From the NCBI GenBank assembly GCA_019119685.1, contig DWWN01000032.1:1-64000 (forward strand): a DNA stretch of 64,000 bases. Reading direction: 5' to 3'. The stretch comes from Candidatus Faecalibacterium faecigallinarum. GTDB lineage: Bacteria > Bacillota > Clostridia > Oscillospirales > Ruminococcaceae. A program made the translations under genes and the position numbers. Below the pieces are notes generated by a model, which had not been told where the DNA came from, did not search any database, and saw only the letters and a program-made list of their open reading frames with translations. This document shows, in pieces, positions 1 through 64,000 of the stretch (within the stretch, counting starts at the first letter, position 1; each line of letters starts with the position of its first letter).

Positions 1-1401
1 TTTGAAGTTGAAGTTCAGCACCACCCGGTCCTCAAAGACATAGACCGAGTTGACGAAGTTGTCGATGATCTGCCGCTGGTACATAGGGCTGTTTGCATCT
101 CCCTGACGGAACCGCTCAAACCAGAACAGGATCTGTTCCCGGCTCAGAGCCGGCCTCTGCAGCTCTTCTTCCAGGATGTTGGCCTTGAGGGCGTCCCTGC
201 GGGCTTCCAGCTCGTCCAGGCGCTGCTTGGTGGTGGAGGTCAAGATGCCCTGTTCAATGGCCTCCAGCAGGTTGGCCAGGCGCTTTTCTGTGTCCCGAAG
301 CTGCTCCTTCAGCACTGGTAAGCGGGTGTTTTCCAGGCTCTGGGCTTCTAAAATCAAATCGGTCAGGTGTTCGATGACCGGATCGTTCAAAACCAATTTG
401 ACCGCCGTATCCACCACAAAGCGCTCCAAAGGTTCCTTGCGGATCGCTTTAAGGCTGCAATGTGCCTGCCCCTTGCGTTTGGCCTTTCCGCACTTATAGT
501 AGTGATAAGTGGTTCCCATGTGGCTTGTGCCGCTCTCGCCGCCCATCAGGGTGCCGCATTTGCCGCAGAATATCTTGGTGGTCAGGAGGTAGTTGACCTC
601 CTCTTTGGCCGGGCGGCCATGGGTGATCTTGTTCTTTGTGAAACGTTCCTGCACCCGGTCGAACAGAGCCTGGTCCACAATGGCGGGCACACCACCGGGG
701 ATCACAATGTCCTTGTAGCTGTACTCCCCAATGTAGCGGCGGTTCTTGAAGATCTGAAAGAAGCTGTTCTTGACAAAGGGCTTCCCGGTGCGGGTGCGCA
801 GGCCCCGTTCGTTCAGGGAGGCCGCGATCTTTTCGGCTGGTTCACCGTCGGCATAGCGGGTGAAAATCTCCTGCACAATGGGGGCCATCTCGGGGTCGAT
901 GTGATAGAGCCGGTCCTCTTTGCCGATGACATAGCCCAATGGCACTACCCCACCATTATACTTGCACTTAAGGGCGTTCTCTCGTTCCCCGCGGGCCACC
1001 TTGATGGCCAGCTCCGCCGAATAATATTCGGCCATGCCAATGAGCAAGCTCTCGATCATGATGCCCTCAGGGCCGTCCGAGATCGGTTCCATGACCGAGA
1101 CGAGATGGACGCCATTCTTTTCAAGCTGGCGCTTATAATAGACTGCATCGTAGCGGTTGCGGGCAAAGCGGTCCAGTTTCCAGACCAGGACCGCATCGAA
1201 AATCTTTTTGGCGCTGTCCTGAATCATCCGCTGAAATTCGGGTCGGTCGTCGGTCTTGGCAGAGTAAGCCCGGTCGATGTAGGTGCCCACGATGGTGATA
1301 CCGTTGCGCTCGGCGTAGTCTTTGCAGTCCCGCAGCTGGCCTTCAATGGAGGCCTCGCGCTGGCTGTCCGAGGAGTAGCGGGCGTAGATGACGGCGGTCA
1401 T
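1..1401 (-). CDS. Large serine recombinase (resolvase/TnpX type), C-terminus cut by window edge
   Basis: Site-specific DNA recombinase that would excise or integrate a mobile element. The first 467 residues are visible and the frame stays open to base 1. The N-terminal resolvase domain starts YARYSSDSQREAS, with the catalytic serine near residue 10, and has the KLDRFARNRYD helix. The recombinase domain follows (LGYVIGKEDRLYHIDPE, later NRRYIGEYSY), then a zinc ribbon FCGKCGTLMGG with a second Cys pair near KCGKAKRKGQAHC, then a coiled-coil stretch of Leu/Glu/Arg. The ATG at 1401 has an AAGGGAGG ribosome-binding site 7 bases upstream. The family usually has 500-550 residues, so little is missing. 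Base use is less GC-rich than in the neighbours, which suggests transfer. The rest of the element would lie left of the window. Confidence 0.93.
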   Translation of the reverse strand, partial: MTAVIYARYSSDSQREASIEGQLRDCKDYAERNGITIVGTYIDRAYSAKTDDRPEFQRMIQDSAKKIFDAVLVWKLDRFARNRYDAVYYKRQLEKNGVHLVSVMEPISDGPEGIMIESLLIGMAEYYSAELAIKVARGERENALKCKYNGGVVPLGYVIGKEDRLYHIDPEMAPIVQEIFTRYADGEPAEKIAASLNERGLRTRTGKPFVKNSFFQIFKNRRYIGEYSYKDIVIPGGVPAIVDQALFDRVQERFTKNKITHGRPAKEEVNYLLTTKIFCGKCGTLMGGESGTSHMGTTYHYYKCGKAKRKGQAHCSLKAIRKEPLERFVVDTAVKLVLNDPVIEHLTDLILEAQSLENTRLPVLKEQLRDTEKRLANLLEAIEQGILTSTTKQRLDELEARRDALKANILEEELQRPALSREQILFWFERFRQGDANSPMYQRQIIDNFVNSVYVFEDRVVLNFNFK

Positions 1402-1451
1402 GGCGGGGCCTCCCTTCGGTTGAACGTGAAGCGTCAAACTTTCGTATAACG

Positions 1452-1480
1452 TGTATACCATATTTTGCGAGACAAGGCAA
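1452..1480 (-). promoter_or_regulatory. Sigma-A-like promoter of the serine recombinase
   Basis: On the minus strand TTGCCT (1480-1475) and TATACA (1457-1452) are 17 bases apart, about 50 bases upstream of the recombinase ATG. The -10 and spacing are good and the -35 is moderate. Confidence 0.55.
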
Positions 1481-1701
1481 GCGTTTTGCCGCAAATAGTT
1501 GGTATATCAGAAAAAGCCGCGGCGCTTTTTGAAAGCCAGAAAGGAAAAGTTTTGAAAAAAGCGATAAGCAAGTATCGACCTGTGGCCACAATTTCAAAAT
1601 TTGAAATCGCAGCACACTTGCCGGTCGTACTTGTTGGGGAGTGCCTTCCCCAAACCCTGCTTCCTTATAGGGCTGTACAGCACACCCCAGAACGTACAAA
1701 C

Positions 1702-1737
1702 TGCCCGCGGCAAGTCCGTGCGGCTTTCCTGCGGGCA
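1702..1737 (-). terminator. Terminator-like hairpin after the fructokinase
   Basis: TGCCCGC at 1702-1708 pairs with GCGGGCA at 1731-1737 around a 22-base loop, just downstream of the leftward fructokinase stop at 1755. Only a short T tract (GTTTGT) follows on the minus strand, so it is a weak intrinsic terminator. Confidence 0.4.
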
Positions 1738-1754
1738 AGTTATGTGTCTGTATT

Positions 1755-2687
1755 TCAGCCTTCGACCTCCGCCAGGGTGGGCATGGCGGGGATCGCTCCG
1801 TGCCGGCTGGTGGTGAGGCTGGCGGCTTTGTTGGCAAAGGCCAGGATGGCTTCCAGTTTTTCAGGGGTCAGGGCGTCAAGGTCCTCTTTGCAGAGTTTGG
1901 AGAGGGCTGCGCCGAAGAAAGTGTCGCCCGCGCCGTTGGTATCCCCGACGGAGCAGGGGACGCCAGAAACACGTCCGGTCCGGCTGCCCATGCGGTAAAA
2001 TACGCCATCTGGGCCAAGGGTGACAAAGATCAGCCGGATGCCCTGTTCGGCCAAAAGGGCGGTGCCGGTCTCGTAGTCGGTGGTGCCCGTCAGCAAAGGC
2101 AGCTCCTCATCCGAGACTTTGAGGATGTCCACAAGTTTCAGCGGGGCTTTCATCTGTGCGACGGCGGCAGCCGCATCCGGCCAGAGGTTGGCGCGGTAAT
2201 TGGGATCATAGGTGATGACCTTGCCCATTGCCCTGGCACGGCGCACCGCATCCAGAGTGGCGCTGCGGGACGGGTCGGCGGTCAGGCTGACCGAGCCGAA
2301 ATGGACAAACCTGGCGCGCTGCAGAGCGCTGTCGGGGATATCGCCGGCAGTGAGCTTGACGTCGGCGTTCGCTTTGCGGTAAAAGCTAAAGCTCCGCTCG
2401 CCGGAGGCGTCCACCGAAACCACCGCTATGGTAGTGGGGTCCTCGGGGTCAACTGCCACGTGGGAAGTGTCCACCCCGTTCTGCTTCAGCACGCTGGTTA
2501 GGTAACTGCCAAAGCCGTCGGCACCTACTTTGCCGATAAAGGCGGTCTGTGCGCCCAGCTTGGCGGCTGCCACCGCCAGATTGGCGGGCGCGCCGCCGGG
2601 GTTGGCCGCAAACTGAGGGATCCCGTTTTCGTCGGTACCGGTCTGGGTCAGGTCGATCAAAATTTCACCGATTGCCAAAATATCCAT
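1755..2687 (-). CDS. PfkB-family carbohydrate kinase, probable fructokinase
   Basis: 310 residues, the usual length of a ribokinase/PfkB sugar kinase. It would phosphorylate free fructose released in the cytoplasm, using ATP. PfkB signature 1 is seen as GGAPANLAVAAAKLG (residues 31-45) and signature 2 as DTNGAGDTFFGA (249-260), with the catalytic Asp at 255 and the GAGD anion hole. The ATG at 2687 is chosen because AAAGGAAGG precedes it and the protein then begins MDILAIGEILID as in the family. It is the last gene of the leftward lacI-yesL-2705 unit, facing away from the sugar transporter and GH32 genes, which argues for fructose as substrate. Another 2-keto sugar cannot be excluded. Confidence 0.9.
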   Translation of the reverse strand: MDILAIGEILIDLTQTGTDENGIPQFAANPGGAPANLAVAAAKLGAQTAFIGKVGADGFGSYLTSVLKQNGVDTSHVAVDPEDPTTIAVVSVDASGERSFSFYRKANADVKLTAGDIPDSALQRARFVHFGSVSLTADPSRSATLDAVRRARAMGKVITYDPNYRANLWPDAAAAVAQMKAPLKLVDILKVSDEELPLLTGTTDYETGTALLAEQGIRLIFVTLGPDGVFYRMGSRTGRVSGVPCSVGDTNGAGDTFFGAALSKLCKEDLDALTPEKLEAILAFANKAASLTTSRHGAIPAMPTLAEVEG

Positions 2688-2704
2688 GGACGGTCCTTCC
2701 TTTC

Positions 2705-3313
2705 TTATGTGAGCAGATAGTCGATATAGGCGGCGGCGCGTTCGGGGTGGGGCGCGTTGGCCAGCACCCCTAGATAGACTGCCTCGGGAAAGCCGGCCTG
2801 ACGGATCAGCGGCGTTTGGGAGACGTCCAGCCATTGGCACGTAAGGCCGGGTATCAGGCTGCTCAGGTCCGCAAGATAGCCCTGGGCGGCAAAAGCGTCC
2901 CGCGCTTCGGCGTCCATCAGGACAACGTCCAGCCGCTGGGCTGTGACGGCCGACACAATCCGCATTTCAGAGGCATAAACATATTCTTCATCCGCGCCCT
3001 CGCTCTCCGAGAGCAGCAGGCCACTATAGAGATACACCTGTTGTTTGCCGGTCAGGCCCTGGTCCCTGGCAAAACCGGCGGTCATCTGTTCGGTCAGAGT
3101 GTCGCCCGGCGCGATATTGACCAGCGCCAGATAAAGCACGTCCTCCTTTTTAGTAGCCTGCCGGTAGACGGCATAACCTGCCATATAAAACAGGATCAGC
3201 ACAATGATGATGGGCAGCTTATAGTAGCTCCAGATATGCTCCAGCCTCTTTTTGCCATGGAGGCTGCGCAGGGTGGCCCAGTCCTGCCGGGCCCGCTCAT
3301 TCATCCGCGGCAT
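2705..3313 (-). CDS. Membrane-anchored protein of unknown function in the fructan locus
   Basis: 202 residues. A charged N-terminus (about residues 1-27) is followed by one membrane segment (LPIIIVLILFYMAGYAVY) and an exported domain of about 155 residues that looks alpha/beta and faintly resembles part of a solute-binding protein. I do not recognise a named family. The start at 3313 has GGAG nine bases upstream. An ATG at 3328 and one at 3304 are alternatives; the latter overlaps the stop of the upstream YesL gene. It sits between yesL and fructokinase genes and ends 17 bases before the kinase start, so it is co-transcribed. A role in sugar uptake or sensing is inference from position only. 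Confidence 0.75.
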   Translation of the reverse strand: MPRMNERARQDWATLRSLHGKKRLEHIWSYYKLPIIIVLILFYMAGYAVYRQATKKEDVLYLALVNIAPGDTLTEQMTAGFARDQGLTGKQQVYLYSGLLLSESEGADEEYVYASEMRIVSAVTAQRLDVVLMDAEARDAFAAQGYLADLSSLIPGLTCQWLDVSQTPLIRQAGFPEAVYLGVLANAPHPERAAAYIDYLLT

Positions 3314-3959
3314 GTTGGTTTTCTCCATCCTCTTTGTTCTCAGCGTCCGGGTCGCCGCCAATGGCGTGAATGATGTTGACCAGCAGGAAAGAACAGAGCA
3401 TCGCGCAGCAGCCAAACCCCAGCAGGAAGGCGGGGGTAAAGAGGTTGACCACCACCCAGCCCATCAAAAAATAGATACCGGCCATCAGCAGCGTGCAGAC
3501 AAGGTAGCGCAGCCCCACCAGCAGGGCAGTTTTGAGAATGCCGAAGGTCGTGTTCTCGAACCGCGCCAGCAGTGGGAACGCATACAGCAGAACCACCGCG
3601 TAGACAATGGCCGCCACGATGAGCAAAGCGGCGACGAGCGTCCAGAATATGCTCTGGCTCCAGATATGCCAGACAATATAGCCGTCCATTGCCAGAAACG
3701 CCCCTGCGCCCAACAAAACCAGCCAGAGTTTGGTGGCTGGCAGGAAGTTTTGCCGGAAAGCCCGGAAAAACATCCCGGTCAAGCCGTCGTCCCGGTCCTC
3801 TGCCATCTTTAAGGTGACGTAGAACAGGGCGGTGGTGGATGCGCCGATGGTCACGACGGGCAGGCAGCAGATCAGCCATAAAATGTTCAGGTAGGCGCTG
3901 TAGGCCATTTTGGTGATAAAGGCCATCAGCGGGCGGTCAGGATCGATCAGGTTGCTCAT
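3297..3959 (-). CDS. YesL-like (DUF624) integral membrane protein
   Basis: 220 residues with about five hydrophobic segments, beginning MSNLIDPDRPLMAFITKMAYSAYLNILWLICCLPVVTIG in pieces, which is the typical YesL start. Members of this family accompany LplB/YtcP-type polysaccharide or oligosaccharide ABC transporters in Firmicutes; their biochemical role is not established. The start ATG overlaps the stop of the upstream lacI gene by four bases (ATGA), so translation is probably coupled. Its end overlaps the start region of the next gene. Confidence 0.85.
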   Translation of the reverse strand: MSNLIDPDRPLMAFITKMAYSAYLNILWLICCLPVVTIGASTTALFYVTLKMAEDRDDGLTGMFFRAFRQNFLPATKLWLVLLGAGAFLAMDGYIVWHIWSQSIFWTLVAALLIVAAIVYAVVLLYAFPLLARFENTTFGILKTALLVGLRYLVCTLLMAGIYFLMGWVVVNLFTPAFLLGFGCCAMLCSFLLVNIIHAIGGDPDAENKEDGENQHAADE

Positions 3960-5053
3960 ACTTTTGCCTCATAGTCTCCCGTGGATTCCCGCAGGATCAG
4001 ATTGGTCTCGGTGTAGACGGTCCGGTAATTCAGCGAGGGTTCCTTGATGCGGGTCATCAGCAGGTCGGCGGCAGTAAAGCCCATGATTTGCCCGTGGATA
4101 TGGATGGAAGTCAGCCGCGGCGTCATGACCGAAGCCTCCTGGCTGTCGTCAAAGCCACAAATCCAGACGTCTTCTGGTACCGAAACGCCCAGATTGTGCA
4201 GGGTACGGATGGCATCGATGGCTACAAAGTCATTGGCACAGATAAAAACATCCGGTAATCCGTTGGTTTTCAGCATGGCTCGCAGCGCATCTTCAAAATA
4301 TGCAGGAGAAAGGCCCTCCAGCGCGCAGTATTTCAAGCTGTCAGCCAACCCCAACTGGGTCATGGCACTGGCATAGGCGGCATACCGCTCAAAAAAGGAC
4401 TGGCAGTGCTGGATCTCTCCAATAAAGCCGATCCGGTCCTTGCCGCGCTGGTGCATGATCTGGATGAAATGCTGGATCTCGACATGGTTATCCATGTATA
4501 AAAGGTCCGCTTTCAGGGGCGCTTTCAGTTCCGTCACCGGTGAATCTGCAAACAGAATGGGAATGCCCTGCTCGCAGAGCATCTGGGCGTAGTCATAATC
4601 AAATACCTCAAAACAGATGATGCCGGCAGTGCGCTCCGGATCAAAAGCTGAGGGCAGGCGGCGCTGGTGCAGCTCCTCCGGGGAGATGCGGTAGATGGTC
4701 ATGCAGTAGTGCAGGTGGTGGATCTCGGACTGGAAGCGGTCCAGCATCATGGAAGAAAAATGGGAGCTGCTGAGGAAACAGGTGGTCAGCATGGCGATCT
4801 CCCGCTTGCCGCCAGGCTGGGCTTCCGCCTCGGCCGGCGCATTTGTTGGGGCGTCCGCCGGGGACGCTGCGCTTTCCGGCTGGAACAGGGGCAGGTAGGC
4901 AAACTGCTTGTAGCCCATTTCGGCCGCCTTGCGCAGGATCTTTTCACGGGTGGCGTCAGCCAGAACGCCGGTGTTGTTGATAGCCTTTGATACTGTGTTG
5001 CGTGAGAGCTGCAGCTCATTGGCGATGTCTTGAATGGTAACTCGGGTTGCCAT
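3956..5053 (-). CDS. LacI-family transcriptional regulator of the fructan locus
   Basis: 365 residues. The N-terminal helix-turn-helix is RVTIQDIANELQLSRNTVSKAIN (residues 4-26 in two pieces) with the hinge helix following. A Pro/Ala-rich linker (about residues 65-85) precedes the periplasmic-binding-protein-like sensor domain (for example ICGFDDSQEASVMTPRLTS near the end). ATG 5053 has AAAGGAGG upstream; an earlier in-frame ATG at 5092 falls inside the promoter and is rejected. The gene heads the leftward unit, diverging from the sugar ABC transporter. A GTGCAAATGCAC palindrome lies in the spacer of its own promoter, so autorepression is likely. The ligand is presumably a fructoside; this is inferred from context. 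Confidence 0.92.
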   Translation of the reverse strand: MATRVTIQDIANELQLSRNTVSKAINNTGVLADATREKILRKAAEMGYKQFAYLPLFQPESAASPADAPTNAPAEAEAQPGGKREIAMLTTCFLSSSHFSSMMLDRFQSEIHHLHYCMTIYRISPEELHQRRLPSAFDPERTAGIICFEVFDYDYAQMLCEQGIPILFADSPVTELKAPLKADLLYMDNHVEIQHFIQIMHQRGKDRIGFIGEIQHCQSFFERYAAYASAMTQLGLADSLKYCALEGLSPAYFEDALRAMLKTNGLPDVFICANDFVAIDAIRTLHNLGVSVPEDVWICGFDDSQEASVMTPRLTSIHIHGQIMGFTAADLLMTRIKEPSLNYRTVYTETNLILRESTGDYEAKV

Positions 5054-5074
5054 CGGAATCCCTCCTTTGACTCT

Positions 5075-5103
5075 AGTATAGTGCAAATGCACACACGTGT
5101 CAA
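5075..5103 (-). promoter_or_regulatory. Promoter of the leftward lacI-yesL-fructokinase unit
   Basis: Minus strand TTGACA (5103-5098), 17-base spacer, TATACT (5080-5075): a near-consensus sigma-A promoter 22 bases before the lacI ATG. The spacer is largely filled by the 12-base palindrome at 5081-5092. Confidence 0.85.
5081..5092. promoter_or_regulatory. LacI-type operator inside the lacI promoter spacer
   Basis: GTGCAAATGCAC has perfect GTGCA/TGCAC arms around AA. It lies exactly between the -35 and -10 of the lacI promoter, where bound repressor would block RNA polymerase. The same half-site recurs several times in this intergenic region. Confidence 0.65.
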
Positions 5104-5111
5104 ATCAAAAA

Positions 5112-5158
5112 GTGCAAAAACGTGGATTTGCACATTTGCACCATCTTAATTTGTGCAA
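5112..5158. promoter_or_regulatory. Cluster of TTTGCAC/GTGCAAA operator half-sites
   Basis: GTGCAAA at 5112-5118 faces TTTGCAC at 5127-5133 as an inverted repeat. A direct copy ATTTGCAC follows at 5134-5141, and TTGTGCAA lies at 5151-5158. They sit upstream of both divergent promoters and match the half-site of the palindrome at 5081-5092, so cooperative binding or looping by the LacI regulator is plausible. Confidence 0.55.
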
Positions 5159-5203
5159 TCATACAAATTCACAGAAAGAGTACCGTATTCCAGAAAAACA
5201 CTG

Positions 5204-5232
5204 TTGACTTTTGCCACATAGCGTGGTATAAA
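5204..5232 (+). promoter_or_regulatory. Promoter of the sugar ABC transporter-GH32 operon
   Basis: TTGACT (5204-5209), 17-base spacer, TATAAA (5227-5232). It is 115 bases upstream of the first permease ATG, leaving a leader that contains two operator-like elements. Confidence 0.85.
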
Positions 5233-5238
5233 AATGAC

Positions 5239-5260
5239 TGTAAGCATTTTACATTTGCAC
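5239..5260. promoter_or_regulatory. Operator-like palindrome and TTTGCAC box just after the transporter promoter
   Basis: TGTAA-gcatt-TTACA (5239-5253) is a perfect inverted repeat resembling a LacI/CcpA-family site (a cre-like site lacking the central CG). It overlaps the start of ATTTGCAC at 5253-5260. Both lie at or just after the expected transcription start, a repressor position. The two different motifs may serve two regulators. Confidence 0.5.
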
Positions 5261-5346
5261 ACGACGCAGGAACGGTTACCCCTGTGATGTATGCAAACGC
5301 AAAATGAACACCCATCCATTATAACAAAAAAGGAGGAATCGAACAC

Positions 5347-6294
5347 ATGAAAGCGAAAGCGTCTTCCTCGGGGGCGGTGGCGGTGTCGGCCAGCCAGCGT
5401 GTGCACAATACGGGCGTCTATATTGCGCGGCACTGGCAGCTGTATCTGATCTTCATTCTGCCGGCTGTGGTGCTGACCCTGATTTTCAAGTACATGCCTA
5501 TGGGCGGCATCCTGATCGCTTTCCAGGATTATAACCCCTTCAAGGGCATCCTGGGCAGCGAGTGGGTCGGTCTCGAGCACTTCCAGCGCTTCATGTCCTC
5601 GCCGGATTTCCAGCGCTACCTTGTCAACACCCTCAAGCTGAGCGTCTACGGCCTGCTGTGGGGCTTCCCCATCCCCATCATTCTGGCTTTCCTGCTCAAC
5701 CGCATCGAGAGCAAAAAAATCAAGCAGAAGATCCAGCTGGTGCTGTATATGCCCAACTTCATCTCGGTCATCGTCCTCTGCGGTATGGTCCGCGTCCTGC
5801 TGTCGGTCACCGGCCCGCTGAACGGGCTGCTGCACACCAGCATCAACTTTATGACCATCCCCGAGGCCTTCCGCCCCATCTACATCATCAGCGGCATCTG
5901 GCAAGGTGCAGGCTGGGCCTCCATTATGTACACAGCTTCTCTCTCCAACGCCAGCAAAGACCTGAAGGAAGCGGCCATGATCGACGGTGCAAACCTGCTC
6001 CAGCAGATTATGACAGTCGAGTGGCCCGCTATCAAGGATATGGTGGTCATTCAGTTCATCCTCCAGGCCGGCAACATCATGAGCATCGGCTTTGAAAAGG
6101 CCTACGCCCTCCAGACCGACCTGAACCTGCAGACCTCCGAGATCATTGCTACCTATGTGTACAAGCGCGGCCTGATCGACGGCGACTACAGTTTCTCGAC
6201 GGCAGTCGGCCTATTCAACACGGTGGTCAACGTCATCCTGCTGGTAGCCGTGAACAAGATCGTCGCCAAGATGAACGACGGCAAGGGATTGTAA
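5347..6294 (+). CDS. Sugar ABC transporter permease, LplB type
   Basis: 315 residues, six predicted membrane segments, part of an importer for complex carbohydrates. The inner-membrane permease carries the EAA loop EAAMIDGANLLQQIM that contacts the ATPase. It has the long LplB-type N-terminus and the early FKYMPMGGILIAFQDYNPFKG stretch (seen in pieces) typical of this branch. AAAGGAGG lies 12 bases before the ATG. The next gene is the partner permease, 12 bases away. No ATPase gene is present in the locus; a shared MsmK-like ATPase elsewhere is likely. Confidence 0.93.
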   Translation: MKAKASSSGAVAVSASQRVHNTGVYIARHWQLYLIFILPAVVLTLIFKYMPMGGILIAFQDYNPFKGILGSEWVGLEHFQRFMSSPDFQRYLVNTLKLSVYGLLWGFPIPIILAFLLNRIESKKIKQKIQLVLYMPNFISVIVLCGMVRVLLSVTGPLNGLLHTSINFMTIPEAFRPIYIISGIWQGAGWASIMYTASLSNASKDLKEAAMIDGANLLQQIMTVEWPAIKDMVVIQFILQAGNIMSIGFEKAYALQTDLNLQTSEIIATYVYKRGLIDGDYSFSTAVGLFNTVVNVILLVAVNKIVAKMNDGKGL

Positions 6295-6306
6295 GGAGGC
6301 ACAGTC

Positions 6307-7218
6307 ATGGCAGCGAAAGCTAAAAAGAGCGGCCGGCTCGCGATCTATACCCGGCAGGATAAAGCAATCCTGTTCGTCGGCTATGTCCTGCTGGCCCTGT
6401 TCGTGGTCGCTATCGTGGTCCCGGTGGTGTACATCGTCATTGCATCGTTTATGGACCCCGTCACCCTTCAAAACCAGGGCATCACCTTTGATTTCAGCAA
6501 ATGGACCCTGACCGCCTACGAGCGCGTGGCCACCGATGCCCAGATCTGGACCGGCTTCAAAAACGCCGTTCTTTATTCCGTACTTTTCACCGTCATTTCG
6601 GTGGTGGTTACCATGCTGGCGGCCTACCCCATGTCCCTGCCCGACTTCCGGGGCAAGAAGATCTTCAACACCCTCTTTGTCATCACCATGTTCTTTGGCG
6701 GTGGTCTGATCCCCACCTACCTGCTCATCAACAACCTGGGCCTGCTGGATTCGATGTGGGCCGTCATCCTGCCCGGCGCGTTCAGCGTCTGGAACATGAT
6801 CATTGCGCGCACCTACTACCAGGGCGTTCCCCGCGAGCTGCGGGAGGCCTCCGATGTGGACGGCGCCAGCGAGATGACTTTCTTCTTCAAGATCCTGGTG
6901 CCCATCTGTATGCCTCTGGTCGCGGTGCTGGCCCTGTGGCAGTTCGTCGCCATGTGGAACAGCTACTTTGACGCCATGATCTACCTGAATGACACCACCA
7001 AGCAGCCCCTGCAGCTGGTGCTGCGCTCCATCCTGATCCAGAGCCAGCCCGAGTCCGGCATGGTTGCGGACATCCAGAGCACCGCCGAGCGCGCCCAGCT
7101 GGCCGAGCTGCTCAAATACGCCACCATCATCATCTCCAGCCTGCCCCTGATCGTGATGTATCCGTTCTTCCAGAAGTATTTCGACGCCGGCATCATGGCC
7201 GGTTCCATCAAGGGCTGA
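6307..7218 (+). CDS. Sugar ABC transporter permease, YtcP/CarB type
   Basis: 303 residues, second permease of the importer. Six membrane segments are apparent; the EAA loop reads EASDVDGASEMTFFFKI, and the C-terminal tail YFDAGIMAGSIKG is characteristic of this family. It starts 12 bases after the first permease with AAGGAGG before the ATG. It would form a heterodimer with the preceding protein in the cytoplasmic membrane. Confidence 0.93.
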   Translation: MAAKAKKSGRLAIYTRQDKAILFVGYVLLALFVVAIVVPVVYIVIASFMDPVTLQNQGITFDFSKWTLTAYERVATDAQIWTGFKNAVLYSVLFTVISVVVTMLAAYPMSLPDFRGKKIFNTLFVITMFFGGGLIPTYLLINNLGLLDSMWAVILPGAFSVWNMIIARTYYQGVPRELREASDVDGASEMTFFFKILVPICMPLVAVLALWQFVAMWNSYFDAMIYLNDTTKQPLQLVLRSILIQSQPESGMVADIQSTAERAQLAELLKYATIIISSLPLIVMYPFFQKYFDAGIMAGSIKG

Positions 7219-7282
7219 CCGCTGCGCCTGCGCCCGATAGCCCGACACGAGAAAACCAACACGAAAACAAGGAGAAAAAGCT

Positions 7283-8950
7283 ATGAAAAAGATGATTTCC
7301 CGCCGCAATTTCCTCAAGGCAGCCGCCCTGGCCGGCTCCGCCATGGCCCTGAGCGCCTGCGGCGGCAAGAGCTCCGCCAATGATAAAGCAGCCGCAGCCA
7401 TCGTGGTGGACGGCCCCGTCGAGTTCCCGCTGGCTGAGACCATCACCCTGACCGGCACCACCAGCTACCCCGCCGGCAGCGAATCGGAACCCAACAACCG
7501 CACCATCTTCAAGCGGCTGGAAGAGTCCACCAACGTCCACATCGAGTGGACTGCCATCCAGTCCGACCAGTGGGGCGACAAGATCAGCCTGAATATGTCC
7601 AACCCCAACACCCTGACCGACTTCATCTTCACCGCCGATTTCTCGGACAGCAACCTGCTGCGCTACGCCAGCCAGGGCGTGGTGATCCCTCTGGAGGAGT
7701 ACATCGACACCTGTATGCCCAACCTGCAGGCCGTCTTTGAAAAGTACCCCGAGTACCGCACCATGTGCACCGACACCGAGGGCCACATCTGGGCCCTGCC
7801 CTGGATCGAGCAGCTGGGCGTGGACAAGACCGCCATCCAGACGGTGGGCAGCATGCCCTTCATCAACACCAAATGGCTCAACTTCCTGGGCCTGGAAATG
7901 CCCCACAATGTGGACGATTTTGAGCAGGTGCTGATCGCCTTCCGGGACAACGCCGACCGCATCAAGAGCGAGTTCGGCATCGAGGGCGACATCATCCCCA
8001 TGTCCTGCATCGTCAACGACGGCGACCAGGACCCCGCCATCCTGATCAACGGCTTCGGCGAGGGCTACGGCGACCAGGACAAGAGCCGCCACATCGCTGT
8101 CACCAACGACCGCAAGGTCATCTGCGCCGCCGCCCAGCCCGGCTACCGCGCCGGCATCGAGTGGCTGCACAAGCTGTACACCGAGAACCTCATTGACCTG
8201 GAAGCCTTCACCCAGGAGTGGTCCACCTACGTTTCCAAGGGCAAGGCCGGCCGGTACGGCGTCTGCTTCACCTGGGACGTGGCCAACATCGACAACCTCA
8301 CCGACTGGGAGCCCCTGCCCCCGCTGACCGCCGACACCACCAACATCACCCCCTACAACGGCTCGTTCACCAGCGGCTTCAACCGCGGCCGCTGCGTGGT
8401 CACCGCCAAGGCGGCCAACCCCGCCCTGGTCTGCGCCTGGCTGGATCAGATGTACATCCCCATCCAGTCCGCCCAGAACAACTGGGGCACCTACGGCGAG
8501 GACGACGGCTTCGACATCTTTGAAATGTCCACCAACGCCGACGGCGAGCCGATGCTCAAGCACGCGCCCCTGGGCGACGAGTCCCCCGTGGAAGTCCGCG
8601 AGGCCGAGAGCGTCAACGGTCCTCTGGCCGTCCTGAACGACTACTACGACGTCTACGTCACCTGCCCCGACGACGCCCAGTATCGTCTGGACTGGATCGA
8701 GCAGATCTACACCCCCGAGATGCACAACGACTACGTCTTCCCCAATGTGTTCATGAGCAACGAGGACACCGAGACCGTTTCCGAGCTGGAGACCGACCTG
8801 TCCACCTACATGAACACCTGCAAGGCTGACTGGATCATGAACGGCATGGCCGACGGCGCCTGGGAGGAATACCTGGGCATGCTGGAGGAGTACCGCCTGT
8901 CCGACTACCTGGCCATCATGCAGAAGTATCTGGACGCCTACTACGCCTGA
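7283..8950 (+). CDS. Extracellular sugar-binding lipoprotein with Tat-like signal
   Basis: 555 residues, a long solute-binding protein of the type paired with LplB/YtcP permeases. The signal contains SRRNFLK (residues 6-12), a textbook twin-arginine motif, and the lipobox LSAC with lipid-carrying Cys26, so the mature protein should be anchored outside the membrane. The mature part is acidic and rich in Trp, Tyr and Asp, as in oligosaccharide binders. AAGGAG precedes the ATG. A terminator-like hairpin follows, which fits the usual higher expression of the binding protein. Ligand specificity for fructo-oligosaccharides or sucrose is inferred from the adjacent GH32 gene. Confidence 0.92.
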   Translation: MKKMISRRNFLKAAALAGSAMALSACGGKSSANDKAAAAIVVDGPVEFPLAETITLTGTTSYPAGSESEPNNRTIFKRLEESTNVHIEWTAIQSDQWGDKISLNMSNPNTLTDFIFTADFSDSNLLRYASQGVVIPLEEYIDTCMPNLQAVFEKYPEYRTMCTDTEGHIWALPWIEQLGVDKTAIQTVGSMPFINTKWLNFLGLEMPHNVDDFEQVLIAFRDNADRIKSEFGIEGDIIPMSCIVNDGDQDPAILINGFGEGYGDQDKSRHIAVTNDRKVICAAAQPGYRAGIEWLHKLYTENLIDLEAFTQEWSTYVSKGKAGRYGVCFTWDVANIDNLTDWEPLPPLTADTTNITPYNGSFTSGFNRGRCVVTAKAANPALVCAWLDQMYIPIQSAQNNWGTYGEDDGFDIFEMSTNADGEPMLKHAPLGDESPVEVREAESVNGPLAVLNDYYDVYVTCPDDAQYRLDWIEQIYTPEMHNDYVFPNVFMSNEDTETVSELETDLSTYMNTCKADWIMNGMADGAWEEYLGMLEEYRLSDYLAIMQKYLDAYYA

Positions 8951-8964
8951 TTTTGCCCCCGCAC

Positions 8965-9000
8965 CTCCGGGTGATCTGCCCCGGCCCGGAGCATCTTTTT
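8965..9000 (+). terminator. Internal terminator-like hairpin between binding protein and GH32
   Basis: CTCCGGG (8965-8971) pairs with CCCGGAG (8985-8991), followed by CATCTTTTT. It lies inside the operon, 14 bases before the GH32 ATG, and could be a leaky terminator or a 3' stabiliser for the binding-protein mRNA. Confidence 0.6.
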
Positions 9001-9013
9001 ACAGGAGGCTGCT

Positions 9014-10492
9014 ATGGACAGCACGACCTTACAAAAAGCCCGCGCCTATGAGGCGCAGCACGGCGCGGCCATCCCCGCCGCCGAACGTCCCGCCTATCAC
9101 CTGACCCCCTACATTGGCTGGATGAACGACCCCAACGGCTTTTCGTTCTATCAGGGAAAATACCATCTGTTTTATCAATACTACCCCTACGGCACCTTTT
9201 GGGGGCCCATGCACTGGGGACACGCCGTCAGCACCGACCTGCTGCACTGGGACTATCTGCCCGCAGCCCTGGCCCCCGACAGCCCCAGCGACAAGGACGG
9301 CTGCTTCTCGGGGTCGGCGGCCGAGCTGCCCGACGGCCGGCAGCTGCTGCTTTACACCAGCGTCCGCAGGGAAGAGCAGCCGGACGGCAAGACCCGGGAC
9401 GTGCAGACCCAGAGCGTCGCTGTAGGGGACGGCATCCACTATGAAAAGCCTTTCCAGACCCCTGTGCTGGATGAACGCCACCTGCCCGACGGGTTCAGCC
9501 GGTTCGATTTCCGTGACCCCAAGATCTGGCAGGAGCCGGACGGCAGCTATTCCGCCGTGCTTGTCGGGCAGGGCAAAACAGAGGGCGGCGCGGCCCTGCT
9601 GTTCCACAGCGCCGACGGTTTCCGCTGGGAATACGTCACCATCCTGGACGCCAGCCGCGGCGAATACGGCGTCATGTGGGAGTGCCCCGATTTCTTTGAG
9701 CTGGACGGCAAGCAGGTGCTGATGGTCGGCCCCATGGAGATGCAGGCCCGGGACGAATTCCACAACGGGCACTGCGTGATCGCCCTGATTGGCAGCTATG
9801 ACCCTGTGAACCATCGCTTTGTCCGCGAAAACGTCCAGCTGATGGACGAAGGCATTGATTTCTACGCTACCCAGACCATGCAGGCCCCCGATGGCCGCCG
9901 GATCATGACCGCCTGGATGCAGGCCTGGGCCGGCATCAGCGATCAGCCCCATGGGGCCAAGTGGTTCGGGCAGACCATCTGCCCGCGGGAGCTGCACATT
10001 CGGGACGGCCGTCTGATCCAGACCCCCGTTCGGGAGCTGGACGCCGCCCACGGCGCGCGTGTCCTGCACGAGAATGTCCTCATGGAAGGCGAGACAGCTC
10101 TGGAAGGCATTGGCGGCCGGGTGGCTGACCTCCGCGTGACCATCACTCCCGAGGGCAAGGAGTGCCGTGCTTTTACCATCAAGCTGGCCGCCGACGGCGC
10201 CCACTCAACCACCCTTACCTATGAGCCGCGCACCCGACGGCTCATCCTTGACCGGAGCCAGGCAGGGTTCCATCAGGATATCGTACACCTTCGCAGCTGT
10301 ACCGTGCACAGCCAGAGCGATACGCTCAGTCTCCGCATCCTTCTGGACCGCAACAGCATCGAGGTGTTCCTCAACGGCGGCGAGCAGACCATGACGGCCT
10401 GCATCTACACTCCGCCCGAAGCCGAACGCATCACCTTTGCCGCCGACGGCGCGGCCCGCGTCACCGTGGAGCAGTACGCGCTGCATCTGTAA
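9014..10492 (+). CDS. GH32 beta-fructosidase (sucrose/sucrose-6-phosphate hydrolase type)
   Basis: 492 residues, no signal peptide, hence cytoplasmic. It hydrolyses terminal beta-fructosides (sucrose, fructo-oligosaccharides or their phosphates). GH32 motifs are in order: WMNDPNG (residues 36-42, nucleophile Asp39), FSGSA (98-102), FRDPK (166-170, transition-state Asp168) and ECPD (223-226, acid/base Glu223), followed by the C-terminal beta-sandwich domain. ACAGGAGG precedes the ATG. It follows the import genes, and free fructose would pass to the divergent PfkB kinase. No PTS genes are seen, so an unphosphorylated substrate is more likely than sucrose-6-phosphate. Confidence 0.93.
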   Translation: MDSTTLQKARAYEAQHGAAIPAAERPAYHLTPYIGWMNDPNGFSFYQGKYHLFYQYYPYGTFWGPMHWGHAVSTDLLHWDYLPAALAPDSPSDKDGCFSGSAAELPDGRQLLLYTSVRREEQPDGKTRDVQTQSVAVGDGIHYEKPFQTPVLDERHLPDGFSRFDFRDPKIWQEPDGSYSAVLVGQGKTEGGAALLFHSADGFRWEYVTILDASRGEYGVMWECPDFFELDGKQVLMVGPMEMQARDEFHNGHCVIALIGSYDPVNHRFVRENVQLMDEGIDFYATQTMQAPDGRRIMTAWMQAWAGISDQPHGAKWFGQTICPRELHIRDGRLIQTPVRELDAAHGARVLHENVLMEGETALEGIGGRVADLRVTITPEGKECRAFTIKLAADGAHSTTLTYEPRTRRLILDRSQAGFHQDIVHLRSCTVHSQSDTLSLRILLDRNSIEVFLNGGEQTMTACIYTPPEAERITFAADGAARVTVEQYALHL

Positions 10493-10525
10493 TTCCCTGA
10501 AATCTTCTTCTCCTTCATCTTCTTT

Positions 10526-10569
10526 GGACACGGCCCCGCCCTGCTTTCGCACCAGGACGGGGCTGTGCC
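10526..10569 (+). promoter_or_regulatory. GC-rich hairpin between GH32 and the second LacI gene
   Basis: GGACACGGCCCCGCCCTG pairs imperfectly with CAGGACGGGGCTGTGCC around a short loop. No T tract follows. It ends shortly before the AGGAG of the next gene, so it may be an mRNA processing or attenuation element, or a partial terminator. Confidence 0.4.
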
Positions 10570-10586
10570 CTGTCAGGAGCACTGTC

Positions 10587-11582
10587 ATGATGAAAAAAAC
10601 CACCGCCCCCACCATGAAAGATGTGGCGGCCGAAGCCGGCGTCTCGCTGGGCACGGTCTCCAAGGTGTTCAATCACATCCCGGTAGGGGATGTATACCGC
10701 CAAAAAGTCGAACAGGCCGCCAGCAAGCTGGGCTATCAGGTCAACAGCTACGCCCGCGGCTTCAAAACCAACCGGACCCAGACGGTGGCCCTGGTCTGGC
10801 CTACGCTGCGCAATCCCTTTTACTGCTATCTGGCCGACGCCCTTGTGGGCACCCTGATGAGCCGCGGCTACCGGGCCATCGTCACCATCACCAACTACGA
10901 CAGCCAGGCCGAACAGGAATGTCTGAACATGGTCCGGCAAAACAAAGTGGACGGGGTCATCGCCCTGACCTACAATCCCAACCTGGAAGTAGACCCCGCC
11001 CTGCCCTTTATCAGCATCGACCGGCATTTCCGGGCCGGGGTGCCCTGCGTGGCCTCCGATAACTTTGGCGGCGGCCAGCTGGCCGCCCAGAAGCTGATCG
11101 AGCTGGGCTGCCAAAGGCTACTGTTTCTGGGGCAGGGCTCGGGCCTTGCCAACGAGACCGATAAGCGCCGCACCGGCTTTGAAGCCGCCTGTCAGGCCAA
11201 GGGTGTCCCGTTCGACGCCCTGTTCCTGGAAAACGAGACCGGGTTCGCGCCCTTTGAGCCCTTTCTGGTCGAGCACACCCGAAACGGCGCTTTTGCCTAC
11301 GATGGCATTTTCTGCAGCACCGACCGCCTGTGCTACGAGATCCGCAAGCGGCTGTATGCCCTGGGGGTGCGCGTCCCTGACGATGTGCAAATGATCGGCT
11401 TTGACGGCATCTACCGATTTGACAGCGAGGATCTGCACTGTTCCACCATCGTCCAGCCGGTACAGGACATTGCCCGCACCGCAGTGGACCTGCTGCTGAA
11501 CGAGAACGGCGCCTCTCTGCCCGCCCTGGTCTGCCTGCCGGTGCGCTACCAGTCCGGCGGGACCACCCGGGAGGCCCTCTGA
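10587..11582 (+). CDS. Second LacI-family transcriptional regulator
   Basis: 331 residues. The helix-turn-helix is TMKDVAAEAGVSLGTVSKVFN (residues 9-29 in two pieces) with hinge helix QKVEQAASKLGYQVN. The sensor domain contains TLRNPFYCYLADALVGTLMS and IGFDGI, typical of GalR/LacI. ATG 10587 follows AGGAG at 10575-10579. ATG 10590 is an equally readable alternative. It ends the transporter-GH32 operon, so this small locus has two LacI regulators. The TGTAA/TTACA palindrome at 5239-5253 could be its site; this is inference. Confidence 0.92.
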   Translation: MMKKTTAPTMKDVAAEAGVSLGTVSKVFNHIPVGDVYRQKVEQAASKLGYQVNSYARGFKTNRTQTVALVWPTLRNPFYCYLADALVGTLMSRGYRAIVTITNYDSQAEQECLNMVRQNKVDGVIALTYNPNLEVDPALPFISIDRHFRAGVPCVASDNFGGGQLAAQKLIELGCQRLLFLGQGSGLANETDKRRTGFEAACQAKGVPFDALFLENETGFAPFEPFLVEHTRNGAFAYDGIFCSTDRLCYEIRKRLYALGVRVPDDVQMIGFDGIYRFDSEDLHCSTIVQPVQDIARTAVDLLLNENGASLPALVCLPVRYQSGGTTREAL

Positions 11583-11631
11583 GTGTTTCCAGGCAAAACG
11601 GCACATAAAACCATATAAACGAATATAAACG

Positions 11632-11664
11632 AAAAACCCGGGGCCTGCGGCCTCGGGCTTTTTG
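11632..11664 (+). terminator. Rho-independent terminator of the transporter-GH32-LacI operon
   Basis: CCCGGGGCC (11637-11645) pairs with GGCCTCGGG (11649-11657) with one G-T pair and loop TGC, flanked by AAAAA on the left and CTTTTT on the right. Confidence 0.88.
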
Positions 11665-11831
11665 GGTTGGTGGGTCGGGTTGCGCTTGCTGATTTTTCCT
11701 GCGCCCGTCACGGCGGGCTTGCAAAAATCAGAGCGCGGCCCCTGCTCCGCCTCGCCTGTTTCGTCCGCTGGACGCGGCTCGGCTGCGCAGCAGTACAGGA
11801 CTCGAACGGGTCCGCGTCTGCTATGTCATGC
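11665..11831. other. Non-coding stretch downstream of tRNA-Val with a T-arm copy
   Basis: No gene is supported here. Short stems are present (for example GCCCGTCACGGCGGGC near 11703-11718) and a 15-base copy of the tRNA T-arm at 11793-11807. The layout looks like the scar of a tRNA-targeted insertion or a decayed second tRNA. Confidence 0.4.
11793..11807 (-). repeat. 15-base duplicate of the tRNA-Val T-arm
   Basis: GTACAGGACTCGAAC occurs here and at 11877-11891 inside the tRNA gene, 84 bases apart in the same orientation. Flanking bases do not rebuild an acceptor stem, so this is not a second functional tRNA. Confidence 0.7.
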
Positions 11832-11867
11832 AATAAAAAACCGAAGCCCTAGGCTCCGGTTTTTTAT
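11832..11867 (-). terminator. Terminator immediately downstream of tRNA-Val
   Basis: A-rich arm plus CCGAAGCC pairs with GGCTCCGG plus T-rich arm around CTA. The A/T flanks on both sides make it usable in both directions. It abuts the CCA end of the leftward tRNA. Confidence 0.88.
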
Positions 11868-11944
11868 TGGTGGACGGTACAGGACTCGAACCTGTGACCT
11901 CCTGCACGTCAAGCAGATGCTCTACCAGCTGAGCTAACCGTCCA
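11868..11944 (-). tRNA. tRNA-Val (anticodon GAC)
   Basis: The minus strand folds into a full cloverleaf: acceptor TGGACGG/CCGTCCA, D-arm GCTC/GAGC, anticodon stem TCTGC/GCAGG with loop TTGACGT (anticodon GAC), T-arm ACAGG/CCTGT with loop TTCGAGT, and an encoded 3' CCA. It reads valine GUC and GUU codons. It has its own promoter and terminator. Confidence 0.95.
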
Positions 11945-11980
11945 GATATTCTGTTGTGCGCCGCGTCCTGCGGCCCGATT

Positions 11981-12009
11981 ATGATACCATATTCCGCGGC
12001 AAAATGCAA
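11981..12009 (-). promoter_or_regulatory. Promoter of tRNA-Val
   Basis: Minus strand TTGCAT (12009-12004), 17-base spacer, TATCAT (11986-11981), 37 bases before the tRNA 5' end. Confidence 0.7.
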
Positions 12010-12056
12010 GAGGGAAACGACAGAAAAGAAAAAATTTCTGCGCGGGGGCGGGTGAA

Positions 12057-12085
12057 TTGCCATTCCCGCGCCGCTGTGCTATACT
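12057..12085 (+). promoter_or_regulatory. Promoter of the ruvCAB genes
   Basis: TTGCCA (12057-12062), 17-base spacer, TATACT (12080-12085), 47 bases upstream of the GTG start of ruvC. Confidence 0.75.
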
Positions 12086-12132
12086 ATAACAGTATATCTT
12101 TTTTGCGTGGAAAGGCAGGTCTGAGGCAGCAG

Positions 12133-12645
12133 GTGAGAGTGTTGGGCATTGACCCCGGCTATGCGATCGTGGGCTGGGGCGTTGTGGAGTATGTGGGCAA
12201 CCGGTTCGCGCCGGTGGATTTCGGCGCAGTGACGACCGACGCCGGCCAGCCTTTTGAAGAACGGCTCAGCGCCGTTTACGACGGGGTCTGCGAGGTGATC
12301 CACCGCACCCGGCCCGAGGTGCTGGCCATCGAAAAGCTGTTTTACCAACACAACCAGACCACCGTCATCGGGGTGGCCGAGGCCCGCGGGGTCATCCTGC
12401 TGGCGGCGGCCCAGGCCGGCCTGCCGGTGTACGAGTACACCCCCATGCAGGTCAAACAGGCGGTGACAGGGTATGGCAAGGCCGTCAAAAAGCAGGTGCA
12501 GGAGATGACCCGCATCCTGCTGCACCTGCCCGCCGTCCCCAAGCCCGACGACACCGCCGACGCGCTGGCCATGGCCATCACGTTCTGCCACACCAGCGCC
12601 AACCAGCTCACCCGGCTGACGTCGCGCAGCATCGGGCCCATTTAA
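12133..12645 (+). CDS. ruvC: Holliday junction resolvase RuvC
   Basis: 170 residues. This endonuclease cuts Holliday junctions during recombinational repair, acting with RuvAB. The acidic catalytic set is visible: Asp7 (LGIDPG), Glu67 (AIEKLF), Asp140 and Asp143 (KPDDTADALA). The GTG at 12133 is chosen because the protein then starts MRVLGIDPG as in the family and GAGG lies just upstream; the longer upstream frame has no homologous character. ruvA follows after 20 bases. Confidence 0.95.
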   Translation: MRVLGIDPGYAIVGWGVVEYVGNRFAPVDFGAVTTDAGQPFEERLSAVYDGVCEVIHRTRPEVLAIEKLFYQHNQTTVIGVAEARGVILLAAAQAGLPVYEYTPMQVKQAVTGYGKAVKKQVQEMTRILLHLPAVPKPDDTADALAMAITFCHTSANQLTRLTSRSIGPI

Positions 12646-12665
12646 TGTAGAACCGAGGATACGCT

Positions 12666-13274
12666 ATGATTTATTGCCTGAGCGGTAAGATCATCAAAAA
12701 GACGATGGACAGCGTGGTCATCTCCTGCGGGGGGGTGGGCTACTGCGCCCAGTGCCCCGCCAGCGTGGCCGCGGCCATGCCCGGCGCGGGGGCGGAGGGC
12801 ACCCTCTACACCGTGCTCAACGTGACCGAGAACGACATCAGCCTCTACGGCTTTGCCACCGAGGAGCAGCAGACCTGCTTCAAGCTGCTGACCGGTGTGT
12901 CCGGCGTGGGGCCCAAGGTGGGGCTGGCCATCCTCAGCGTGATGGAGCCGGACCGGGTCTATCTGGCGGTGTCGGCAGGGGACCACAAGGCCTTCAAGGC
13001 CGCCAGCGGTGTGGGGCCCAAGCTGGCCCAGCGCATCGTGCTGGAACTGAAAGACAAGGTGGCCAAGGGCGCCGCCGGCGCAGCCGCCCTCGAGGACCTG
13101 TCCGGGGTGTCGGCGGCAGCCAGCGGGGCCGGCAGCAGCCAGGCCATCGCGGCGCTGGTGTCCCTGGGGTACAGCCAGAGCGAGGCCGCCGTGGCCATCT
13201 CGAAGATCGACCCTGCGCTGCCGGTGGAGGAGATCATCCGGCTGGCGCTGCGCGGAATGGCAGGGGGGAGATAA
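12666..13274 (+). CDS. ruvA: Holliday junction DNA helicase subunit RuvA
   Basis: 202 residues, tetrameric Holliday-junction binder that recruits RuvB. It has the N-terminal OB fold (MIYCLSGKIIKK...), the two helix-hairpin-helix motifs GVSGVGPKVGLAIL and ASGVGPKLAQRIVLELKDK, a Gly/Ala-rich flexible linker and the C-terminal RuvB-binding helices (AIAALVSLGYSQSEAAVAI). ruvB begins three bases after its stop. Confidence 0.96.
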   Translation: MIYCLSGKIIKKTMDSVVISCGGVGYCAQCPASVAAAMPGAGAEGTLYTVLNVTENDISLYGFATEEQQTCFKLLTGVSGVGPKVGLAILSVMEPDRVYLAVSAGDHKAFKAASGVGPKLAQRIVLELKDKVAKGAAGAAALEDLSGVSAAASGAGSSQAIAALVSLGYSQSEAAVAISKIDPALPVEEIIRLALRGMAGGR

Positions 13275-13277
13275 ACC

Positions 13278-14330
13278 ATGCAGGAACAGGCGCTTTACGG
13301 TGCAAAAATGATGCAGCCGGGGCTGACGGCGGCGGACAGCGAGGAAAACAGCCTCCGCCCCCAGCACCTGGAGGACTATATCGGCCAGGAAAAGGTCAAG
13401 CAGAATTTGAAGATCTACCTCGAGGCGGCACGCCGCCGGGGCGAGGCCATGGACCATGTGCTGCTCTACGGCCCGCCCGGCCTGGGCAAGACCACCCTGG
13501 CCGGCATCATCGCCAACGAGATGGGGGTGCAGATCCGCATCACCAGCGGCCCCGCCATCGAAAAGCCGGGGGACCTGGCCGCCCTGCTGACCAACCTCCA
13601 GGAAGGGGACGTCTTGTTCATCGACGAGATCCACCGGCTGTCCCGTCAGGTGGAGGAAGTGCTCTACCCGGCGCTGGAAGATTACGCGCTGGATATCATC
13701 ATCGGCAAGGGGCCCAGCGCCCAGAGCATCCGCATCAACCTGCCCCGCTTCACCCTGGTGGGGGCCACCACCCGCGCCGGCCAGCTGACCGGCCCGCTGC
13801 GGGACCGGTTCGGCGTGCTGCTCAAACTGGAACTGTACAGCCCCGACGAGCTGGCCCAGATCATCCGGCGCTCGGCCGGCATCCTGGACCAGCCCATCAC
13901 CCCCGAGGGGGCCTATGAGCTGGCCAAGCGCAGCCGGGGCACCCCCCGTGTGGCCAACCGCTTCCTCAAGCGGGTGCGGGACTTTGCCACCGTGCTGGGG
14001 GACGGCGTCATCGACCGGGACGTCTGCCTGATGGCCCTGCGCCGGATGGACGTGGACGAGCTGGGCCTGGACGAGCTGGACCGCAGCCTGCTGCGGGCCA
14101 TCATCGAGATGTACGGCGGCGGGCCGGTGGGCCTGGAGACCCTGGCCGCCGCCCTGGGCGAGGAGGCCGTCACCCTCGAGGACCTGTGCGAGCCCTATCT
14201 GATGCAGATGGGCTTTTTGACCCGCACCCCCCGGGGCCGCTGTGTCACCCACCTGGCCTACGAGCATCTGGGGATGCGCCCGCCCGAGCACCTCGAACCC
14301 GAGGACAGCGGGCAGCAGACCATGTTTTGA
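13278..14330 (+). CDS. ruvB: Holliday junction branch-migration ATPase RuvB
   Basis: 350 residues, AAA+ motor of branch migration. It has [18 protein letters not shown] at the N-terminus, Walker [10 protein letters not shown], Walker [10 protein letters not shown], sensor [18 protein letters not shown] and a winged-helix C-terminus ending in RTPRGR. Length and motifs are normal. It ends the ruvCAB set. Confidence 0.97.
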
Positions 14331-14393
14331 TAGAGGGGCCCGCAGCCTTTGGCGGGCATAGAATGATAAAAACAGAGAGGGGATTGGATCTTT

Positions 14394-15749
14394 ATGGGAA
14401 AGTATTTTGGCACCGACGGCGTCCGCGGCATTGCGGGCGCGGACCTGACCTGTGAGCTGGCGATGAAGCTGGGCCGCGGCGTGGCCGCCGTCCTGACCGA
14501 CAGCACCGGCCGCAGGCCCCGCATCCTGATCGGCAAGGACACCCGCCAGTCGGGGGATATGCTGGAAGCCGCCCTGACCGCCGGCCTGTGCAGCGTGGGG
14601 GCCGACGTGGAGGCGCTGGGCGTTTTGCCCACCCCCGCGGTGGCCTACCTTGTCACCAAGTACAAGGCTGACGCGGGCGTCGTCATCTCGGCGTCCCACA
14701 ACCCGATGGAGTTCAACGGCATCAAGGTGTTCGCCTCCACCGGCTACAAGCTGCCCGACGAGGTGGAAGCCCGCATCGAGGCCCACATCGACAACGACTG
14801 CCGGGACATCCCTCTGGCCACCGGGGCCGCGGTGGGGCAGGTGTCCTGCCGGGCTGACGGCCTGCGGGACTATGTGGACTACCTGTACGAGGCCATCGAC
14901 GGGGATCTGTCGGGGCTGAACATCTGCATCGACTGCGCCAACGGCGCGGCCGCCGCGGTGGCCCAGAAGCTGTTCCCCCGGCTGGGGGCCAAATGCACCT
15001 TCTTCGGGGTGACGCCGGACGGCAAAAACATCAACGACGGGGTGGGCAGCACCCACCTGGAAAAGCTGGAAAAAGAGGTGGTGGCCGGCGGCTACGACTG
15101 CGGCATCGCCTTTGACGGGGACGCCGACCGGTGCCTGGCCTGCGACGAAAAGGGCCAGGAGATCGACGGCGACAAGATCATCGCCCTGCTGGCCATGATG
15201 ATGAAGGCAAAGGGCGCGCTGGACGCCGACACCGCCGTGGTGACGGTGATGTCCAACCTGGGCTTCATCAAGTTCATGGAGCGCCAGGGCATCCACACCG
15301 AAAAGACCGCCGTGGGCGACCGGTATGTGCTGGAGAATATGCGGGAGAACGGCTACGCCATCGGCGGTGAGCAGAGCGGCCATGTCATCCTGCTGCACCA
15401 CGCCACCACCGGCGACGGCGAGCTGACCGCCGGCAAGCTGCTCAAGCTGCTGGCCGCCAGCGGCAAAAAGATGAGCGAGCTGAACGGCATCTACGCACAG
15501 TTCCCCCAGGTGCTCATCAACGTGGAGGCCAACGCCGCCCAGAAGGCCGCCTACAAGGAGGACGAGGTGCTGGCCGGCTTTATCGAGAACGAGCAGCAGA
15601 AACTGATGGGGATGGGCCGGGTGCTGGTCCGGGTATCGGGCACCGAGCCCAAGATCCGCGTCATGGTGGAAGGCGAGGACCTGGACGCCATCCAGTCCTG
15701 TGCCGGCCGCATCGTGGAGCGGATCCGCAAGCGCATCCTCAGCAAGTGA
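14394..15749 (+). CDS. glmM: Phosphoglucosamine mutase GlmM
   Basis: 451 residues. Converts glucosamine-6-phosphate to glucosamine-1-phosphate for UDP-GlcNAc and peptidoglycan synthesis. It starts MGKYFGTDGVRG as in GlmM. The phosphoserine loop is SASHNPME with Ser101, the metal loop is DGDADRC, the sugar-binding loop is GGEQSGH, and the phosphate loop is RVSGTEPKIRVMVEGE. A GCCCGC/GCGGGC hairpin in the 63-base gap after ruvB suggests at least partial separation from the ruv operon. Confidence 0.97.
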   Translation: MGKYFGTDGVRGIAGADLTCELAMKLGRGVAAVLTDSTGRRPRILIGKDTRQSGDMLEAALTAGLCSVGADVEALGVLPTPAVAYLVTKYKADAGVVISASHNPMEFNGIKVFASTGYKLPDEVEARIEAHIDNDCRDIPLATGAAVGQVSCRADGLRDYVDYLYEAIDGDLSGLNICIDCANGAAAAVAQKLFPRLGAKCTFFGVTPDGKNINDGVGSTHLEKLEKEVVAGGYDCGIAFDGDADRCLACDEKGQEIDGDKIIALLAMMMKAKGALDADTAVVTVMSNLGFIKFMERQGIHTEKTAVGDRYVLENMRENGYAIGGEQSGHVILLHHATTGDGELTAGKLLKLLAASGKKMSELNGIYAQFPQVLINVEANAAQKAAYKEDEVLAGFIENEQQKLMGMGRVLVRVSGTEPKIRVMVEGEDLDAIQSCAGRIVERIRKRILSK

Positions 15750-15773
15750 CAAAAAGAACGGAAAGGGCAGACC

Positions 15774-16655
15774 ATGAGAGCAGCTGACAGCTGGAAGGAT
15801 TACGAATTACTGGACGCCACCGGGGGCAACCGGCTGGAACGGTGGGGGACGGCCCTGTTGGTCCGGCCCGACCCCCAGGTTGTCTGGAAGAGCGAGCCCC
15901 AGAGCCCCCTCTGGGCCCGGGCCGACGCCGTGTACCACCGCTCCCACCAGGGCGGGGGCAGCTGGGAGTACCGCCGCCCCCTGCCCGAGCGCTGGCAGAT
16001 CCACTGCGGCGAAGGGGAGGACCGGCTGACGCTGATCGTCAGCCCCACCGGCTTCAAGCACACCGGCGTGTTCCCCGAGCAGGCGGTGAACTGGGCCTGG
16101 TACGGGCGCAAGATCCGGGCCGCGGGCCGGCCCATCCGGGTGCTGAACCTGTTCGGCTACACCGGCGGGGCCACCCTGGCCTGCGCCGCGGCCGGGGCAT
16201 CGGTCTGCCATGTGGACGCCTCCAAGGGGATGGTCCAGTGGGGCAAGGAGAACGCCGCCGCCAGCGGTCTGGCCGGCCGGCCCATCCGCTGGCTGGTGGA
16301 TGACTGCGCCAAGTTCGTGGCGCGGGAAAAGCGCCGCGGCAACACCTACGACGCCATCATCATGGACCCGCCCAGCTACGGCCGGGGCCCCGGCGGCGAA
16401 GTGTGGAAGCTGGAGGACTGCATCTACGACCTGATCTGCCAGTGCGCCGACGTGCTGAGCCCGGAGCCGCTCTTTTTTGCGGTCAACAGCTATACGGCGG
16501 GGCTGTCCCCGGCGGTGATGGAGTACATCCTCCGCACCACCCTCGTGCCCCGCTTTGGGGGCAGCACGAGCTGCGATGAGATCGGCCTGCCGGTGACGGC
16601 CACCGGCGGGGTGGTGCCCTGCGGTTCCACGGCGATCTGGGAAAACGCCAAATAA
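15774..16655 (+). CDS. Class I SAM-dependent methyltransferase, RlmI/RlmK-like
   Basis: 293 residues. The SAM-binding loop is LNLFGYTGGATLAC and the catalytic-type motif is MDPPSYGRG, as in 23S rRNA (cytosine-C5)-methyltransferases of the RlmI/YccW group. It lacks the N-terminal PUA domain of RlmI and instead resembles the shorter Firmicutes and alphaproteobacterial homologues. The target base is not known from sequence. GGAAAGG lies before the ATG. Confidence 0.85.
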   Translation: MRAADSWKDYELLDATGGNRLERWGTALLVRPDPQVVWKSEPQSPLWARADAVYHRSHQGGGSWEYRRPLPERWQIHCGEGEDRLTLIVSPTGFKHTGVFPEQAVNWAWYGRKIRAAGRPIRVLNLFGYTGGATLACAAAGASVCHVDASKGMVQWGKENAAASGLAGRPIRWLVDDCAKFVAREKRRGNTYDAIIMDPPSYGRGPGGEVWKLEDCIYDLICQCADVLSPEPLFFAVNSYTAGLSPAVMEYILRTTLVPRFGGSTSCDEIGLPVTATGGVVPCGSTAIWENAK

Positions 16656-16722
16656 AAACAAGCATTGTGTATGGGGTGCAGCCCGGTTTGGAGACGGGCG
16701 TGCCACCGGAAAGAGACTGAAC

Positions 16723-17562
16723 ATGAAGGAAACGATTTTGCAGGCCGAAAACCTGCGCTTCCGGTATGACCCGGACGCCGCCGGCTACGCGCTGGACGGC
16801 GTGACGGCCGGGGTCAAACGGGGGGAGTTCGTGGCGGTGCTGGGGGCCAACGGGTGCGGCAAGTCCACCCTGGCCAAGCATTTCAACGCCATCCTCCTGC
16901 CTGAGTCGGGCACCGTCACCGTGGAAGGGATGGACACCGCCGACGACAGCAAACTCTACCAGATCCGTCAGAAGGTGGGCATGGTCTTTCAGAACCCCGA
17001 CAACCAGATCGTCGCCACCGTGGTGGAGGAAGATGTGGCCTTCGCCCTGGAAAACCTGGGTGTGCCCAGCGACGAGATGCGCCGGCGGATCGACGACGCC
17101 ATGAAGATGACCGGCATCTACGAGCTGCGCCAGCGCCCGCCCCACAACCTGTCGGGCGGGCAGAAGCAGCGGGTGGCCATCGCCGGCGTGGTGGCCATGA
17201 GCCCCGACTGCATCGTGCTGGACGAGGCCACCGCCATGCTGGACCCCCGCGGCCGCGAGCAGGTGATGCAGACCATCCACCGGCTCAACCGGGACCGAGG
17301 GATCACGGTGGTGGCCATCACCCACTATATGGAGGAGGCCGCCCAGGCCGACCGGGTCATCGTCATGAGCCGGGGCCGCATCGTCATGGAGGGGACGCCC
17401 ACCGAGGTGTTCAGCCAGACCGAAAAGGTGCGCGGGCTGCATCTGGACGTGCCCCAGGCCGCCGAGCTGCGGGACGAGCTGGTCAAGGCCGGCATCCCCA
17501 TGCCGGAGGGAATCATCGACCCCGGCGCCTGCGCACAGGCTCTCTACGAGCTGCTGAAGTGA
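16723..17562 (+). CDS. ecfA1: Energy-coupling factor transporter ATPase EcfA1
   Basis: 279 residues, one of two ATPases driving ECF vitamin and metal importers. Walker A GANGCGKS (41-48), Q-loop FQNPDNQIVATVVEEDVAF (the DNQ signature of EcfA1), ABC signature LSGGQKQR and Walker B CIVLDEATAMLD are present. It forms a unit with ecfA2 (11-base gap) and ecfT. No substrate-binding S component is adjacent, as usual for group II ECF modules. Confidence 0.93.
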   Translation: MKETILQAENLRFRYDPDAAGYALDGVTAGVKRGEFVAVLGANGCGKSTLAKHFNAILLPESGTVTVEGMDTADDSKLYQIRQKVGMVFQNPDNQIVATVVEEDVAFALENLGVPSDEMRRRIDDAMKMTGIYELRQRPPHNLSGGQKQRVAIAGVVAMSPDCIVLDEATAMLDPRGREQVMQTIHRLNRDRGITVVAITHYMEEAAQADRVIVMSRGRIVMEGTPTEVFSQTEKVRGLHLDVPQAAELRDELVKAGIPMPEGIIDPGACAQALYELLK

Positions 17563-17573
17563 GGGAGGGCAGT

Positions 17574-18497
17574 ATGGCAAGCATCATCAAGGTAGAACAT
17601 CTTTCCTATGTGTATAACCCCGGGATGCCCGGCGAAGTGACCGCTCTGGACGACGTCAGCTTCGAGGTGGAAGAAGGGGATTTCGTGGGCATCATCGGGG
17701 CCACCGGCTCGGGCAAGAGCACCCTGATCGGCCACATGAACGGCCTGAACAAGCCCACCAGCGGCCGCATCTTCATCGACGGCCGGGACGTCTGGGAGGA
17801 CCCGTCCAAGATCCGGGATTTCCGGTTTTTGACGGGGCTGGTGTTCCAGTACCCCGAGTACCAGCTGTTCGAGGAGACCTGCTATAAGGACATTGCCTTC
17901 GGCCCCAAAAACATGGGCCTGGAGGAAAAGGAGATCGACCGCCGGGTCCGGGAGGCCGCCCGCTTCGTGGGCCTGGACGGCGCCCTGCTGGACCGCAGCC
18001 CCTTCGAGCTGTCGGGCGGCCAAAAGCGCCGGGTGGCGGTGGCCGGCGTCATGGCGATGGAGCCCCGCATCCTGGTGCTGGACGAGCCCGCCGCCGGCCT
18101 CGACCCCGAGGGCCGGGACAGCATCCTGTCGGCCATCAAGCGCTACCACAAGGACACCGGCACCACCGTGCTGCTGGTGAGCCACAGCATGGAGGATATT
18201 GCCCGCTATGCCGACAAGGTGCTGGTGATGGCCCAAAAGCACGTGGCCATGTACGACACGGTAGAGAATGTCTTTGCCCGCGCCGAAGAACTGCTGGCCC
18301 TGGGCCTGTCGGTGCCGCAGGTGACCAAGATCTTCCTCAAACTGCGGGAAATGGGCATCGACGTCCCGGCGGACGTCTACACCATCCCCTACGCGGTGAA
18401 AAAGATCGTGGAGGCCAAGGCCCGCCGCGACGCCGGGGGGAGCCTCGTTTTGCCCCGCGCAGAGGAACAAAAGGAGAAAGGGGGCGCCGGCGCATGA
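17574..18497 (+). CDS. ecfA2: Energy-coupling factor transporter ATPase EcfA2
   Basis: 307 residues. Walker A GATGSGKS (42-49), Q-loop FQYPEYQLFEETCYKDIAFG (the PEYQLF pattern of EcfA2), signature LSGGQKRR and Walker B ILVLDEPAAGLDP are present. ATG 17574 follows GAGGGAGGG; a GTG at 17559 overlapping the ecfA1 stop is the alternative. The C-terminus overlaps ecfT by four bases. Confidence 0.93.
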   Translation: MASIIKVEHLSYVYNPGMPGEVTALDDVSFEVEEGDFVGIIGATGSGKSTLIGHMNGLNKPTSGRIFIDGRDVWEDPSKIRDFRFLTGLVFQYPEYQLFEETCYKDIAFGPKNMGLEEKEIDRRVREAARFVGLDGALLDRSPFELSGGQKRRVAVAGVMAMEPRILVLDEPAAGLDPEGRDSILSAIKRYHKDTGTTVLLVSHSMEDIARYADKVLVMAQKHVAMYDTVENVFARAEELLALGLSVPQVTKIFLKLREMGIDVPADVYTIPYAVKKIVEAKARRDAGGSLVLPRAEEQKEKGGAGA

Positions 18498-19309
18498 TCC
18501 GTGACATTACCATCGGCCAGCACTTTCCGGGCAACAGCCTGGTGCACCGCTTTGACCCGCGGCTCAAGCTGGTCTTGACCATCGCGTATATCGCGGTGCT
18601 GTTCGCCGCCTCCAACCCGCTGGGGCTGGCGCTGTCCATCCTCTTTCTGGGCGGGATGTACCTGGTGGCGCAGATCCCCCTCAAGATGATCGGGCGCAGC
18701 CTCAAGCCGATTTTGCCCATCATCCTGTTCACCGCGGTGCTGAACGTGTTCTTTGTCAGCGGCGAGGGGGAGCCGCTGTTCCACTGGAGTTTCATCTCCA
18801 TTTACGCCGAGGGCGTCCGCTATGCCATCATCATGGGCGTGCGGGTGGCCGCCCTCATCGCGGGGACGAGCCTGCTCACCTACACCACCAGCCCCATCGT
18901 CCTGACCGACGCCATCGAGGCGCTGCTCAAACCGCTGAACAAGCTGCACTTCCCGGTGCACGAGCTTGCCATGATGATGAGCATCGCCCTGCGGTTCATC
19001 CCCACCCTGATCGAGGAGACCGACAAGATCATGAACGCCCAGAAGGCCCGCGGCGCCATGCTGGACACCGGCAAGCTGACCGAGCGGGTCAAGGCGCTGG
19101 TGCCGGTGCTGATCCCGCTGTTCATCTCGGCGTTCCGCCGGGCGGACGAGCTGGCCATGGCCATGGAGTGCCGCTGCTACCGGGGCGGCGAAGGCCGCAC
19201 CCGCCTGAAGGTGCTGCGCTGCTGCCGGCAGGACTATATCGACCTGGCCTTCTGCATCGTATGCTTTGGGGTGATCCTGGCTTCGCGGCTGGTGTTCCCC
19301 AACTACTGA
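18494..19309 (+). CDS. ecfT: Energy-coupling factor transmembrane protein EcfT
   Basis: 271 residues with about five membrane segments. The start (GNSLVHRFDPRLKL) and the coupling-helix motifs with Ala-Arg-Gly (ARGAMLDTGKL and ECRCYRGGEGRTRL) that contact the two ATPases are typical. It overlaps ecfA2 by ATGA, so the three core subunits are co-translated. A terminator follows at 19376. Confidence 0.93.
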   Translation: MIRDITIGQHFPGNSLVHRFDPRLKLVLTIAYIAVLFAASNPLGLALSILFLGGMYLVAQIPLKMIGRSLKPILPIILFTAVLNVFFVSGEGEPLFHWSFISIYAEGVRYAIIMGVRVAALIAGTSLLTYTTSPIVLTDAIEALLKPLNKLHFPVHELAMMMSIALRFIPTLIEETDKIMNAQKARGAMLDTGKLTERVKALVPVLIPLFISAFRRADELAMAMECRCYRGGEGRTRLKVLRCCRQDYIDLAFCIVCFGVILASRLVFPNY

Positions 19310-19375
19310 GTTTTTTGGATAGAGGGGCGGAGTTTTTGGCGCGCTGTGCGCTTGCCGCAAACCTGCCCCGTACGT

Positions 19376-19415
19376 GTCCCGACCGTCCGCGCATGTCGGC
19401 CGGCCGGGACTTTTT
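19376..19415 (+). terminator. Terminator after the ECF genes
   Basis: GTCCCG (19376-19381) pairs with CGGGAC (19405-19410), with extra pairing inside, followed by TTTTT. Confidence 0.75.
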
Positions 19416-19479
19416 CTGTCGATGCCTTTTTTCACATTTTCGCCCTATTTGTATGCTATTTTGAATGGAGGTGCAGCCT

Positions 19480-20238
19480 GTGACCTGGCTGTTGACCCTG
19501 GCTTTTGACGGCACCGAATACTGCGGCTTCCAGGTGCAGCCCAACGGGCGGAGCGTGGCCGCCGCATTCCAGGACGCTTTGGAGGCGGTGATCGGCTTCC
19601 GGCCCGACATCAAGGGGTGCAGCCGCACCGACGCGGGGGTCCATGCGCTGGGCTTTGCCCTCAGCTTTGAGGCGGACCTGCGCATCCCGCCCGAAAAACT
19701 GCCCCTGGCCCTGAACACCAAACTGCCCCGGGATATCCGGGTGCTGAAAGCGCGGGTGGTGCCCGACGGGTTCCACGCCCGGTATGCCGCCCACACCAAG
19801 ACCTACCTCTACCGCATCCACAACAGCGCCATCGACTCCCCCTTTGAGGAGCGGTATTACTGCCGCATCCCCGGCCGTCTGGACGTGGCGCGGATGCAGC
19901 AGGCGGCGGCCGGCTTTGTGGGCACCCACGACTTTCTGGCCCTGTGCGCGGCCCACAGCTCGGCGGCGGCCCACGGCGACACCGTCCGCACCATCACGGC
20001 CTGCGGGGTGGAGCGCCATGGGGACACGGTGGAGATCACGGTGACGGCGGACGGGTACCTGTACAATATGGTGCGCATCCTGGCGGGCACCCTGTGCGAG
20101 GCGGGGGCCGGCCGTCTGGACCCCGCGGCGGTGCCGGCCATCCTGGCCAGCCGGGACCGGAAGAACGCCGGCCCCACCCTGCCCGCCAAGGGCCTGTTTT
20201 TGCACCATGTAGATTATGGAAAGGAAGCAGAGGGATGA
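19480..20238 (+). CDS. truA: tRNA pseudouridine(38-40) synthase TruA
   Basis: 252 residues. Isomerises uridines in the tRNA anticodon arm. The catalytic Asp is in GCSRTDAGVHALG; KTYLYRI and YLYNMVRILAGTL are further family motifs. GTG 19480 is preferred over ATG 19465 because GGAGGTG lies six bases upstream and the protein then starts MTWLLTLAFDGTEYCGFQ. In many Firmicutes truA follows ecfT as it does here, but without a terminator between. Overlaps the next gene by ATGA. Confidence 0.93.
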   Translation: MTWLLTLAFDGTEYCGFQVQPNGRSVAAAFQDALEAVIGFRPDIKGCSRTDAGVHALGFALSFEADLRIPPEKLPLALNTKLPRDIRVLKARVVPDGFHARYAAHTKTYLYRIHNSAIDSPFEERYYCRIPGRLDVARMQQAAAGFVGTHDFLALCAAHSSAAAHGDTVRTITACGVERHGDTVEITVTADGYLYNMVRILAGTLCEAGAGRLDPAAVPAILASRDRKNAGPTLPAKGLFLHHVDYGKEAEG

Positions 20239-21461
20239 GAAAGACCGGTCGCAGGGCCCGCAGGGAGGAAATGTCCGCGGGCCGGATCGAATACATCGAG
20301 GCGGCGCGGCAGCGTCTGCGCAGCCGCCGGCTGCGGCGCACCATTTTGCTGGTGGCGCTGGTGGCGGCGGCAGTCATCTACCTGACCGGCCTGGTGAACA
20401 CCTCGGTCATGCTGCTGGAAGATATGGCCGACAGCGTCCGCATCGCCCTGATGCCGGAGCAGGGGTTCCCCCAGCAGACCGGCGCGGGGGAGGTCTACCA
20501 GGCTGAGAGCCTGGGGGACAGTTTCGTGGTGCTGGGCTCGGAGGGCTGCACCGTCTTTTCGGACGGGGGCGGCCGGCTGAACGCCATCGGCACCGGCTAC
20601 GCCCGGCCGGCCCTGGCGGCGGGGAAAAACAGCTTTGTGCTGTACAACCGCTCGGGCAGCGAGCTGCGGGTGGAGAGCCGCACCCGGGAGCTGTATACCC
20701 GCCAGACCGACGGGCATATCTATCTGTGCGCCCTCAGCGACAGGGGCGAGCTGGCCGTCGTCACCGACGACGTGCGCAAGCTGGCCCTGCTGACCGTCTA
20801 CGACTCCAGCCGCAACGAACTGCTGACCTGGAGCACCACCACCGCCGAGGGCGTCCCCATGCGGATGGCGTTTTCGCCCGACGGCACCCAGCTGGCCATT
20901 GCCGCTGTCACCGCCCAAAACGGGCAGATGCTGACCAACCTCTACCTGCTCAACCTGCGGGCCGGGGAGCCCCAGCTGCTGTCCAGCGAGCCGGGCAGCA
21001 CCCCGCTGGCCCTGACCTGGCCGTCCAACGACCGGCTGCTGGCCGTCTGCGACACCCACGCCGCCCTCTACGGCTCGGACGGCAGCGCCAAGGGCCGCTA
21101 TGACTTTGGCGGCCAGACGGTGGCCGCCCTCTCGGCGGAACACGGGGGGCTGGCGGTCCTGTTCGGCAGCGGCCCGTCCAGCACTGCCCTGCTGCTGGAC
21201 GGCGGGCTGGGGGTGCAGTACCAGGGACCGGTGCCCACAGCGCACGGCATCGTGCGGGGCGCCGACGCCATTTACCTGCTGTGCGAAAGCTCGGTAGAGT
21301 GCTACGGCCTGGACGGGACCTATCAATGGAGCTTTGCCCTGGATGCCCGCCCCCAGGCCATGCTGGCCGGCGGGGACGGGGACCTGTTCGTCTTTGCGGG
21401 CAACCTGGTCCAGCGGGTCACGCCGCCTTCGCCGGAGGCAGAGAGCAGCCCGGAGGCATAA
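20235..21461 (+). CDS. DUF5711-like membrane-anchored beta-propeller protein
   Basis: 408 residues. A very basic cytoplasmic N-terminus (RKTGRRARREE, RLRSRRLRR) precedes one membrane helix (about residues 36-56), then a large exported domain made of repeated four-strand units such as MAFSPDGTQLAIAAVTAQNG and LTWPSNDRLLAVCDTHAALYG, which reads as a WD40/PQQ-like propeller. Function is unknown. Similar single-pass propeller proteins are common in Clostridia. It is translationally coupled to truA. Confidence 0.8.
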   Translation: MRKTGRRARREEMSAGRIEYIEAARQRLRSRRLRRTILLVALVAAAVIYLTGLVNTSVMLLEDMADSVRIALMPEQGFPQQTGAGEVYQAESLGDSFVVLGSEGCTVFSDGGGRLNAIGTGYARPALAAGKNSFVLYNRSGSELRVESRTRELYTRQTDGHIYLCALSDRGELAVVTDDVRKLALLTVYDSSRNELLTWSTTTAEGVPMRMAFSPDGTQLAIAAVTAQNGQMLTNLYLLNLRAGEPQLLSSEPGSTPLALTWPSNDRLLAVCDTHAALYGSDGSAKGRYDFGGQTVAALSAEHGGLAVLFGSGPSSTALLLDGGLGVQYQGPVPTAHGIVRGADAIYLLCESSVECYGLDGTYQWSFALDARPQAMLAGGDGDLFVFAGNLVQRVTPPSPEAESSPEA

Positions 21462-21485
21462 AAAATCCCCGCCCGGAGGCGGGGA
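21460..21485 (-). terminator. Terminator of the leftward toxin-antitoxin operon
   Basis: TCCCCGCC (21466-21473) pairs with GGCGGGGA (21478-21485) around CGGA. On the minus strand the stem is followed by six T. It may also stop the converging DUF5711 transcript. Confidence 0.82.
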
Positions 21486-21491
21486 GAAGGA

Positions 21492-21788
21492 TCAGCCGGC
21501 GTTTGGGGAACCTTTGGGGACAAATTCGATCTTGAGGTGCATCCCCAACCCGTCGGCCAGGCGCAGAAGGGTGCGCACCGAGGGATTAGCTGACCCGTTT
21601 TCCATTTTGCTGATGTCGCTTTGGGCAATGCCCGTCCGCTCCGACAGCTGTTTTTGGGTCAGCCCGGACTGCTTGCGGGCGTCGATCATGGCCTGCATGA
21701 TGGCCAGCTCGGGCTGGAGGGCGTCCCATTCGGCCTTAAAGGCGGGGTCCTTCAGCTGCTGGTTGAGATAATTGCGAAAATCGCTCAT
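21492..21788 (-). CDS. higA: HigA-type antitoxin, XRE family
   Basis: 98 residues. The helix-turn-helix SGLTQKQLSERTGIAQSDIS is followed by KMENGSANPSVRTLLRLADG, the classical XRE/HigA pattern. It would neutralise the HigB-like toxin and repress the operon promoter. Its ATG overlaps, by one base (TGATG), the stop codon that the toxin would have in the other reading frame, an arrangement typical of intact higBA operons. Confidence 0.9.
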   Translation of the reverse strand: MSDFRNYLNQQLKDPAFKAEWDALQPELAIMQAMIDARKQSGLTQKQLSERTGIAQSDISKMENGSANPSVRTLLRLADGLGMHLKIEFVPKGSPNAG

Positions 21789-22143
21789 CAGAGAGCCCCC
21801 TTTCGTTTGAGATATGCGGCGCGGTACTTTTGGAGGTGGCCAGTTCGGCGGGTGGCGTTTTCTGTGTCTTTTTGGTGAAGCCGTTGGTCAGCACGATTTG
21901 GCGGCCCACAAAGAAGAAGTAGAGCACCCGCGTGATGTTGCTGCCCTGCTTGGCCCGGATCTCGAAGATGCCGTCCCCGATGTGTTTGGAATAGGGCTCG
22001 CGGAGCTGGGGGCCGTTTGCTTCCAGCAGCGCGAACCCCACCAGGAGTTTGGCCCGCATCTTGCTGTCGAGGGAATCGAGAAAATCCTGGACCGGGCATT
22101 CGCCGTTTTCTTTTTTGTAAAAGTCTACCTCGAAGTTTGGCAT
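21736..22143 (-). CDS. higB: HigB/RelE-type toxin with frameshifted C-terminus
   Basis: As written the frame gives 135 residues. The first 105 or so are a phage-Gp49/HigB mRNA interferase fold: VQDFLDSLDSKMRAKLL, GIFEIRAKQGSNITRVLYFF and GFTKKTQKTPPAEL. After an A4 run (minus strand; plus bases 21828-21831) the frame reads an atypical tail and runs 53 bases into higA. With one more A the tail becomes KYRAAYLKRKGAL and stops at 21788, exactly overlapping the higA ATG. So a one-base deletion in a homopolymer, real or a sequencing error, is the best reading. The catalytic core appears intact, so the product might still be active. Start ATG 22143 has only a weak AGGG upstream. Confidence 0.8.
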   Translation of the reverse strand: MPNFEVDFYKKENGECPVQDFLDSLDSKMRAKLLVGFALLEANGPQLREPYSKHIGDGIFEIRAKQGSNITRVLYFFFVGRQIVLTNGFTKKTQKTPPAELATSKSTAPHISNERGLSDERFSQLSQPAAEGPRL

Positions 22144-22186
22144 GGAATGCACCCTGGGTTGGCGTGATAGTATATATCCTATATTT

Positions 22187-22215
22187 ATTATAGAGGACGC
22201 GGGCCGGAATGTCAA
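22187..22215 (-). promoter_or_regulatory. Consensus promoter of the toxin-antitoxin operon
   Basis: Minus strand TTGACA (22215-22210), 17-base spacer, TATAAT (22192-22187): a perfect sigma-A promoter. Downstream, ATAG and CTAT arms around 22167-22182 and the adjoining alternating A/T tract form an imperfect palindrome that could be the HigA operator. Confidence 0.88.
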
Positions 22216-22269
22216 GGAGAAGAAAAAGCTCTAGCACTCTGACGCTGTGTCTGATAAAAAGTTTTGTGT

Positions 22270-22983
22270 ATGTTCATGAATCCGTCATTTCTTTTTGATA
22301 TTATTTGTACTGCGGTCTGGCTGGGCCTGACCGTGCACTATGCCCGCAAGGGGCTTTTGGCGGCGCTGGTCCAGATCGTGGGCAACCTGTTCAGCCTGAT
22401 CGGGGCCCAGCAGCTGGCCGCCTGGGGCTCCGGGGCTTTGTTCGACCGGTTCTTTGCCGGCAGTTTCCGGGAGCGGATCGCCGCCGGGCTGTCGGCGGGG
22501 GGCGCGGCCGATCTGAGCCTGATCGCCCAGCGGTACGCGGGTTTCCTGCCCGAGAGCGTGCGCCGTCCGGTGGTGGAAGCCTGCGAGCGCGCCCTGGACG
22601 GCCTTTTGACCGACAACGTCCTGGTGATGGCCGACACCATCGTGCAGGACGTGATCCGGCCGCTGCTGACGCCGGTGTTTTCGCTGGTGCTGTTCTTTCT
22701 CTGCTTTGCAGGGCTGCGCATGCTCATCAGCTTGCTGGTCACGGTGCTGGGACTGGTCAACCACCTGCCCCTGGTGGGCACGGTCAACCACCTGCTGGGG
22801 GTCCCCATGGGGGCGCTGGCGGGGCTGGCGGACGTGTTCCTGCTGCTGTGCGTGGTCTGGGCGCTGATGGTCATCACCGGCGGCAACCTGCCCTATTTGA
22901 ATGAGGCGGCCCTGGGCGGCAGCGTGTATTATAAGATATTCAGTCAGCTGAACCCGTTTATGGGAACGGGGGCTGTGGGATAG
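22270..22983 (+). CDS. CvpA-family membrane protein
   Basis: About 237 residues with four to five hydrophobic segments. The LFDIICTAVWLGLTVHYARKG opening (seen in parts) and the late helix pair LINLLVTVLGLVNHLPLVGTVN-like stretch fit the CvpA/colicin V production family, whose exact role is unclear. No good Shine-Dalgarno is visible. ATG 22270 and ATG 22276 are both possible starts. clpE follows after 14 bases, so they are probably co-transcribed. Confidence 0.75.
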   Translation: MFMNPSFLFDIICTAVWLGLTVHYARKGLLAALVQIVGNLFSLIGAQQLAAWGSGALFDRFFAGSFRERIAAGLSAGGAADLSLIAQRYAGFLPESVRRPVVEACERALDGLLTDNVLVMADTIVQDVIRPLLTPVFSLVLFFLCFAGLRMLISLLVTVLGLVNHLPLVGTVNHLLGVPMGALAGLADVFLLLCVVWALMVITGGNLPYLNEAALGGSVYYKIFSQLNPFMGTGAVG

Positions 22984-22997
22984 ACAGGAGGAATTGT

Positions 22998-25307
22998 ATG
23001 GTCTGTGCTCGATGCAAGAAAAGACCGGCCATTATCTTCATCCAGCGGATGGAGAACGGCCAGATGAAGCAGGAGGGCTACTGCCTGCACTGCGCCCGCG
23101 AGCTGCACATCAAGCCGGTGGACGATTTGATGAAGCAGTTCGGTATGTCCGAACAGGACATGGACAATATGGAAGACCGGATGGACAGCATGATGGAGGA
23201 GATGGGCGAGGGGGGCAACCCCTTTGCCGCCCTGATGAAGATGCAGGACGACAGCGACGGCGGGGATGAGGACGGCTTCACCCCCGGCGGCAACGCCACC
23301 TTCCCCCTGAGCATCGCCGGGCAGGAGGGGGGCCAGAACAGCAGCCAGGCGGCCCCCAAGAACGGCAAGAACGGCAAAAAGCCGCCCCGCCGCAAGTACC
23401 TGGATACCTACTGCGAAAACCTGACCGGCAAGGCCCGGGACGGCAAGCTGGACGACATCATCGGGCGGGACCGGGAGATCTACCGGACCATCCAGATTTT
23501 GTCCCGGCGGCAGAAGAACAACCCCTGCCTGATCGGCGAGGCCGGCGTGGGCAAGACCGCCATCGCCGAGGGCATCGCCGAGCGGATCGCCCGCGGACAG
23601 GTGCCGGCCCAGCTCAAGGACAAGGAAATCTATCTGCTGGACCTGACCGCCCTGGTGGCGGGCACCCAGTTCCGCGGCCAGTTCGAGCAGCGGGTCAAGG
23701 GCCTGCTGAACGAGGTGAAACAGGCCGGCAACGTGATCTTGTTCATCGACGAGATCCACACCATCACCGCCGCCGGCGAGAGCGAGGGCGCCATGAACGC
23801 GGGCAACATCTTAAAGCCCGCCCTCTCCCGCGGGGAGATCCAGGTCATCGGCGCGACCACTTTCTCGGAGTACCGCAAGTATATCGAGAAGGACCAGGCG
23901 CTGGAGCGCCGGTTCCAGCCGGTGCGGGTGGAGGAGCCCAGCATCGCCGACACCATCGCCGTGATGAACGGCATCAAGCGTTACTATGAGGACTACCACC
24001 ACGTCCAGGTGCCCGCCGACGTGGTCCAGATGGCAGTGACGCTGTCCGAGCGGTATATCACCGACCGCTATCTGCCCGACAAGGCCATCGACCTGTTGGA
24101 CGAGGCCTGCGCCAGCTGCAACCTGGCCCACCCCGAGATCTCGGCGTTCCTGGAGGCACAGAAGGAACTGGACGCCCTCAAACAGGAGGAGTCCGAGATG
24201 GAGTCCACTCCCACCAACGAGGCCATCGACTACGAGGCGGTGGCCGAGCGCAAGACCCGCATCGCCCAGCTGGAAGCCGAGCTGCCCGCCAAGCAGGCGG
24301 CCGCCAGCGAGATCAAGGTCTCGATGGACGACCTGGCCCGGGTGATCGAGCTGTGGACCGGCATCCCCGCCGTCAAGATCCGGGAGACGGAATATGTCCG
24401 CCTGGCCTCCCTGGAGGACGAACTGAAAAAGAAGATCGTCGGCCAGGACGAGGCTGTCCACCTGGTGGCCCAGGCGGTCAAGCGCAGCCGCGCCGATCTG
24501 GCCGGCCGCCGCCGTCCCGCCAGCTTCATCTTTGTGGGCCCCACCGGCGTGGGCAAGACCGAGCTGGTCAAGCAGCTGGCAAGCCAGCTGTTCAGCGGGC
24601 CCGACCCGCTCATCCGCCTGGACATGAGCGAGTATATGGAAAAGTACGCCGTCAGCCGGATGATCGGCTCGCCCCCGGGCTATGTGGGCTATGAGGAGGC
24701 CGGCCAGCTGACCGAGAAGGTCCGCCGCCGCCCCTACAGCGTGGTGCTGTTCGACGAGATCGAAAAGGCCCACCCCGACGTGCTGAACATCCTGCTGCAG
24801 ATTTTGGACGAGGGCAAGATCAACGACGCCCAGGGCCGGACGGTGGACTTTTCCAACACGGTCATCTGCATGACCTCCAACGCCGGCTCGTCCGAGCAGG
24901 GCGCCGGGGGCCTGGGCTTCAACAAGAGCGCCGGGGAGATGACCGCCGACAAGACCATGAAGGCCCTACGCCAGTTCCTGCGGCCCGAGTTCCTGGGCCG
25001 TGTGGACGAGATCGTGGTCTTCCAGCCCCTCAGCGGCGAGACGCTGGAGAAGATCGCGGCCCTCATGCTGGAGGAGTACCGCCCCGGCATGGAGGCCAAG
25101 GGCATCGCCTACAGCTACACCCCCGCGGCCCTCAAGGCCCTGGTGGCCCAGTGCGAGGGCGGCAAGTTCGGCGCGCGCGACCTGCGCCGCACCATCCGCA
25201 AAGCGGTGGAGGACGAAGCCGCCACCCGCATCATCGATGGCCAGCTCACCGCCGGCGGCAGCCTGACGGTAGACGCCGAGGACGGCAAGGTCGTTCTGCG
25301 AACCTGA
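22998..25307 (+). CDS. clpE: ATP-dependent Clp protease ATP-binding subunit ClpE
   Basis: 769 residues, an HSP100 unfoldase that feeds ClpP. The N-terminus has a C4 zinc finger (Cys3, Cys6, Cys29, Cys32) as in ClpE and McsA, followed by an acidic, Met-rich and Gly/Asn/Lys-rich linker (about 50-130). AAA module 1 has Walker A GEAGVGKT (180-187) and Walker B LFIDEIHT. A middle coiled-coil region and AAA module 2 with Walker A GPTGVGKT (about 514-521), SEYMEKYAVSRMIGSPPGYVGYEE (in parts) and the C-terminal D2-small domain follow. It lacks the Clp-N repeats of ClpC. No ctsR is adjacent. GACAGGAGG lies before the ATG. Confidence 0.92.
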   Translation: MVCARCKKRPAIIFIQRMENGQMKQEGYCLHCARELHIKPVDDLMKQFGMSEQDMDNMEDRMDSMMEEMGEGGNPFAALMKMQDDSDGGDEDGFTPGGNATFPLSIAGQEGGQNSSQAAPKNGKNGKKPPRRKYLDTYCENLTGKARDGKLDDIIGRDREIYRTIQILSRRQKNNPCLIGEAGVGKTAIAEGIAERIARGQVPAQLKDKEIYLLDLTALVAGTQFRGQFEQRVKGLLNEVKQAGNVILFIDEIHTITAAGESEGAMNAGNILKPALSRGEIQVIGATTFSEYRKYIEKDQALERRFQPVRVEEPSIADTIAVMNGIKRYYEDYHHVQVPADVVQMAVTLSERYITDRYLPDKAIDLLDEACASCNLAHPEISAFLEAQKELDALKQEESEMESTPTNEAIDYEAVAERKTRIAQLEAELPAKQAAASEIKVSMDDLARVIELWTGIPAVKIRETEYVRLASLEDELKKKIVGQDEAVHLVAQAVKRSRADLAGRRRPASFIFVGPTGVGKTELVKQLASQLFSGPDPLIRLDMSEYMEKYAVSRMIGSPPGYVGYEEAGQLTEKVRRRPYSVVLFDEIEKAHPDVLNILLQILDEGKINDAQGRTVDFSNTVICMTSNAGSSEQGAGGLGFNKSAGEMTADKTMKALRQFLRPEFLGRVDEIVVFQPLSGETLEKIAALMLEEYRPGMEAKGIAYSYTPAALKALVAQCEGGKFGARDLRRTIRKAVEDEAATRIIDGQLTAGGSLTVDAEDGKVVLRT

Positions 25308-25332
25308 AAACAAACCCAAACCTCAACCAAGA

Positions 25333-25358
25333 GCGCCCGCGCAAGCGGGCGCTTTTTT
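25333..25358 (+). terminator. Terminator of the cvpA-like/clpE unit
   Basis: GCGCCCGC and GCGGGCGC arms around GCAA (25333-25352), followed by TTTTTT. Confidence 0.9.
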
Positions 25359-25369
25359 GTTGCTTTTTT

Positions 25370-25790
25370 GGCCCTCTCCGGCCCTGCGGGCCACCTCCCC
25401 CGTAAACGTGGGAGGCCGAGCCTAAAGGTTACGTTTTCGCTCTCCCGCGTGCGTGGGAACCTCCCCTCTCCGTCACAGCGCAAAGCGCTGTGCCACCTCC
25501 CCCGCGGGGGGAGGCAAGCGTACCTGCGTCAATTTTGGCAAAGTTTGTGGTAAGGAAAAGCTAAAAACTTCGCCTTACCACAAAGTTTTCCTTTACCCAC
25601 GGGCGTAAACTTGGCTCTCCCTCCGGGAGAGCTGGCGAGACGCCCATAAGGGCGGCGAGACTGAGAGGGGAGCCTCCCACGCGTGCGGGGGAGGTGCCGC
25701 CGCAGGCGGCAGAGAGGGCCAGTGCGCTTTTTGCTCCCCTCTCAGGCGCTTCGTCCTTGCCGCTTTATGCAGTGACAAAGAAGGTTACAG
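25370..25790. repeat. Block of intergenic palindromic repeat units
   Basis: This gene-free stretch is a patchwork of G/C hairpin modules, for example CACCTCCCCC...GGGGGAGG, CTCTCCCTCCGGGAGAG (25615-25631) and GCCGCCGCAGGCGGC (25698-25712), with the recurring phrase GACTGAGAGGGGAG. A 22-base segment (25651-25672) is identical to 26923-26944. It looks like a family of dispersed REP/MITE-like elements. No transposase is present. Confidence 0.7.
25537..25588. repeat. Long inverted repeat with TTTGTGGTAAGG arms
   Basis: TTTGTGGTAAGG (25544-25555) and CCTTACCACAAA (25573-25584) are a perfect 12-base inverted repeat, extendable to about 24 bases per arm with four mismatches. The loop is about 17 bases. 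It is embedded in the repeat block and may be the end-to-end remnant of a small mobile element. Confidence 0.7.
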
Positions 25791-25820
25791 AAAAAGCCCG
25801 CAGGGGGACACCCTGCGGGC
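25791..25820 (-). terminator. Terminator of the leftward two-gene AT-rich unit
   Basis: GCCCGCAGGG (25796-25805) pairs with CCCTGCGGGC (25811-25820); on the minus strand the stem is followed by TTTTT. Confidence 0.88.
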
Positions 25821-25834
25821 GATATGGATAAGCG

Positions 25835-26224
25835 TTATGCCAGGAAGGTAAACCAGACAAAGGAGGCGGCTACGGCCAGCATCATCACAATCAGTGCGCC
25901 ATTGGCAAAGCCTTTGCTGACCGGATAGTCCGAGTTCTCAAACAGGATCATCCGGCGCAGATCGTCCCGGGTCTCTTGGCTGACCGGGCCGTAGAGGTAC
26001 TGCCAGGCCCCGTCAAAGCCATTCAAAAGCAGCAGGTCGTGAGCCATGCGGGCTATGATGAAAGCTGAAAAGCCAAAAACAAAAATCCAAACATCGAACC
26101 ATAACCCCAGCGGCTCCAGGGCCACCCGCAATTTGTGAACTGGTGAAGAAGAGAGGATGCTGATACAGACCAATGTCGCTATAAAATGATTAAACAACGG
26201 GCCTCTCTGCTTGAAAAATTCCAC
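25835..26224 (-). CDS. Small membrane protein of unknown function
   Basis: 129 residues starting at GTG 26224, with AGAGAGG upstream. Three to four hydrophobic segments are visible: NHFIATLVCISILSSSP, WFDVWIFVFGFSAFIIA and the C-terminal ALIVMMLAVAASFVWFTFLA, with an Arg/Asp-rich loop between. No family is recognised. It follows the 101-residue gene by 20 bases and ends at its own terminator, so the two form a module. Its G+C is lower than the genome average. Confidence 0.65.
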   Translation of the reverse strand: MEFFKQRGPLFNHFIATLVCISILSSSPVHKLRVALEPLGLWFDVWIFVFGFSAFIIARMAHDLLLLNGFDGAWQYLYGPVSQETRDDLRRMILFENSDYPVSKGFANGALIVMMLAVAASFVWFTFLA

Positions 26225-26244
26225 TTTATCTGCCTCTCTTTTGC

Positions 26245-26550
26245 TTAACCACCTACAGATTGAAAATAGTCAACATCTCGTGCTATTTGATCACGGAACC
26301 TGTCATATTGTTCAAAATACTGATGGTAGCAATGTGTATAATAGCGGTTATCAAACGAAAACCATACTTCATATGTGACAATATTTATTTTTATGTACTC
26401 GCAACCAAACACAAGATTGTTGAGACCAACTGTGGTTATATAATCGACTACGGACGAGAGCAGAGCTGCTGGTTGACTCCAAAATACCGTTGCAAGAATC
26501 TCACCGAGTTGAGCTGTACTCTGTAATTTTCTTATTTCTTCTACGGGCAT
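26245..26550 (-). CDS. Hypothetical protein, AT-rich gene
   Basis: 101 residues, rich in Tyr, Phe and Gln (FDNRYYTHCYHQYFEQYDRF). No signal peptide or clear motif is seen; the hydrophobic stretch around residues 25-50 is moderate. The gene is clearly more AT-rich than its surroundings, a sign of transfer. The ATG at 26550 lacks a convincing ribosome-binding site, so the start is uncertain. It lies upstream of the 129-residue membrane protein. Function unknown. Confidence 0.5.
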   Translation of the reverse strand: MPVEEIRKLQSTAQLGEILATVFWSQPAALLSSVVDYITTVGLNNLVFGCEYIKINIVTYEVWFSFDNRYYTHCYHQYFEQYDRFRDQIARDVDYFQSVGG

Positions 26551-26770
26551 AAAGTCTGTTGATTGTGAACCAACATATATATGTTTATCCTGTCAAACGT
26601 GAAGAACTAAGAGCCATTCAGCGGCCGCTGAATGTATACCTACATTATATTATACTACATTGTTGCTTCCTTGTATATGCACGGTTTTCACATTTTTTTC
26701 ACACGGTTGTGCGCCATATGCACAAAACACCCCATCCGGGCGCGCCCCCCGGGGGGCTTCAAATGGAAAA
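26551..26770. other. AT-rich intergenic stretch
   Basis: I see no supported gene. It contains an 18-base perfect palindrome (26616-26633), AT-rich promoter-like sequence (ATTATATTATACTAC near 26643-26657), and a C/G-rich stem CCCCCCGGGGGG near 26745-26756. The terminator at 26771 has no visible gene before it on the plus strand, so a short non-coding transcript is possible. Confidence 0.4.
26616..26633. repeat. 18-base perfect palindrome
   Basis: ATTCAGCGGCCGCTGAAT is fully self-complementary. It sits upstream of the AT-rich gene pair and could be an operator, a hairpin or an insertion scar. Confidence 0.7.
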
Positions 26771-26814
26771 CGGCTCCTTCTGCTGAAAGCATCCAGCAAG
26801 AGGAGCCGCTTTTT
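26771..26814 (+). terminator. Orphan Rho-independent terminator
   Basis: CGGCTCCT (26771-26778) pairs with AGGAGCCG (26801-26808), with inner CTGCTG/CCAGCA pairing, followed by CTTTTT. No coding region precedes it on this strand within 5 kb apart from clpE, which has its own terminator. Confidence 0.8.
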
Positions 26815-26848
26815 GAGTTTGCCTTACCACTCACTTTGCCGCCACTGA

Positions 26849-26950
26849 CGGGCGTGCACTTGGCTCCCCCGCGTGCGGGGGAGCTGTCATGCCGCTGTGC
26901 GGCATGACTGAGAGGGCTATTAGGCGGCGAGACTGAGAGGGGAGAGCCTA
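26849..26950. repeat. Intergenic palindromic repeat unit (second locus)
   Basis: Contains GGCTCCCCCGCGTGCGGGGG, GTCATGCCGCTGTGCGGCATGAC (a strong hairpin, in parts) and two copies of GACTGAGAGGG. It shares the framework CGGGCGTnnACTTGGCTC (26848 on; first copy near 25600) and a 22-base identity (26923-26944 with 25651-25672) with the block at 25370-25790. Confidence 0.7.
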
Positions 26951-26955
26951 AACGC

Positions 26956-26981
26956 AAAAGCCCCCGTCCATGGACGGGGGC
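26956..26981 (-). terminator. Terminator of the two-component/pectinesterase operon
   Basis: GCCCCCGTCCATGGACGGGGGC (given here as two arms GCCCCCGTCC and GGACGGGGGC) forms a perfect stem at 26960-26981; on the minus strand it is followed by TTTTGC. Confidence 0.8.
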
Positions 26982-27002
26982 CTTTGCTATGTGCAATGTT
27001 GG

Positions 27003-27167
27003 TCAGGAGGCGGCGCTGTCCGCGTCGCGGTAGATGCCGAAGGTGTTGTCGGGTTCGGGCATATCCACCCGGGAGGCGCGGCGGTCCACCGCCAGCACCA
27101 TCACCGCCAGGACGGCGAACACCACGGCCACCACCAGCCATTTGAGCCAGTTCGGGAGACGGTCCAT
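27003..27167 (-). CDS. 54-residue single-pass membrane peptide
   Basis: Starts MDRLPNWLKWLVVAVVFAV, with one membrane helix (about residues 9-27) and a short acidic tail ending YRDADSAAS. AAGGAAG precedes the ATG at 27167. It begins 18 bases after the pectinesterase stop and is followed by a terminator, so it is the last gene of the operon. Too short for domain assignment. It may modulate the sensor kinase or a membrane complex, which is inference. Confidence 0.65.
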   Translation of the reverse strand: MDRLPNWLKWLVVAVVFAVLAVMVLAVDRRASRVDMPEPDNTFGIYRDADSAAS

Positions 27168-27185
27168 GGGGGCAGCTTCCTTTCT

Positions 27186-28145
27186 TTATTCGGGGCGGCA
27201 GGCGCGCCGGGCGCGGACCAGCAGCTCGCCGGCCTGGGCGGTGTCCAGGCTGCGGGACAGCGGGCCGGTGCGGTCTCCGGCGCCGGGGCCGGTGTTGCCC
27301 TCCTCCAGGAAGGTGGCCTTGTCCCAGTCGGCGCGGTTGTTCCAGGGGGAGAAGCCCGCCGGGGCAATGTGGGCCCCGAGCCGGCATTCCAGCACAGCGG
27401 TCTTGGCGTGGGGCCGCCAGGGCCGGCCCAGGTAGACCGTGCCGGCGGGGCAGTCCGAGACAAAGTCGCAGTCCCAGAACACAAAGCCTAACCCGTCGGG
27501 CGGGGTGCAGGGGGCGGTCACATAGCCGCGGGCCTCGCCGTGGGCGGTGGGGTTGTCCGCCGAGCGGAGGACGCACTGCTCAAACAGGGCGTCCGCCCCG
27601 CCGAAGATGAAGTCGATGTCGCCGGTGATCTCGCAGCCCTGGTAGTATTGGACGCTGGGCCGCCGGGGGGCAAACACCCGCGGGCCCAGAAAGCCGTCCT
27701 TCTCCCGCTCCTGCTCGGGCAGGGGGGCGCAGAACAGCGTGTCCTGGCTGCCCAGCAGACGCACCCGCCGGAACACCGCCCGCTCGCTGTCCACATAGGC
27801 GGCGATGCCCTGGCCCACGCGCGCGCCGGGGCCGGCGTCGTTCTCGATGGTCATGTCCTCCACCGTCAGGCGCTGGCCGCTGAAAAAGGCGGTCCAGCTG
27901 CGGAAGGTGTGGGTGGGCCGCCCGTCCGGGTGGGGCAGCTTGCCGCCGTCGTTCCAGACCAGGCGGGTCTCGGCCATGCCGGCGCCCCGCAGGGTGATGT
28001 CCCGCTTTTCGCAGGCCAGCTTTTCCCGGTAGGTGCCGGGGCCGATCAGGATCTCGGCGGGGGTGTCGTAGGGGACGGCCAGCACCGCTTCGCCGATGGT
28101 GGCAAAGTCGCCGCTGCCGTTCTGTGCAACTGTGATGGTAAGCAT
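27186..28145 (-). CDS. Pectinesterase (CE8), cytoplasmic
   Basis: 319 residues, right-handed beta-helix esterase that removes methyl groups from homogalacturonan fragments. It has the CE8 motifs GSQDTLF, GDIDFIFGGADALFE (catalytic Asp pair) and YLGRPWRPHAK. There is no signal peptide (starts MLTITVAQNGSGDFATIGEAV), so it would act on imported oligogalacturonides. It lies 24 bases downstream of the sensor kinase in the same direction, an unusual pairing. Start has AGGCAC weakly upstream, but the N-terminus matches the family. Confidence 0.9.
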   Translation of the reverse strand: MLTITVAQNGSGDFATIGEAVLAVPYDTPAEILIGPGTYREKLACEKRDITLRGAGMAETRLVWNDGGKLPHPDGRPTHTFRSWTAFFSGQRLTVEDMTIENDAGPGARVGQGIAAYVDSERAVFRRVRLLGSQDTLFCAPLPEQEREKDGFLGPRVFAPRRPSVQYYQGCEITGDIDFIFGGADALFEQCVLRSADNPTAHGEARGYVTAPCTPPDGLGFVFWDCDFVSDCPAGTVYLGRPWRPHAKTAVLECRLGAHIAPAGFSPWNNRADWDKATFLEEGNTGPGAGDRTGPLSRSLDTAQAGELLVRARRACRPE

Positions 28146-28169
28146 GATGTGCCTCCGTTTCAGGTCGGT

Positions 28170-29681
28170 TTATTCTTCAGGCGGCGGGGCCTTCATGGTG
28201 AACCAGAACACCGAACCCTGGCCGGGGGTGCTCTGGACGCCGAACCGGAACCCGTGCTGCTGGAAGATCGCTTTGGTGATGGACAGCCCCAGCCCCGTGC
28301 CCGCCTTGCCGGCGTCGGAGCGGGAGCGGTAATACCGCTCGAAGATATAGGGCAGGTCCTCGGCGGCGATGCCGGGGCCGTGGTCCTCCACTTCCACCCG
28401 CACCCCCTCGCCGCAGGGCTCGGCCCGCAGGATGAACACCCCGTCGGGGCCGATGTGGTGCATGGCGTTGCCCAAGAGGTTGTGCAGGGCGCGCTCGATC
28501 ATGGCGGGGTCGGCGTAGACTTCCAGGGGCTGGTCGGGGATCTCCAGCTTGAGGGTCCAGCCGTTCTGGGCGCAGACGGCGTCGTACCGCTCGCTGACCT
28601 CGTCGCACAGCTGGCCCATGTCGAAGCGGACCGGCTCGCACTTGTCCGCGCCGCTGGTCACTTTGCTCAGCTCCATCACGCTGGACACAAGGGCGGTCAG
28701 GCGGTCGGCCTCGTCCACGATGATGTTCAGCTGTTCGTCCCGGTGGGCCTTGTCGTCCCCGGTGATGTCCCGCACCGTCTCGGCGTACCCCTTGATAAGG
28801 GTGAGGGGGGTGCGCAGGTCGTGGGAGACGTTGGCCAGCAGGTCCCGCTGCATCTGGGCCGAGCGCTGGACCTCCTTGGCCATCTGGTTGAAATCTTCGG
28901 CCAGGGCGCCCAGCTCGTCCCGGCGGTTGGCATCGACCCGGACGGCGTAGTTGCCCCGCGCCATCTGGCGGGCCGCCGCCGACATATCCCGCAGCGGCCG
29001 GGTGAACCACTGGCTGAACAGCCAGGCCGCCGCCAGCGCAAAGGCGAACACCAGCACCGCGGCCATGGGCAGCATATCGCTCAGCACCTGGCCGGCCTCG
29101 GCCACATGGACCAGGCTGGTGGACACCAGCACCGAGTAGGCCCCGTCCCGGCTCATCCGGCCCACCACCACCTGGGAGGAGCCGCCGCTGGTGTTCAGCA
29201 CCTGCATCCAGCTGCCGTTGGCCCGGCAGGCCCGGCGCATCTCGATGACGGTGGACTTGTCCCACGAAAACCCGCTGTCCGACCGGGCCGAAAGGGTGCT
29301 GTTGTGCAGCAGGCAGGGATAGAGGTTTTCAATGGTGATGATGCTGCGCAGGGTGGAGTCGGAGATGTCCACGCAGAAGTTGGTCAGCTGGGTGTTGGCC
29401 GAAAGGTTCTCGTACAGCCTGGTGCGGAAGGTGCTGTCCACCACCAGCACCCCGAAATTCCAGCTGGAAATGACGATGCCCTCGTCCTGGCTCTTGGCGA
29501 TCAGGTCCACGATCTGGTCGGCCTGGCCGGCCAGCTGGGCCTCGATGCGCTGGTTGTACAGCGGCTCCAGCAGCTGGGTGGACAAAAACCAGTACATACC
29601 CAGCAAAAGCAGGCAGATGGACGCCAGGAACAGCATCAGCTGGGCGCGGATGCCCGGCGAAGGGCGGCCTTGCAGCTTCAT
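28170..29681 (-). CDS. Two-component sensor histidine kinase
   Basis: 503 residues. Membrane helix 1 is at about 12-33, an extracytoplasmic sensor domain of about 170 residues at 34-201, helix 2 at 202-224, and HAMP at 225-277. HisKA has NVSHDLRTPLT with phospho-acceptor His287, and HATPase has an N-box HNLLGNAMHH, G1 EDHGPGI, F-box YIFERYY and G2 GTGLGLS. His replaces one usual Asn-box neighbour but the catalytic Asn is kept. It follows the response regulator by 12 bases. Confidence 0.93.
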   Translation of the reverse strand: MKLQGRPSPGIRAQLMLFLASICLLLLGMYWFLSTQLLEPLYNQRIEAQLAGQADQIVDLIAKSQDEGIVISSWNFGVLVVDSTFRTRLYENLSANTQLTNFCVDISDSTLRSIITIENLYPCLLHNSTLSARSDSGFSWDKSTVIEMRRACRANGSWMQVLNTSGGSSQVVVGRMSRDGAYSVLVSTSLVHVAEAGQVLSDMLPMAAVLVFAFALAAAWLFSQWFTRPLRDMSAAARQMARGNYAVRVDANRRDELGALAEDFNQMAKEVQRSAQMQRDLLANVSHDLRTPLTLIKGYAETVRDITGDDKAHRDEQLNIIVDEADRLTALVSSVMELSKVTSGADKCEPVRFDMGQLCDEVSERYDAVCAQNGWTLKLEIPDQPLEVYADPAMIERALHNLLGNAMHHIGPDGVFILRAEPCGEGVRVEVEDHGPGIAAEDLPYIFERYYRSRSDAGKAGTGLGLSITKAIFQQHGFRFGVQSTPGQGSVFWFTMKAPPPEE

Positions 29682-29693
29682 ACCGCGCCCCCG

Positions 29694-30380
29694 TTACCGG
29701 CGGGCGTCGGGGTCGAACTTGTAGCCGATGCCCCACACCGTGACGATGTAGCTGCGGCAGGCGCCCAGGTGGCCCCGCAGCATCTTGACGTGGGTGTCCA
29801 CCGTGCGGTCCTCGCCGAAGTAGTCGTAGTTCCACACCTTCTGCAGGATCTTTTCCCGCGACAGGGCGATGCCCTTGTTGGACGCCAGGAACACCAGCAG
29901 GTCGAACTCCTTGGGGGTGAGGCTGACTTCCTCGCCGCTGACCTTGACGGTGTGGCTGGCCGTGTCGATGGACAGTTCCCCGAACGTCATCACCGAGGCG
30001 GCGGTGTCGGTGCGGGCCAGGGTGCGGTTGAGCACCGCCTTGACCCGGGCCACCAGCTCCCGGGGGGAGAAGGGCTTGACCACATAGTCGTCGGCGCCGG
30101 CTTCCAGGCCGGCCAGCTTGTCGTATTCCTCGCCGCGGGCGGTCAGGATGATGACCGGGGTGTTGATGTGGCGGCTGCGCATCTCCCGCAGGCAGGTCAT
30201 GCCGTCCATAAAGGGCATCATCAGGTCCAGGATGACCAGATCGAAGCCGGCGCTTGTCACCTGCGCCAGCGCCGCCGAGCCGTCGGCGGCTTCCTCACAG
30301 GTATAGCCCGCATACTGCAGATGTTCCCGGATCAGCTCCCGGATGCGGGGTTCGTCATCGACGATCAATATCTTTGCCAT
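29694..30380 (-). CDS. OmpR-family response regulator
   Basis: 228 residues. Receiver domain with Asp9/Asp10, phosphorylation site Asp52 (LVILDLMMP) and Lys102 (VVKPFSP). The C-terminal winged helix includes LTPKEFDLLVFLASN and VDTHVKMLRGHL. ATG 30380 gives the family N-terminus MAKILIVDDEPRIREL; an ATG at 30398 is the alternative. It heads the operon with the kinase, pectinesterase and 54-residue peptide. TTCAC repeats with 10-11 base spacing upstream suggest it controls its own promoter. Confidence 0.93.
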   Translation of the reverse strand: MAKILIVDDEPRIRELIREHLQYAGYTCEEAADGSAALAQVTSAGFDLVILDLMMPFMDGMTCLREMRSRHINTPVIILTARGEEYDKLAGLEAGADDYVVKPFSPRELVARVKAVLNRTLARTDTAASVMTFGELSIDTASHTVKVSGEEVSLTPKEFDLLVFLASNKGIALSREKILQKVWNYDYFGEDRTVDTHVKMLRGHLGACRSYIVTVWGIGYKFDPDARR

Positions 30381-30473
30381 AGGGCGGGGGTCCTCCATTT
30401 CTTCTATTCAAAAGGCTGACGGTGCAGCCATACTGCCACCAAATACAGGATACCTCTATAATAATACGGAAAA

Positions 30474-30500
30474 TGTGAAGAAGTGTGAACAATGGGTGAA
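30474..30500 (-). promoter_or_regulatory. Pho-box-like direct repeats before the response regulator
   Basis: On the minus strand TTCACC (30500-30495), TTCACA (30489-30484) and TTCACA (30479-30474) start 11 and 10 bases apart, one helical turn, the spacing used by OmpR/PhoB dimers. A TATTAT -10 candidate lies at 30466-30461, so the boxes take the place of a -35 element, as in activator-dependent promoters. Confidence 0.65.
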
Positions 30501-30524
30501 TCCTTTGGAAAAGATGCCTCCATC

Positions 30525-30553
30525 TTGCATCTGGGGGACCAGATGTGTATACT
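30525..30553 (+). promoter_or_regulatory. Promoter of the TatA-like/propeller operon
   Basis: TTGCAT (30525-30530), 17-base spacer, TATACT (30548-30553), 65 bases upstream of the ATG at 30619. The Pho-box-like repeats lie 25-50 bases upstream and could act on this promoter as well. Confidence 0.75.
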
Positions 30554-30618
30554 GGGAACTGCAAGGCGCCGCCGCGCGGCGCTTCCACAACCCCACAAAC
30601 CAGAAAGGATATCTGCCC

Positions 30619-31905
30619 ATGCGTTTGGGATTGACAGAACTGCTCTTGATCGTTATCATCGCCCTGCTGGCCCTGGGGCCGGGAGTGTCCCGGTGGCTGA
30701 ACCGGTGGTCCCGGCAGGCCAAAGCCAGCCGTGCCGCCGAGGCCCGCCGCCGTGCCGCCTGGGAGGCCGAGCGCAAAGCCCGGCGGGACTTCATCCTCCA
30801 CCGCTTCCAGATCGTGGCGGCGGTGTTCGCCGCAGCGACGGCGGCGGCCCTGGTCTACACCCTGGGCCTGCGCCCCATCGAGGCCGCGCCCCAGAGCTAC
30901 ACCGTCCCCGCCGCGGCCAGCCAGACCGCGGCCCAGACCATCGAGGGCACGGCGGCTTTGCCCCTCGAAGGGTACCAGCCGCCCGACTGCATCGTGGTGC
31001 GGGACGGCTGGATCTACATGGCCGCCCGCCCGGCAGGCGGCAGCGGCAGCGCCCTGCTGCGGATGCGGGAGGACGGCAGCGCCCAGATGACGGTGCTGGC
31101 CGAGGAGGGGGTCATCACCTCCTTTGCGTTTGACCCGGCGGGGGATATCTGGTACACCCTGCTGACCGGCACGGGCGGGGCGCTGTGCCGTTTGTCCCAC
31201 GACGATTGGGGGGCGTCGGCCCAGCAGGTGGTCACCCAGATCGACGGGCGGCCCCTGGCCTACCCGGCGGCGGTGGCGGCCGGTGCCGGCGGCGAGATCT
31301 ATTTCACCGAGGCGGCGGACTTCACCTCCGGGGCCGGCAGCCTAGAGGACGCCCTCCGGGCCGAGCTGGTGGGCCACACCGCCACCGGCTGGGTCTATGT
31401 GTACGACCCGGCGGGCCGCAGCGTCCAGCGGGTGCTGGGCGGCCTGGCGGGCGCGCCGGCGCTGGCGCTCTCCCCGGACGGGGCGACCCTCTATGCCGCC
31501 GACCTGGGCAGCCGCTGCATCTGGGCGGTGGAAACTTCGGCCCGGGAGCTGACTGCCGGGGGCAAGGGCTGCACCCTGTTTGCGGGGGCGCTGCCCGGCT
31601 ACCCCGGCGCGCTGGCTGCGGACGGGGAGGGGACGGTGTATGTGGCCTACCGCTGGACGGAAGCCGGCTGGCTGGAAAGCCGCGCCCAGGACCCCGGCCT
31701 GCGCGGCGTCGCGGCCCGCCTGCCCCGCAGCGTCCAGCAGGGGCTGTTCCGCGCCGGGGAGCCTCTGGCCCAGAGTTACGCACCGGACGGCCGTCTGGAC
31801 GAGGACTATCGTTCGGCGGAGGCCGGCGGCTGGGCCCTGGCGGCCAGCGGCAACCGGCTGTACCTGCCCGGCGCCCAGGACGGGGTGAGCTACTTCGTAT
31901 TTTGA
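30619..31905 (+). CDS. TatA-like N-terminus fused to a strictosidine-synthase-like beta-propeller
   Basis: 428 residues. The N-terminus MRLGLTELLLIVIIALLALG then PG and a basic amphipathic helix (residues 22-60) copies the TatA/TatB layout (short membrane helix, LGP hinge, amphipathic helix). A second membrane helix (about 64-83) follows, then an exported propeller. The propeller has strictosidine synthase-like landmarks in order: GEIYFTEAADF (about 226-236), GWVYVYDPAGRSVQRVLGGL, ALSPDGATLYAADLGSRCIW (about 284-303) and LPGYPGALA (about 325-333). The usual domain in these proteins is a hydrolase or sugar-binding fold. ATG 30619 follows AAAGGA. A true Tat role is unproven. Confidence 0.75.
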   Translation: MRLGLTELLLIVIIALLALGPGVSRWLNRWSRQAKASRAAEARRRAAWEAERKARRDFILHRFQIVAAVFAAATAAALVYTLGLRPIEAAPQSYTVPAAASQTAAQTIEGTAALPLEGYQPPDCIVVRDGWIYMAARPAGGSGSALLRMREDGSAQMTVLAEEGVITSFAFDPAGDIWYTLLTGTGGALCRLSHDDWGASAQQVVTQIDGRPLAYPAAVAAGAGGEIYFTEAADFTSGAGSLEDALRAELVGHTATGWVYVYDPAGRSVQRVLGGLAGAPALALSPDGATLYAADLGSRCIWAVETSARELTAGGKGCTLFAGALPGYPGALAADGEGTVYVAYRWTEAGWLESRAQDPGLRGVAARLPRSVQQGLFRAGEPLAQSYAPDGRLDEDYRSAEAGGWALAASGNRLYLPGAQDGVSYFVF

Positions 31906-31924
31906 TGGAAAAGAAACGAGGCGT

Positions 31925-32491
31925 ATGGATATGACCGAAGAAGAAAAGAAACAGATCGCCCGGCAGGCCCGGCAGGCAGCGGTGGAGCTGCTGGCAGTGG
32001 CGAACCTGCACAAGGGGGATGTGTTCGTGGTGGGGTGCTCGTCCAGCGAGATCGTGGGCGGGCACATTGGCCACGACAGCAGCCTGGAAGCGGCCCAGGC
32101 GGTGTACGAGGGGATCGCGCCGGTGCTGGCCGAGCGGGGCATCTGGCTGGCGGCCCAGTGCTGCGAGCACCTGAACCGCGCCCTGATCCTCGAGCGGGAG
32201 GCCGCCCGCGCCTACGGCTGGGAGGAAGTCTGCGTCGTGCCCCGGCCCCACGCCGGGGGCAGCTGGGCCACCACCTGCTGGAAGCAGTTTGCCGACCCCG
32301 TGGCCGTGGAGGAGATCCGGGCCCATGCCGGGCTGGACATCGGCGGCACCCTGATCGGGATGCACCTGCGGCGGGTGGCGGTGCCGGTGCGGCTGTCGCT
32401 GGACCACATCGGCAAGGCCATCCTGCTGTGCGCCCGCACCCGCCCCAAACTGATCGGCGGCGAGCGGGCAAAATACACAGAGGAGGATTGA
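31925..32491 (+). CDS. UPF0340 (DUF436) family protein
   Basis: 188 residues, a conserved Firmicutes protein of unknown function (TIGR01440 type). Recognised by FVVGCSSSEIVGGHIGHDSS and QCCEHLNRALILE and by VVPRPHAGGSWAT. Start may be ATG 31925 or 31931. It lies 19 bases after the propeller gene and eight bases before yggS, so it is in the operon. Confidence 0.88.
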   Translation: MDMTEEEKKQIARQARQAAVELLAVANLHKGDVFVVGCSSSEIVGGHIGHDSSLEAAQAVYEGIAPVLAERGIWLAAQCCEHLNRALILEREAARAYGWEEVCVVPRPHAGGSWATTCWKQFADPVAVEEIRAHAGLDIGGTLIGMHLRRVAVPVRLSLDHIGKAILLCARTRPKLIGGERAKYTEED

Positions 32492-32499
32492 AAAGACGT

Positions 32500-33222
32500 A
32501 TGCCTGAACGGAATTCGGAACAAATGGCCGAGGCGGTGGCGGAAATCCGCCGCCGGATGGATGCGGCCGCCCGCGAGGCCGGGCGGGACCCCGCCAGCGT
32601 CCAGCTGTGCGCCGCCTGCAAGACTCACACCCCCGAGACCATCGCCCTGAGCGCCCGGCTGCCCATCGACCTGTTTGGGGAGAACCATGTGCAGGAACTG
32701 TGCGCCAATTTTGACGCCGGGGCCTACTGCAGTAAGCCGGTGCACTTCATCGGCCATCTGCAGACCAACAAGATCAAAAAGGTGCTGGGGAAGGTGAGTT
32801 TGATCCAGAGCGTGGACAGCGCCCATCTGCTGGCCGCCCTCGAAAAGGAAGCTGCCAAACTGGACATCACACAGGATATTCTACTGGAAGTAAACATTGG
32901 CGGGGAGGCCAGCAAGACCGGCGTCTCCCCCGATGAGCTGTGGGCCCTGCTGGACACGGCCGCGGCCCAGCCCCACCTGCGGGTCAAGGGCCTGATGGCC
33001 ATCCCGCCCGTCAACGACGACGACGCGGAGAACCGCGCGCTGCTGCGGCAGGTGTACAAGCTGTTCGTCCAGGCGGGGGAGCGCGGCTATGAGAACGTCC
33101 AGATGGAAACGCTGTCCATGGGGATGAGCGGCGACTTTGAAAACGCCATCCGGGAGGGGGCCACCCTGGTCCGCATCGGCACCGCCATCTACGGCGCCCG
33201 AGACTACGGCCCCAAAGTGTGA
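32500..33222 (+). CDS. YggS/YlmE-family pyridoxal-phosphate homeostasis protein
   Basis: 240 residues, a small PLP-binding protein with alanine-racemase N-terminal fold. The Lys that binds PLP is in CAACKTHTPETI; FGENHVQEL, HFIGHLQTNKIK and LSMGMSGDFENAIREGATLVRIGTAIYG (parts) are family signatures. AGGAGG lies 13 bases before the ATG, a long spacing. In most Firmicutes yggS sits near sepF/ylmG in the division cluster; here it is instead in an operon with UPF0340 and an ABC exporter. Confidence 0.93.
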   Translation: MPERNSEQMAEAVAEIRRRMDAAAREAGRDPASVQLCAACKTHTPETIALSARLPIDLFGENHVQELCANFDAGAYCSKPVHFIGHLQTNKIKKVLGKVSLIQSVDSAHLLAALEKEAAKLDITQDILLEVNIGGEASKTGVSPDELWALLDTAAAQPHLRVKGLMAIPPVNDDDAENRALLRQVYKLFVQAGERGYENVQMETLSMGMSGDFENAIREGATLVRIGTAIYGARDYGPKV

Positions 33223-33252
33223 ACAAAAAGGAGAAAACGGGAGAAAAACAAC

Positions 33253-35064
33253 ATGGTGGATTTGAACGACGTGGAAAAACCGAAGTATGGCGACCCCAAC
33301 CAGCGCCACACTTCGGCGGTCCAGCTGCTGCGGCGGTTCTGGCCGTATGAAAAGAAATACTGGCGGACCATGGTCTTTGACCTGTTCTGCGCGGCGCTGA
33401 CCTGCCTGTGCGACCTGGTGCTGCCGCTGATCCTGCGCTACATCACCAACACCGCCGTGAATGACCTCGCGGCGCTGACGGTGGGCATCGTGGTCAAGCT
33501 GGCGCTGCTGTACTTCGTGCTGCGGATCATCGACGGGCTGGCGGCCTATTATATGGCCGACATGGGCCACGTCATGGGCGTGTACATCGAGACGGATATG
33601 CGCCGGGACGCCTTTGCCCACCTGCAGCGGCTGAGCGTCGCCTATTATTCCAACAACAAGATCGGCCAGATCATGGGCCGGATCACCAACGACCTGTTCG
33701 ACGTGACCGAGTTTGCCCACCACTGCCCCGAGGAATTTTTCATCGCGGCGGTCAAGATCGTGGCCAGCTTTTTGATCCTGAGCCGGTACAGCCTGGGGCT
33801 GACCGCCCTGCTGTTCCTCTGCGTGCCGCTGATGATGGTGGTATCAGTCAAGCTGAACACCAAGCTGCGGGCCACCCAGCGGGCCCAGCGCGTGCAGGTG
33901 GGCGAGCTGAACGCCCAGATCGAGGAGAGCCTGCTGGGCGAGCGGGTGGTCAAAGCCTTCTGCGCCGAAAAGACCGAGAACGAAAAGTTCGAGGCGGGCA
34001 ACGGCACCTTCCAGCGGCTGAAAAAGAACAGCTACAAGGTGATGGCGGCCTTCCAGACTTCCACCCGGCTGTTCGACGGCCTGATGTACCTGGTCACCAT
34101 CCTGGGCGGCGGCATCTTCGTGGTCAAGGGCTGGATCACTCCCGGCGACCTGGTGGCGTACTCCCTGTACGTTTCCACCCTGATCGCCACCATCCGGCGC
34201 ATCGTCGAGTTTGCCGAGCAGTTCCAGCGGGGCATGACCGGCATCGAGCGCTTCTTTGAGATTTTGGACACCCCCATCGACATCGAGGACGCGCCCGGTG
34301 CGGTGCCCCTCAAACCGGGCCCCGGCGCCATCCGGTTCGACCATGTCAGCTTCGAGTACCCGGACGACCACAACAAGGTGCTGCGCAATGTGAGCATCGA
34401 CATCCCGGCCGGCCAGCGGCTGGCCCTGGTGGGCCCGTCGGGCGGTGGCAAGACCACCCTGTGCAACCTGATCCCCCGCTTTTACGATGTGACGGCGGGC
34501 CGCATCTTCATCGACGGGCAGGACATCCGCAAGGTGACGCTGGAAAGCCTGCGCGCCGCCATCGGCGTGGTGCAGCAGGACGTCTACCTGTTCAGCGGCA
34601 CGGTGGCCGAGAACATCGCCTACGGCAAGCCGGGGGCCACCCGGGAGGAGATCGCCGCGGCGGCCCGTCTGGCCGGGGCCGAAAAGTTCATCCTGGCTCT
34701 GAAGGACGGCTACGACACCTATGTGGGCGAGCGGGGCGTCAAGCTGTCCGGCGGCCAGAAGCAGCGGCTGAGCATTGCCCGCGTCTTTTTGAAGAACCCG
34801 CCCATCCTCATCCTGGACGAGGCCACCAGCGCCCTGGACAACGAGAGCGAGATTTTGGTGGGCCAGAGCCTGGAAAAGCTGGCCCACGGCCGCACCACCC
34901 TGACCATCGCCCACCGCCTGACCACCATCAAGGACTACGACCGCATCCTGGTCCTTGGGGAGGAGGGCATCCTCGAGGACGGCACCCACGAGCAGCTGCT
35001 GGAAAAGCACGGCGTCTACTACCGCCTGTGGAACCAGCTGCCCAGCTCGGAACTGGTGCTGTAA
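33253..35064 (+). CDS. ABC transporter, type I exporter (membrane and ATPase fused)
   Basis: 603 residues. Six membrane helices occupy about residues 30-320, then a nucleotide-binding domain with Walker A GPSGGGKTT (about 394-402), Q-loop VQQDVYLF, signature LSGGQKQR, Walker B ILILDEATSALD and the switch His in IAHRLTT. It would work as a homodimer exporting a lipid, peptide or drug; substrate unknown. The last gene of the operon starting at 30619. A hairpin just after it may end the transcript and also covers the next gene's ribosome-binding site. Confidence 0.92.
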   Translation: MVDLNDVEKPKYGDPNQRHTSAVQLLRRFWPYEKKYWRTMVFDLFCAALTCLCDLVLPLILRYITNTAVNDLAALTVGIVVKLALLYFVLRIIDGLAAYYMADMGHVMGVYIETDMRRDAFAHLQRLSVAYYSNNKIGQIMGRITNDLFDVTEFAHHCPEEFFIAAVKIVASFLILSRYSLGLTALLFLCVPLMMVVSVKLNTKLRATQRAQRVQVGELNAQIEESLLGERVVKAFCAEKTENEKFEAGNGTFQRLKKNSYKVMAAFQTSTRLFDGLMYLVTILGGGIFVVKGWITPGDLVAYSLYVSTLIATIRRIVEFAEQFQRGMTGIERFFEILDTPIDIEDAPGAVPLKPGPGAIRFDHVSFEYPDDHNKVLRNVSIDIPAGQRLALVGPSGGGKTTLCNLIPRFYDVTAGRIFIDGQDIRKVTLESLRAAIGVVQQDVYLFSGTVAENIAYGKPGATREEIAAAARLAGAEKFILALKDGYDTYVGERGVKLSGGQKQRLSIARVFLKNPPILILDEATSALDNESEILVGQSLEKLAHGRTTLTIAHRLTTIKDYDRILVLGEEGILEDGTHEQLLEKHGVYYRLWNQLPSSELVL

Positions 35065-35073
35065 AACACAAAG

Positions 35074-35125
35074 GCTCCCCCTTTTGCATAGGATGGCATG
35101 ACGACCATTCCATGCAAGGGGGAGC
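35074..35125 (+). promoter_or_regulatory. Long stem-loop that contains the next gene's ribosome-binding site
   Basis: GCTCCCCC (35074-35081) pairs with GGGGGAGC (35118-35125), with further pairing of TGCAT/ATGCA and ATGG/CCAT inside, followed by TTTTA and then the ATG. The GGGGGAG Shine-Dalgarno (35118-35124) is the right arm. It can be a terminator for the exporter and a translation lock for the lipoprotein. Confidence 0.7.
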
Positions 35126-35129
35126 TTTT

Positions 35130-35837
35130 ATGTTTCAGACCAAGATCGCTTCGCTGGCGCTGTGCGCCCTGACGGCGGCGGGCTGCTGTCTTTGCCCGTG
35201 GCCGTGGCTGCCCGGGGGCGGGGCAGGCAGTTCCAGCAGTTCCAGCTCGAGCAGCGCCGGCAGTGTGCCGGACATCAACTTTTCCGGCATTTTGGAGGGC
35301 GACCTGCCCGACGCGGCCAAAAAGGACTTTATCACCTTTGAGGACAACAGCGCCGACGAGGCCGCTTTGCAGAACGCCCTGAACAGCCTTTCGGCCCAGG
35401 CCACCGGTTCGGTGCAGGAGGGGCAGGTCACGCCCATCTACAACACCTCGCCGGGGTACGGCCAGATGGTGGCGGACTTCGTTTCCGCCTGCGGCATCAA
35501 GAACACCACCCTCAAGCGGGGCAACAGCCCGGACGGGATGTACTATTATTTTGTCAACAATCCCAGCCTGGACGCCGCCCAGCAGACCCGGTGCGCCGTC
35601 CTCTACGCCGCGCCGGGCTCGCTCGGGCTGGAAGAAGCCCTGCAGAAGGTGGCCGACCAGATGGACCCGGTGCTGGAAAAGCTGCCCGCCACCAACGCGC
35701 CGGGCACGCCGGCCTATAACTACCGGTACGTCGTTTCCACCAGCGCGGCCGGCCGCAGCCTGACGGGGGAGGACGGCTCAGCCGTCCCCGTCTACTACGT
35801 CGCCGTGACCGTCACCCGCATCCCCACCGCGGCGTAA
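35130..35837 (+). CDS. Hypothetical lipoprotein with serine-rich spacer
   Basis: 235 residues. Signal peptide MFQTKIASLALCALTAAGC with a plausible lipobox (Cys19), a Pro/Trp/Gly stretch, a run of ten serines interrupted only by Ala/Gly (about 34-45), then a globular domain without recognised motif (around residues 50-235) with two Cys (in VSACGIK and QTRCAVLY). Exported and membrane-anchored. Its GGGGGAG ribosome-binding site lies in the arm of a strong hairpin. A terminator follows, so it is a single-gene unit. Confidence 0.75.
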   Translation: MFQTKIASLALCALTAAGCCLCPWPWLPGGGAGSSSSSSSSSAGSVPDINFSGILEGDLPDAAKKDFITFEDNSADEAALQNALNSLSAQATGSVQEGQVTPIYNTSPGYGQMVADFVSACGIKNTTLKRGNSPDGMYYYFVNNPSLDAAQQTRCAVLYAAPGSLGLEEALQKVADQMDPVLEKLPATNAPGTPAYNYRYVVSTSAAGRSLTGEDGSAVPVYYVAVTVTRIPTAA

Positions 35838-35838
35838 C

Positions 35839-35875
35839 AAAAAGCTCTGCTTCTGTAAGGGAAGCAGAGCTTTTT
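35839..35875. terminator. Bidirectional terminator after the lipoprotein gene
   Basis: AAAAAGCTCTGCTTC pairs with GAAGCAGAGCTTTTT around TGTAAGG. The A and T flanks serve the converging 59-residue gene as well. Confidence 0.92.
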
Positions 35876-35890
35876 CAGTGCATCGTTTTA

Positions 35891-36070
35891 TCAGCTGGTC
35901 ACGACGGCCTCGATGACGGCCAGCACCACCAGCCCGCCCAGCAAAAGGAAAAAGCAGCCGCCATTCCCGCCGCCCCCGTGCCCGCCGCCTTTCCGGCTGC
36001 GGCGGAAGGCGGTCATGTACTGGGCATAGCCGGCGGGGCCTTTGCCAAAATATCCATAATCGCGCGGCAT
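35891..36070 (-). CDS. 59-residue Gly/His-rich membrane peptide
   Basis: Starts MPRDYGYFGKGPAGYAQYMT; middle is GGGHGGGGNGG after a basic RRSRKGG; ends in one membrane helix (FFLLLGGLVVLAVIEAVV). An excellent TAAGGAGG precedes the ATG at 36070. It follows tmcAL by 11 bases in the same direction. Function unknown; the fold suggests a tail-anchored small protein. Confidence 0.7.
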   Translation of the reverse strand: MPRDYGYFGKGPAGYAQYMTAFRRSRKGGGHGGGGNGGCFFLLLGGLVVLAVIEAVVTS

Positions 36071-36081
36071 AGGGGACCTCC

Positions 36082-37290
36082 TTAGAGCTTGGTGAAGGGT
36101 ACGGTGTAAGCCGTGCCCATGGGCTGGGGCGTCCGGCGGCAGAGGGCTGCCAGGTCGGAGGCGGCGGTCTGGGCCCGGGCGGTGCGGGCGCAGGCATCGT
36201 TTTCGCGGGCCAGCCTGGCCAGGGAGGGGGAGACGGGCAGGCTTGCCGCTGCCAGCAGGGGCATGGCCTCCCTGCGGGCGGCCAACAGGTGGAGGTAGGG
36301 CGGCAGCGCAGGCAGGGTCAGCCAGCCCGGCCCAGCACCGGGGCTGCCGTAGCCCAGGGCGGCGTCCATGGCCAGACGGCGCATCCGGGCGCGGGGGTAG
36401 CGGACGGTGGTCAGCGCGTCGCAGAGGCCCTCCAGAGTGACGGCCTGCCGGACGCAGCTGTCCAGCCGGTGCTCCAGCCCTTCGGCGGCGCCGCGCACCC
36501 CCGCAAAGCCGCCCATGTCCGCGCGGGCCCGTAGCCGGGAAAGGACGGCCAAACTGACCGCCTGGGGGTCGGTGTCGTCTCCGGCGGCCCGGGCCGCCTG
36601 GTAGCGGGGCAGGGCCCCGGCCGGGACATAGGGGGCCAGGGCGTCGGGGCCTTCCTGCCGCCAGAGGGCGCGCAGGGCGCTGGCGCTGGCGTAGCGTCCG
36701 GCGGTGCGGGCGTCCCCGTGGTTCGCGCCCTGGCGGGGCAGGGGGACGGGTTCCAGCGGCGCGCCCAGCTCGAGGATGGCCTTGCAGTATTCCACCGCAA
36801 GGTTGTTGTTGGGCTTGTCCAGCAGGGCGGCAAGGCCCGCGCCGGGGGCGGCCTGCTCCACAGCGGCCTGCCGGGCGGCGGCAAAGTTCCGGGCCCCGGC
36901 GGCCAGCTGGCTTTTCAGGGCGGCGCGGTAGGCCGGGGAGGCCAGCACCCTGGCCGCGGCGGTCAGGCGGGCGGGGTCGGGGTCCTCCGCGCCAAAGACC
37001 AGCGCGTCGCAGCCCGCCGCCGCCAGCAGGGCCACCCCCGCCCGGGCAAAGCTCTCGGCCCCCGACATGGCCCAGGGGGCGGGCAGGGCAAAGACCAGCC
37101 CAGCCCCGGCGTCCAGGGCGGCGGCGGCCCGCACCCCCTCGGGCAGAAGGGGCGGCGCGCCCCGCTGGGTCAGCCCGCAGCTGAGGGCCACCGCGACGGT
37201 CTGGGCGCCCAGCGCGCGGGCAGCTTGCAGCTGCCAGGCGTGGCCGTTGTGAAAGGGGTCGTATTCGGCGATGATACCGGCAAATTTCAT
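36082..37290 (-). CDS. tmcAL: tRNA(Met) cytidine acetate ligase TmcAL-like nucleotidyltransferase
   Basis: 402 residues. The N-terminal nucleotidyltransferase domain has the HxGH-type signature EYDPFHNGH (residues 9-17) and the sequence AVALSCGLTQRGAPPLLP in place of the usual MSGNFVQRGEPAIID-like block. In Bacillus, TmcAL makes ac4C34 in elongator tRNA-Met from acetate and ATP. ATG 37290 has GCAGGAG upstream. It diverges from acetate kinase, a pairing often seen in Clostridia and consistent with shared acetate metabolism. Confidence 0.88.
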   Translation of the reverse strand: MKFAGIIAEYDPFHNGHAWQLQAARALGAQTVAVALSCGLTQRGAPPLLPEGVRAAAALDAGAGLVFALPAPWAMSGAESFARAGVALLAAAGCDALVFGAEDPDPARLTAAARVLASPAYRAALKSQLAAGARNFAAARQAAVEQAAPGAGLAALLDKPNNNLAVEYCKAILELGAPLEPVPLPRQGANHGDARTAGRYASASALRALWRQEGPDALAPYVPAGALPRYQAARAAGDDTDPQAVSLAVLSRLRARADMGGFAGVRGAAEGLEHRLDSCVRQAVTLEGLCDALTTVRYPRARMRRLAMDAALGYGSPGAGPGWLTLPALPPYLHLLAARREAMPLLAAASLPVSPSLARLARENDACARTARAQTAASDLAALCRRTPQPMGTAYTVPFTKL

Positions 37291-37351
37291 GGCTTCTCCT
37301 GCTTCGGTCTGTATGTTGTACACAAGTTTTTGTCTTTTTGCCCATTTTCTC

Positions 37352-37380
37352 TTGAAAAGGGGCCGACTCTATTATATAAT
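37352..37380 (+). promoter_or_regulatory. Promoter of ackA
   Basis: TTGAAA (37352-37357), 17-base spacer, TATAAT (37375-37380). It leaves a 5' leader of about 150 bases before the ATG, with a CCACCG/CGGTGG stem near 37496-37508 just ahead of the ribosome-binding site. Confidence 0.88.
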
Positions 37381-37536
37381 GTAAATGAATAGGACGCAAC
37401 TGTTTGCAGGGGGACAGCTTTCAGACCTGTGTGCTGAATTTTGTGCGACCGTACAAACGCTGGGCGTTTCCTTTGTAAAAACTCCACAGGGCGGGCCACC
37501 GCCGGTGGATCGAATCAAACAGGAGGCAACGAGAAG

Positions 37537-38745
37537 ATGAAAGTTCTGGTTATCAACTGCGGTTCTTCTTCCCTGAAATATCAGCTGATCGATATGGACG
37601 GCGAGAAGGTGCTCTGCAAGGGCCTGTGCGAGCGCATTGGCATGGAGAGCAGCACCATCACCCACGAGGCCAACGGCAGCAAGGCGACCACCCCCGCGAT
37701 TTTCCCCACCCACACCGAGGCATTCCATGAGCTGATCAAGAAGATGACCACCGGCTCGGGCAAGTGCATCGAGAACGTCGGCGAGATCGACGCCATCGGC
37801 CACCGGATCGTCCACGGCGGCGAGAAGTTCCAGTCCAGCTGCATCATCACCGACGACGTCATCGCCGCCCTGCGGGAGCTGAGCCCGCTGGCCCCCCTGC
37901 ACAACCCCGCCGGCATCCTGGGCATCGAGACCGCCCGCAAGGTCTTTGGCCCCGACGTGCCCCAGGTGGCTGTCTTTGACACTGCCTTCCACAGCACCAT
38001 GCCCCCCAAGGCTTACATGTACGCCATCCCCTACGAGTACTATGAGAAGTACGGCGTCCGCCGCTACGGCTTCCACGGCACCAGCCATAAGTACGTCAGC
38101 CGCAAGGCGGCCGAGTACCTGGAGGAGCCCATCGCCCGCCTGAAGCTGATCACCTGCCACCTGGGCAACGGCTCGTCCATCACCGCCGTGGACCAGGGCC
38201 GCGTGGTGGATACCTCGATGGGCATGACCCCGCTGGCCGGCCTGATGATGGGCACCCGCTGCGGCGACCTGGACCCCTCGGTGGTCAACTACCTGAAGTA
38301 CAATCTGGACATCACCGGCCACGAGCTGGACCAGATCCTGAACAAGAAGTCGGGCCTGCTGGGCATCTCGGGCGTCTCCAGCGATATGCGCGACGTCGAG
38401 AAGGCCGCCCGCGAGGGCAACAGCCGCGCACAGCTGGCCATTGATATGCTGACCTACCAGATCAAAAAGGTGGTGGGCAGCTACATCGCCGCGATGGGCG
38501 GCGTGGACGCCATCGTCTTTACCGGCGGCATCGGCGAGCATGACGACATCATCCGCGCCAAGATCTGCCACCACATGGACTGGCTGGGCGTGCGCATCGA
38601 CACCGACAAGAACCGCGCGCCCAAGGGCGACGTGTGCGAGATCACCGCATGGGGCGCCAAGGTCCGCACCCTGATCATCGCCACCAACGAGGAGCTGATG
38701 ATCGCCCGCGACACCGAGGAAGTGCTGAACAAGGACAAGGCGTAA
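37537..38745 (+). CDS. ackA: Acetate kinase
   Basis: 402 residues. Interconverts acetyl phosphate + ADP and acetate + ATP, the substrate-level phosphorylation step of acetate fermentation. Motifs: NCGSSSLKYQL at the N-terminus, HRIVHGGEKF, AFDTAFHSTMP-like VFDTAFHSTMPPKAYMY (in parts), GFHGTSHKYV, HLGNGSSITAV and FTGGIGEH. No phosphotransacetylase gene is adjacent. AGGAGG precedes the ATG. Own promoter and terminator, so monocistronic. Confidence 0.97.
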   Translation: MKVLVINCGSSSLKYQLIDMDGEKVLCKGLCERIGMESSTITHEANGSKATTPAIFPTHTEAFHELIKKMTTGSGKCIENVGEIDAIGHRIVHGGEKFQSSCIITDDVIAALRELSPLAPLHNPAGILGIETARKVFGPDVPQVAVFDTAFHSTMPPKAYMYAIPYEYYEKYGVRRYGFHGTSHKYVSRKAAEYLEEPIARLKLITCHLGNGSSITAVDQGRVVDTSMGMTPLAGLMMGTRCGDLDPSVVNYLKYNLDITGHELDQILNKKSGLLGISGVSSDMRDVEKAAREGNSRAQLAIDMLTYQIKKVVGSYIAAMGGVDAIVFTGGIGEHDDIIRAKICHHMDWLGVRIDTDKNRAPKGDVCEITAWGAKVRTLIIATNEELMIARDTEEVLNKDKA

Positions 38746-38774
38746 GGGCTTTTTGCCATAAAACGGCAGGACAG

Positions 38775-38808
38775 GGGCCGCGCATCCACACCGGGTGCGC
38801 GGCCCTTT
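38775..38808 (+). terminator. Terminator of ackA
   Basis: GGGCCGCGCA pairs with TGCGCGGCCC, inner CC/GG, followed by TTTT (38805-38808). Confidence 0.85.
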
Positions 38809-38915
38809 TGGCCCTTTGGCGGGGCGGCGGACATGGATGCGCGTTTTTTCGACGGGGAAAAGTACGCCTTATCCGGCTGGAAATGGAATTTGCGCGCCCT
38901 GCCTCTGTTTTTCAG

Positions 38916-38944
38916 TTGACAAAACAGCCAAACCGGGGTACAAT
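38916..38944 (+). promoter_or_regulatory. Strong promoter of the zinc-ribbon gene
   Basis: TTGACA (38916-38921), 17-base spacer, TACAAT (38939-38944). About 125 bases of leader follow, including a CCTC/GAGG stem near 38953-38966. Between ackA and this gene (38746-39073) nothing else is seen apart from the ackA terminator. Confidence 0.88.
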
Positions 38945-39073
38945 AAGGAAGTCCTCGGCTCTGAGGATGACATCATGCTTCAAGCCCCTGGCAGCTTACG
39001 ATCGGCGCCCCAAAACCAAGGTGTAGTTCTTAATCCTTCCGCGGGCAAGAACAAAACAAGAGGAGATACCACA

Positions 39074-39361
39074 ATGTTCGAAGACAAGACTTTAGTTTGC
39101 AAGGACTGCGGCAAGGAGTTTGTTTGGACTGCCGGCGAGCAGGAGTTCTACGCATCCCGCGGCTTTGAGAACCAGCCCCAGCGCTGCAAGGCTTGCCGTG
39201 ACGCCCGCAAGAACGGCGCCCGTCCCGCCTCTACCGGCGAGCGCAAGATGTACGACGCTGTCTGCGCATCCTGCGGCAAGGCCTGCAAGGTTCCCTTCCA
39301 GCCCCGTGAGGACCGCCCCGTCTACTGCTCCGACTGCTTCGCTCGGATCAAGCAGAACTAA
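39074..39361 (+). CDS. Tandem zinc-ribbon small protein
   Basis: 95 residues with two stacked zinc ribbons: Cys9/Cys12 with Cys38/Cys41 (VCKDCGKEF ... RCKACR), and Cys64/Cys67/(Cys71) with Cys85/Cys88 (VCASCGKAC ... YCSDCF). The first matches the probable zinc-ribbon domain family and the second the CxxC-x-CxxC zinc-ribbon family found in small Firmicutes proteins. Basic linker between (KNGARPASTGERK), which suggests nucleic-acid binding. Strong promoter, good AAGAGGAG ribosome-binding site and a terminator imply high expression. Role unknown. Confidence 0.85.
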   Translation: MFEDKTLVCKDCGKEFVWTAGEQEFYASRGFENQPQRCKACRDARKNGARPASTGERKMYDAVCASCGKACKVPFQPREDRPVYCSDCFARIKQN

Positions 39362-39377
39362 GTTGTAACCGAGAAGG

Positions 39378-39411
39378 GCTCCTGCCGCTTTGGGCGGCGG
39401 GGGCTCTTTTT
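39378..39411 (+). terminator. Terminator of the zinc-ribbon gene
   Basis: GCTCCTGCCGC pairs with GCGGCGGGGGC using G-T pairs, followed by TCTTTTT. Confidence 0.78.
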
Positions 39412-39424
39412 GTGACCGGCTCAC

Positions 39425-39454
39425 TTGCAAAAGGGCCGGGGTTTGGGGTATGAT
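39425..39454 (+). promoter_or_regulatory. Promoter of the DUF1858-trmK-nif3 unit
   Basis: TTGCAA (39425-39430), 18-base spacer, TATGAT (39449-39454), 42 bases upstream of the ATG at 39497. Confidence 0.65.
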
Positions 39455-39496
39455 AAAGGCAGTACGCAACACGATACAATGGAGAGGATAAACGCC

Positions 39497-39754
39497 ATGT
39501 TTGATATTTTCAATTCCATCCGCAAGAACCACGACAGCGAGCCCTTCCAGGTCACCCGCCAGACCGTCATCGGCGACATTCTGGACCTGGACAGCACCAC
39601 CGCCCCCTACTTTATGGAGATCGGGATGCACTGCCTGGGCTGCCCCGCCTCCCGCGGGGAGAGCATCGAGGAGGCCTGCGCCGTCCACGGCGTGGACTGC
39701 GACGCTCTGATCCAGAAGCTGAACGCCCACCTGGCGAAAAAGGCCCAGGCCTGA
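39497..39754 (+). CDS. DUF1858 (hybrid-cluster-associated disulfide) domain protein
   Basis: 85 residues. The core IGDILDLDSTTAPYFMEIGMHCLGCPASRGESIEEAC (in parts) with Cys46-x2-Cys49 marks the DUF1858/TIGR03980 redox-disulfide domain, found alone or next to hybrid-cluster proteins. Function presumably redox or metal related. GGAGAGG lies before the ATG. trmK starts one base after its stop. Confidence 0.88.
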   Translation: MFDIFNSIRKNHDSEPFQVTRQTVIGDILDLDSTTAPYFMEIGMHCLGCPASRGESIEEACAVHGVDCDALIQKLNAHLAKKAQA

Positions 39755-39755
39755 T

Positions 39756-40412
39756 ATGGGCCCCACCCTGGACGCACGGCTGGCGGCCGCGGCGGCGCTG
39801 GTCCGGCCGGGGCTGCCGGTGGCGGACGTGGGCTGTGACCACGGCAAGCTGACCGCCGCCCTGGCCTGCTCGGGGCTGTACCCGAAGGTGATCGGCTCCG
39901 ACCTGCGCCCCGGCCCGCTGGTCAAGGCCCGCCAGACCATCGAAGCAGCGCACTGTCAAGACCGCGTCGAGCTGAGGCTCGGCGACGGTCTTTCAGTGCT
40001 GTCTGCGGGGGAGGTGGGCACCGTGGTCATCGCGGGGGTGTCGGCCCGGACCGCCTGGGAAATGGTGGAGGCCGCTCCCTGGGTGTCTGCGCCCGGCGGG
40101 CCGCGGCTGGTGCTGATCCCCGCCACCCGCCACGACGAGCTGCGCCGCTGGCTGGCGGGGCACGGCTTCCGGCTGGTCTGCGACCGGCCGGTGGAGGCGG
40201 CGGGCCGCTGGTACGCGGTGATGGCCGCCGAGTATGACGGGCACTGCCATGCCCTGACCTGGGCCGAGGCCCTCTACGGCCGGACGGGGGAGTGGCCGGA
40301 GGCCGCCGGCTACGCCGCCAAACAGCGGGAAAAGCTGGCAAAGCTCCGCCTGGGCATCCCGGACGGCGCCCCCGACGCCCGGGAGATCGACGCACTGCTG
40401 CAAGGAGGCTGA
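39756..40412 (+). CDS. trmK: tRNA (adenine(22)-N1)-methyltransferase TrmK
   Basis: 218 residues. SAM-binding motif ADVGCDHGKLTAAL with the cysteine/histidine pattern typical of TrmK, and RLGDGLSVL. The usual NPPY-like catalytic stretch is not present, as in the family, where IAGMGG is seen; here it reads IAGVSA, a deviation from the usual Gly-rich motif. It is next to a nif3-like gene, the conserved Firmicutes order. Confidence 0.85.
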   Translation: MGPTLDARLAAAAALVRPGLPVADVGCDHGKLTAALACSGLYPKVIGSDLRPGPLVKARQTIEAAHCQDRVELRLGDGLSVLSAGEVGTVVIAGVSARTAWEMVEAAPWVSAPGGPRLVLIPATRHDELRRWLAGHGFRLVCDRPVEAAGRWYAVMAAEYDGHCHALTWAEALYGRTGEWPEAAGYAAKQREKLAKLRLGIPDGAPDAREIDALLQGG

Positions 40413-40416
40413 CTGT

Positions 40417-41199
40417 ATGGAACCCATTGCCATCCAAACCATTTACGAGGCCATGACCCGCATCGCCCCGCCTGAGCTGGCCGAAAGCTGGGACAACCCC
40501 GGCCTGCTGGTGGACTGCGGCCGCCCGGCCGTCCGGGCCCTCACCGCGCTGGACATCACCCCCGCGGTGGTGGACGAGGCAAAGCGGCTGGGCTGTGAGG
40601 TGATCGTCGCCCACCACCCGGTGATCTTTTCCCCGCTCAAGCGGCTGGACCGGCAGGACGTGCCCTTCCTGCTGGTGGAAGCGGGCATTTCGGCCATCTG
40701 TATGCACACCAACTTTGACGCCGCCGAAGGGGGCGTCAACGACACGCTGGCCGGCATCTTCGGGATGCGGCAGGCCCAGCCCTTTGCAAACGGCTGCGGC
40801 CGGGTCGGGGAGATCGACCCGGTCACGGTGCCCGCGCTGGCCGCTCTGGCCCGGGAGCGCCTGGGCGCCCTCTGCGTGCCGCCCCTGGAAGGGCCCGCCG
40901 TGCAGGTCAAATACACCGACAACGGTCGCCCGGTGAAGCGGCTGGCCGTCATCAGCGGATCGGGCGGCAGCCTCTTTGCCGAGGCGCTGGCTGTGGGGGC
41001 GGACTGCCTGCTGACCGGCGAGGCAAGCCACCACGCCGCCATCGACGCGGCCCGGCTGGGCCTGGGGCTGATCGCCGCCGGCCATTACGCCACCGAATAC
41101 CCGGCCGCGGCCGCCCTGGCCGCCCGCCTGCAGGAGGCGGTGCCGGGCCTTGCCGTGATCGCCAGCCGGGAAAACCGGGACCCCTTTACTTATTTATAA
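40417..41199 (+). CDS. Nif3-like dinuclear metal-centre protein
   Basis: 260 residues. Metal ligands are visible in VIVAHHPVIFSPLKRL (His-His), MHTNFDAAEGGVNDTLA (His, Asp) and AGHYATEYP (His, Glu near the C-terminus). It lacks the middle PII-like insertion found in longer Bacillus homologues (about 370 residues). GGAGG precedes the ATG. Possible GTP cyclohydrolase or phosphatase-like role; unproven. Partner of trmK. Confidence 0.92.
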   Translation: MEPIAIQTIYEAMTRIAPPELAESWDNPGLLVDCGRPAVRALTALDITPAVVDEAKRLGCEVIVAHHPVIFSPLKRLDRQDVPFLLVEAGISAICMHTNFDAAEGGVNDTLAGIFGMRQAQPFANGCGRVGEIDPVTVPALAALARERLGALCVPPLEGPAVQVKYTDNGRPVKRLAVISGSGGSLFAEALAVGADCLLTGEASHHAAIDAARLGLGLIAAGHYATEYPAAAALAARLQEAVPGLAVIASRENRDPFTYL

Positions 41200-41247
41200 T
41201 GCAGCCCCCTCCGCCGTCCGCGCGGAAGGGGCGGAAAGGACCTTACT

Positions 41248-42993
41248 ATGGCACTGGACGCCGCTACCCTGGCGCTGACGGCAGCCGAACTGGGCCGCAT
41301 CGTGACCGACGCCAAGATCGCCAAAATCTTTGAACCCACACGGGACGAGCTGGTCATCACCCTGCGCACCCGCACCGACACCTACAGCCTGCTGCTGTCG
41401 GCCCGCAGCGGGTCGGCCCGGGTCTGTCTGACCAGCGAGACCTTTGAAAACCCCGAGACCCCGCCCTCCTTCTGTATGCTGATGCGCAAGCACCTGACCG
41501 GCGGCCGCCTGACCGCTGTTCGGATGGAGCCGGGGGACCGGATCGTCTACTTCGATTTCCTGTGCACCAACGAGATGGGGGACCTTGTCACCAACACCCT
41601 CTGCGCCGAGCTGATGGGCCGCTATTCCAACCTGGTGCTGGTCCAGAGCGGGCGGATCATCGACGCGCTCAAGCGGGTGGATTTTGAGGACAGCGAGATC
41701 CGGCAGCTGCTGCCGGGGCTGGCCTACACCGTGCCGCCCAAGCCCGCCCGGCCCGACTTCCTGGCCGCCAGCGCCGCCTCCATCGTGGCGGCCGCCTGCC
41801 AGAAAGACCTGCCGGTGGCCGCCGCCCTCAGCCGGACGGTGGCGGGGGTGGGGCCGGTGGTCTGCCGGGAAGCCGCCTGGCGCGCCTTCGGCCCCGCGGA
41901 GCAGACCGCCTGCGAGCTGGACGAGGCCGGCAAGCGCCGCCTGCTGGACGCCATCGAGGGGCTGAAAGCGGAGCACGCCGCGGGCGGCTGCCCGTGCAGC
42001 GTGGCCACCCCCGAGGGCAAGCCGGTGGAGTTCACCTTCTTCAAGCCGCAGCAGTACGGCGGCAGCTACGAGATCCGGCAGTGGCCCTCCTTCTGCGAGA
42101 TGCTGGAAGGCTACTACGCCGAAAAGGACCGCGCCGAGCGGCTGCGCACCAAGAGCAAGGAACTGCACAAAGCGGTGCACAATATGTACGAGCGTGCCGT
42201 CCGCAAGCAGGCCGCCCGTAAGGAAGAGCTGGCCGCCAGCGAAAAGAGCGAGCAGCTGCGGCTGTACGGCGAACTTTTGTCGGCCAACCTCTACCAGGCC
42301 CAAAAGGGGATGAAGAGCATCACCGTCCCCAACTGGTACGACGAGGGAAAGGAAGTGACCATCCCCCTCGACGTCCGCTACACCCCCAGCCAGAACGCGC
42401 AAAACTATTTCAAGAGCTACAAGAAAAAGCAGACCGCCGCCCGGATGCTGGTGGACCTGCTGGCCGAAGGGGAAAAGGAGATCGCCTACCTGGAAACGGT
42501 CCTCTACGAGGTGGAGAGCGCCCCCGGCGAGGCCGCCCTGAACGAGATCCGCGCCGAGCTGAAAAGCCAGGGGTACTTAAAATACTACAAGCCCCGGGAC
42601 CGCAAGCAGAAGCCCGCCGATTTTTACCGCTATGTATCTTCGGACGGGTTCGAGATTCTGGTAGGGCGCAACAACCTCCAGAACGAGCGACTGACCCTGC
42701 ACACCGCCCGCGGCAAGGACCTTTGGTTCCACACCAAGAACGCCCCCGGCAGCCACACCGTGGTGATGAGCGGGGGCCGGGACATCCCCGACCGCACCCG
42801 GGAGGAGGCCGCCCAGCTGGCGGTGCTCCATTCCAGCCAGGCCAAGGGGGTCAAGGTGGCGGTGGACTACACCGAGGTGAAGAACATCCGCAAGACCGCC
42901 GGCCTCAAGCCCGGCATGGTGCTGTACGACAAATACGAGACAGCCTACATCACCCCCGACCCCGCCCTGGCCGAAAAACTAAAAAAGAAATGA
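41248..42993 (+). CDS. rqcH: Rqc2 homologue RqcH (NFACT protein)
   Basis: 581 residues. Ribosome-associated quality-control factor that adds C-terminal alanine tails to stalled chains on 50S subunits. Domains in order: NFACT-N (MALDAATLALTAAELGRIV..., LCAELMGRYSNLVLV), helix-hairpin-helix, a coiled coil (about 290-370, 420-460), and NFACT-R (EILVGRNNLQNERLTLHTA, DLWFHTKNAPGSHTVV). The NFACT-N DR-type motif appears as SLLLSARSGSARV rather than the usual DxR, so the catalytic pattern should be checked. Ends at a terminator before the S10 leader. Confidence 0.92.
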   Translation: MALDAATLALTAAELGRIVTDAKIAKIFEPTRDELVITLRTRTDTYSLLLSARSGSARVCLTSETFENPETPPSFCMLMRKHLTGGRLTAVRMEPGDRIVYFDFLCTNEMGDLVTNTLCAELMGRYSNLVLVQSGRIIDALKRVDFEDSEIRQLLPGLAYTVPPKPARPDFLAASAASIVAAACQKDLPVAAALSRTVAGVGPVVCREAAWRAFGPAEQTACELDEAGKRRLLDAIEGLKAEHAAGGCPCSVATPEGKPVEFTFFKPQQYGGSYEIRQWPSFCEMLEGYYAEKDRAERLRTKSKELHKAVHNMYERAVRKQAARKEELAASEKSEQLRLYGELLSANLYQAQKGMKSITVPNWYDEGKEVTIPLDVRYTPSQNAQNYFKSYKKKQTAARMLVDLLAEGEKEIAYLETVLYEVESAPGEAALNEIRAELKSQGYLKYYKPRDRKQKPADFYRYVSSDGFEILVGRNNLQNERLTLHTARGKDLWFHTKNAPGSHTVVMSGGRDIPDRTREEAAQLAVLHSSQAKGVKVAVDYTEVKNIRKTAGLKPGMVLYDKYETAYITPDPALAEKLKKK

Positions 42994-43001
42994 CTTTTGT
43001 G

Positions 43002-43030
43002 CCGTCCGTCAAAAAATGGACGGTATTTTT
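43002..43030 (+). terminator. Terminator of rqcH
   Basis: CCGTCC (43002-43007) pairs with GGACGG (43018-43023), followed by TATTTTT. Confidence 0.8.
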
Positions 43031-43053
43031 GTGGATTTCGTGGAATTGCCCTC

Positions 43054-43082
43054 TTGCACGCGGGCCAGACTTATAGTATTAT
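43054..43082 (+). promoter_or_regulatory. Distal promoter P1 of the S10 region
   Basis: TTGCAC (43054-43059), 17-base spacer, TATTAT (43077-43082), about 440 bases before rpsJ. Confidence 0.7.
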
Positions 43083-43155
43083 AAGGAGGCAGCCGGGCGG
43101 TGCGGAGCATCGGCGTCGCTGCGCAAAAAAAGTTTGATTTTTTTCAAAAAAGGGC

Positions 43156-43184
43156 TTGCAAAAAAGGGCCGGATATGGTAAAAT
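43156..43184 (+). promoter_or_regulatory. Proximal promoter P2 of the S10 region
   Basis: TTGCAA (43156-43161), 17-base spacer, TAAAAT (43179-43184). An A/T-rich tract just upstream (43130-43150) may be an UP element. Leaves a leader of about 330 bases. Confidence 0.75.
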
Positions 43185-43190
43185 ATCTGA

Positions 43191-43521
43191 CGGCTGCAAA
43201 GGGCTTGTGCGATACAAGTCGTGCAGGCCACGATATGCGTTGATGCGGGAGGTTGTCGCACGGCTCGGCCGATGCGGGTTATTTCCGCGGAGTATGTCCG
43301 ATCTAAGAACCGGGCGAAAGAATTACTGACAGTGAAGGGATATGTCCCCGCGCTCACGGCGCGATGAGGACCAATGTCCGCTTGTCTTTGCTAGATTTCT
43401 TTCCGGGAAAACTGCGTGGCGGTTTACCGGCTTTTCTAATGCGAAGATGTGAGACACCCGGAACAGTGTGCAGTGATTGATCGAGTTGCCCATACACAAC
43501 ATTTTGAGGAGGCACAGCCAC
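43191..43521 (+). promoter_or_regulatory. Long 5' leader of the ribosomal protein operon
   Basis: About 330 bases without a supported gene between promoter P2 and rpsJ. Several short stems are visible (for example CCGCGCTCACGGCGCGATGAGGAC-like pairing near 43348-43372 and CCGGGAAAACTGCGTGGCGG with TTACCGG near 43398-43430), and an AGGAGG before rpsJ. It may carry autogenous control, but I cannot assign it to a known ribosomal-protein leader family. Confidence 0.5.
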
Positions 43522-43833
43522 ATGGCAGTCAAAGAGAAAATCAGAATCCGTCTTCAGAGCTACGACGTCCAGCTGATCGATGCTGCGGCAGAGAAGATCG
43601 TCGAGACCGCAAAGCGCACCGGCGCCCGCGTGTCCGGCCCCATCCCCCTGCCCACCGACCGTGAGGTGGTCACCGTCCTGCGTGCGACCCACAAGTACAA
43701 GGACAGCCGCGAGCAGTTCGAGAGCCGCACCCACAAGCGCCTGATCGACATTCTGAAGCCGTCCAATAAGACGGTGGAGGCCCTGATGAGCCTCCAGCTC
43801 CCCGCTGGCGTGGACATCGAGATCAAGCTGTAA
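43522..43833 (+). CDS. rpsJ: 30S ribosomal protein S10
   Basis: 103 residues, normal length. [20 protein letters not shown] and the [23 protein letters not shown]-type loop (seen in parts) identify it. Assembles late in the 30S head; also the NusE transcription factor. First gene of the cluster, with GAGGAGG before the ATG. Confidence 0.98.
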
Positions 43834-43847
43834 CAGCTTGCAGGATG

Positions 43848-43894
43848 CCCTCGTTTCCCGAGGGGTCACGTTGGCGGTGACGTGCGCCGCCAAC
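43848..43894 (+). promoter_or_regulatory. Two tandem hairpins between rpsJ and rplC
   Basis: CCCTCG (43848-43853) pairs with CGAGGG (43859-43864), and GTTGGCGG (43870-43877) pairs with CCGCCAAC (43887-43894). No T tract, so not a terminator. Perhaps an mRNA processing or translational control element for rplC. Confidence 0.55.
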
Positions 43895-43921
43895 CAATAA
43901 CCTTTACAGGAGGAAAAGAAA

Positions 43922-44554
43922 ATGGTTAAAGGCATTATCGGCAAAAAGGTCGGTATGACCCAGCTGTTTGACGAAAACGGCAAGGTCATCCCTGTGACCG
44001 TCATCGAGGCAGGCCCCTGCACCGTCGTGCAGAAAAAGACTGTCGAGAGCGACGGCTATCAGGCTGTTCAGCTGGGCTTCGGCGAGGTTTCCGCCAAGAA
44101 GGTCAACAAGGCAGCCGCGGGCCACTTCAAGAAGGCGAACGTGGCCCCCAAGAAGACCCTCCGCGAGTTCCGTCTCGAGGATGTCTCCGGCCTGAATGTG
44201 GGCGATGTCATCAAGGCTGACGTCTTCGCCGCTGGCGACAAGGTGGATGTGGCCGGCATCTCCAAGGGCAAGGGCTACCAGGGCGTCATCAAGCGCTACG
44301 GCCAGCACCGCCTGCGTGAGAGCCACGGCACCGGCCCCGTCGCACGGCATGCCGGCTCCAACGGCTCGACTTCGACCCCGAGCCGCGTTTATCCCGGCAA
44401 GCGCCTGCCCGGCCACATGGGCTTTGTGCGGGTCACCGTGCAGAACCTGACGGTCGTCAAGGTGGACACCGAGAACAATCTGATCGCTGTCAAGGGTGCG
44501 GTCCCCGGTACCAAGGGCACCATCATCACCCTGGCCAACAGCGTGAAGGCCTAA
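43922..44554 (+). CDS. rplC: 50S ribosomal protein L3
   Basis: 210 residues. [20 protein letters not shown] at the N-terminus and the central loop [18 protein letters not shown], with [25 protein letters not shown] (in parts). Binds near the 5' end of 23S rRNA and the peptidyl transferase centre. AGGAGG precedes the ATG; rplD follows after 14 bases. Confidence 0.98.
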
Positions 44555-44568
44555 GGAGGAAAGCTACA

Positions 44569-45192
44569 ATGGCAAAATTTGACGTAGTCGATCGGAACGG
44601 CAAAAAGGTCAGCGAGATCGAGCTTTCCGACGCCGTGTTCGGCATCACCCCGAACGAAAAGGCTGTTCACATCGCAGTCGTGAACTTCCTGGCCAACCAG
44701 CGCCAGGGCACCCAGAACACCAAGATCCGCAAGGAAGTCTCGGGCGGCGGCAAGAAGCCCTGGCGCCAGAAGGGCACCGGCCACGCCCGCCAGGGCTCCA
44801 TCCGCGCTCCCCAGTGGACCCACGGCGGCGTCGCCCTGGGCCCCAAGCCCCGCAGCTACAGCTACCACATCAACAATAAGGTGCGCCGCCTGGCCCTGCT
44901 CAGCGTGCTGAGCGACAAGGCTGCCAACGGCAACATGATCGTGGTGGATAACCTGGCTGTGGAGGCCTACAAGACCAAGGCTGTGGTCGAGATGCTGAAC
45001 GCCATCGGCGCCGGCAAGAAGAACCTGGTGGTCAACGAGACCGTCGATCCCATGTTCGTCAAGAGCGCCGCCAACATCCAGGGCGTCAAGACCACCTTCG
45101 CCGGCAGCGTGAACACCTATGACGTGCTGAACGCCGACAAGCTGATCATCAGCCAGGGCGCAGCGAAGAAGCTCGAGGAGGTGCTTGGCTAA
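44569..45192 (+). CDS. rplD: 50S ribosomal protein L4
   Basis: 207 residues. The extended loop [31 protein letters not shown] (parts) lines the exit tunnel. In E. coli L4 represses the S10 operon; no such site has been shown here. Its stop overlaps the rplW start by one base. Confidence 0.98.
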
Positions 45193-45488
45193 TGAAAACC
45201 GCACATGACATCATCCTGAAGCCGGTCATCACCGAGAACTCCATGGCTGGCATCGCTGACAAGAAGTACACCTTCAAGGTCGCCACCGACGCCACCAAGA
45301 TCGAGATCGCCCAGGCGGTCGAGACCCTGTTCCCCGGCGCCAAGGTCGCCAAGGTGAACACCATTTCGGTCCGCGGCCGTTTCCGCCGCCAGGGCCTGCA
45401 CGGCGGCTACACCGCCGCTGCCAAGAAGGCCATCGTGACCCTGACCAAGGACTCCAAGGAGATCGAGTTCTTCAACAGCATGGTCTGA
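45192..45488 (+). CDS. rplW: 50S ribosomal protein L23
   Basis: 98 residues. HDIILKPVITENSMAGIADKKYTFKV start and the loop RRQGLHGGYTAAAKKAIVTL identify it. Lies at the exit tunnel rim, docking trigger factor and SRP. TAATGA overlap with rplD indicates coupled translation. Confidence 0.97.
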   Translation: MKTAHDIILKPVITENSMAGIADKKYTFKVATDATKIEIAQAVETLFPGAKVAKVNTISVRGRFRRQGLHGGYTAAAKKAIVTLTKDSKEIEFFNSMV

Positions 45489-45570
45489 TGACCCACCGGC
45501 CCGCCGAGGGCCGCCCTATGGGGATATGACCCCGATAATAATTCATGAGATAAGTTAAAGGAGAATAGCA

Positions 45571-46401
45571 ATGGCTATCAAGAAATACGGCCCCACTACC
45601 CCGGGCCGCCGCGGCATGACCGTCACGGACTACAGTGTCCTGTCCAAGGTCGCCCCTGAGCGCAGCCTGCTGGAGCCCATGAAGAAGCACAGCGGCCGCA
45701 ACAACACCGGCAAGATCACCGTCCGCCACCACGGCGGCGGCAACCGGACCAAGTACCGCATCATCGACTTCAAGCGCCAGAAGGTGGATATGCCCGCCAC
45801 GGTCAAGACCATCGAGTATGATCCCAACCGCAGCGCGTTCATCTGCCTGGTGGAGTACACCGACGGCGTCAAGAGCTATATCATCTGCCCCGAGGGCCTG
45901 AAGGTGGGCGACACCATCATCAGCAGCGCCAGCGCCGACATCAAGCCCGGCAACTGCCTGCCCTTCGAGAACATCCCCGTCGGTACCATCCTGCACAACA
46001 TCGAGCTGTACCCCGGCCGCGGCGCCCAGCTGGTCCGCTCCGCCGGCAACATGGCTCAGCTGATGGCTAAGGAGAATGGCTACGCCCTGATCCGTCTGCC
46101 CTCCGGCGAGATGCGCAACGTTCCCCTGAACTGCACCGCAGTCGTGGGCCAGGTCTCCAACATCGACCACGAGAACGTCAACCTGGGCAAGGCCGGCCGC
46201 AAGCGCCACATGGGCGTCCGTCCCGGCAGCCGCGGTTCTGTCATGAACCCCAACGACCACCCGCACGGCGGCGGCGAGGGCCGCGCCCCGATCGGCCACT
46301 CCGGGCCTATGACCCCCTGGGGCAAGCCCGCACTGGGCCTCAAGACCCGCAAGCACCACAAGCGCTCCGACAAGCTGATCGTGAAGCGTGCCGGCAAGTA
46401 A
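45571..46401 (+). CDS. rplB: 50S ribosomal protein L2
   Basis: 276 residues. [18 protein letters not shown] start, [19 protein letters not shown], and the C-terminal [18 protein letters not shown] with the conserved His near the peptidyl transferase centre. An 82-base gap separates it from rplW, longer than elsewhere in the operon. AAAGGAG precedes the ATG. Confidence 0.98.
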
Positions 46402-46417
46402 GAGAGGAGTGTAGACC

Positions 46418-46684
46418 ATGGGTAGAAGTATTAAGAAGGGACCTTTCGTCCAGCCTGCTCTTATGAAGCGCGTGGAAGCAATGAACGCTTCCGGCAAAAA
46501 GCAGGTCATCAAGACCTGGAGCCGGGCCTCCACCATCTTCCCCGAGTTCGTGGGCCACACCTTCGCCGTCCATGACGGCCGCAAGCACGTGCCCGTGTAC
46601 GTCACCGAGGATATGGTTGGCCACAAGCTGGGTGAGTTCGTGCCCACCCGCACCTTCAAGGGCCACACCGGCAATTCTAAGTAA
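46418..46684 (+). CDS. rpsS: 30S ribosomal protein S19
   Basis: 88 residues. [20 protein letters not shown] start and [35 protein letters not shown] (parts) are diagnostic. Binds 16S rRNA in the head with S13. AGAGAGGAG precedes the ATG. Confidence 0.98.
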
Positions 46685-46703
46685 GTGAAGGAGGAACACA
46701 AAC

Positions 46704-47039
46704 ATGGAAGCTCGGGCAATTCTTCGTTATGCCCGCATTAGTCCGCGCAAGGTTTCGATCGTGATGGACCTCATCCGTAACAAGCCCCTGGACGAAGCGA
46801 TGGCGATCCTGCAGTACACCCCGAAGGCCGCTTGTGAGCCCCTTCTGAAGCTGGTGAAGTCTGCGGCTGCAAATGCAGAAAACAACTTCAATATGGATAA
46901 GAACAACCTCTATGTGGCCGAGTGCTACGTCTGCCCCGGCCCCACGCTGAAGCGGATGATGCCCCGCGCCCAGGGCCGCGGCTACCGCATCCTGAAGCGC
47001 ACCAGCCACATGACCGTCGTTCTGAAAGAGAAAGAGTAA
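46704..47039 (+). CDS. rplV: 50S ribosomal protein L22
   Basis: 111 residues. [30 protein letters not shown] start; the tunnel hairpin [25 protein letters not shown] (parts) ends the protein. Macrolide-related hairpin appears normal. GAAGGAGG precedes the ATG. Confidence 0.97.
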
Positions 47040-47055
47040 GCGAGGAGGTAAACAA

Positions 47056-47769
47056 ATGGGCCAGAAAGTTAATCCGCACGGACTTCGTGTCGGCGTTATT
47101 AAAGACTGGGACAGCCGCTGGTTTGCTTCCAAGAAGGACTTCAGCGATAACCTGGTGGAGGATCACAAGATCCGCACTGAGCTGAAGGCTCTGCTCAAGG
47201 ACGCCGGCGTCCCCAAGATCGAGATCGAGCGCACCGTGGATTCTTCCACCAGCGCCCCCCGCGTTACCGTGAACATCTACTGCGCCAAGCCCGGCATGGT
47301 CATTGGTAAGGGCGGCGAGGAGCGCATCGCGCTCCAGTCCAAGCTCTCCAAGGAGTACGGCAAGAACATCGTGGTCAACGTCATCGAGGTGAAGAGCCCC
47401 TCCACCAACGCACAGCTGGTGGCTGAGGACATCGCCCGTCAGCTGGAGAACCGCGTCACCTTCCGCCGCGCCATGAAGCAGTGCATCCGCAACGCCATGA
47501 GCCCCCGCGACCGCAGCACCGTCCCCGCGAAGGGCATCAAGGCCATGGTCTCGGGCCGTCTGGCTGGCGCCGACATCGCCCGTACCGAGAGCTACCACGA
47601 GGGCACCATCCCCCTGCAGACCCTGCGCGCCGACATCGACTACGGCTTTGCAGAGGCTGCCACCACCTACGGCCGCATCGGCGTCAAGGTGTGGATCTAC
47701 AAGGGCGAGGTCCTCAAGAGCGCAAAGACTGCCAAGACCGCGCCTAAGAAGGAAGGAGGCAACAAGTAA
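47056..47769 (+). CDS. rpsC: 30S ribosomal protein S3
   Basis: 237 residues. [20 protein letters not shown] start, KH motif [16 protein letters not shown], and the C-terminal domain [19 protein letters not shown]. Part of the mRNA entry tunnel. Stop overlaps the rplP ATG by one base. Confidence 0.98.
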
Positions 47770-48209
47770 TGTTACTGCCTAAGCGTGTTAAGTACCGCCG
47801 CGTCCAGCGCGGCCGCATGACCGGCAAGGCCACCCGCGGCAACGTGGTGTGCCAGGGCCAGTACGGCCTTGTTGCCCTGGAGCCGGCCTGGATCACCTCC
47901 GCACAGATCGAGGCCGCCCGTGTCGCCATGACCCGTTATATCAAGCGTGGCGGCAAGGTCTGGATCAAGATCTTCCCCGACAAGCCCGTCACCGAAAAGC
48001 CGGCCGAGACCCGCATGGGTTCCGGTAAGGGCTCGCCCGAGTACTGGGTGGCTGTGGTCAAGCCCGGCCGCGTCCTGTTTGAGCTGGCGGACGTGGATGA
48101 GGCGACCGCCCGCGAGGCCCTGCGCCTGGCGATGCACAAGCTGCCCATCAAGTGCAAATTTGTTGTCCGCGAGGACTCCGTGAAGGAGGATGGCACCAAT
48201 GAAGGCTAA
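47769..48209 (+). CDS. rplP: 50S ribosomal protein L16
   Basis: 146 residues. [25 protein letters not shown] start, [23 protein letters not shown]. Binds near the A site. Overlaps rpsC and rpmC, forming a translationally coupled group. Confidence 0.98.
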
Positions 48210-48384
48210 TGAACTCCGCGAAATGCAGCCCGCAGAGCTGACCAGCAAGCTGGCAGACCTGAAGGCCGAGCTGTTTAACCTGCGTTTCCAGCATGCCATC
48301 AACCAGCTGGAGAACCCCGGCCGCATCGAAGCAGTCAAGCGCGACATCGCCCGTGTGATGACCGTGCTGGCAGAGAAGCAGTAA
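48199..48384 (+). CDS. rpmC: 50S ribosomal protein L29
   Basis: 61 residues, [23 protein letters not shown] 48199 is chosen because AAGGAGG (48183-48189) lies nine bases upstream, while ATG 48190 would leave no spacing. It overlaps the end of rplP by 11 bases. Confidence 0.96.
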
Positions 48385-48396
48385 GGAGGTTAAACG

Positions 48397-48654
48397 ATGG
48401 AAGAACGTAATCTGCGCAAGACCCGCGTCGGCGTGGTCGTATCCGACAAGATGGACAAGACCATCGTGGTTGCCGTCAAGGACAGCGTGCAGCACCCCCT
48501 GTACAAGAAGATCCTGAAGCGTACCGCCAAGTTCAAGGCTCGTGATGAGAAGAACGAGTGCGGCATCGGCGACCGTGTTGAGATCATGGAGTGCCGCCCC
48601 CTGAGCAAGGATGTCCGCTGGCGCCTGGTCCGTATCGTCGAGAAGGCGAAGTAA
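48397..48654 (+). CDS. rpsQ: 30S ribosomal protein S17
   Basis: 85 residues. [21 protein letters not shown] and [19 protein letters not shown] identify it. Primary 16S rRNA binder in the body. TAAGGAGG precedes the ATG. Confidence 0.97.
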
Positions 48655-48703
48655 GCCTTTTCGGCCCACGCTGCTTTGAACAGTTTGAAAGGAGAAGTCT
48701 GAT

Positions 48704-49072
48704 ATGATTCAGATGCAAACTTATCTCAAAGTTGCCGACAACACCGGTGCCAAAGAGCTGATGTGCTTCCGCGTGCTGGGCGGTACCCGCAAGAGATATG
48801 CAAATATTGGCGACGTCGTGGTCTGCTCGGTCAAGAAGGCAGCCCCCGGCGGCACCGTGAAGAAGGGCGACGTTGTGAAGGCTGTCATCGTGCGCAGCAA
48901 GCACGGCGTCCGCCGCGACGACGGGTCCTACATCCGTTTCGATGAGAACGCCGCCGTCATCGTCATGGCTGACAAGAGCCCCAAGGGCACCCGTATCTTT
49001 GGACCGGTGGCCCGCGAGCTGCGTGATGCCGGCTACACCAAGATCCTGAGCCTGGCTCCGGAATCGCTGTAA
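48704..49072 (+). CDS. rplN: 50S ribosomal protein L14
   Basis: 122 residues. [20 protein letters not shown] start and [24 protein letters not shown] end. Sits at the subunit interface with L19. AAAGGAG precedes the ATG. Confidence 0.98.
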
Positions 49073-49087
49073 GGAGGTATTCAGACT

Positions 49088-49402
49088 ATGAATCATCTTC
49101 ATGTTAAGTCCGGCGACAACGTCATGATCATCAGCGGCAAGGACAAGGGCCACACCGGCAAGGTGCTGCAGGTCAGCCCCTCGGAAGGCAAGGTCATTGT
49201 GGAAGGCCAGAACATGGTCACCAAGCACGTCAAGCCCCGCCGTCAGGGCGAGCAGGGCGGCATCGTCAAGGCTGAGGGCGCTCTGTATGCGTCCAAGGTG
49301 ATGCCCATCTGCCCCAAGTGCGGCAAGGCTGTCCGCGTCGGCCATGTGGAAAAGGACGGCAAGATGGTCCGCGTCTGCAAGAAGTGCGGCGCTGAGCTGT
49401 AA
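49088..49402 (+). CDS. rplX: 50S ribosomal protein L24
   Basis: 104 residues. KOW motif VKSGDNVMIISGKDKGHTGKV. The C-terminal part has two CxxC pairs (CPKCGKA and CKKCGAEL), suggesting a zinc-binding form that not all bacteria have. Initiates 50S assembly. Confidence 0.97.
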   Translation: MNHLHVKSGDNVMIISGKDKGHTGKVLQVSPSEGKVIVEGQNMVTKHVKPRRQGEQGGIVKAEGALYASKVMPICPKCGKAVRVGHVEKDGKMVRVCKKCGAEL

Positions 49403-49420
49403 GGAAAGGAGTAAGGAACA

Positions 49421-49963
49421 ATGGCTCGTCTGAAAGACCAGTATATCAATGAGATTGCTCCTGCTCTGAACAAGAAGTTCGGCTACAAGAGCGTCATGCA
49501 GATCCCCAAGCTCGACAAGGTGGTCATCAACGTCGCCTGCGGCGAGGCCAAGGAGAACGAGAAGATCCTGGAGTCGGTCATGAAGGACCTGGCCCAGATC
49601 ACCGGCCAGAAGGCAGTCATCTGCCGCGCCAAGAAGAGCGTTGCTAACTTCAAGCTGCGCGCCGGCACCCCCATTGGCTGCAAGGTCACCCTGCGCGGCG
49701 ACCGTATGTACGAGTTCGTCGACCGTTTCTTCAACGTCGCGCTGCCCCGTGTCCGTGACTTCCGCGGCATCAACGGCAACGCTTTCGACGGCCGCGGCAA
49801 CTTTGCCTGCGGCATCAAGGAGCAGATCATCTTCCCCGAGATCGACTTCGACAAGGTCGACGCCGTCCGCGGCATGGACGTCTGCTTTGTTACCACCGCC
49901 AAGACCGACGAAGAGGGCAAGGAGTTGCTGAAGGCTCTGGGCGCTCCGTTCGAGAACAACTAA
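49421..49963 (+). CDS. rplE: 50S ribosomal protein L5
   Basis: 180 residues. [40 protein letters not shown] and [20 protein letters not shown] are diagnostic. Binds 5S rRNA in the central protuberance. Confidence 0.98.
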
Positions 49964-49980
49964 GGGAGGAGATTACCAAA

Positions 49981-50166
49981 ATGGCAAAGCTGTCTATGAA
50001 GCTCAAGCAGGCCCGTCCTGCAAAGTTCTCCACCCGCGCATACACCCGCTGCCGCATCTGCGGCCGGCCCCACTCTGTGCTGCGCAAGTACGGCATCTGC
50101 CGTGTGTGCTTCCGTGAGCTGGCCTACAAGGGCGAGATCCCGGGCGTCAAGAAGGCTTCCTGGTAA
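49981..50166 (+). CDS. rpsN: 30S ribosomal protein S14 type Z (zinc form)
   Basis: 61 residues. Zinc ligands Cys24, Cys27, Cys40 and Cys43 ([10 protein letters not shown] ... [10 protein letters not shown]), so it is the C+ type S14 of Firmicutes. TAAGGGAGGAG precedes the ATG. A 115-base gap with a strong hairpin follows. Confidence 0.98.
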
Positions 50167-50194
50167 TTGGACCGGGTCGCTTTGAGGTAAGTGG

Positions 50195-50230
50195 ATACCC
50201 GCCCCGGGGCCAAGGTTTCGGGGCGGTATC
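50195..50230 (+). promoter_or_regulatory. GC-rich hairpin between rpsN and rpsH
   Basis: GATACCCGCCCCG (50194-50206) pairs with CGGGGCGGTATC (50219-50230) with one bulge. No T tract follows (ATTATAAAG). It lies 50 bases before the rpsH ATG and could be an S8-type or RNase-related control point. Confidence 0.6.
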
Positions 50231-50281
50231 ATTATAAAGACAAACACAAACAAAACAAGCTAATCTAAGGAGGTTAGTGGC

Positions 50282-50680
50282 ATGCAAATCACCGATCCTA
50301 TCGCGGACCTGCTCACCCGCATCCGCAACGCCAGCACTGCCAAACACCCTTCTGTGGAGATCCCGGCTTCTAACATGAAGAAGGCTATCTGCCAGATCCT
50401 GGTCGACGAAGGGTACGTCAAGAGCATGCAGGTCAAGAACGATACCGTTCAGGGCACCATCGTGCTGAACCTGAAGTACCAGGCCAACGGCGAGCCGGTC
50501 CTGGCCGGGCTGAAGCGCATTTCCAAGCCGGGCCTGCGCATCTACACCGACTTCGAGAATATGCCCCGCGTCATGAAGGGCCTGGGCATCGCAATTATTT
50601 CCACCTCCAAGGGCATCATGACCGATAAGGCCGCCCGTGCTGCGCACGTCGGCGGCGAGGTTCTGGCCTACGTGTGGTAA
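50282..50680 (+). CDS. rpsH: 30S ribosomal protein S8
   Basis: 132 residues. [20 protein letters not shown] start and [22 protein letters not shown] end. Key 16S central-domain binder; in E. coli it represses the spc operon. AAGGAGG precedes the ATG, after a 115-base gap. Confidence 0.98.
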
Positions 50681-50697
50681 GAAAGGGGTAAAAGACA

Positions 50698-51249
50698 ATG
50701 TCGAGAATTGGAAGAAAACCCATCGTCATTCCTGCCGGCGTCACTGTCACTGTCGATGAGGCAGCACACACCGTCGCCGTCAAGGGCCCCAAGGGCAGCC
50801 TGAATTCCAACTATCATCCCCTGATGACCGTCAAGGTCGAGGGCAATGAAGTTTTGGTTACCCGCCCCAATGACGAGAACCTGGCCAAGAGCCTGCACGG
50901 CCTGACCCGCACCAACATCGCCAACATGGTCAACGGCGTGGTCAACGGCTACTCCAAGGATATGGAGATCGTGGGCGTCGGCCTGCGCTGCCAGAAGCAG
51001 GGCTCCAACCTGGTCATGAACCTGGGCTTCTCGCACCAGGTGATCATTTCGGACACCGACGACATCAAGATCGAGTGGAAGGATCCGAACAACTTCACCA
51101 TTACCGGCATCGACAAGCAGAAGGTCGGCCAGTTTGCCGCCGAAGTCCGCGCCAAGAAGCCGCCCGAGCCGTACAAGGGCAAGGGCATCCGCTACAAGGG
51201 CGAGGTCGTCAAGCACAAGGAAGGCAAAGCCGGCAAGGGCAAGAAATAA
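50698..51249 (+). CDS. rplF: 50S ribosomal protein L6
   Basis: 183 residues. MSRIGRKPIVIPAGVTVTVD start, and the C-terminal signature PPEPYKGKGIRYKGEVVKHKEGK (parts). Near the factor-binding site. Confidence 0.98.
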   Translation: MSRIGRKPIVIPAGVTVTVDEAAHTVAVKGPKGSLNSNYHPLMTVKVEGNEVLVTRPNDENLAKSLHGLTRTNIANMVNGVVNGYSKDMEIVGVGLRCQKQGSNLVMNLGFSHQVIISDTDDIKIEWKDPNNFTITGIDKQKVGQFAAEVRAKKPPEPYKGKGIRYKGEVVKHKEGKAGKGKK

Positions 51250-51267
51250 GGTAAGGAGTGAAAGACA

Positions 51268-51627
51268 ATGGTTAAGCAGATCGACAAGAACGAAGCCCGT
51301 CTTCGTCGTCATCGCCGCGTTCGCGGCAAGATCAGCGGCACCGCCGCACGTCCTCGCCTGGATGTTTTCCGCTCCGCCAAGCACATTTACGCTCAGATCA
51401 TTGACGATGAGAAGGGCGTGACTCTGGTGTCGGCGTCCTCCATGGACAAGGACTTTGAAGGCGCAGGCGGCAACGTTGAGGCCGCTGCCAAGGTTGGCAA
51501 AAAGGTCGCCGAGCGTGCTCTGGAGAAGGGCATCACTGAGGTCGTGTTCGACCGCGGCGGTTTCGTGTATCATGGCCGTGTCAAGGCCCTGGCTGACGGC
51601 GCCCGCGAGGGCGGCCTGAAGCTGTAA
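51268..51627 (+). CDS. rplR: 50S ribosomal protein L18
   Basis: 119 residues. Basic N-terminus [20 protein letters not shown], then [20 protein letters not shown] and [24 protein letters not shown] (parts). Binds 5S rRNA. Confidence 0.97.
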
Positions 51628-51646
51628 CGAGAGGAGGAAGACAGTT

Positions 51647-52147
51647 ATGGCTATGAGAAACCGTGAAGACGACGGCATGATTACCAAGGTGGTCTCCATC
51701 AACCGCGTTTCCAAGACCGTCAAGGGCGGCCGCATCATGAAGTTTGCGGCTCTGGTGGTCGTCGGCGACGGCAAGGGCACCATCGGCTACGGCATCGGCA
51801 AGGCGGGCGAAGTGCCCGAGGCCATCCGCAAGGGCGAGGCCGCTGCCAAGAAGAATATGCACAAGATCGCCACCAAGGGCACCACCATCCCGCACGAGAT
51901 CGTGGGCAAGTACGGCGCTGGCGCCGTCCTGCTCAAGCCGGCTGCCCCTGGTACCGGCATGATCGCCGGCGGCCCTGTCCGCGCTGTCATCGAGGCAGCC
52001 GGCATCAAGGACATCCGTGCAAAGTCGATGCGTTCCAACAACCCCATCAACGTTGTGTCTGCTACCTTCGCAGGCCTGTGCGGCCTGGTCAGCGCCGAGT
52101 CGGTCGCTGAGAAGCGCGGCAAGACCGTGAAAGAAATTCTGGGCTGA
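51647..52147 (+). CDS. rpsE: 30S ribosomal protein S5
   Basis: 166 residues. [20 protein letters not shown] and [20 protein letters not shown] identify it. Contributes to decoding fidelity and mRNA helicase activity. Confidence 0.98.
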
Positions 52148-52162
52148 GGGAGGTAACACACC

Positions 52163-52348
52163 ATGGCAGATAAGATGCTCAAGATCGAGCTGAAGAAGAG
52201 CCTGATCGGCCGCGGCAAAAAGCAGATCGCAACTGCCGAGGCCCTGGGCCTGAAAAAGCCGGGCGACGTCACCGTTCAGCCTGACAATGCCGCTACGCAG
52301 GGCAAGATCGCCAAGATCGGCTTCATGCTCAGCGTCACCGAAGCGTAA
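52163..52348 (+). CDS. rpmD: 50S ribosomal protein L30
   Basis: 61 residues, LKIELKKSLIGRGKKQIATA. The C-terminal half (VTVQPDNAATQGKIAKIGFM) is normal. GAGGGAGG precedes the ATG. Confidence 0.95.
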   Translation: MADKMLKIELKKSLIGRGKKQIATAEALGLKKPGDVTVQPDNAATQGKIAKIGFMLSVTEA

Positions 52349-52366
52349 CAGCAGGGGGTACACGCA

Positions 52367-52807
52367 ATGAATCTTCATGAATTACACGCGATTCCCGGCG
52401 CCAACAAGCCCCGCACCCGCAAGGGCCGCGGCATTGGCTCGGGCAATGGCAAGACTGCCGGCTACGGCAGCAAGGGCCAGAAGGCCCGTTCCGGCGTCAA
52501 GCGCGCCGGTTTCGAAGGCGGCCAGATGCCGCTGCAGCGCCGTCTGCCTAAGGTCGGCTTCAACAACATCTTCGCCACCCGTTATGCCATCGTGAACGTG
52601 GCTGACCTGGAGAAGCTGTTCGAGGCTGGCGCAGTGGTGGACACCGAGGCTCTGAAGGCCAAGGGTCTGGTCAAGAAGACCCTGGACGGCGTCAAGATCC
52701 TGGGCAACGGCGAGCTGACCAAGGCCCTGACCGTCAAGGCCGCAGCCTTTTCTGCTTCTGCCAAAGAAAAAATCGAGAAGGCAGGCGGGAAGGCTGAGGT
52801 GATGTAA
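52367..52807 (+). CDS. rplO: 50S ribosomal protein L15
   Basis: 146 residues. [20 protein letters not shown] start, [20 protein letters not shown] and [17 protein letters not shown]. Only one base separates its stop from the secY GTG. Confidence 0.98.
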
Positions 52808-52808
52808 G

Positions 52809-54104
52809 GTGTTTCAGACTTTCCGAAACGCATGGAAAATCCCTGAACTGAAGAGCCGTCTGCTCTTCACGCTGGGCATTCTGATCGTCTACCGTCTTGG
52901 CAGCGCGATCCCGGTGCCCTTTGTGTCGGGCGACGCGCTCACGGCGATGTTCGCAAACGGCAGTATGCTGACTTATCTGGACATGATGAGCGGCGGCGCG
53001 CTGTCCCGGTGCACGATTTTCGCGTTAGGCGTCACACCCTATATCAATGCCTCTATTATCGTGCAGCTGCTGACGGTTGCCATCCCGTATCTCGAGAACC
53101 TGGCCAAGGAATCCGACGGCCAGAACAAGATCCGGCAGATCACCCGCTATGTGGGTGCAGGCATCGCCCTGGTGCTGAGCATCGGCTACTACTTCCTGGT
53201 GCGCAATATGGGCGCCTTGAAGTACACCGCCGGCGCGGCAGGCGTCTTTACTGCGGTCGTGGTGATCCTCACCTTTACCGCGGGCGCGCAGCTGACCACC
53301 TGGTGCGGCGAGCAGATCGATGACAAGGGCATCGGCAACGGCGTCTCCCTCATCATCTTCGCGTCCATCGTCTCCAACTGGTCGTCGGTCACCACCATGG
53401 TCGCCGATATGCTCACCCGCGCATCCAGCGGGCAGCCTCTGTACTATGTGCTGCTGCCCCTGCTGGTGGTCATGGCCCTGGCGGTCGTGGTGTTCATCGT
53501 CATCATGACCAACGCCGAGCGCCGCATCACCATCCAGTATGCGCGGCGTGTGGTGGGCCGCAAGCAGATCGGCGGGCAGAACAGCTATCTGCCCCTGAAG
53601 CTGAATATGAGCGGCGTCATGCCCATCATCTTCGCCAGCACCTTCTGCTCCATCCCCGGCACCATCGGCAGCTTCATCAATGTCGACCCGGTGGCCCACC
53701 CCATCCTGTACGCGCTGTTCAGCACCTTCAACTACACCTCGTGGCTGTACGTTGTCATCTATGTGCTGCTGATCGTTGCGTTCAACTATTTCTACGTTTC
53801 TATCCAGTACAACCCGATCGAGATCGCGAACAATCTGCGCCGCAACAACGGCTCGATCCCCGGCTTCCGTCCCGGCAAGCCGACCAGCGATTTCATCATC
53901 AAGACGCTGAGCAAGATCACCATGATCGGCGGCATCTTCCTGGCGCTCGTGGCTGTACTGCCCATCATCCTGGGCAATGTGACCGGCGTGGCCATCCAGC
54001 TGGGCGGCACCAGTATGCTGATCGTCGTTGGCGTCGCGCTGGATACCACCCGCAGCCTGGACAGCTATATGACCATGCGCAACCACAAGGGTTTCCTGGG
54101 CTGA
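52809..54104 (+). CDS. secY: Preprotein translocase subunit SecY
   Basis: 431 residues, about ten membrane helices; the protein-conducting channel with SecE and Sec[33 protein letters not shown] (parts) and the cytoplasmic loop [10 protein letters not shown]-like [21 protein letters not shown] identify it. It starts with GTG at 52809, overlapping an AAGG-containing rplO end, so translation is coupled. Confidence 0.97.
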
Positions 54105-54150
54105 TGATTTCCTGACGGGAGTTTTTCCCAAACAGAATATACACCGTCGT

Positions 54151-54197
54151 CAAAGGCACTGGAAAAGAGAGGCACCCTCGATTTTTCAGTGCCTTTG
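54151..54197 (+). promoter_or_regulatory. Long hairpin between secY and adk
   Basis: CAAAGGCACTG (54151-54161) pairs with CAGTGCCTTTG (54187-54197), extended by AAAA/TTTT inside, with a small GAG/CTC stem in the loop. No T tract follows the 3' arm, so it is more likely an mRNA stability or processing element. Confidence 0.65.
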
Positions 54198-54240
54198 TGT
54201 ATATGGTAAGACAGGTAACTGGCAAGAAAGGAGCATGGAA

Positions 54241-54873
54241 ATGAATTTGATCCTGTTAGGCGCCCCGGGTGCGGGCAAGGGCACCCAGGCCGAGATCCTC
54301 ACCGCCAAGCTGGGCATCCCGGCCATCTCCACCGGCAACATCCTGCGCGCCGCCGTCAAGGAGGGCACCGAGATGGGCCTGAAGGCCAAGAGCTACATGG
54401 ACGCCGGCGGCCTTGTGCCGGACGATGTCATCATCGGCATCCTGAAAGAGCGGCTGGCCCAGCCGGACTGCGCAAAGGGCTTCATCCTGGACGGCGTGCC
54501 CCGCACCATCGCCCAGGCCGAGGCCATTGAGAAGATGGGCATCCGCATCGACAAGGTGCTGGACCTGGCAGTGGACGAGAACGTCATCTTTGACCGGATG
54601 AGCGGCCGCCGCGTGTGCGAAAAGTGCGGCGCGAGCTACCATGTCCGCACCAAGCCCAGCAAGGTGGAAGGGGTCTGCGACGCCTGCGGCGGCAAGCTGG
54701 TCATCCGCAAGGACGACGAGCCCGACACCGTCCGCGACCGGCTGAAGGCGTACCACGCGCAGACCGAGCCCCTGATCGAGTTTTACCGCAGCCGCGGCAA
54801 GCTGGCCGTGGTGGAGAGCGGCTCGACCGTGGAGGCTACCACCGTCGAAGTCCTGAAGGCTTTGGAGGCGTAA
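54241..54873 (+). CDS. adk: Adenylate kinase, zinc LID type
   Basis: 210 residues. Walker [10 protein letters not shown] (7-15). The LID carries Cys126, Cys129, Cys146 and Cys149 (CEKCGASYH ... VCDACGG), a structural zinc site common in Gram-positives. Interconverts ATP + AMP and 2 ADP. ATG 54241 has AAAGGAG seven bases upstream; ATG 54235 would be too close. Confidence 0.97.
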
Positions 54874-54879
54874 CAAGCA

Positions 54880-55653
54880 TTGATCCAGATCAAGAACGCA
54901 AAAGAACTGGAAGGGATGCGCCGGGCCAACGCCCTGAGCGCGGCCGCCCTCAAGTATGGCGGCGAACACATCGAGGCCGGCATGACCACCTGGGAGCTGG
55001 ACAAGCTCATCTATGAGTTCATCGTCAAGCACGGCGGCACTCCCAATTTCAAGGGGCTGTACGGCTTTCCCGGGACGGCGTGCATCAGCCTGAACGACAC
55101 CGTCATCCACGGCATCCCCTCCCACGACATCGTCATCCGCCCGGGCGACATCGTCAGCATCGACACCGGCGCCAAGGTGGACGGCTTCAACGGGGACAAC
55201 GCCTGCACCTACCCGGTGGGCAAGATCGACCTGGAAGCCCAGCGCCTGCTGGATGTGACCAAAGAGGCGCTGCACCTGGGCATCGCCCAGGCAAAGGCCG
55301 GCAACCGCATCGGCGACATCAGCTGCGCGGTGCAGACCTACTGTGAGGAGGCGGGCTTCTCGGTGGTGCGCGAATTTGTGGGCCACGGCACCGGCCGCGA
55401 GCTGCACGAGGACCCCGAGGTGCCCAACTTCGGCCACGCCGGCCGCGGGCCCCGCCTTGTGCCGGGCATGACCATCGCCATCGAGCCGATGATCTGCCAG
55501 TACGGCCCCAAGGTCAAGACCCTGGCCGACGGCTGGACGGTCAAGACCAAGGACGGCGGCCTGGCCGCCCACTTTGAGCATTCGGTGGCCATTTTGAAGG
55601 ACCGCACCGAGATCATGACCATCGGCTGGGAGGACCCGGACTTCACCCTGTGA
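54880..55653 (+). CDS. map: Methionine aminopeptidase type I
   Basis: 257 residues. Removes N-terminal Met from nascent chains. Metal-ligand region: [20 protein letters not shown] (Asp, Asp), [18 protein letters not shown] (His) and [11 protein letters not shown] (Glu). It must start at TTG 54880: the family N-terminus [16 protein letters not shown] begins there and GGAGG lies about 12 bases upstream; no ATG fits. It is the last gene of the first ribosomal unit. Confidence 0.96.
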
Positions 55654-55694
55654 GGCGGCGGCCGGCTTACCGGCGAAGTGCACAAAAACGAAAG

Positions 55695-55726
55695 ATTTCC
55701 GCCCCCTAAAAAGGGCGGAAATTTTT
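55695..55726 (+). terminator. Terminator after map, ends the S10-spc unit
   Basis: ATTTCCGCCC (55695-55704) pairs with GGGCGGAAAT (55713-55722), loop CCTAAAAA, followed by TTTT. Confidence 0.9.
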
Positions 55727-55748
55727 ATCGGAAAGACGAAAAAACCAC

Positions 55749-55777
55749 TTGCATTTCCTGCAAAAAAGGTGTATAAT
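55749..55777 (+). promoter_or_regulatory. Promoter of the infA-rpoA-rplQ unit
   Basis: TTGCAT (55749-55754), 17-base spacer, TATAAT (55772-55777). About 145 bases of leader precede infA; no gene is supported in it. Confidence 0.88.
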
Positions 55778-55930
55778 CCAATAATGGCTGTGGAGGCCAG
55801 ATGCTTTCTCGGCAGGCAGGCTCATTCTGTCTGTTGGCGGATTTCGTGCCGCGCAGAGGGAAGTATGTGGCGCTCACTGCCGCCCGTCCGTGCAAGACAA
55901 ACTGAGCAGATCCATAAGGAGGCAATTAGC

Positions 55931-56182
55931 TTGTCGAAAGAAGACGTTATCGAGATCGAAGGCATCGTGCGCGAGGCATTGCCCAACGCCATCTTCAAGG
56001 TGGAAATGCTGAGCGAGGATAAGGCCACCGGGAAGCTCACGCCCAGCGGCCACACCCTGCTCGCGCACATCTCCGGCAAGCTGCGGACCAACTTCATCCG
56101 CATCCTGCCCGGCGATAAGGTCACAGTCGAAATGTCGCCCTACGATCTGACGAAGGGCCGCATCACCTGGCGCTCGAAATAA
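55931..56182 (+). CDS. infA: Translation initiation factor IF-1 with extended loop
   Basis: 83 residues against the usual 72. [20 protein letters not shown] start and the end [20 protein letters not shown] plus [13 protein letters not shown] are standard. Between VEM and LLAHISGK there are 11 extra residues ([16 protein letters not shown] in place of ENGHE), enlarging the strand 2-3 loop of the OB fold. TTG 55931 is the start, with AAGGAGG nine bases upstream; the longer frame upstream has no IF-1 character. IF-1 blocks the ribosomal A site in initiation. Confidence 0.95.
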
Positions 56183-56215
56183 GCGCCGGGACCAATCAAA
56201 AGGAGGTTCAACATC

Positions 56216-56329
56216 ATGAAGGTCAAGCCTTCCGTGAAGCCCATCTGCGAAAAGTGCAAGGTCATCCGCCGCAAAGGCCGCGTGATGGTCATCTGCCAGA
56301 ACCCCAAGCACAAGCAGCGCCAGGGCTGA
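56216..56329 (+). CDS. rpmJ: 50S ribosomal protein L36
   Basis: 37 residues, [20 protein letters not shown]. Zinc ligands Cys11, Cys14, Cys27 and His32, so it is the C+ form. AAGGAGG lies upstream of the ATG. Confidence 0.97.
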
Positions 56330-56412
56330 GAGCCGGCGCTAGGGGGTCGAGTGCGTAGAGTCCCGGCGCAGACCCCGACACTGACATGGGATGATTTTTG
56401 GAGGAAACTATT

Positions 56413-56784
56413 ATGGCACGTATTGCCGGCGTTGACCTGCCCCGCGAGAAGCGGATCGAGATAGGTCTCACCTACGTTTACGGGATCGGCCGCACCACCG
56501 CGGACAAGATCCTGGCAGCCACTGGCATCAACCCCGATACCCGCGTCAAGGACCTGACCCGTGAAGAAGAGGCCAAGATCCGTGACTATATCGACGAGGC
56601 CAACATCATTGTGGAGGGCGACCTGCGCCGCAACGTCGCTCTGGACATCAAGCGCCTTGTTGAGATCCAGTCCTACCGCGGCATTCGCCATCGCAAGAAC
56701 CTGCCCTGCCATGGCCAGCGCACCAAGACCAACGCACGCACCTGCAAGGGTCCCAAGCGCACGGTCGCCAATAAGAAGAAGTAA
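56413..56784 (+). CDS. rpsM: 30S ribosomal protein S13
   Basis: 123 residues, [20 protein letters not shown] and [23 protein letters not shown] 56413 has GGAGG upstream and gives the standard N-terminus. Contacts the P-site tRNA and L5. Confidence 0.98.
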
Positions 56785-56799
56785 GGAGGATATTGAGAA

Positions 56800-57207
56800 A
56801 TGGCTAATGCTAATAACGCCAAAAAGGGCGCAGTCCGTACCAAGCGCAGAGAGCGCAAGAACGTTGCTGCCGGTCAGGCTCATATCCAGTCTACCTTCAA
56901 CAACACTGTGGTGACCATCACCGACCTGCAGGGCAACGCTATTTCCTGGTGCTCCTCCGGCAGCCTGAACTTCCGCGGCAGCCGCAAGAGCACCCCGTTT
57001 GCCGCACAGTCCGCAGCTGAGACTGCTGCCAAGACCGCAATCGAGCACGGCATGAAGACGGTCGAAGTCTACGTCAAGGGCCCTGGCGCCGGCCGCGAGT
57101 CCGCTATCCGCGCACTGCAGGCCACCGGCCTGGAGGTCACCATGATCAAGGACGTGACCCCCATCCCCCACAATGGCTGCCGGCCCCCCAAGCGCCGCCG
57201 TGTCTGA
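56800..57207 (+). CDS. rpsK: 30S ribosomal protein S11
   Basis: 135 residues. [20 protein letters not shown] and [20 protein letters not shown] identify it. C-terminus [11 protein letters not shown] is standard. Confidence 0.98.
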
Positions 57208-57227
57208 TTGAAGGAGGAAACTGAATT

Positions 57228-57830
57228 ATGGCAAAGAATACGCAGCCTATCGCAAAGCGTTGCAAGGCCCTGGGCATTTCTCCTGCAGTCTTGGGCTACG
57301 CAAAGAAGAATACCACCCGCAACTCCAATGGCAATATGCGCAAAAAGCAGTCCGAGTATGCCATGCAGCTGAAGGAGAAGCAGAAGGTCAAGTTTATCTA
57401 CGGCGTGCTGGAAAAGCAGTTCCGCAACACCTTTGAGAAGGCGGCTGCCCGCCCCGGCCAGACCGGTGAGAACCTGCTCCAGATGATGGAGTGCCGCCTG
57501 GACAACGTCGTGTTCCGCCTGGGCTACGCCCAGACCCGCCGCGACGCCCGCCAGCTGGTCAGCCACGCCCACTTCACCGTCAACGGCAAGAAGGTCAACA
57601 TCCCCTCTTACCAGGTGAAGGCCGGCGACGTGGTGGAAGTCCGCGAGTCCAGCCGTTCTTCGGCTAAGTTTGCCAAGCTCACCGGCCCCGAGGCCCCCGT
57701 TGTGGCTCTGCCCGCCTGGCTGGAGCGCGAGGCCGGCACCCTGAAGGGCACCGTTACCCGTCTGCCTGAGCGCAGCGACATCGACTACGAGGTCGCCGAG
57801 CATCTCATCGTCGAGCTGTACTCCAAGTAA
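57228..57830 (+). CDS. rpsD: 30S ribosomal protein S4
   Basis: 200 residues. Contains KQSEYAMQLKEKQKVKFIYG and the S4 RNA-binding domain LDNVVFRLGYAQTRRDARQL. It lacks the N-terminal zinc cysteines (C- form). In Bacillus S4 represses its own gene. Confidence 0.97.
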   Translation: MAKNTQPIAKRCKALGISPAVLGYAKKNTTRNSNGNMRKKQSEYAMQLKEKQKVKFIYGVLEKQFRNTFEKAAARPGQTGENLLQMMECRLDNVVFRLGYAQTRRDARQLVSHAHFTVNGKKVNIPSYQVKAGDVVEVRESSRSSAKFAKLTGPEAPVVALPAWLEREAGTLKGTVTRLPERSDIDYEVAEHLIVELYSK

Positions 57831-57933
57831 AACCCATGCGAGGGGCGCGGCCCTGCGGGGCTGGCCTTTCGGATTCTTTTGAGAATTGCATATGGGCCGA
57901 TGGGGACATCGGTTTTACAAGGAGGACATTGAT

Positions 57934-58893
57934 ATGATGGAGATTGAACGTCCCAAAATCGAAACGGCGAGCCTCTCGCCCGACGGCCGCTACGGTAAAT
58001 TCGTAGCAGAACCTCTGGAGCGCGGTTTCGGCATCACGCTGGGCAACAGCCTGCGCAGAGTTCTTCTGTCGTCTCTGCCCGGCGTCGCCGTGACCAGTGT
58101 CAAGATCGACGGCGTAGTCCACGAGTTCTCCACCATTGAGGGCGTCAAGGAAGACGTTACCGAAATTGTCCTGAACCTGAAGGGTATCGCTGCAAAGCTG
58201 TACTCTGACGGGCCCAAAACGGTGCGCGTCGAGGCGGTGGGCCCCTGCGAGGTCACTGCCGACAGCATCAAGCAGGGCGACGAGATCGAGATCCTGAATC
58301 CTGAATGGCACATCGCCACCCTGGGCGAGGGCGGACGGCTCGTGATGGAGCTGACCTTCGACAAGGGCCGCGGCTATGTGCCCGCGGAGCGCAACAAGCA
58401 GACCATCGTCGAGAAGAACGATATCAACACTCTTCCCGTCGACAGCATTTACACCCCCGTGCTGAAGGTGAACTACAGCGTGGACAACACCCGCGTTGGG
58501 CAGATCACCGACTACGACCGGCTGACTCTGGAGGTCTGGACCGATGGCACGATCAACGCGCAGGAGGCTGTGAGCCTGGCTGCCCGCGTTCTGACCGAGC
58601 ACCTGAACCTCTTCGTGAACCTGTCGGATGAAGCCGCCGGCACCGAGATCATGGTGGAAAAGACCACCGACGACAAGGAAAAGGCCCTTGAGATGACCAT
58701 CGAGGAGCTGGACCTGAGCGTCCGGAGCTTTAACTGCCTGAAGCGTGCGGGCATCAACACGGTGGAGGACCTGGTCAGCAAGAGCGAGGACGAGATGATG
58801 AAAGTCCGCAACTTGGGCCGCAAGAGCCTGGAAGAGGTCATGGCCAAGTTGGATTCGCTCGGATTTAAGCTGAGCACAGACGATGATAACTAA
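57934..58893 (+). CDS. rpoA: DNA-directed RNA polymerase subunit alpha
   Basis: 319 residues. N-terminal dimerisation domain ([20 protein letters not shown]) and C-terminal domain with [20 protein letters not shown] and [22 protein letters not shown] 57934 (or 57937) follows AAGGAGG. Scaffolds beta and beta-prime assembly and contacts activators and UP elements. Confidence 0.98.
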
Positions 58894-58916
58894 AATTGTT
58901 TAAGGAGTGAAACGGG

Positions 58917-59258
58917 ATGCCCGGTACCAGAAAGCTCGGTAGGACCACCGACAGCCGCAAGGCCATGATGCGCGCGATGGTCACCTACCTGTTAGAGAAT
59001 GGCAAGATCGAGACCACTGTGACCCGCGCCAAGGACGTGCGTTCTATGGCCGAGAAGATGATCACCCTGGGTAAGAGCGGTGACCTGCACACCAAGCGTC
59101 AGGTCTACGGCTACATCACCAAGGAAGATGTGGCAAAGAAGCTGTTTGACGAGATCAGCCCCAAGTACGCTGACCGCAACGGCGGCTACACCCGCATCGT
59201 GAAGATCGGCGTCCGCCGCGGCGATGCCGCCGAGATGGCGATCCTCGAGCTGGTCTAA
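58917..59258 (+). CDS. rplQ: 50S ribosomal protein L17
   Basis: 113 residues, [20 protein letters not shown] and [20 protein letters not shown]. Last gene of the alpha unit; terminator follows at 59272. Unlike Bacillus, the ECF genes do not follow here but lie about 42 kb upstream in this window. Confidence 0.98.
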
Positions 59259-59271
59259 TTAGATAAAGCCG

Positions 59272-59303
59272 AAGCCCCTGTCCGCAAGGACGGGGGCTTT
59301 TTT
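59272..59303 (+). terminator. Terminator after rplQ
   Basis: AAGCCCCTGTCC (59272-59283) pairs with GGACGGGGGCTT (59288-59299) with one G-T pair, loop GCAA, then TTTT. Confidence 0.92.
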
Positions 59304-59334
59304 GTGCCTTACTATAGAATTTGTCACAAATCAA

Positions 59335-59343
59335 TGATACAAT
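59335..59343 (+). promoter_or_regulatory. Extended -10 promoter of the lipoprotein-two-component unit
   Basis: TGATACAAT gives a TGn extended -10 (TACAAT) without a good -35. It is 37 bases before the GTG at 59380. Confidence 0.5.
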
Positions 59344-59379
59344 AGAAAAGCAAATGCTGACGGAAGGGGGCGATGGCAG

Positions 59380-60675
59380 GTGAAAGGCTGGGTACGGCTG
59401 GCGGCGGCGGTGTGCGCCGCGGCTCTGTGCGCGGGGTGCGCGCTGCCGGGCGCAGAGCGGGCCTCGGTGGAAGAACTGCTGCGCGCGCCGCGGCTGGAAG
59501 GCGATTACGGCGAGATCCAGGCCGCACTGGACAGCTGGCTGGGCCAGAGCGCCCAGTTGCGCTACCCGCTGAACGGCGACCTGCTTTCCCCTTTCCTGAT
59601 GAGCGATTTTGACGGGGACGGCGTGCAGGACGCCGCCGTGTTGTACACCGCGGCGGATGTGCCCAACATTTGCCTGGCCGTGCTGCAAAAGGACGGGGAA
59701 GGTGCCTGGCAGGTGCAGGACGCCGTCGAGGGTCTGACCGATACGGTGGACGCGGTCCAGTTTGCACGGCTGCAGGAGGGCGGCGCCAACCAGATTTTGG
59801 TGGGGTACACCGCCCAGCAGGCCGACAGCTATCTGGCGGTCTACGCCTACCAGGACGGGGCGATCGAGGATATCCTGGCCGAGCCCTATGACCAGTACCT
59901 GATCGAGGACATCACCGGCACCGGCTATGAGGATCTGCTGGTGATGGACACCGACGCCGAAGGGGCTTCCCAGATCAAGCTGCTCACCTCCGACCGGGAG
60001 GGGGGCTTCCGGCAGGCGGCGGTGATGGGCCTGTCCGCCGACCGCTTTACCGGGTGCGCCTCCCTGGCGGCGGGCATGGGGGCTTACGGCGGGCAATACC
60101 TGGTGCTGGACGGCTGGACCGGCGTGTCGGGCACGAACCTGGCCTCGGTGCTGCTGCGCTACAACGAAAAGACCCAGCAGATGGAGCCGGCCCGTCAGAT
60201 CGGCGCGGACGCTTTGTACGAAGCCTCCCTGCGCAACGTGCCTGACCTGACCAGCCGCGATCTGGACCGGGACGGCGTGGTGGAGATCCCCACCCAGCCC
60301 GAAGGGGCCGGGCTCATCAACATGGACCAGGGCCGCCGGATGGACTTTATCCTCTGGATGGACTACACCAGCGCCCAGCCCCGCAAGAGCTTTGGCCTGC
60401 TGGACGAGGAGCTGGGGTTTTATCTCGAGCTGCCCATGGAATGGTATGGGACGCTGATGCTGACCGACGGCCCCGAGGAGGACTCGGTGGAGCTGCGCAG
60501 CCAGGACGGGGAACAGCTCTATCTGACGGTGCGGGTGACCAGCATCGCCGACCGGACGTCCGGCTGGACCCGCCTTGGGGTGGTGTCCAACCGGCTGGTG
60601 CAGGCCCAGTTCGGGCCCGGCGTCCAGCTGATGGACCAGCTGTACCGGCTGTCCCGCTCGCTGTATATCTTGTAA
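59380..60675 (+). CDS. Lipoprotein with FG-GAP/VCBS-like repeats
   Basis: 431 residues starting at GTG 59380. Signal peptide with lipobox LCAGC (Cys20). Three Asp-rich calcium-type loops occur: DFDGDGVQDAAVLY, DITGTGYEDLLVMD and DLDRDGVVEIPT, as in FG-GAP/VCBS repeats of surface proteins. The C-terminal 110 residues look like a separate beta domain. It is 12 bases upstream of a two-component pair in the same direction, so it may be an accessory sensor or a cell-wall stress output; this is inferred. Confidence 0.8.
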   Translation: MKGWVRLAAAVCAAALCAGCALPGAERASVEELLRAPRLEGDYGEIQAALDSWLGQSAQLRYPLNGDLLSPFLMSDFDGDGVQDAAVLYTAADVPNICLAVLQKDGEGAWQVQDAVEGLTDTVDAVQFARLQEGGANQILVGYTAQQADSYLAVYAYQDGAIEDILAEPYDQYLIEDITGTGYEDLLVMDTDAEGASQIKLLTSDREGGFRQAAVMGLSADRFTGCASLAAGMGAYGGQYLVLDGWTGVSGTNLASVLLRYNEKTQQMEPARQIGADALYEASLRNVPDLTSRDLDRDGVVEIPTQPEGAGLINMDQGRRMDFILWMDYTSAQPRKSFGLLDEELGFYLELPMEWYGTLMLTDGPEEDSVELRSQDGEQLYLTVRVTSIADRTSGWTRLGVVSNRLVQAQFGPGVQLMDQLYRLSRSLYIL

Positions 60676-60687
60676 GGAGGGAAACCG

Positions 60688-61383
60688 ATGGTAAAAGTAC
60701 TGGTGGTAGAGGATGAGGCCAGCATCCGCGAAGTCATCGCGCTGAACCTGCGCCGCAACGGGATGGAGGTGCTCGAGGCCGGCAGCGCCGAGGAGGCGCT
60801 GACCTCGCTGGAGCAGGCCCCCGACTGCAGCGCCGCCATCCTGGATGTGATGCTGCCGGGGATGAACGGCTTCTCCCTCTGCGAGACCATCCGCCGTTCC
60901 AATCAGAAGATCGGCATCATCATCCTCAGCGCCAAGGGCCAGGAGCAGGACAAGATCCGCGGCCTGACCATCGGCGCCGACGACTATATGACCAAGCCCT
61001 TCTCGGTCAGCGAGCTGCTGGCCCGGGTCGAGGCGCTCTGCCGCCGGGTGGGCCGGGGCGGCGGCCAGGGGGAAAACGCCCCCACCGCCCTGGTGAGCGG
61101 GGAGTTCATCCTGGACGAGAACCGCCGCCTGCTGCTCAAGGCCGGCAAGCCCATCGAGCTGACCCAGGTGGAGTTCCAGATCATGGAGCTGTTTTTCCGC
61201 AGCCCCGGCACCGCCCTGAGCCGGGAAAAAATTTTGAAGGGCGTCTGGGGCGAGAACTACTTTGGGGACGTCAAGATCGTGGACGTCAACATCCGCCGCC
61301 TGCGGATGAAGATCGAGGACGAGCCCTCCCACCCCGCCCATATCCTGACGGTGTGGGGCTACGGCTACCGATGGGAAGAGTGA
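60688..61383 (+). CDS. OmpR-family response regulator (second system)
   Basis: 231 residues. Phospho-acceptor Asp53 (AILDVMLPGMNGF), conserved Lys103 (YMTKPFSV), and a winged-helix domain with LTQVEFQIMELFFRSPG and VDVNIRRLRMKIED. TAAGGAGG precedes the ATG. The kinase begins six bases after its stop. Confidence 0.93.
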   Translation: MVKVLVVEDEASIREVIALNLRRNGMEVLEAGSAEEALTSLEQAPDCSAAILDVMLPGMNGFSLCETIRRSNQKIGIIILSAKGQEQDKIRGLTIGADDYMTKPFSVSELLARVEALCRRVGRGGGQGENAPTALVSGEFILDENRRLLLKAGKPIELTQVEFQIMELFFRSPGTALSREKILKGVWGENYFGDVKIVDVNIRRLRMKIEDEPSHPAHILTVWGYGYRWEE

Positions 61384-61389
61384 CGCCCC

Positions 61390-62877
61390 ATGAAGGAGAC
61401 GAAACAGCGCAAAGGACGCAAAAGCCGCTGGCGGGCCGGCCCCGGCGGAGGGCTGCACAGCGGCATCACCCGCCGGTGGGTGCGGGGCAGCCTGCTGGTC
61501 ATCGTGCTGCTGCTGGCGGTGATCGAGGGGATGTTCCTGTACAGCACCATCCAGGGCTATTACGACGGGGTGCAGCAGAGCATGTACCGCCGGTTTTCCT
61601 CCATCAACGGGCAGCTGAAGGTGTACAGCGGCGGCACCGCCCAGCGGACGGCCGCCAGCCGCAGCTTTGCGCTGCGCCGGATGGTGGAGCAGTTTGCCGA
61701 CAAGGACAAATATGAGTTCATGCTGCTGGACGGCAGCGGCCATGTGATCGCCAGCACCAGCGGCACCAACGCCGAGGGCATCATCGTCCCCGACGACTTT
61801 GAGCAGGCCCAGACCGCCCCGGACGGCTACGGCACCGCCATCTATACCACCTCCACCGGCGAGCCGGTCATGGCGGTGTGCTGCCTGGTGCCCTACGCCG
61901 CCGAGGAGATCGCGGCCATGCGGCTGGTGACCAGCCTCGCGCTGATCCGGCGGCAGATCTTCAACGCGGTGCTGCTGGGCCTGGCGGCGGGCGCGGTGGC
62001 GCTGTGCATCGCGGCGTCCTCGGGGCTGTATTTCGTGCGCAGCATCGTGGTGCCGCTGGGCCAGGTGGAGCGGGCCGCCGCCGACATCGCCCGGGGCGAG
62101 CTGGATATCCGCCTGCCCGAGACCGACCCGCCCCGGGACGAGCTGGACCGGCTGCGGGGCAGCATCAACCGGATGGCGCAGGGCCTGGCCGAGACCGAAA
62201 AGATGAAAAACGAGTTCATCTCCTCGGTGTCCCATGAGCTGCGCACCCCGCTCACCTCCATCCGGGGGTGGGTCGAGACACTGGAAGCCCTGGACGACCC
62301 CGAGGACGCAAACTACCGCAAGGGGCTGGAGATCATCCACAGCGAGACGGGCCGGCTGTACAGCATGGTGGAGGAACTGCTGGACTTCAGCCGGCTGCAG
62401 AATGGGGGCATCCATATGGAGTGCCGCCCCCTCGACCTGGTGGCCGAGCTGACCGACGCGCTGCTGTTCTGCGAGCCGCGTATGATGCAGGAGGGGCTGG
62501 TCCTCCACTACAGCGAGCCGGAGGAGATGATCCCCGTCTACGCCGACCCCGGCCGGCTGCGGCAGGTCTTTATCAACGTGCTGGACAACGCCATCAAGTA
62601 TTCGGCCTCCGGCGGGCGGATCACCGTCAAGCTGTGGGCAGGGGAGTACAAGGCCTTTGTCGAGATCATCGACCAGGGCCGGGGCATCCCGCCCGAGGAC
62701 CTGGGCAGCGTCAAGGGCAAGTTCTTCAAGGGCAGCAACGCGGTGCGGGGCAGCGGCATCGGGCTGGCGCTGGTGGATTCCATCATGAACGCCCTGGACG
62801 GCACCCTGGACCTGCGCAGCACCCTGGGCAAGGGCACCGTGGTCACGCTGGGGCTGCCGCTGTATAAAAAATTGTAA
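61390..62877 (+). CDS. Sensor histidine kinase (second system)
   Basis: 495 residues. Basic N-terminus, membrane helix at about 33-52, extracytoplasmic domain 53-190, helix at about 192-216, HAMP, HisKA SSVSHELRTPLTSIRGW with His282, and HATPase (NVLDNAIKYS, IDQGRGIPPEDL, GSGIGLALVDSIM). The organisation is that of PhoR/WalK-like kinases. It ends with a short GC stem before the DUF1385 gene. Confidence 0.93.
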   Translation: MKETKQRKGRKSRWRAGPGGGLHSGITRRWVRGSLLVIVLLLAVIEGMFLYSTIQGYYDGVQQSMYRRFSSINGQLKVYSGGTAQRTAASRSFALRRMVEQFADKDKYEFMLLDGSGHVIASTSGTNAEGIIVPDDFEQAQTAPDGYGTAIYTTSTGEPVMAVCCLVPYAAEEIAAMRLVTSLALIRRQIFNAVLLGLAAGAVALCIAASSGLYFVRSIVVPLGQVERAAADIARGELDIRLPETDPPRDELDRLRGSINRMAQGLAETEKMKNEFISSVSHELRTPLTSIRGWVETLEALDDPEDANYRKGLEIIHSETGRLYSMVEELLDFSRLQNGGIHMECRPLDLVAELTDALLFCEPRMMQEGLVLHYSEPEEMIPVYADPGRLRQVFINVLDNAIKYSASGGRITVKLWAGEYKAFVEIIDQGRGIPPEDLGSVKGKFFKGSNAVRGSGIGLALVDSIMNALDGTLDLRSTLGKGTVVTLGLPLYKKL

Positions 62878-62982
62878 CAGACCCCTTCCGGGCCGCGGCG
62901 CAAAAGGCCGCGGCGGCTTCTGCCCGGCTTTTCCCCGGGCAGGGCGGTGCCGGCAGGGGAGAACACAGGAGAAAACAGACCA

Positions 62983-63933
62983 ATGAACCATCAAACCAAA
63001 AAAGAATGTTTCAAGACCAGCGTGGGCGGGCAGGCCCTGATGGAGGGCATCATGATGCGGGGCCCCAAGCAGATCTGCTGCGCGGTGCGCCGCCCCGACG
63101 GGAGCATCGAGACCAAGCTCGACCCCATCCCCGCCCGCAAAAGCTGGATGAAGATCCCCATCGTGCGGGGGGCCGTCTCGATGATCGAGAGCCTTGTGGT
63201 GGGCTACCGCTACATGATGTACTCGGCCCAGGTCAGCATGGGGGAGGACTACGACGAGGAAGAAGAGGAGACCGCCTTTGAAAAGTGGGTGGGGGAGCAT
63301 CTGGGCGAAAAGGCCGAGAAGATCCTGCTCACCGGCGCGGCCGTCGTGGGCGGCCTGGGCGCGATTTTGCTGTTCACCATCCTGCCCACGCTGGTGACGG
63401 CGGGGGTGGGCCATTTCATCGAGCTGGGGCGCTGGCCCCGGGTCATCCTGGAAGGGGTGCTGAAAGTGGCCATCTTCCTGAGCTATATGTACCTGATCTC
63501 CCGGATGAAGGAGATCGAGCGGGTGTTCCGCTACCACGGGGCCGAGCACAAGACCATCGCCTGCTACGAGGCCGGGGACGAGCTGACGGTGGAAAACGTC
63601 CGCAAATACACCCGGTTCCACCCCCGGTGCGGCACCAGCTTTCTGATTTTGGTGGTCATCATCAGCGTGTTTTTGTACAGCGTCCTGCCCTGGAGCAGCA
63701 CGGGGCTGCGGGTGCTGCTCAAGCTGCTGCTGCTGCCGGTGGTCATGGGCATCAGCTACGAGGCCCTCAAGTGGTGCGGCCGGTCGGACAGCCTGCTCAG
63801 CCGCATCGTCCGGCAGCCGGGGCTGTGGGTCCAGCGGCTGACCGTCTTTGAGCCGGACGACAGCATGATCGAGGTGGCCATCGAGGCGGTCAAGCCGGTG
63901 CTGCCCGAGCGCCCCGAGGAGGGCCGGTGGTGA
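62983..63933 (+). CDS. DUF1385 (YqhQ-like) membrane protein
   Basis: 316 residues. SVGGQALMEGIMMRGPKQIC near the N-terminus and FRYHGAEHKTIACYEAG with HPRCGTSFL are family signatures. About four membrane helices. Often lies just upstream of prmC and prfA in Clostridia, as here: its stop overlaps the prmC start (GTGA). ATG 62983 is preferred over ATG 62947. Function is unknown. Confidence 0.92.
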   Translation: MNHQTKKECFKTSVGGQALMEGIMMRGPKQICCAVRRPDGSIETKLDPIPARKSWMKIPIVRGAVSMIESLVVGYRYMMYSAQVSMGEDYDEEEEETAFEKWVGEHLGEKAEKILLTGAAVVGGLGAILLFTILPTLVTAGVGHFIELGRWPRVILEGVLKVAIFLSYMYLISRMKEIERVFRYHGAEHKTIACYEAGDELTVENVRKYTRFHPRCGTSFLILVVIISVFLYSVLPWSSTGLRVLLKLLLLPVVMGISYEALKWCGRSDSLLSRIVRQPGLWVQRLTVFEPDDSMIEVAIEAVKPVLPERPEEGRW

Positions 63934-64000
63934 CGGCCGGCCTGTCCCCCCGGCAGGCCCTGGCCGGGGTGGAAGCGCGCCTTGCGGCTGCCGGCTGCCT
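63930..64000 (+). CDS. prmC: Start of peptide release factor glutamine methyltransferase PrmC (partial)
   Basis: Only the first 23 codons are visible, MTAGLSPRQALAGVEARLAA then AGC, from a GTG at 63930 that overlaps the DUF1385 stop. The helix-forming start with an amphipathic RLAAAG motif resembles PrmC/HemK, and the order DUF1385-prmC is common. Too short for certainty. Confidence 0.5.
   Translation, partial: MTAGLSPRQALAGVEARLAAAGC

Follow-up and report, generated by a model that had tools for sequence, protein, structure and literature searches.

Organization of the locus

The window, i.e., the whole stretch of 64,000 nucleotides of «Candidatus Faecalibacterium faecigallinarum» that was analysed, carries on its forward strand an open reading frame of 428 residues at 30619-31905, with an ATG start, exactly where the original prediction had placed it. 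The protein encoded is made of a TatA/B-like module, a second membrane helix and a propeller predicted to be extracytoplasmic. Residues 1-22 (30619-30684, forward strand) correspond to a short TatA/B-type transmembrane helix and a GP hinge, with the invariant residues G4, E7, L10, I14, G20 and P21. They are followed by a basic, partly amphipathic helix predicted to be cytoplasmic (residues 23-57; 30685-30789, forward strand), by the second membrane helix (residues 58-83; 30790-30867, forward strand; predicted N-in/C-out) and by a beta-propeller of the SMP-30/strictosidine-synthase fold (residues 106-428; 30934-31902, forward strand). The position of the start codon is the same in all the homologues, each of which has a ribosome-binding site upstream of it, mostly of the GAAAGGA type.

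The AlphaFold2 model, calculated with 30 homologues as input, has a mean pLDDT of 87.5. It comprises a helix (5-18), a break (19-22), a single long helix (23-83) and a propeller starting at about residue 106. The TatA plan that had been proposed for the N-terminus (short helix, G20-P21 hinge, basic helix) is thus found in the model, and so are the second membrane helix and the propeller downstream of it. It must be noted that pLDDT is 49-61 in the first 40 residues, so that the model is not a reliable guide to where the first helix lies with respect to the other parts.

The frame is the first gene of an operon whose composition, as originally described, is recovered by the domain matches: a UPF0340 (DUF436) protein as gene 2 (31925-32491, forward strand; PF04260, 1.1e-76), a YggS-type PLP-binding protein as gene 3 (32500-33222, forward strand; PF01168, 2.5e-22) and an ABC exporter with fused membrane and ATPase parts as gene 4 (33253-35064, forward strand). 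Conservation of this operon had been suggested as a check; the order propeller-DUF436-YggS is present, on one strand, at the 30 homologous loci (30/30). Outside the operon, a response regulator is encoded divergently (29694-30398, reverse strand), followed by a histidine kinase (28170-29681), and such a divergent response regulator lies upstream of the propeller operon in most genomes. The divergent intergenic region contains a candidate sigma-70-like promoter (CTGCCA-18-TATAAT, 30433-30462, forward strand; 10/12, consensus match only). A very GC-rich hairpin (GCGCCGC-CGC-GCGGCGC, 30565-30582) is present in the 5' leader, and no Rfam element was found in the operon, the region of this hairpin included.

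In other genera of the family, DUF436 and YggS are neighbours without the propeller gene at 6 of the 19 outside loci (among L105-L124). The propeller gene thus probably joined an existing pair, i.e., DUF436-YggS is probably the older association and the propeller gene a later addition.

Distribution of the fusion protein

The fusion is present in 30 of the 31 Faecalibacterium genomes, and in all those of good quality (22/22). The nearest named relatives are found in «Candidatus Faecalibacterium gallistercoris» (82% identity) and Faecalibacterium sp. An121 (73%). The search of genome contigs gave two relatives only, both from Faecalibacterium. The family was also sampled beyond these genomes: about 294 of its other genomes were searched with the profile and gave no full-length relative, and no other N-terminal TatA/B fusion was found in the sample of the order. 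Among the TatA_B_E matches listed across 120 genomes of the phylum, almost all are frames of 58-200 residues, a few being longer (239, 273 and 361). Full-text searches of open-access papers gave no report of such a fusion. It is nearly certain that the frame at 30619-31905 is a real TatA/B fusion, which on this sampling is specific to the genus Faecalibacterium.

Several candidates were discarded: (i) three candidate fused relatives in one genus of the order, where the match falls on a membrane helix at the C-terminus of a penicillin-binding-protein-like enzyme and not on an N-terminal module; (ii) a match in the family (G165), which is a true, unfused TatA with TatC downstream; (iii) other weak matches in the family, which are unrelated propellers. 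In another genus of the family, a protein (L091, 946-2457, reverse strand) associates, by eye, a TIR-like N-terminus, one membrane helix and propeller-like repeats; it is possibly a defence or signalling protein.

Relationship of the N-terminal module to TatA and TatB

Domain searches had been proposed for this region, and their outcome depends on the level considered. The window protein taken alone remains below the thresholds of the Tat families, with 10.6 bits against PF02416 (TatA_B_E; cut-off 21) and 22.4 bits over residues 3-36 against the TatB equivalog TIGR01410 (cut-off 56.5). These values would agree with an ordinary signal anchor whose TatA likeness is due to chance in a short hydrophobic segment. 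At the level of the family profile, which is thus the decisive one, the Tat likeness is clear. The 58-residue N-terminal profile was searched against every PDB chain: the top matches are E. coli TatB (3.2e-5), a second TatB sequence (8.2e-5) and TatAd (0.0023), and two more TatB proteins rank next. With hhalign, the N-terminal profile aligns to TatA and TatB of the host genus with probabilities of 97.1% and 96.5%, against 0-4.6% for five control segments, taken from the second helix of the protein itself, the histidine kinase, the ABC exporter, TatC and a pectinesterase. The TatB model is matched by all of the 23 N-termini scanned (best value 4.3e-8). When the 31 genomes are scanned in six frames with PF02416, true TatA and TatB rank first, followed mostly by residues 1-19/25 of the fusion frame; two fusion homologues are at or above the cut-off of 21, with 22.9 and about 21.1 bits.

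Moreover, 10-15 of the first 21 residues match those of the nearest TatA or TatB of the host genus, with p <=0.001 for every homologue after shuffling of the residues, thus the likeness exceeds chance. No substitution is seen at M1, G4, E7, L10, I14, G20 and P21 among the 30 homologues, the overall identity of which falls as low as 29%. Met apart, every one of these residues is encoded by at least two synonymous codons, which indicates that they are maintained by selection. E7 aligns with E8 of E. coli TatB and is Glu in 30/30 homologues; this membrane-embedded glutamate is kept everywhere, whereas the second membrane helix, of an ordinary type, varies in sequence.

The profile matches, the control segments, the genome-wide ranking and the shuffles lead us to reject the chance explanation, and no member of the family devoid of the motif was found among the 30 homologues; its probability is very small. 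An N-terminus lacking TatA similarity and acting as an ordinary anchor in all homologues had been named as the outcome contrary to the original prediction; the TatA/B signature is on the contrary present in every one of them. Homology of the N-terminal module to TatA/B is thus almost beyond doubt. The alignable residues, about 25, are too few to tell a TatA origin from a TatB origin.

Two properties of the module are less Tat-like. The second hinge proline (GPKNLP and GPDKLP in TatA and TatB) is kept in the three most divergent members (GPTVIP, GPTVIP and GPAVLP) and lost outside these deep members, which counts against a contact with the Tat translocase. The basic helix of the window protein is modestly amphipathic (moment 0.47, shuffle p ~0.1); the amphipathicity is clearer in most homologues outside its clade (0.5-0.65, p ~0.02-0.06). 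This modest value in the clade of the window, together with the sub-threshold scores of the window protein, must also be counted against such a contact.

Membrane topology

The segment between the two helices (residues 22-62) bears a net charge of +9 in the window protein. In the homologues, this linker ranges from +5 to +10 and the stretch following the second helix from −3 to +1. According to the positive-inside rule, a linker so basic is expected in the cytoplasm. The propeller would then be extracytoplasmic, and the N-terminus of the first helix would also lie outside, as it does in TatA/B.

In the clade of the window only, a twin-arginine-like string (ARRDFIL, about 30766-30798, residues 50-60) precedes the second membrane helix. 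A Tat signal peptide at this helix was considered and rejected: RRDFIL is limited to this clade, and the other clades have strings of the ER[DE] type.

Propeller domain

The sequence similarity of the propeller is with the SGL family of Pfam (PF08450, SMP-30/gluconolactonase; 6.6e-11, 42.7 bits vs. a cut-off of 26.3). The likeness to strictosidine synthase, as initially put forward, holds for the fold and not for the domain score: Str_synth (PF03088) reaches 19.7 bits, under its cut-off of 25, while the best Foldseek matches are TGW6, strictosidine synthase, bacterial lactonases, paraoxonase, DFPase and Drp35, all of them six-blade propellers.

The SGL score and these folds would both suit an enzyme, of the SMP-30/gluconolactonase or strictosidine-synthase type, that is exported and simply tethered by the membrane module. 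In the SMP-30/gluconolactonase family, the Asn of the NG motif is a metal ligand. In the alignment with the lactonase RPA3624, the position of this Asn is occupied by P280 in the window protein, and Asn is absent there from all 30 homologues (P, A, S or G). This absence favours binding over hydrolysis as the role of the propeller: judging from these residues, it probably does not work as a metal-dependent lactonase, and the enzyme explanation is improbable, though less so than a chance likeness to TatA.

The host Tat machinery and a possible contact with it

tatC is present in 30 of the 31 Faecalibacterium genomes, including all 22 good ones. In E. coli, E8 of TatB and the equivalent residue of TatA bind a polar cluster of TatC formed by M205, T208 and Q215 (PMC5201420), and the contact of TatB E8 with T208 and Q215 is confirmed by a structure (PMC13323110). 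The TatC of the host has Thr and Gln aligned to T208 and Q215, M205 being replaced. E7 of the fusion aligns to E8, and a receptor site for such a helix is thus present in the host.

In eight genomes, the three most divergent among them, a distance of 4-11 kb separates the fusion operon from tatABC. The two operons are convergent there, and the gene between them is, by eye, a ROK-like sugar kinase. Such a linkage is lacking in the genome of the window, where the two operons belong to separate contigs, and in several complete genomes, where a long distance separates them; this counts against a Tat contact. In one genome, a protein with a twin-arginine signal (SRRSFLK; L071, 13857-14498, forward strand) is encoded beside tatABC, suggesting that the Tat system has substrates.

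The homology to TatA/B, the retained invariant residues, the receptor residues of TatC and the linkage with tatABC together form the basis for proposing that the N-terminal module contacts the Tat translocase, a plausible proposal whose chances we place slightly below balance. In detail, the first helix would have its N-terminus outside and the basic helix would lie at the cytoplasmic face; the second helix would return the chain outward, bringing the six-blade propeller to the outer (trans) face. The first helix may then dock on the host TatC, at the site used by TatB/TatA, the invariant E7 replacing E8 of TatB, or alternatively join the pool of TatA. Kept in this way at the translocase exit, the propeller could be a binding platform for emerging substrates, for the cell wall or for a partner protein. 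The targeting of the propeller to a membrane complex, as initially suggested, is thereby plausible, this complex being possibly Tat, via TatC.

The module may instead derive from TatA/TatB and be today an anchor or oligomerisation device only (a two-helix hairpin), free of any contact with the translocase. Such a relic would suit a gene located outside the tat operon, which in itself counts against a contact, and heading an operon whose other genes are unrelated. A further point against contact is that DUF436 and YggS are not known to be connected with Tat and make up an older association, which other genera have without the propeller gene. Moreover, the second, ordinary membrane helix is already enough to export the propeller. 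On the other hand, a plain anchor needs neither an invariant glutamate in its first helix nor the invariant G4 and G20-P21 of the 30 homologues. This relic anchor deserves serious consideration, while being somewhat less probable than the contact with Tat. The good genomes also encode TatA, TatB and TatC as separate proteins, and the presence of both a separate TatA and a separate TatB must be set against a Tat contact.

The most complete form of the proposal, i.e., a fourth Tat component in Faecalibacterium with a TatB-like helix lodged in TatC and an outer propeller acting on the folded substrates as they exit, is rather unlikely at this stage and a little less probable than the relic anchor. 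In the fusion, a known module stands in a new domain architecture; to count as a new kind of Tat component, the protein would have to be shown to contact Tat. In that case, Tat would gain a component on the trans side, where the described TatA, TatB and TatC parts offer none, and this across an abundant genus of human and animal gut commensals. The protein, found in essentially every Faecalibacterium species, may thus be an unrecognised add-on to the machine exporting folded proteins.

Comparison with known systems

The comparison with described proteins leads to three sets of likenesses and differences: (i) TatB/TatA (PF02416; E. coli TatB, PDB 2mi2 and 9dzz) share with the fusion a short N-terminal helix with a G-x-x-E-[LFI] start, a transmembrane Glu at the position of E8, the GP hinge, the basic second helix and the expected N-out topology. 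The fusion differs from them by a second membrane helix and an outer propeller of about 320 residues in place of a free cytoplasmic tail; most of its members are without the second hinge Pro, and its host keeps TatA and TatB as separate proteins. (ii) The SMP-30/gluconolactonase and strictosidine-synthase-like propellers (PF08450, PF03088) share the fold, with sequence similarity over residues 171-344. Unlike them, the fusion is membrane-anchored and is devoid of the conserved metal-ligand Asn, and its Str_synth match is below the cut-off. (iii) PknD of Mycobacterium (PDB 1rwi), a membrane sensor with an outer propeller, shares the association of a membrane helix with an extracytoplasmic propeller; the fusion contains no kinase, its cytoplasmic side being a TatA/B-like module.
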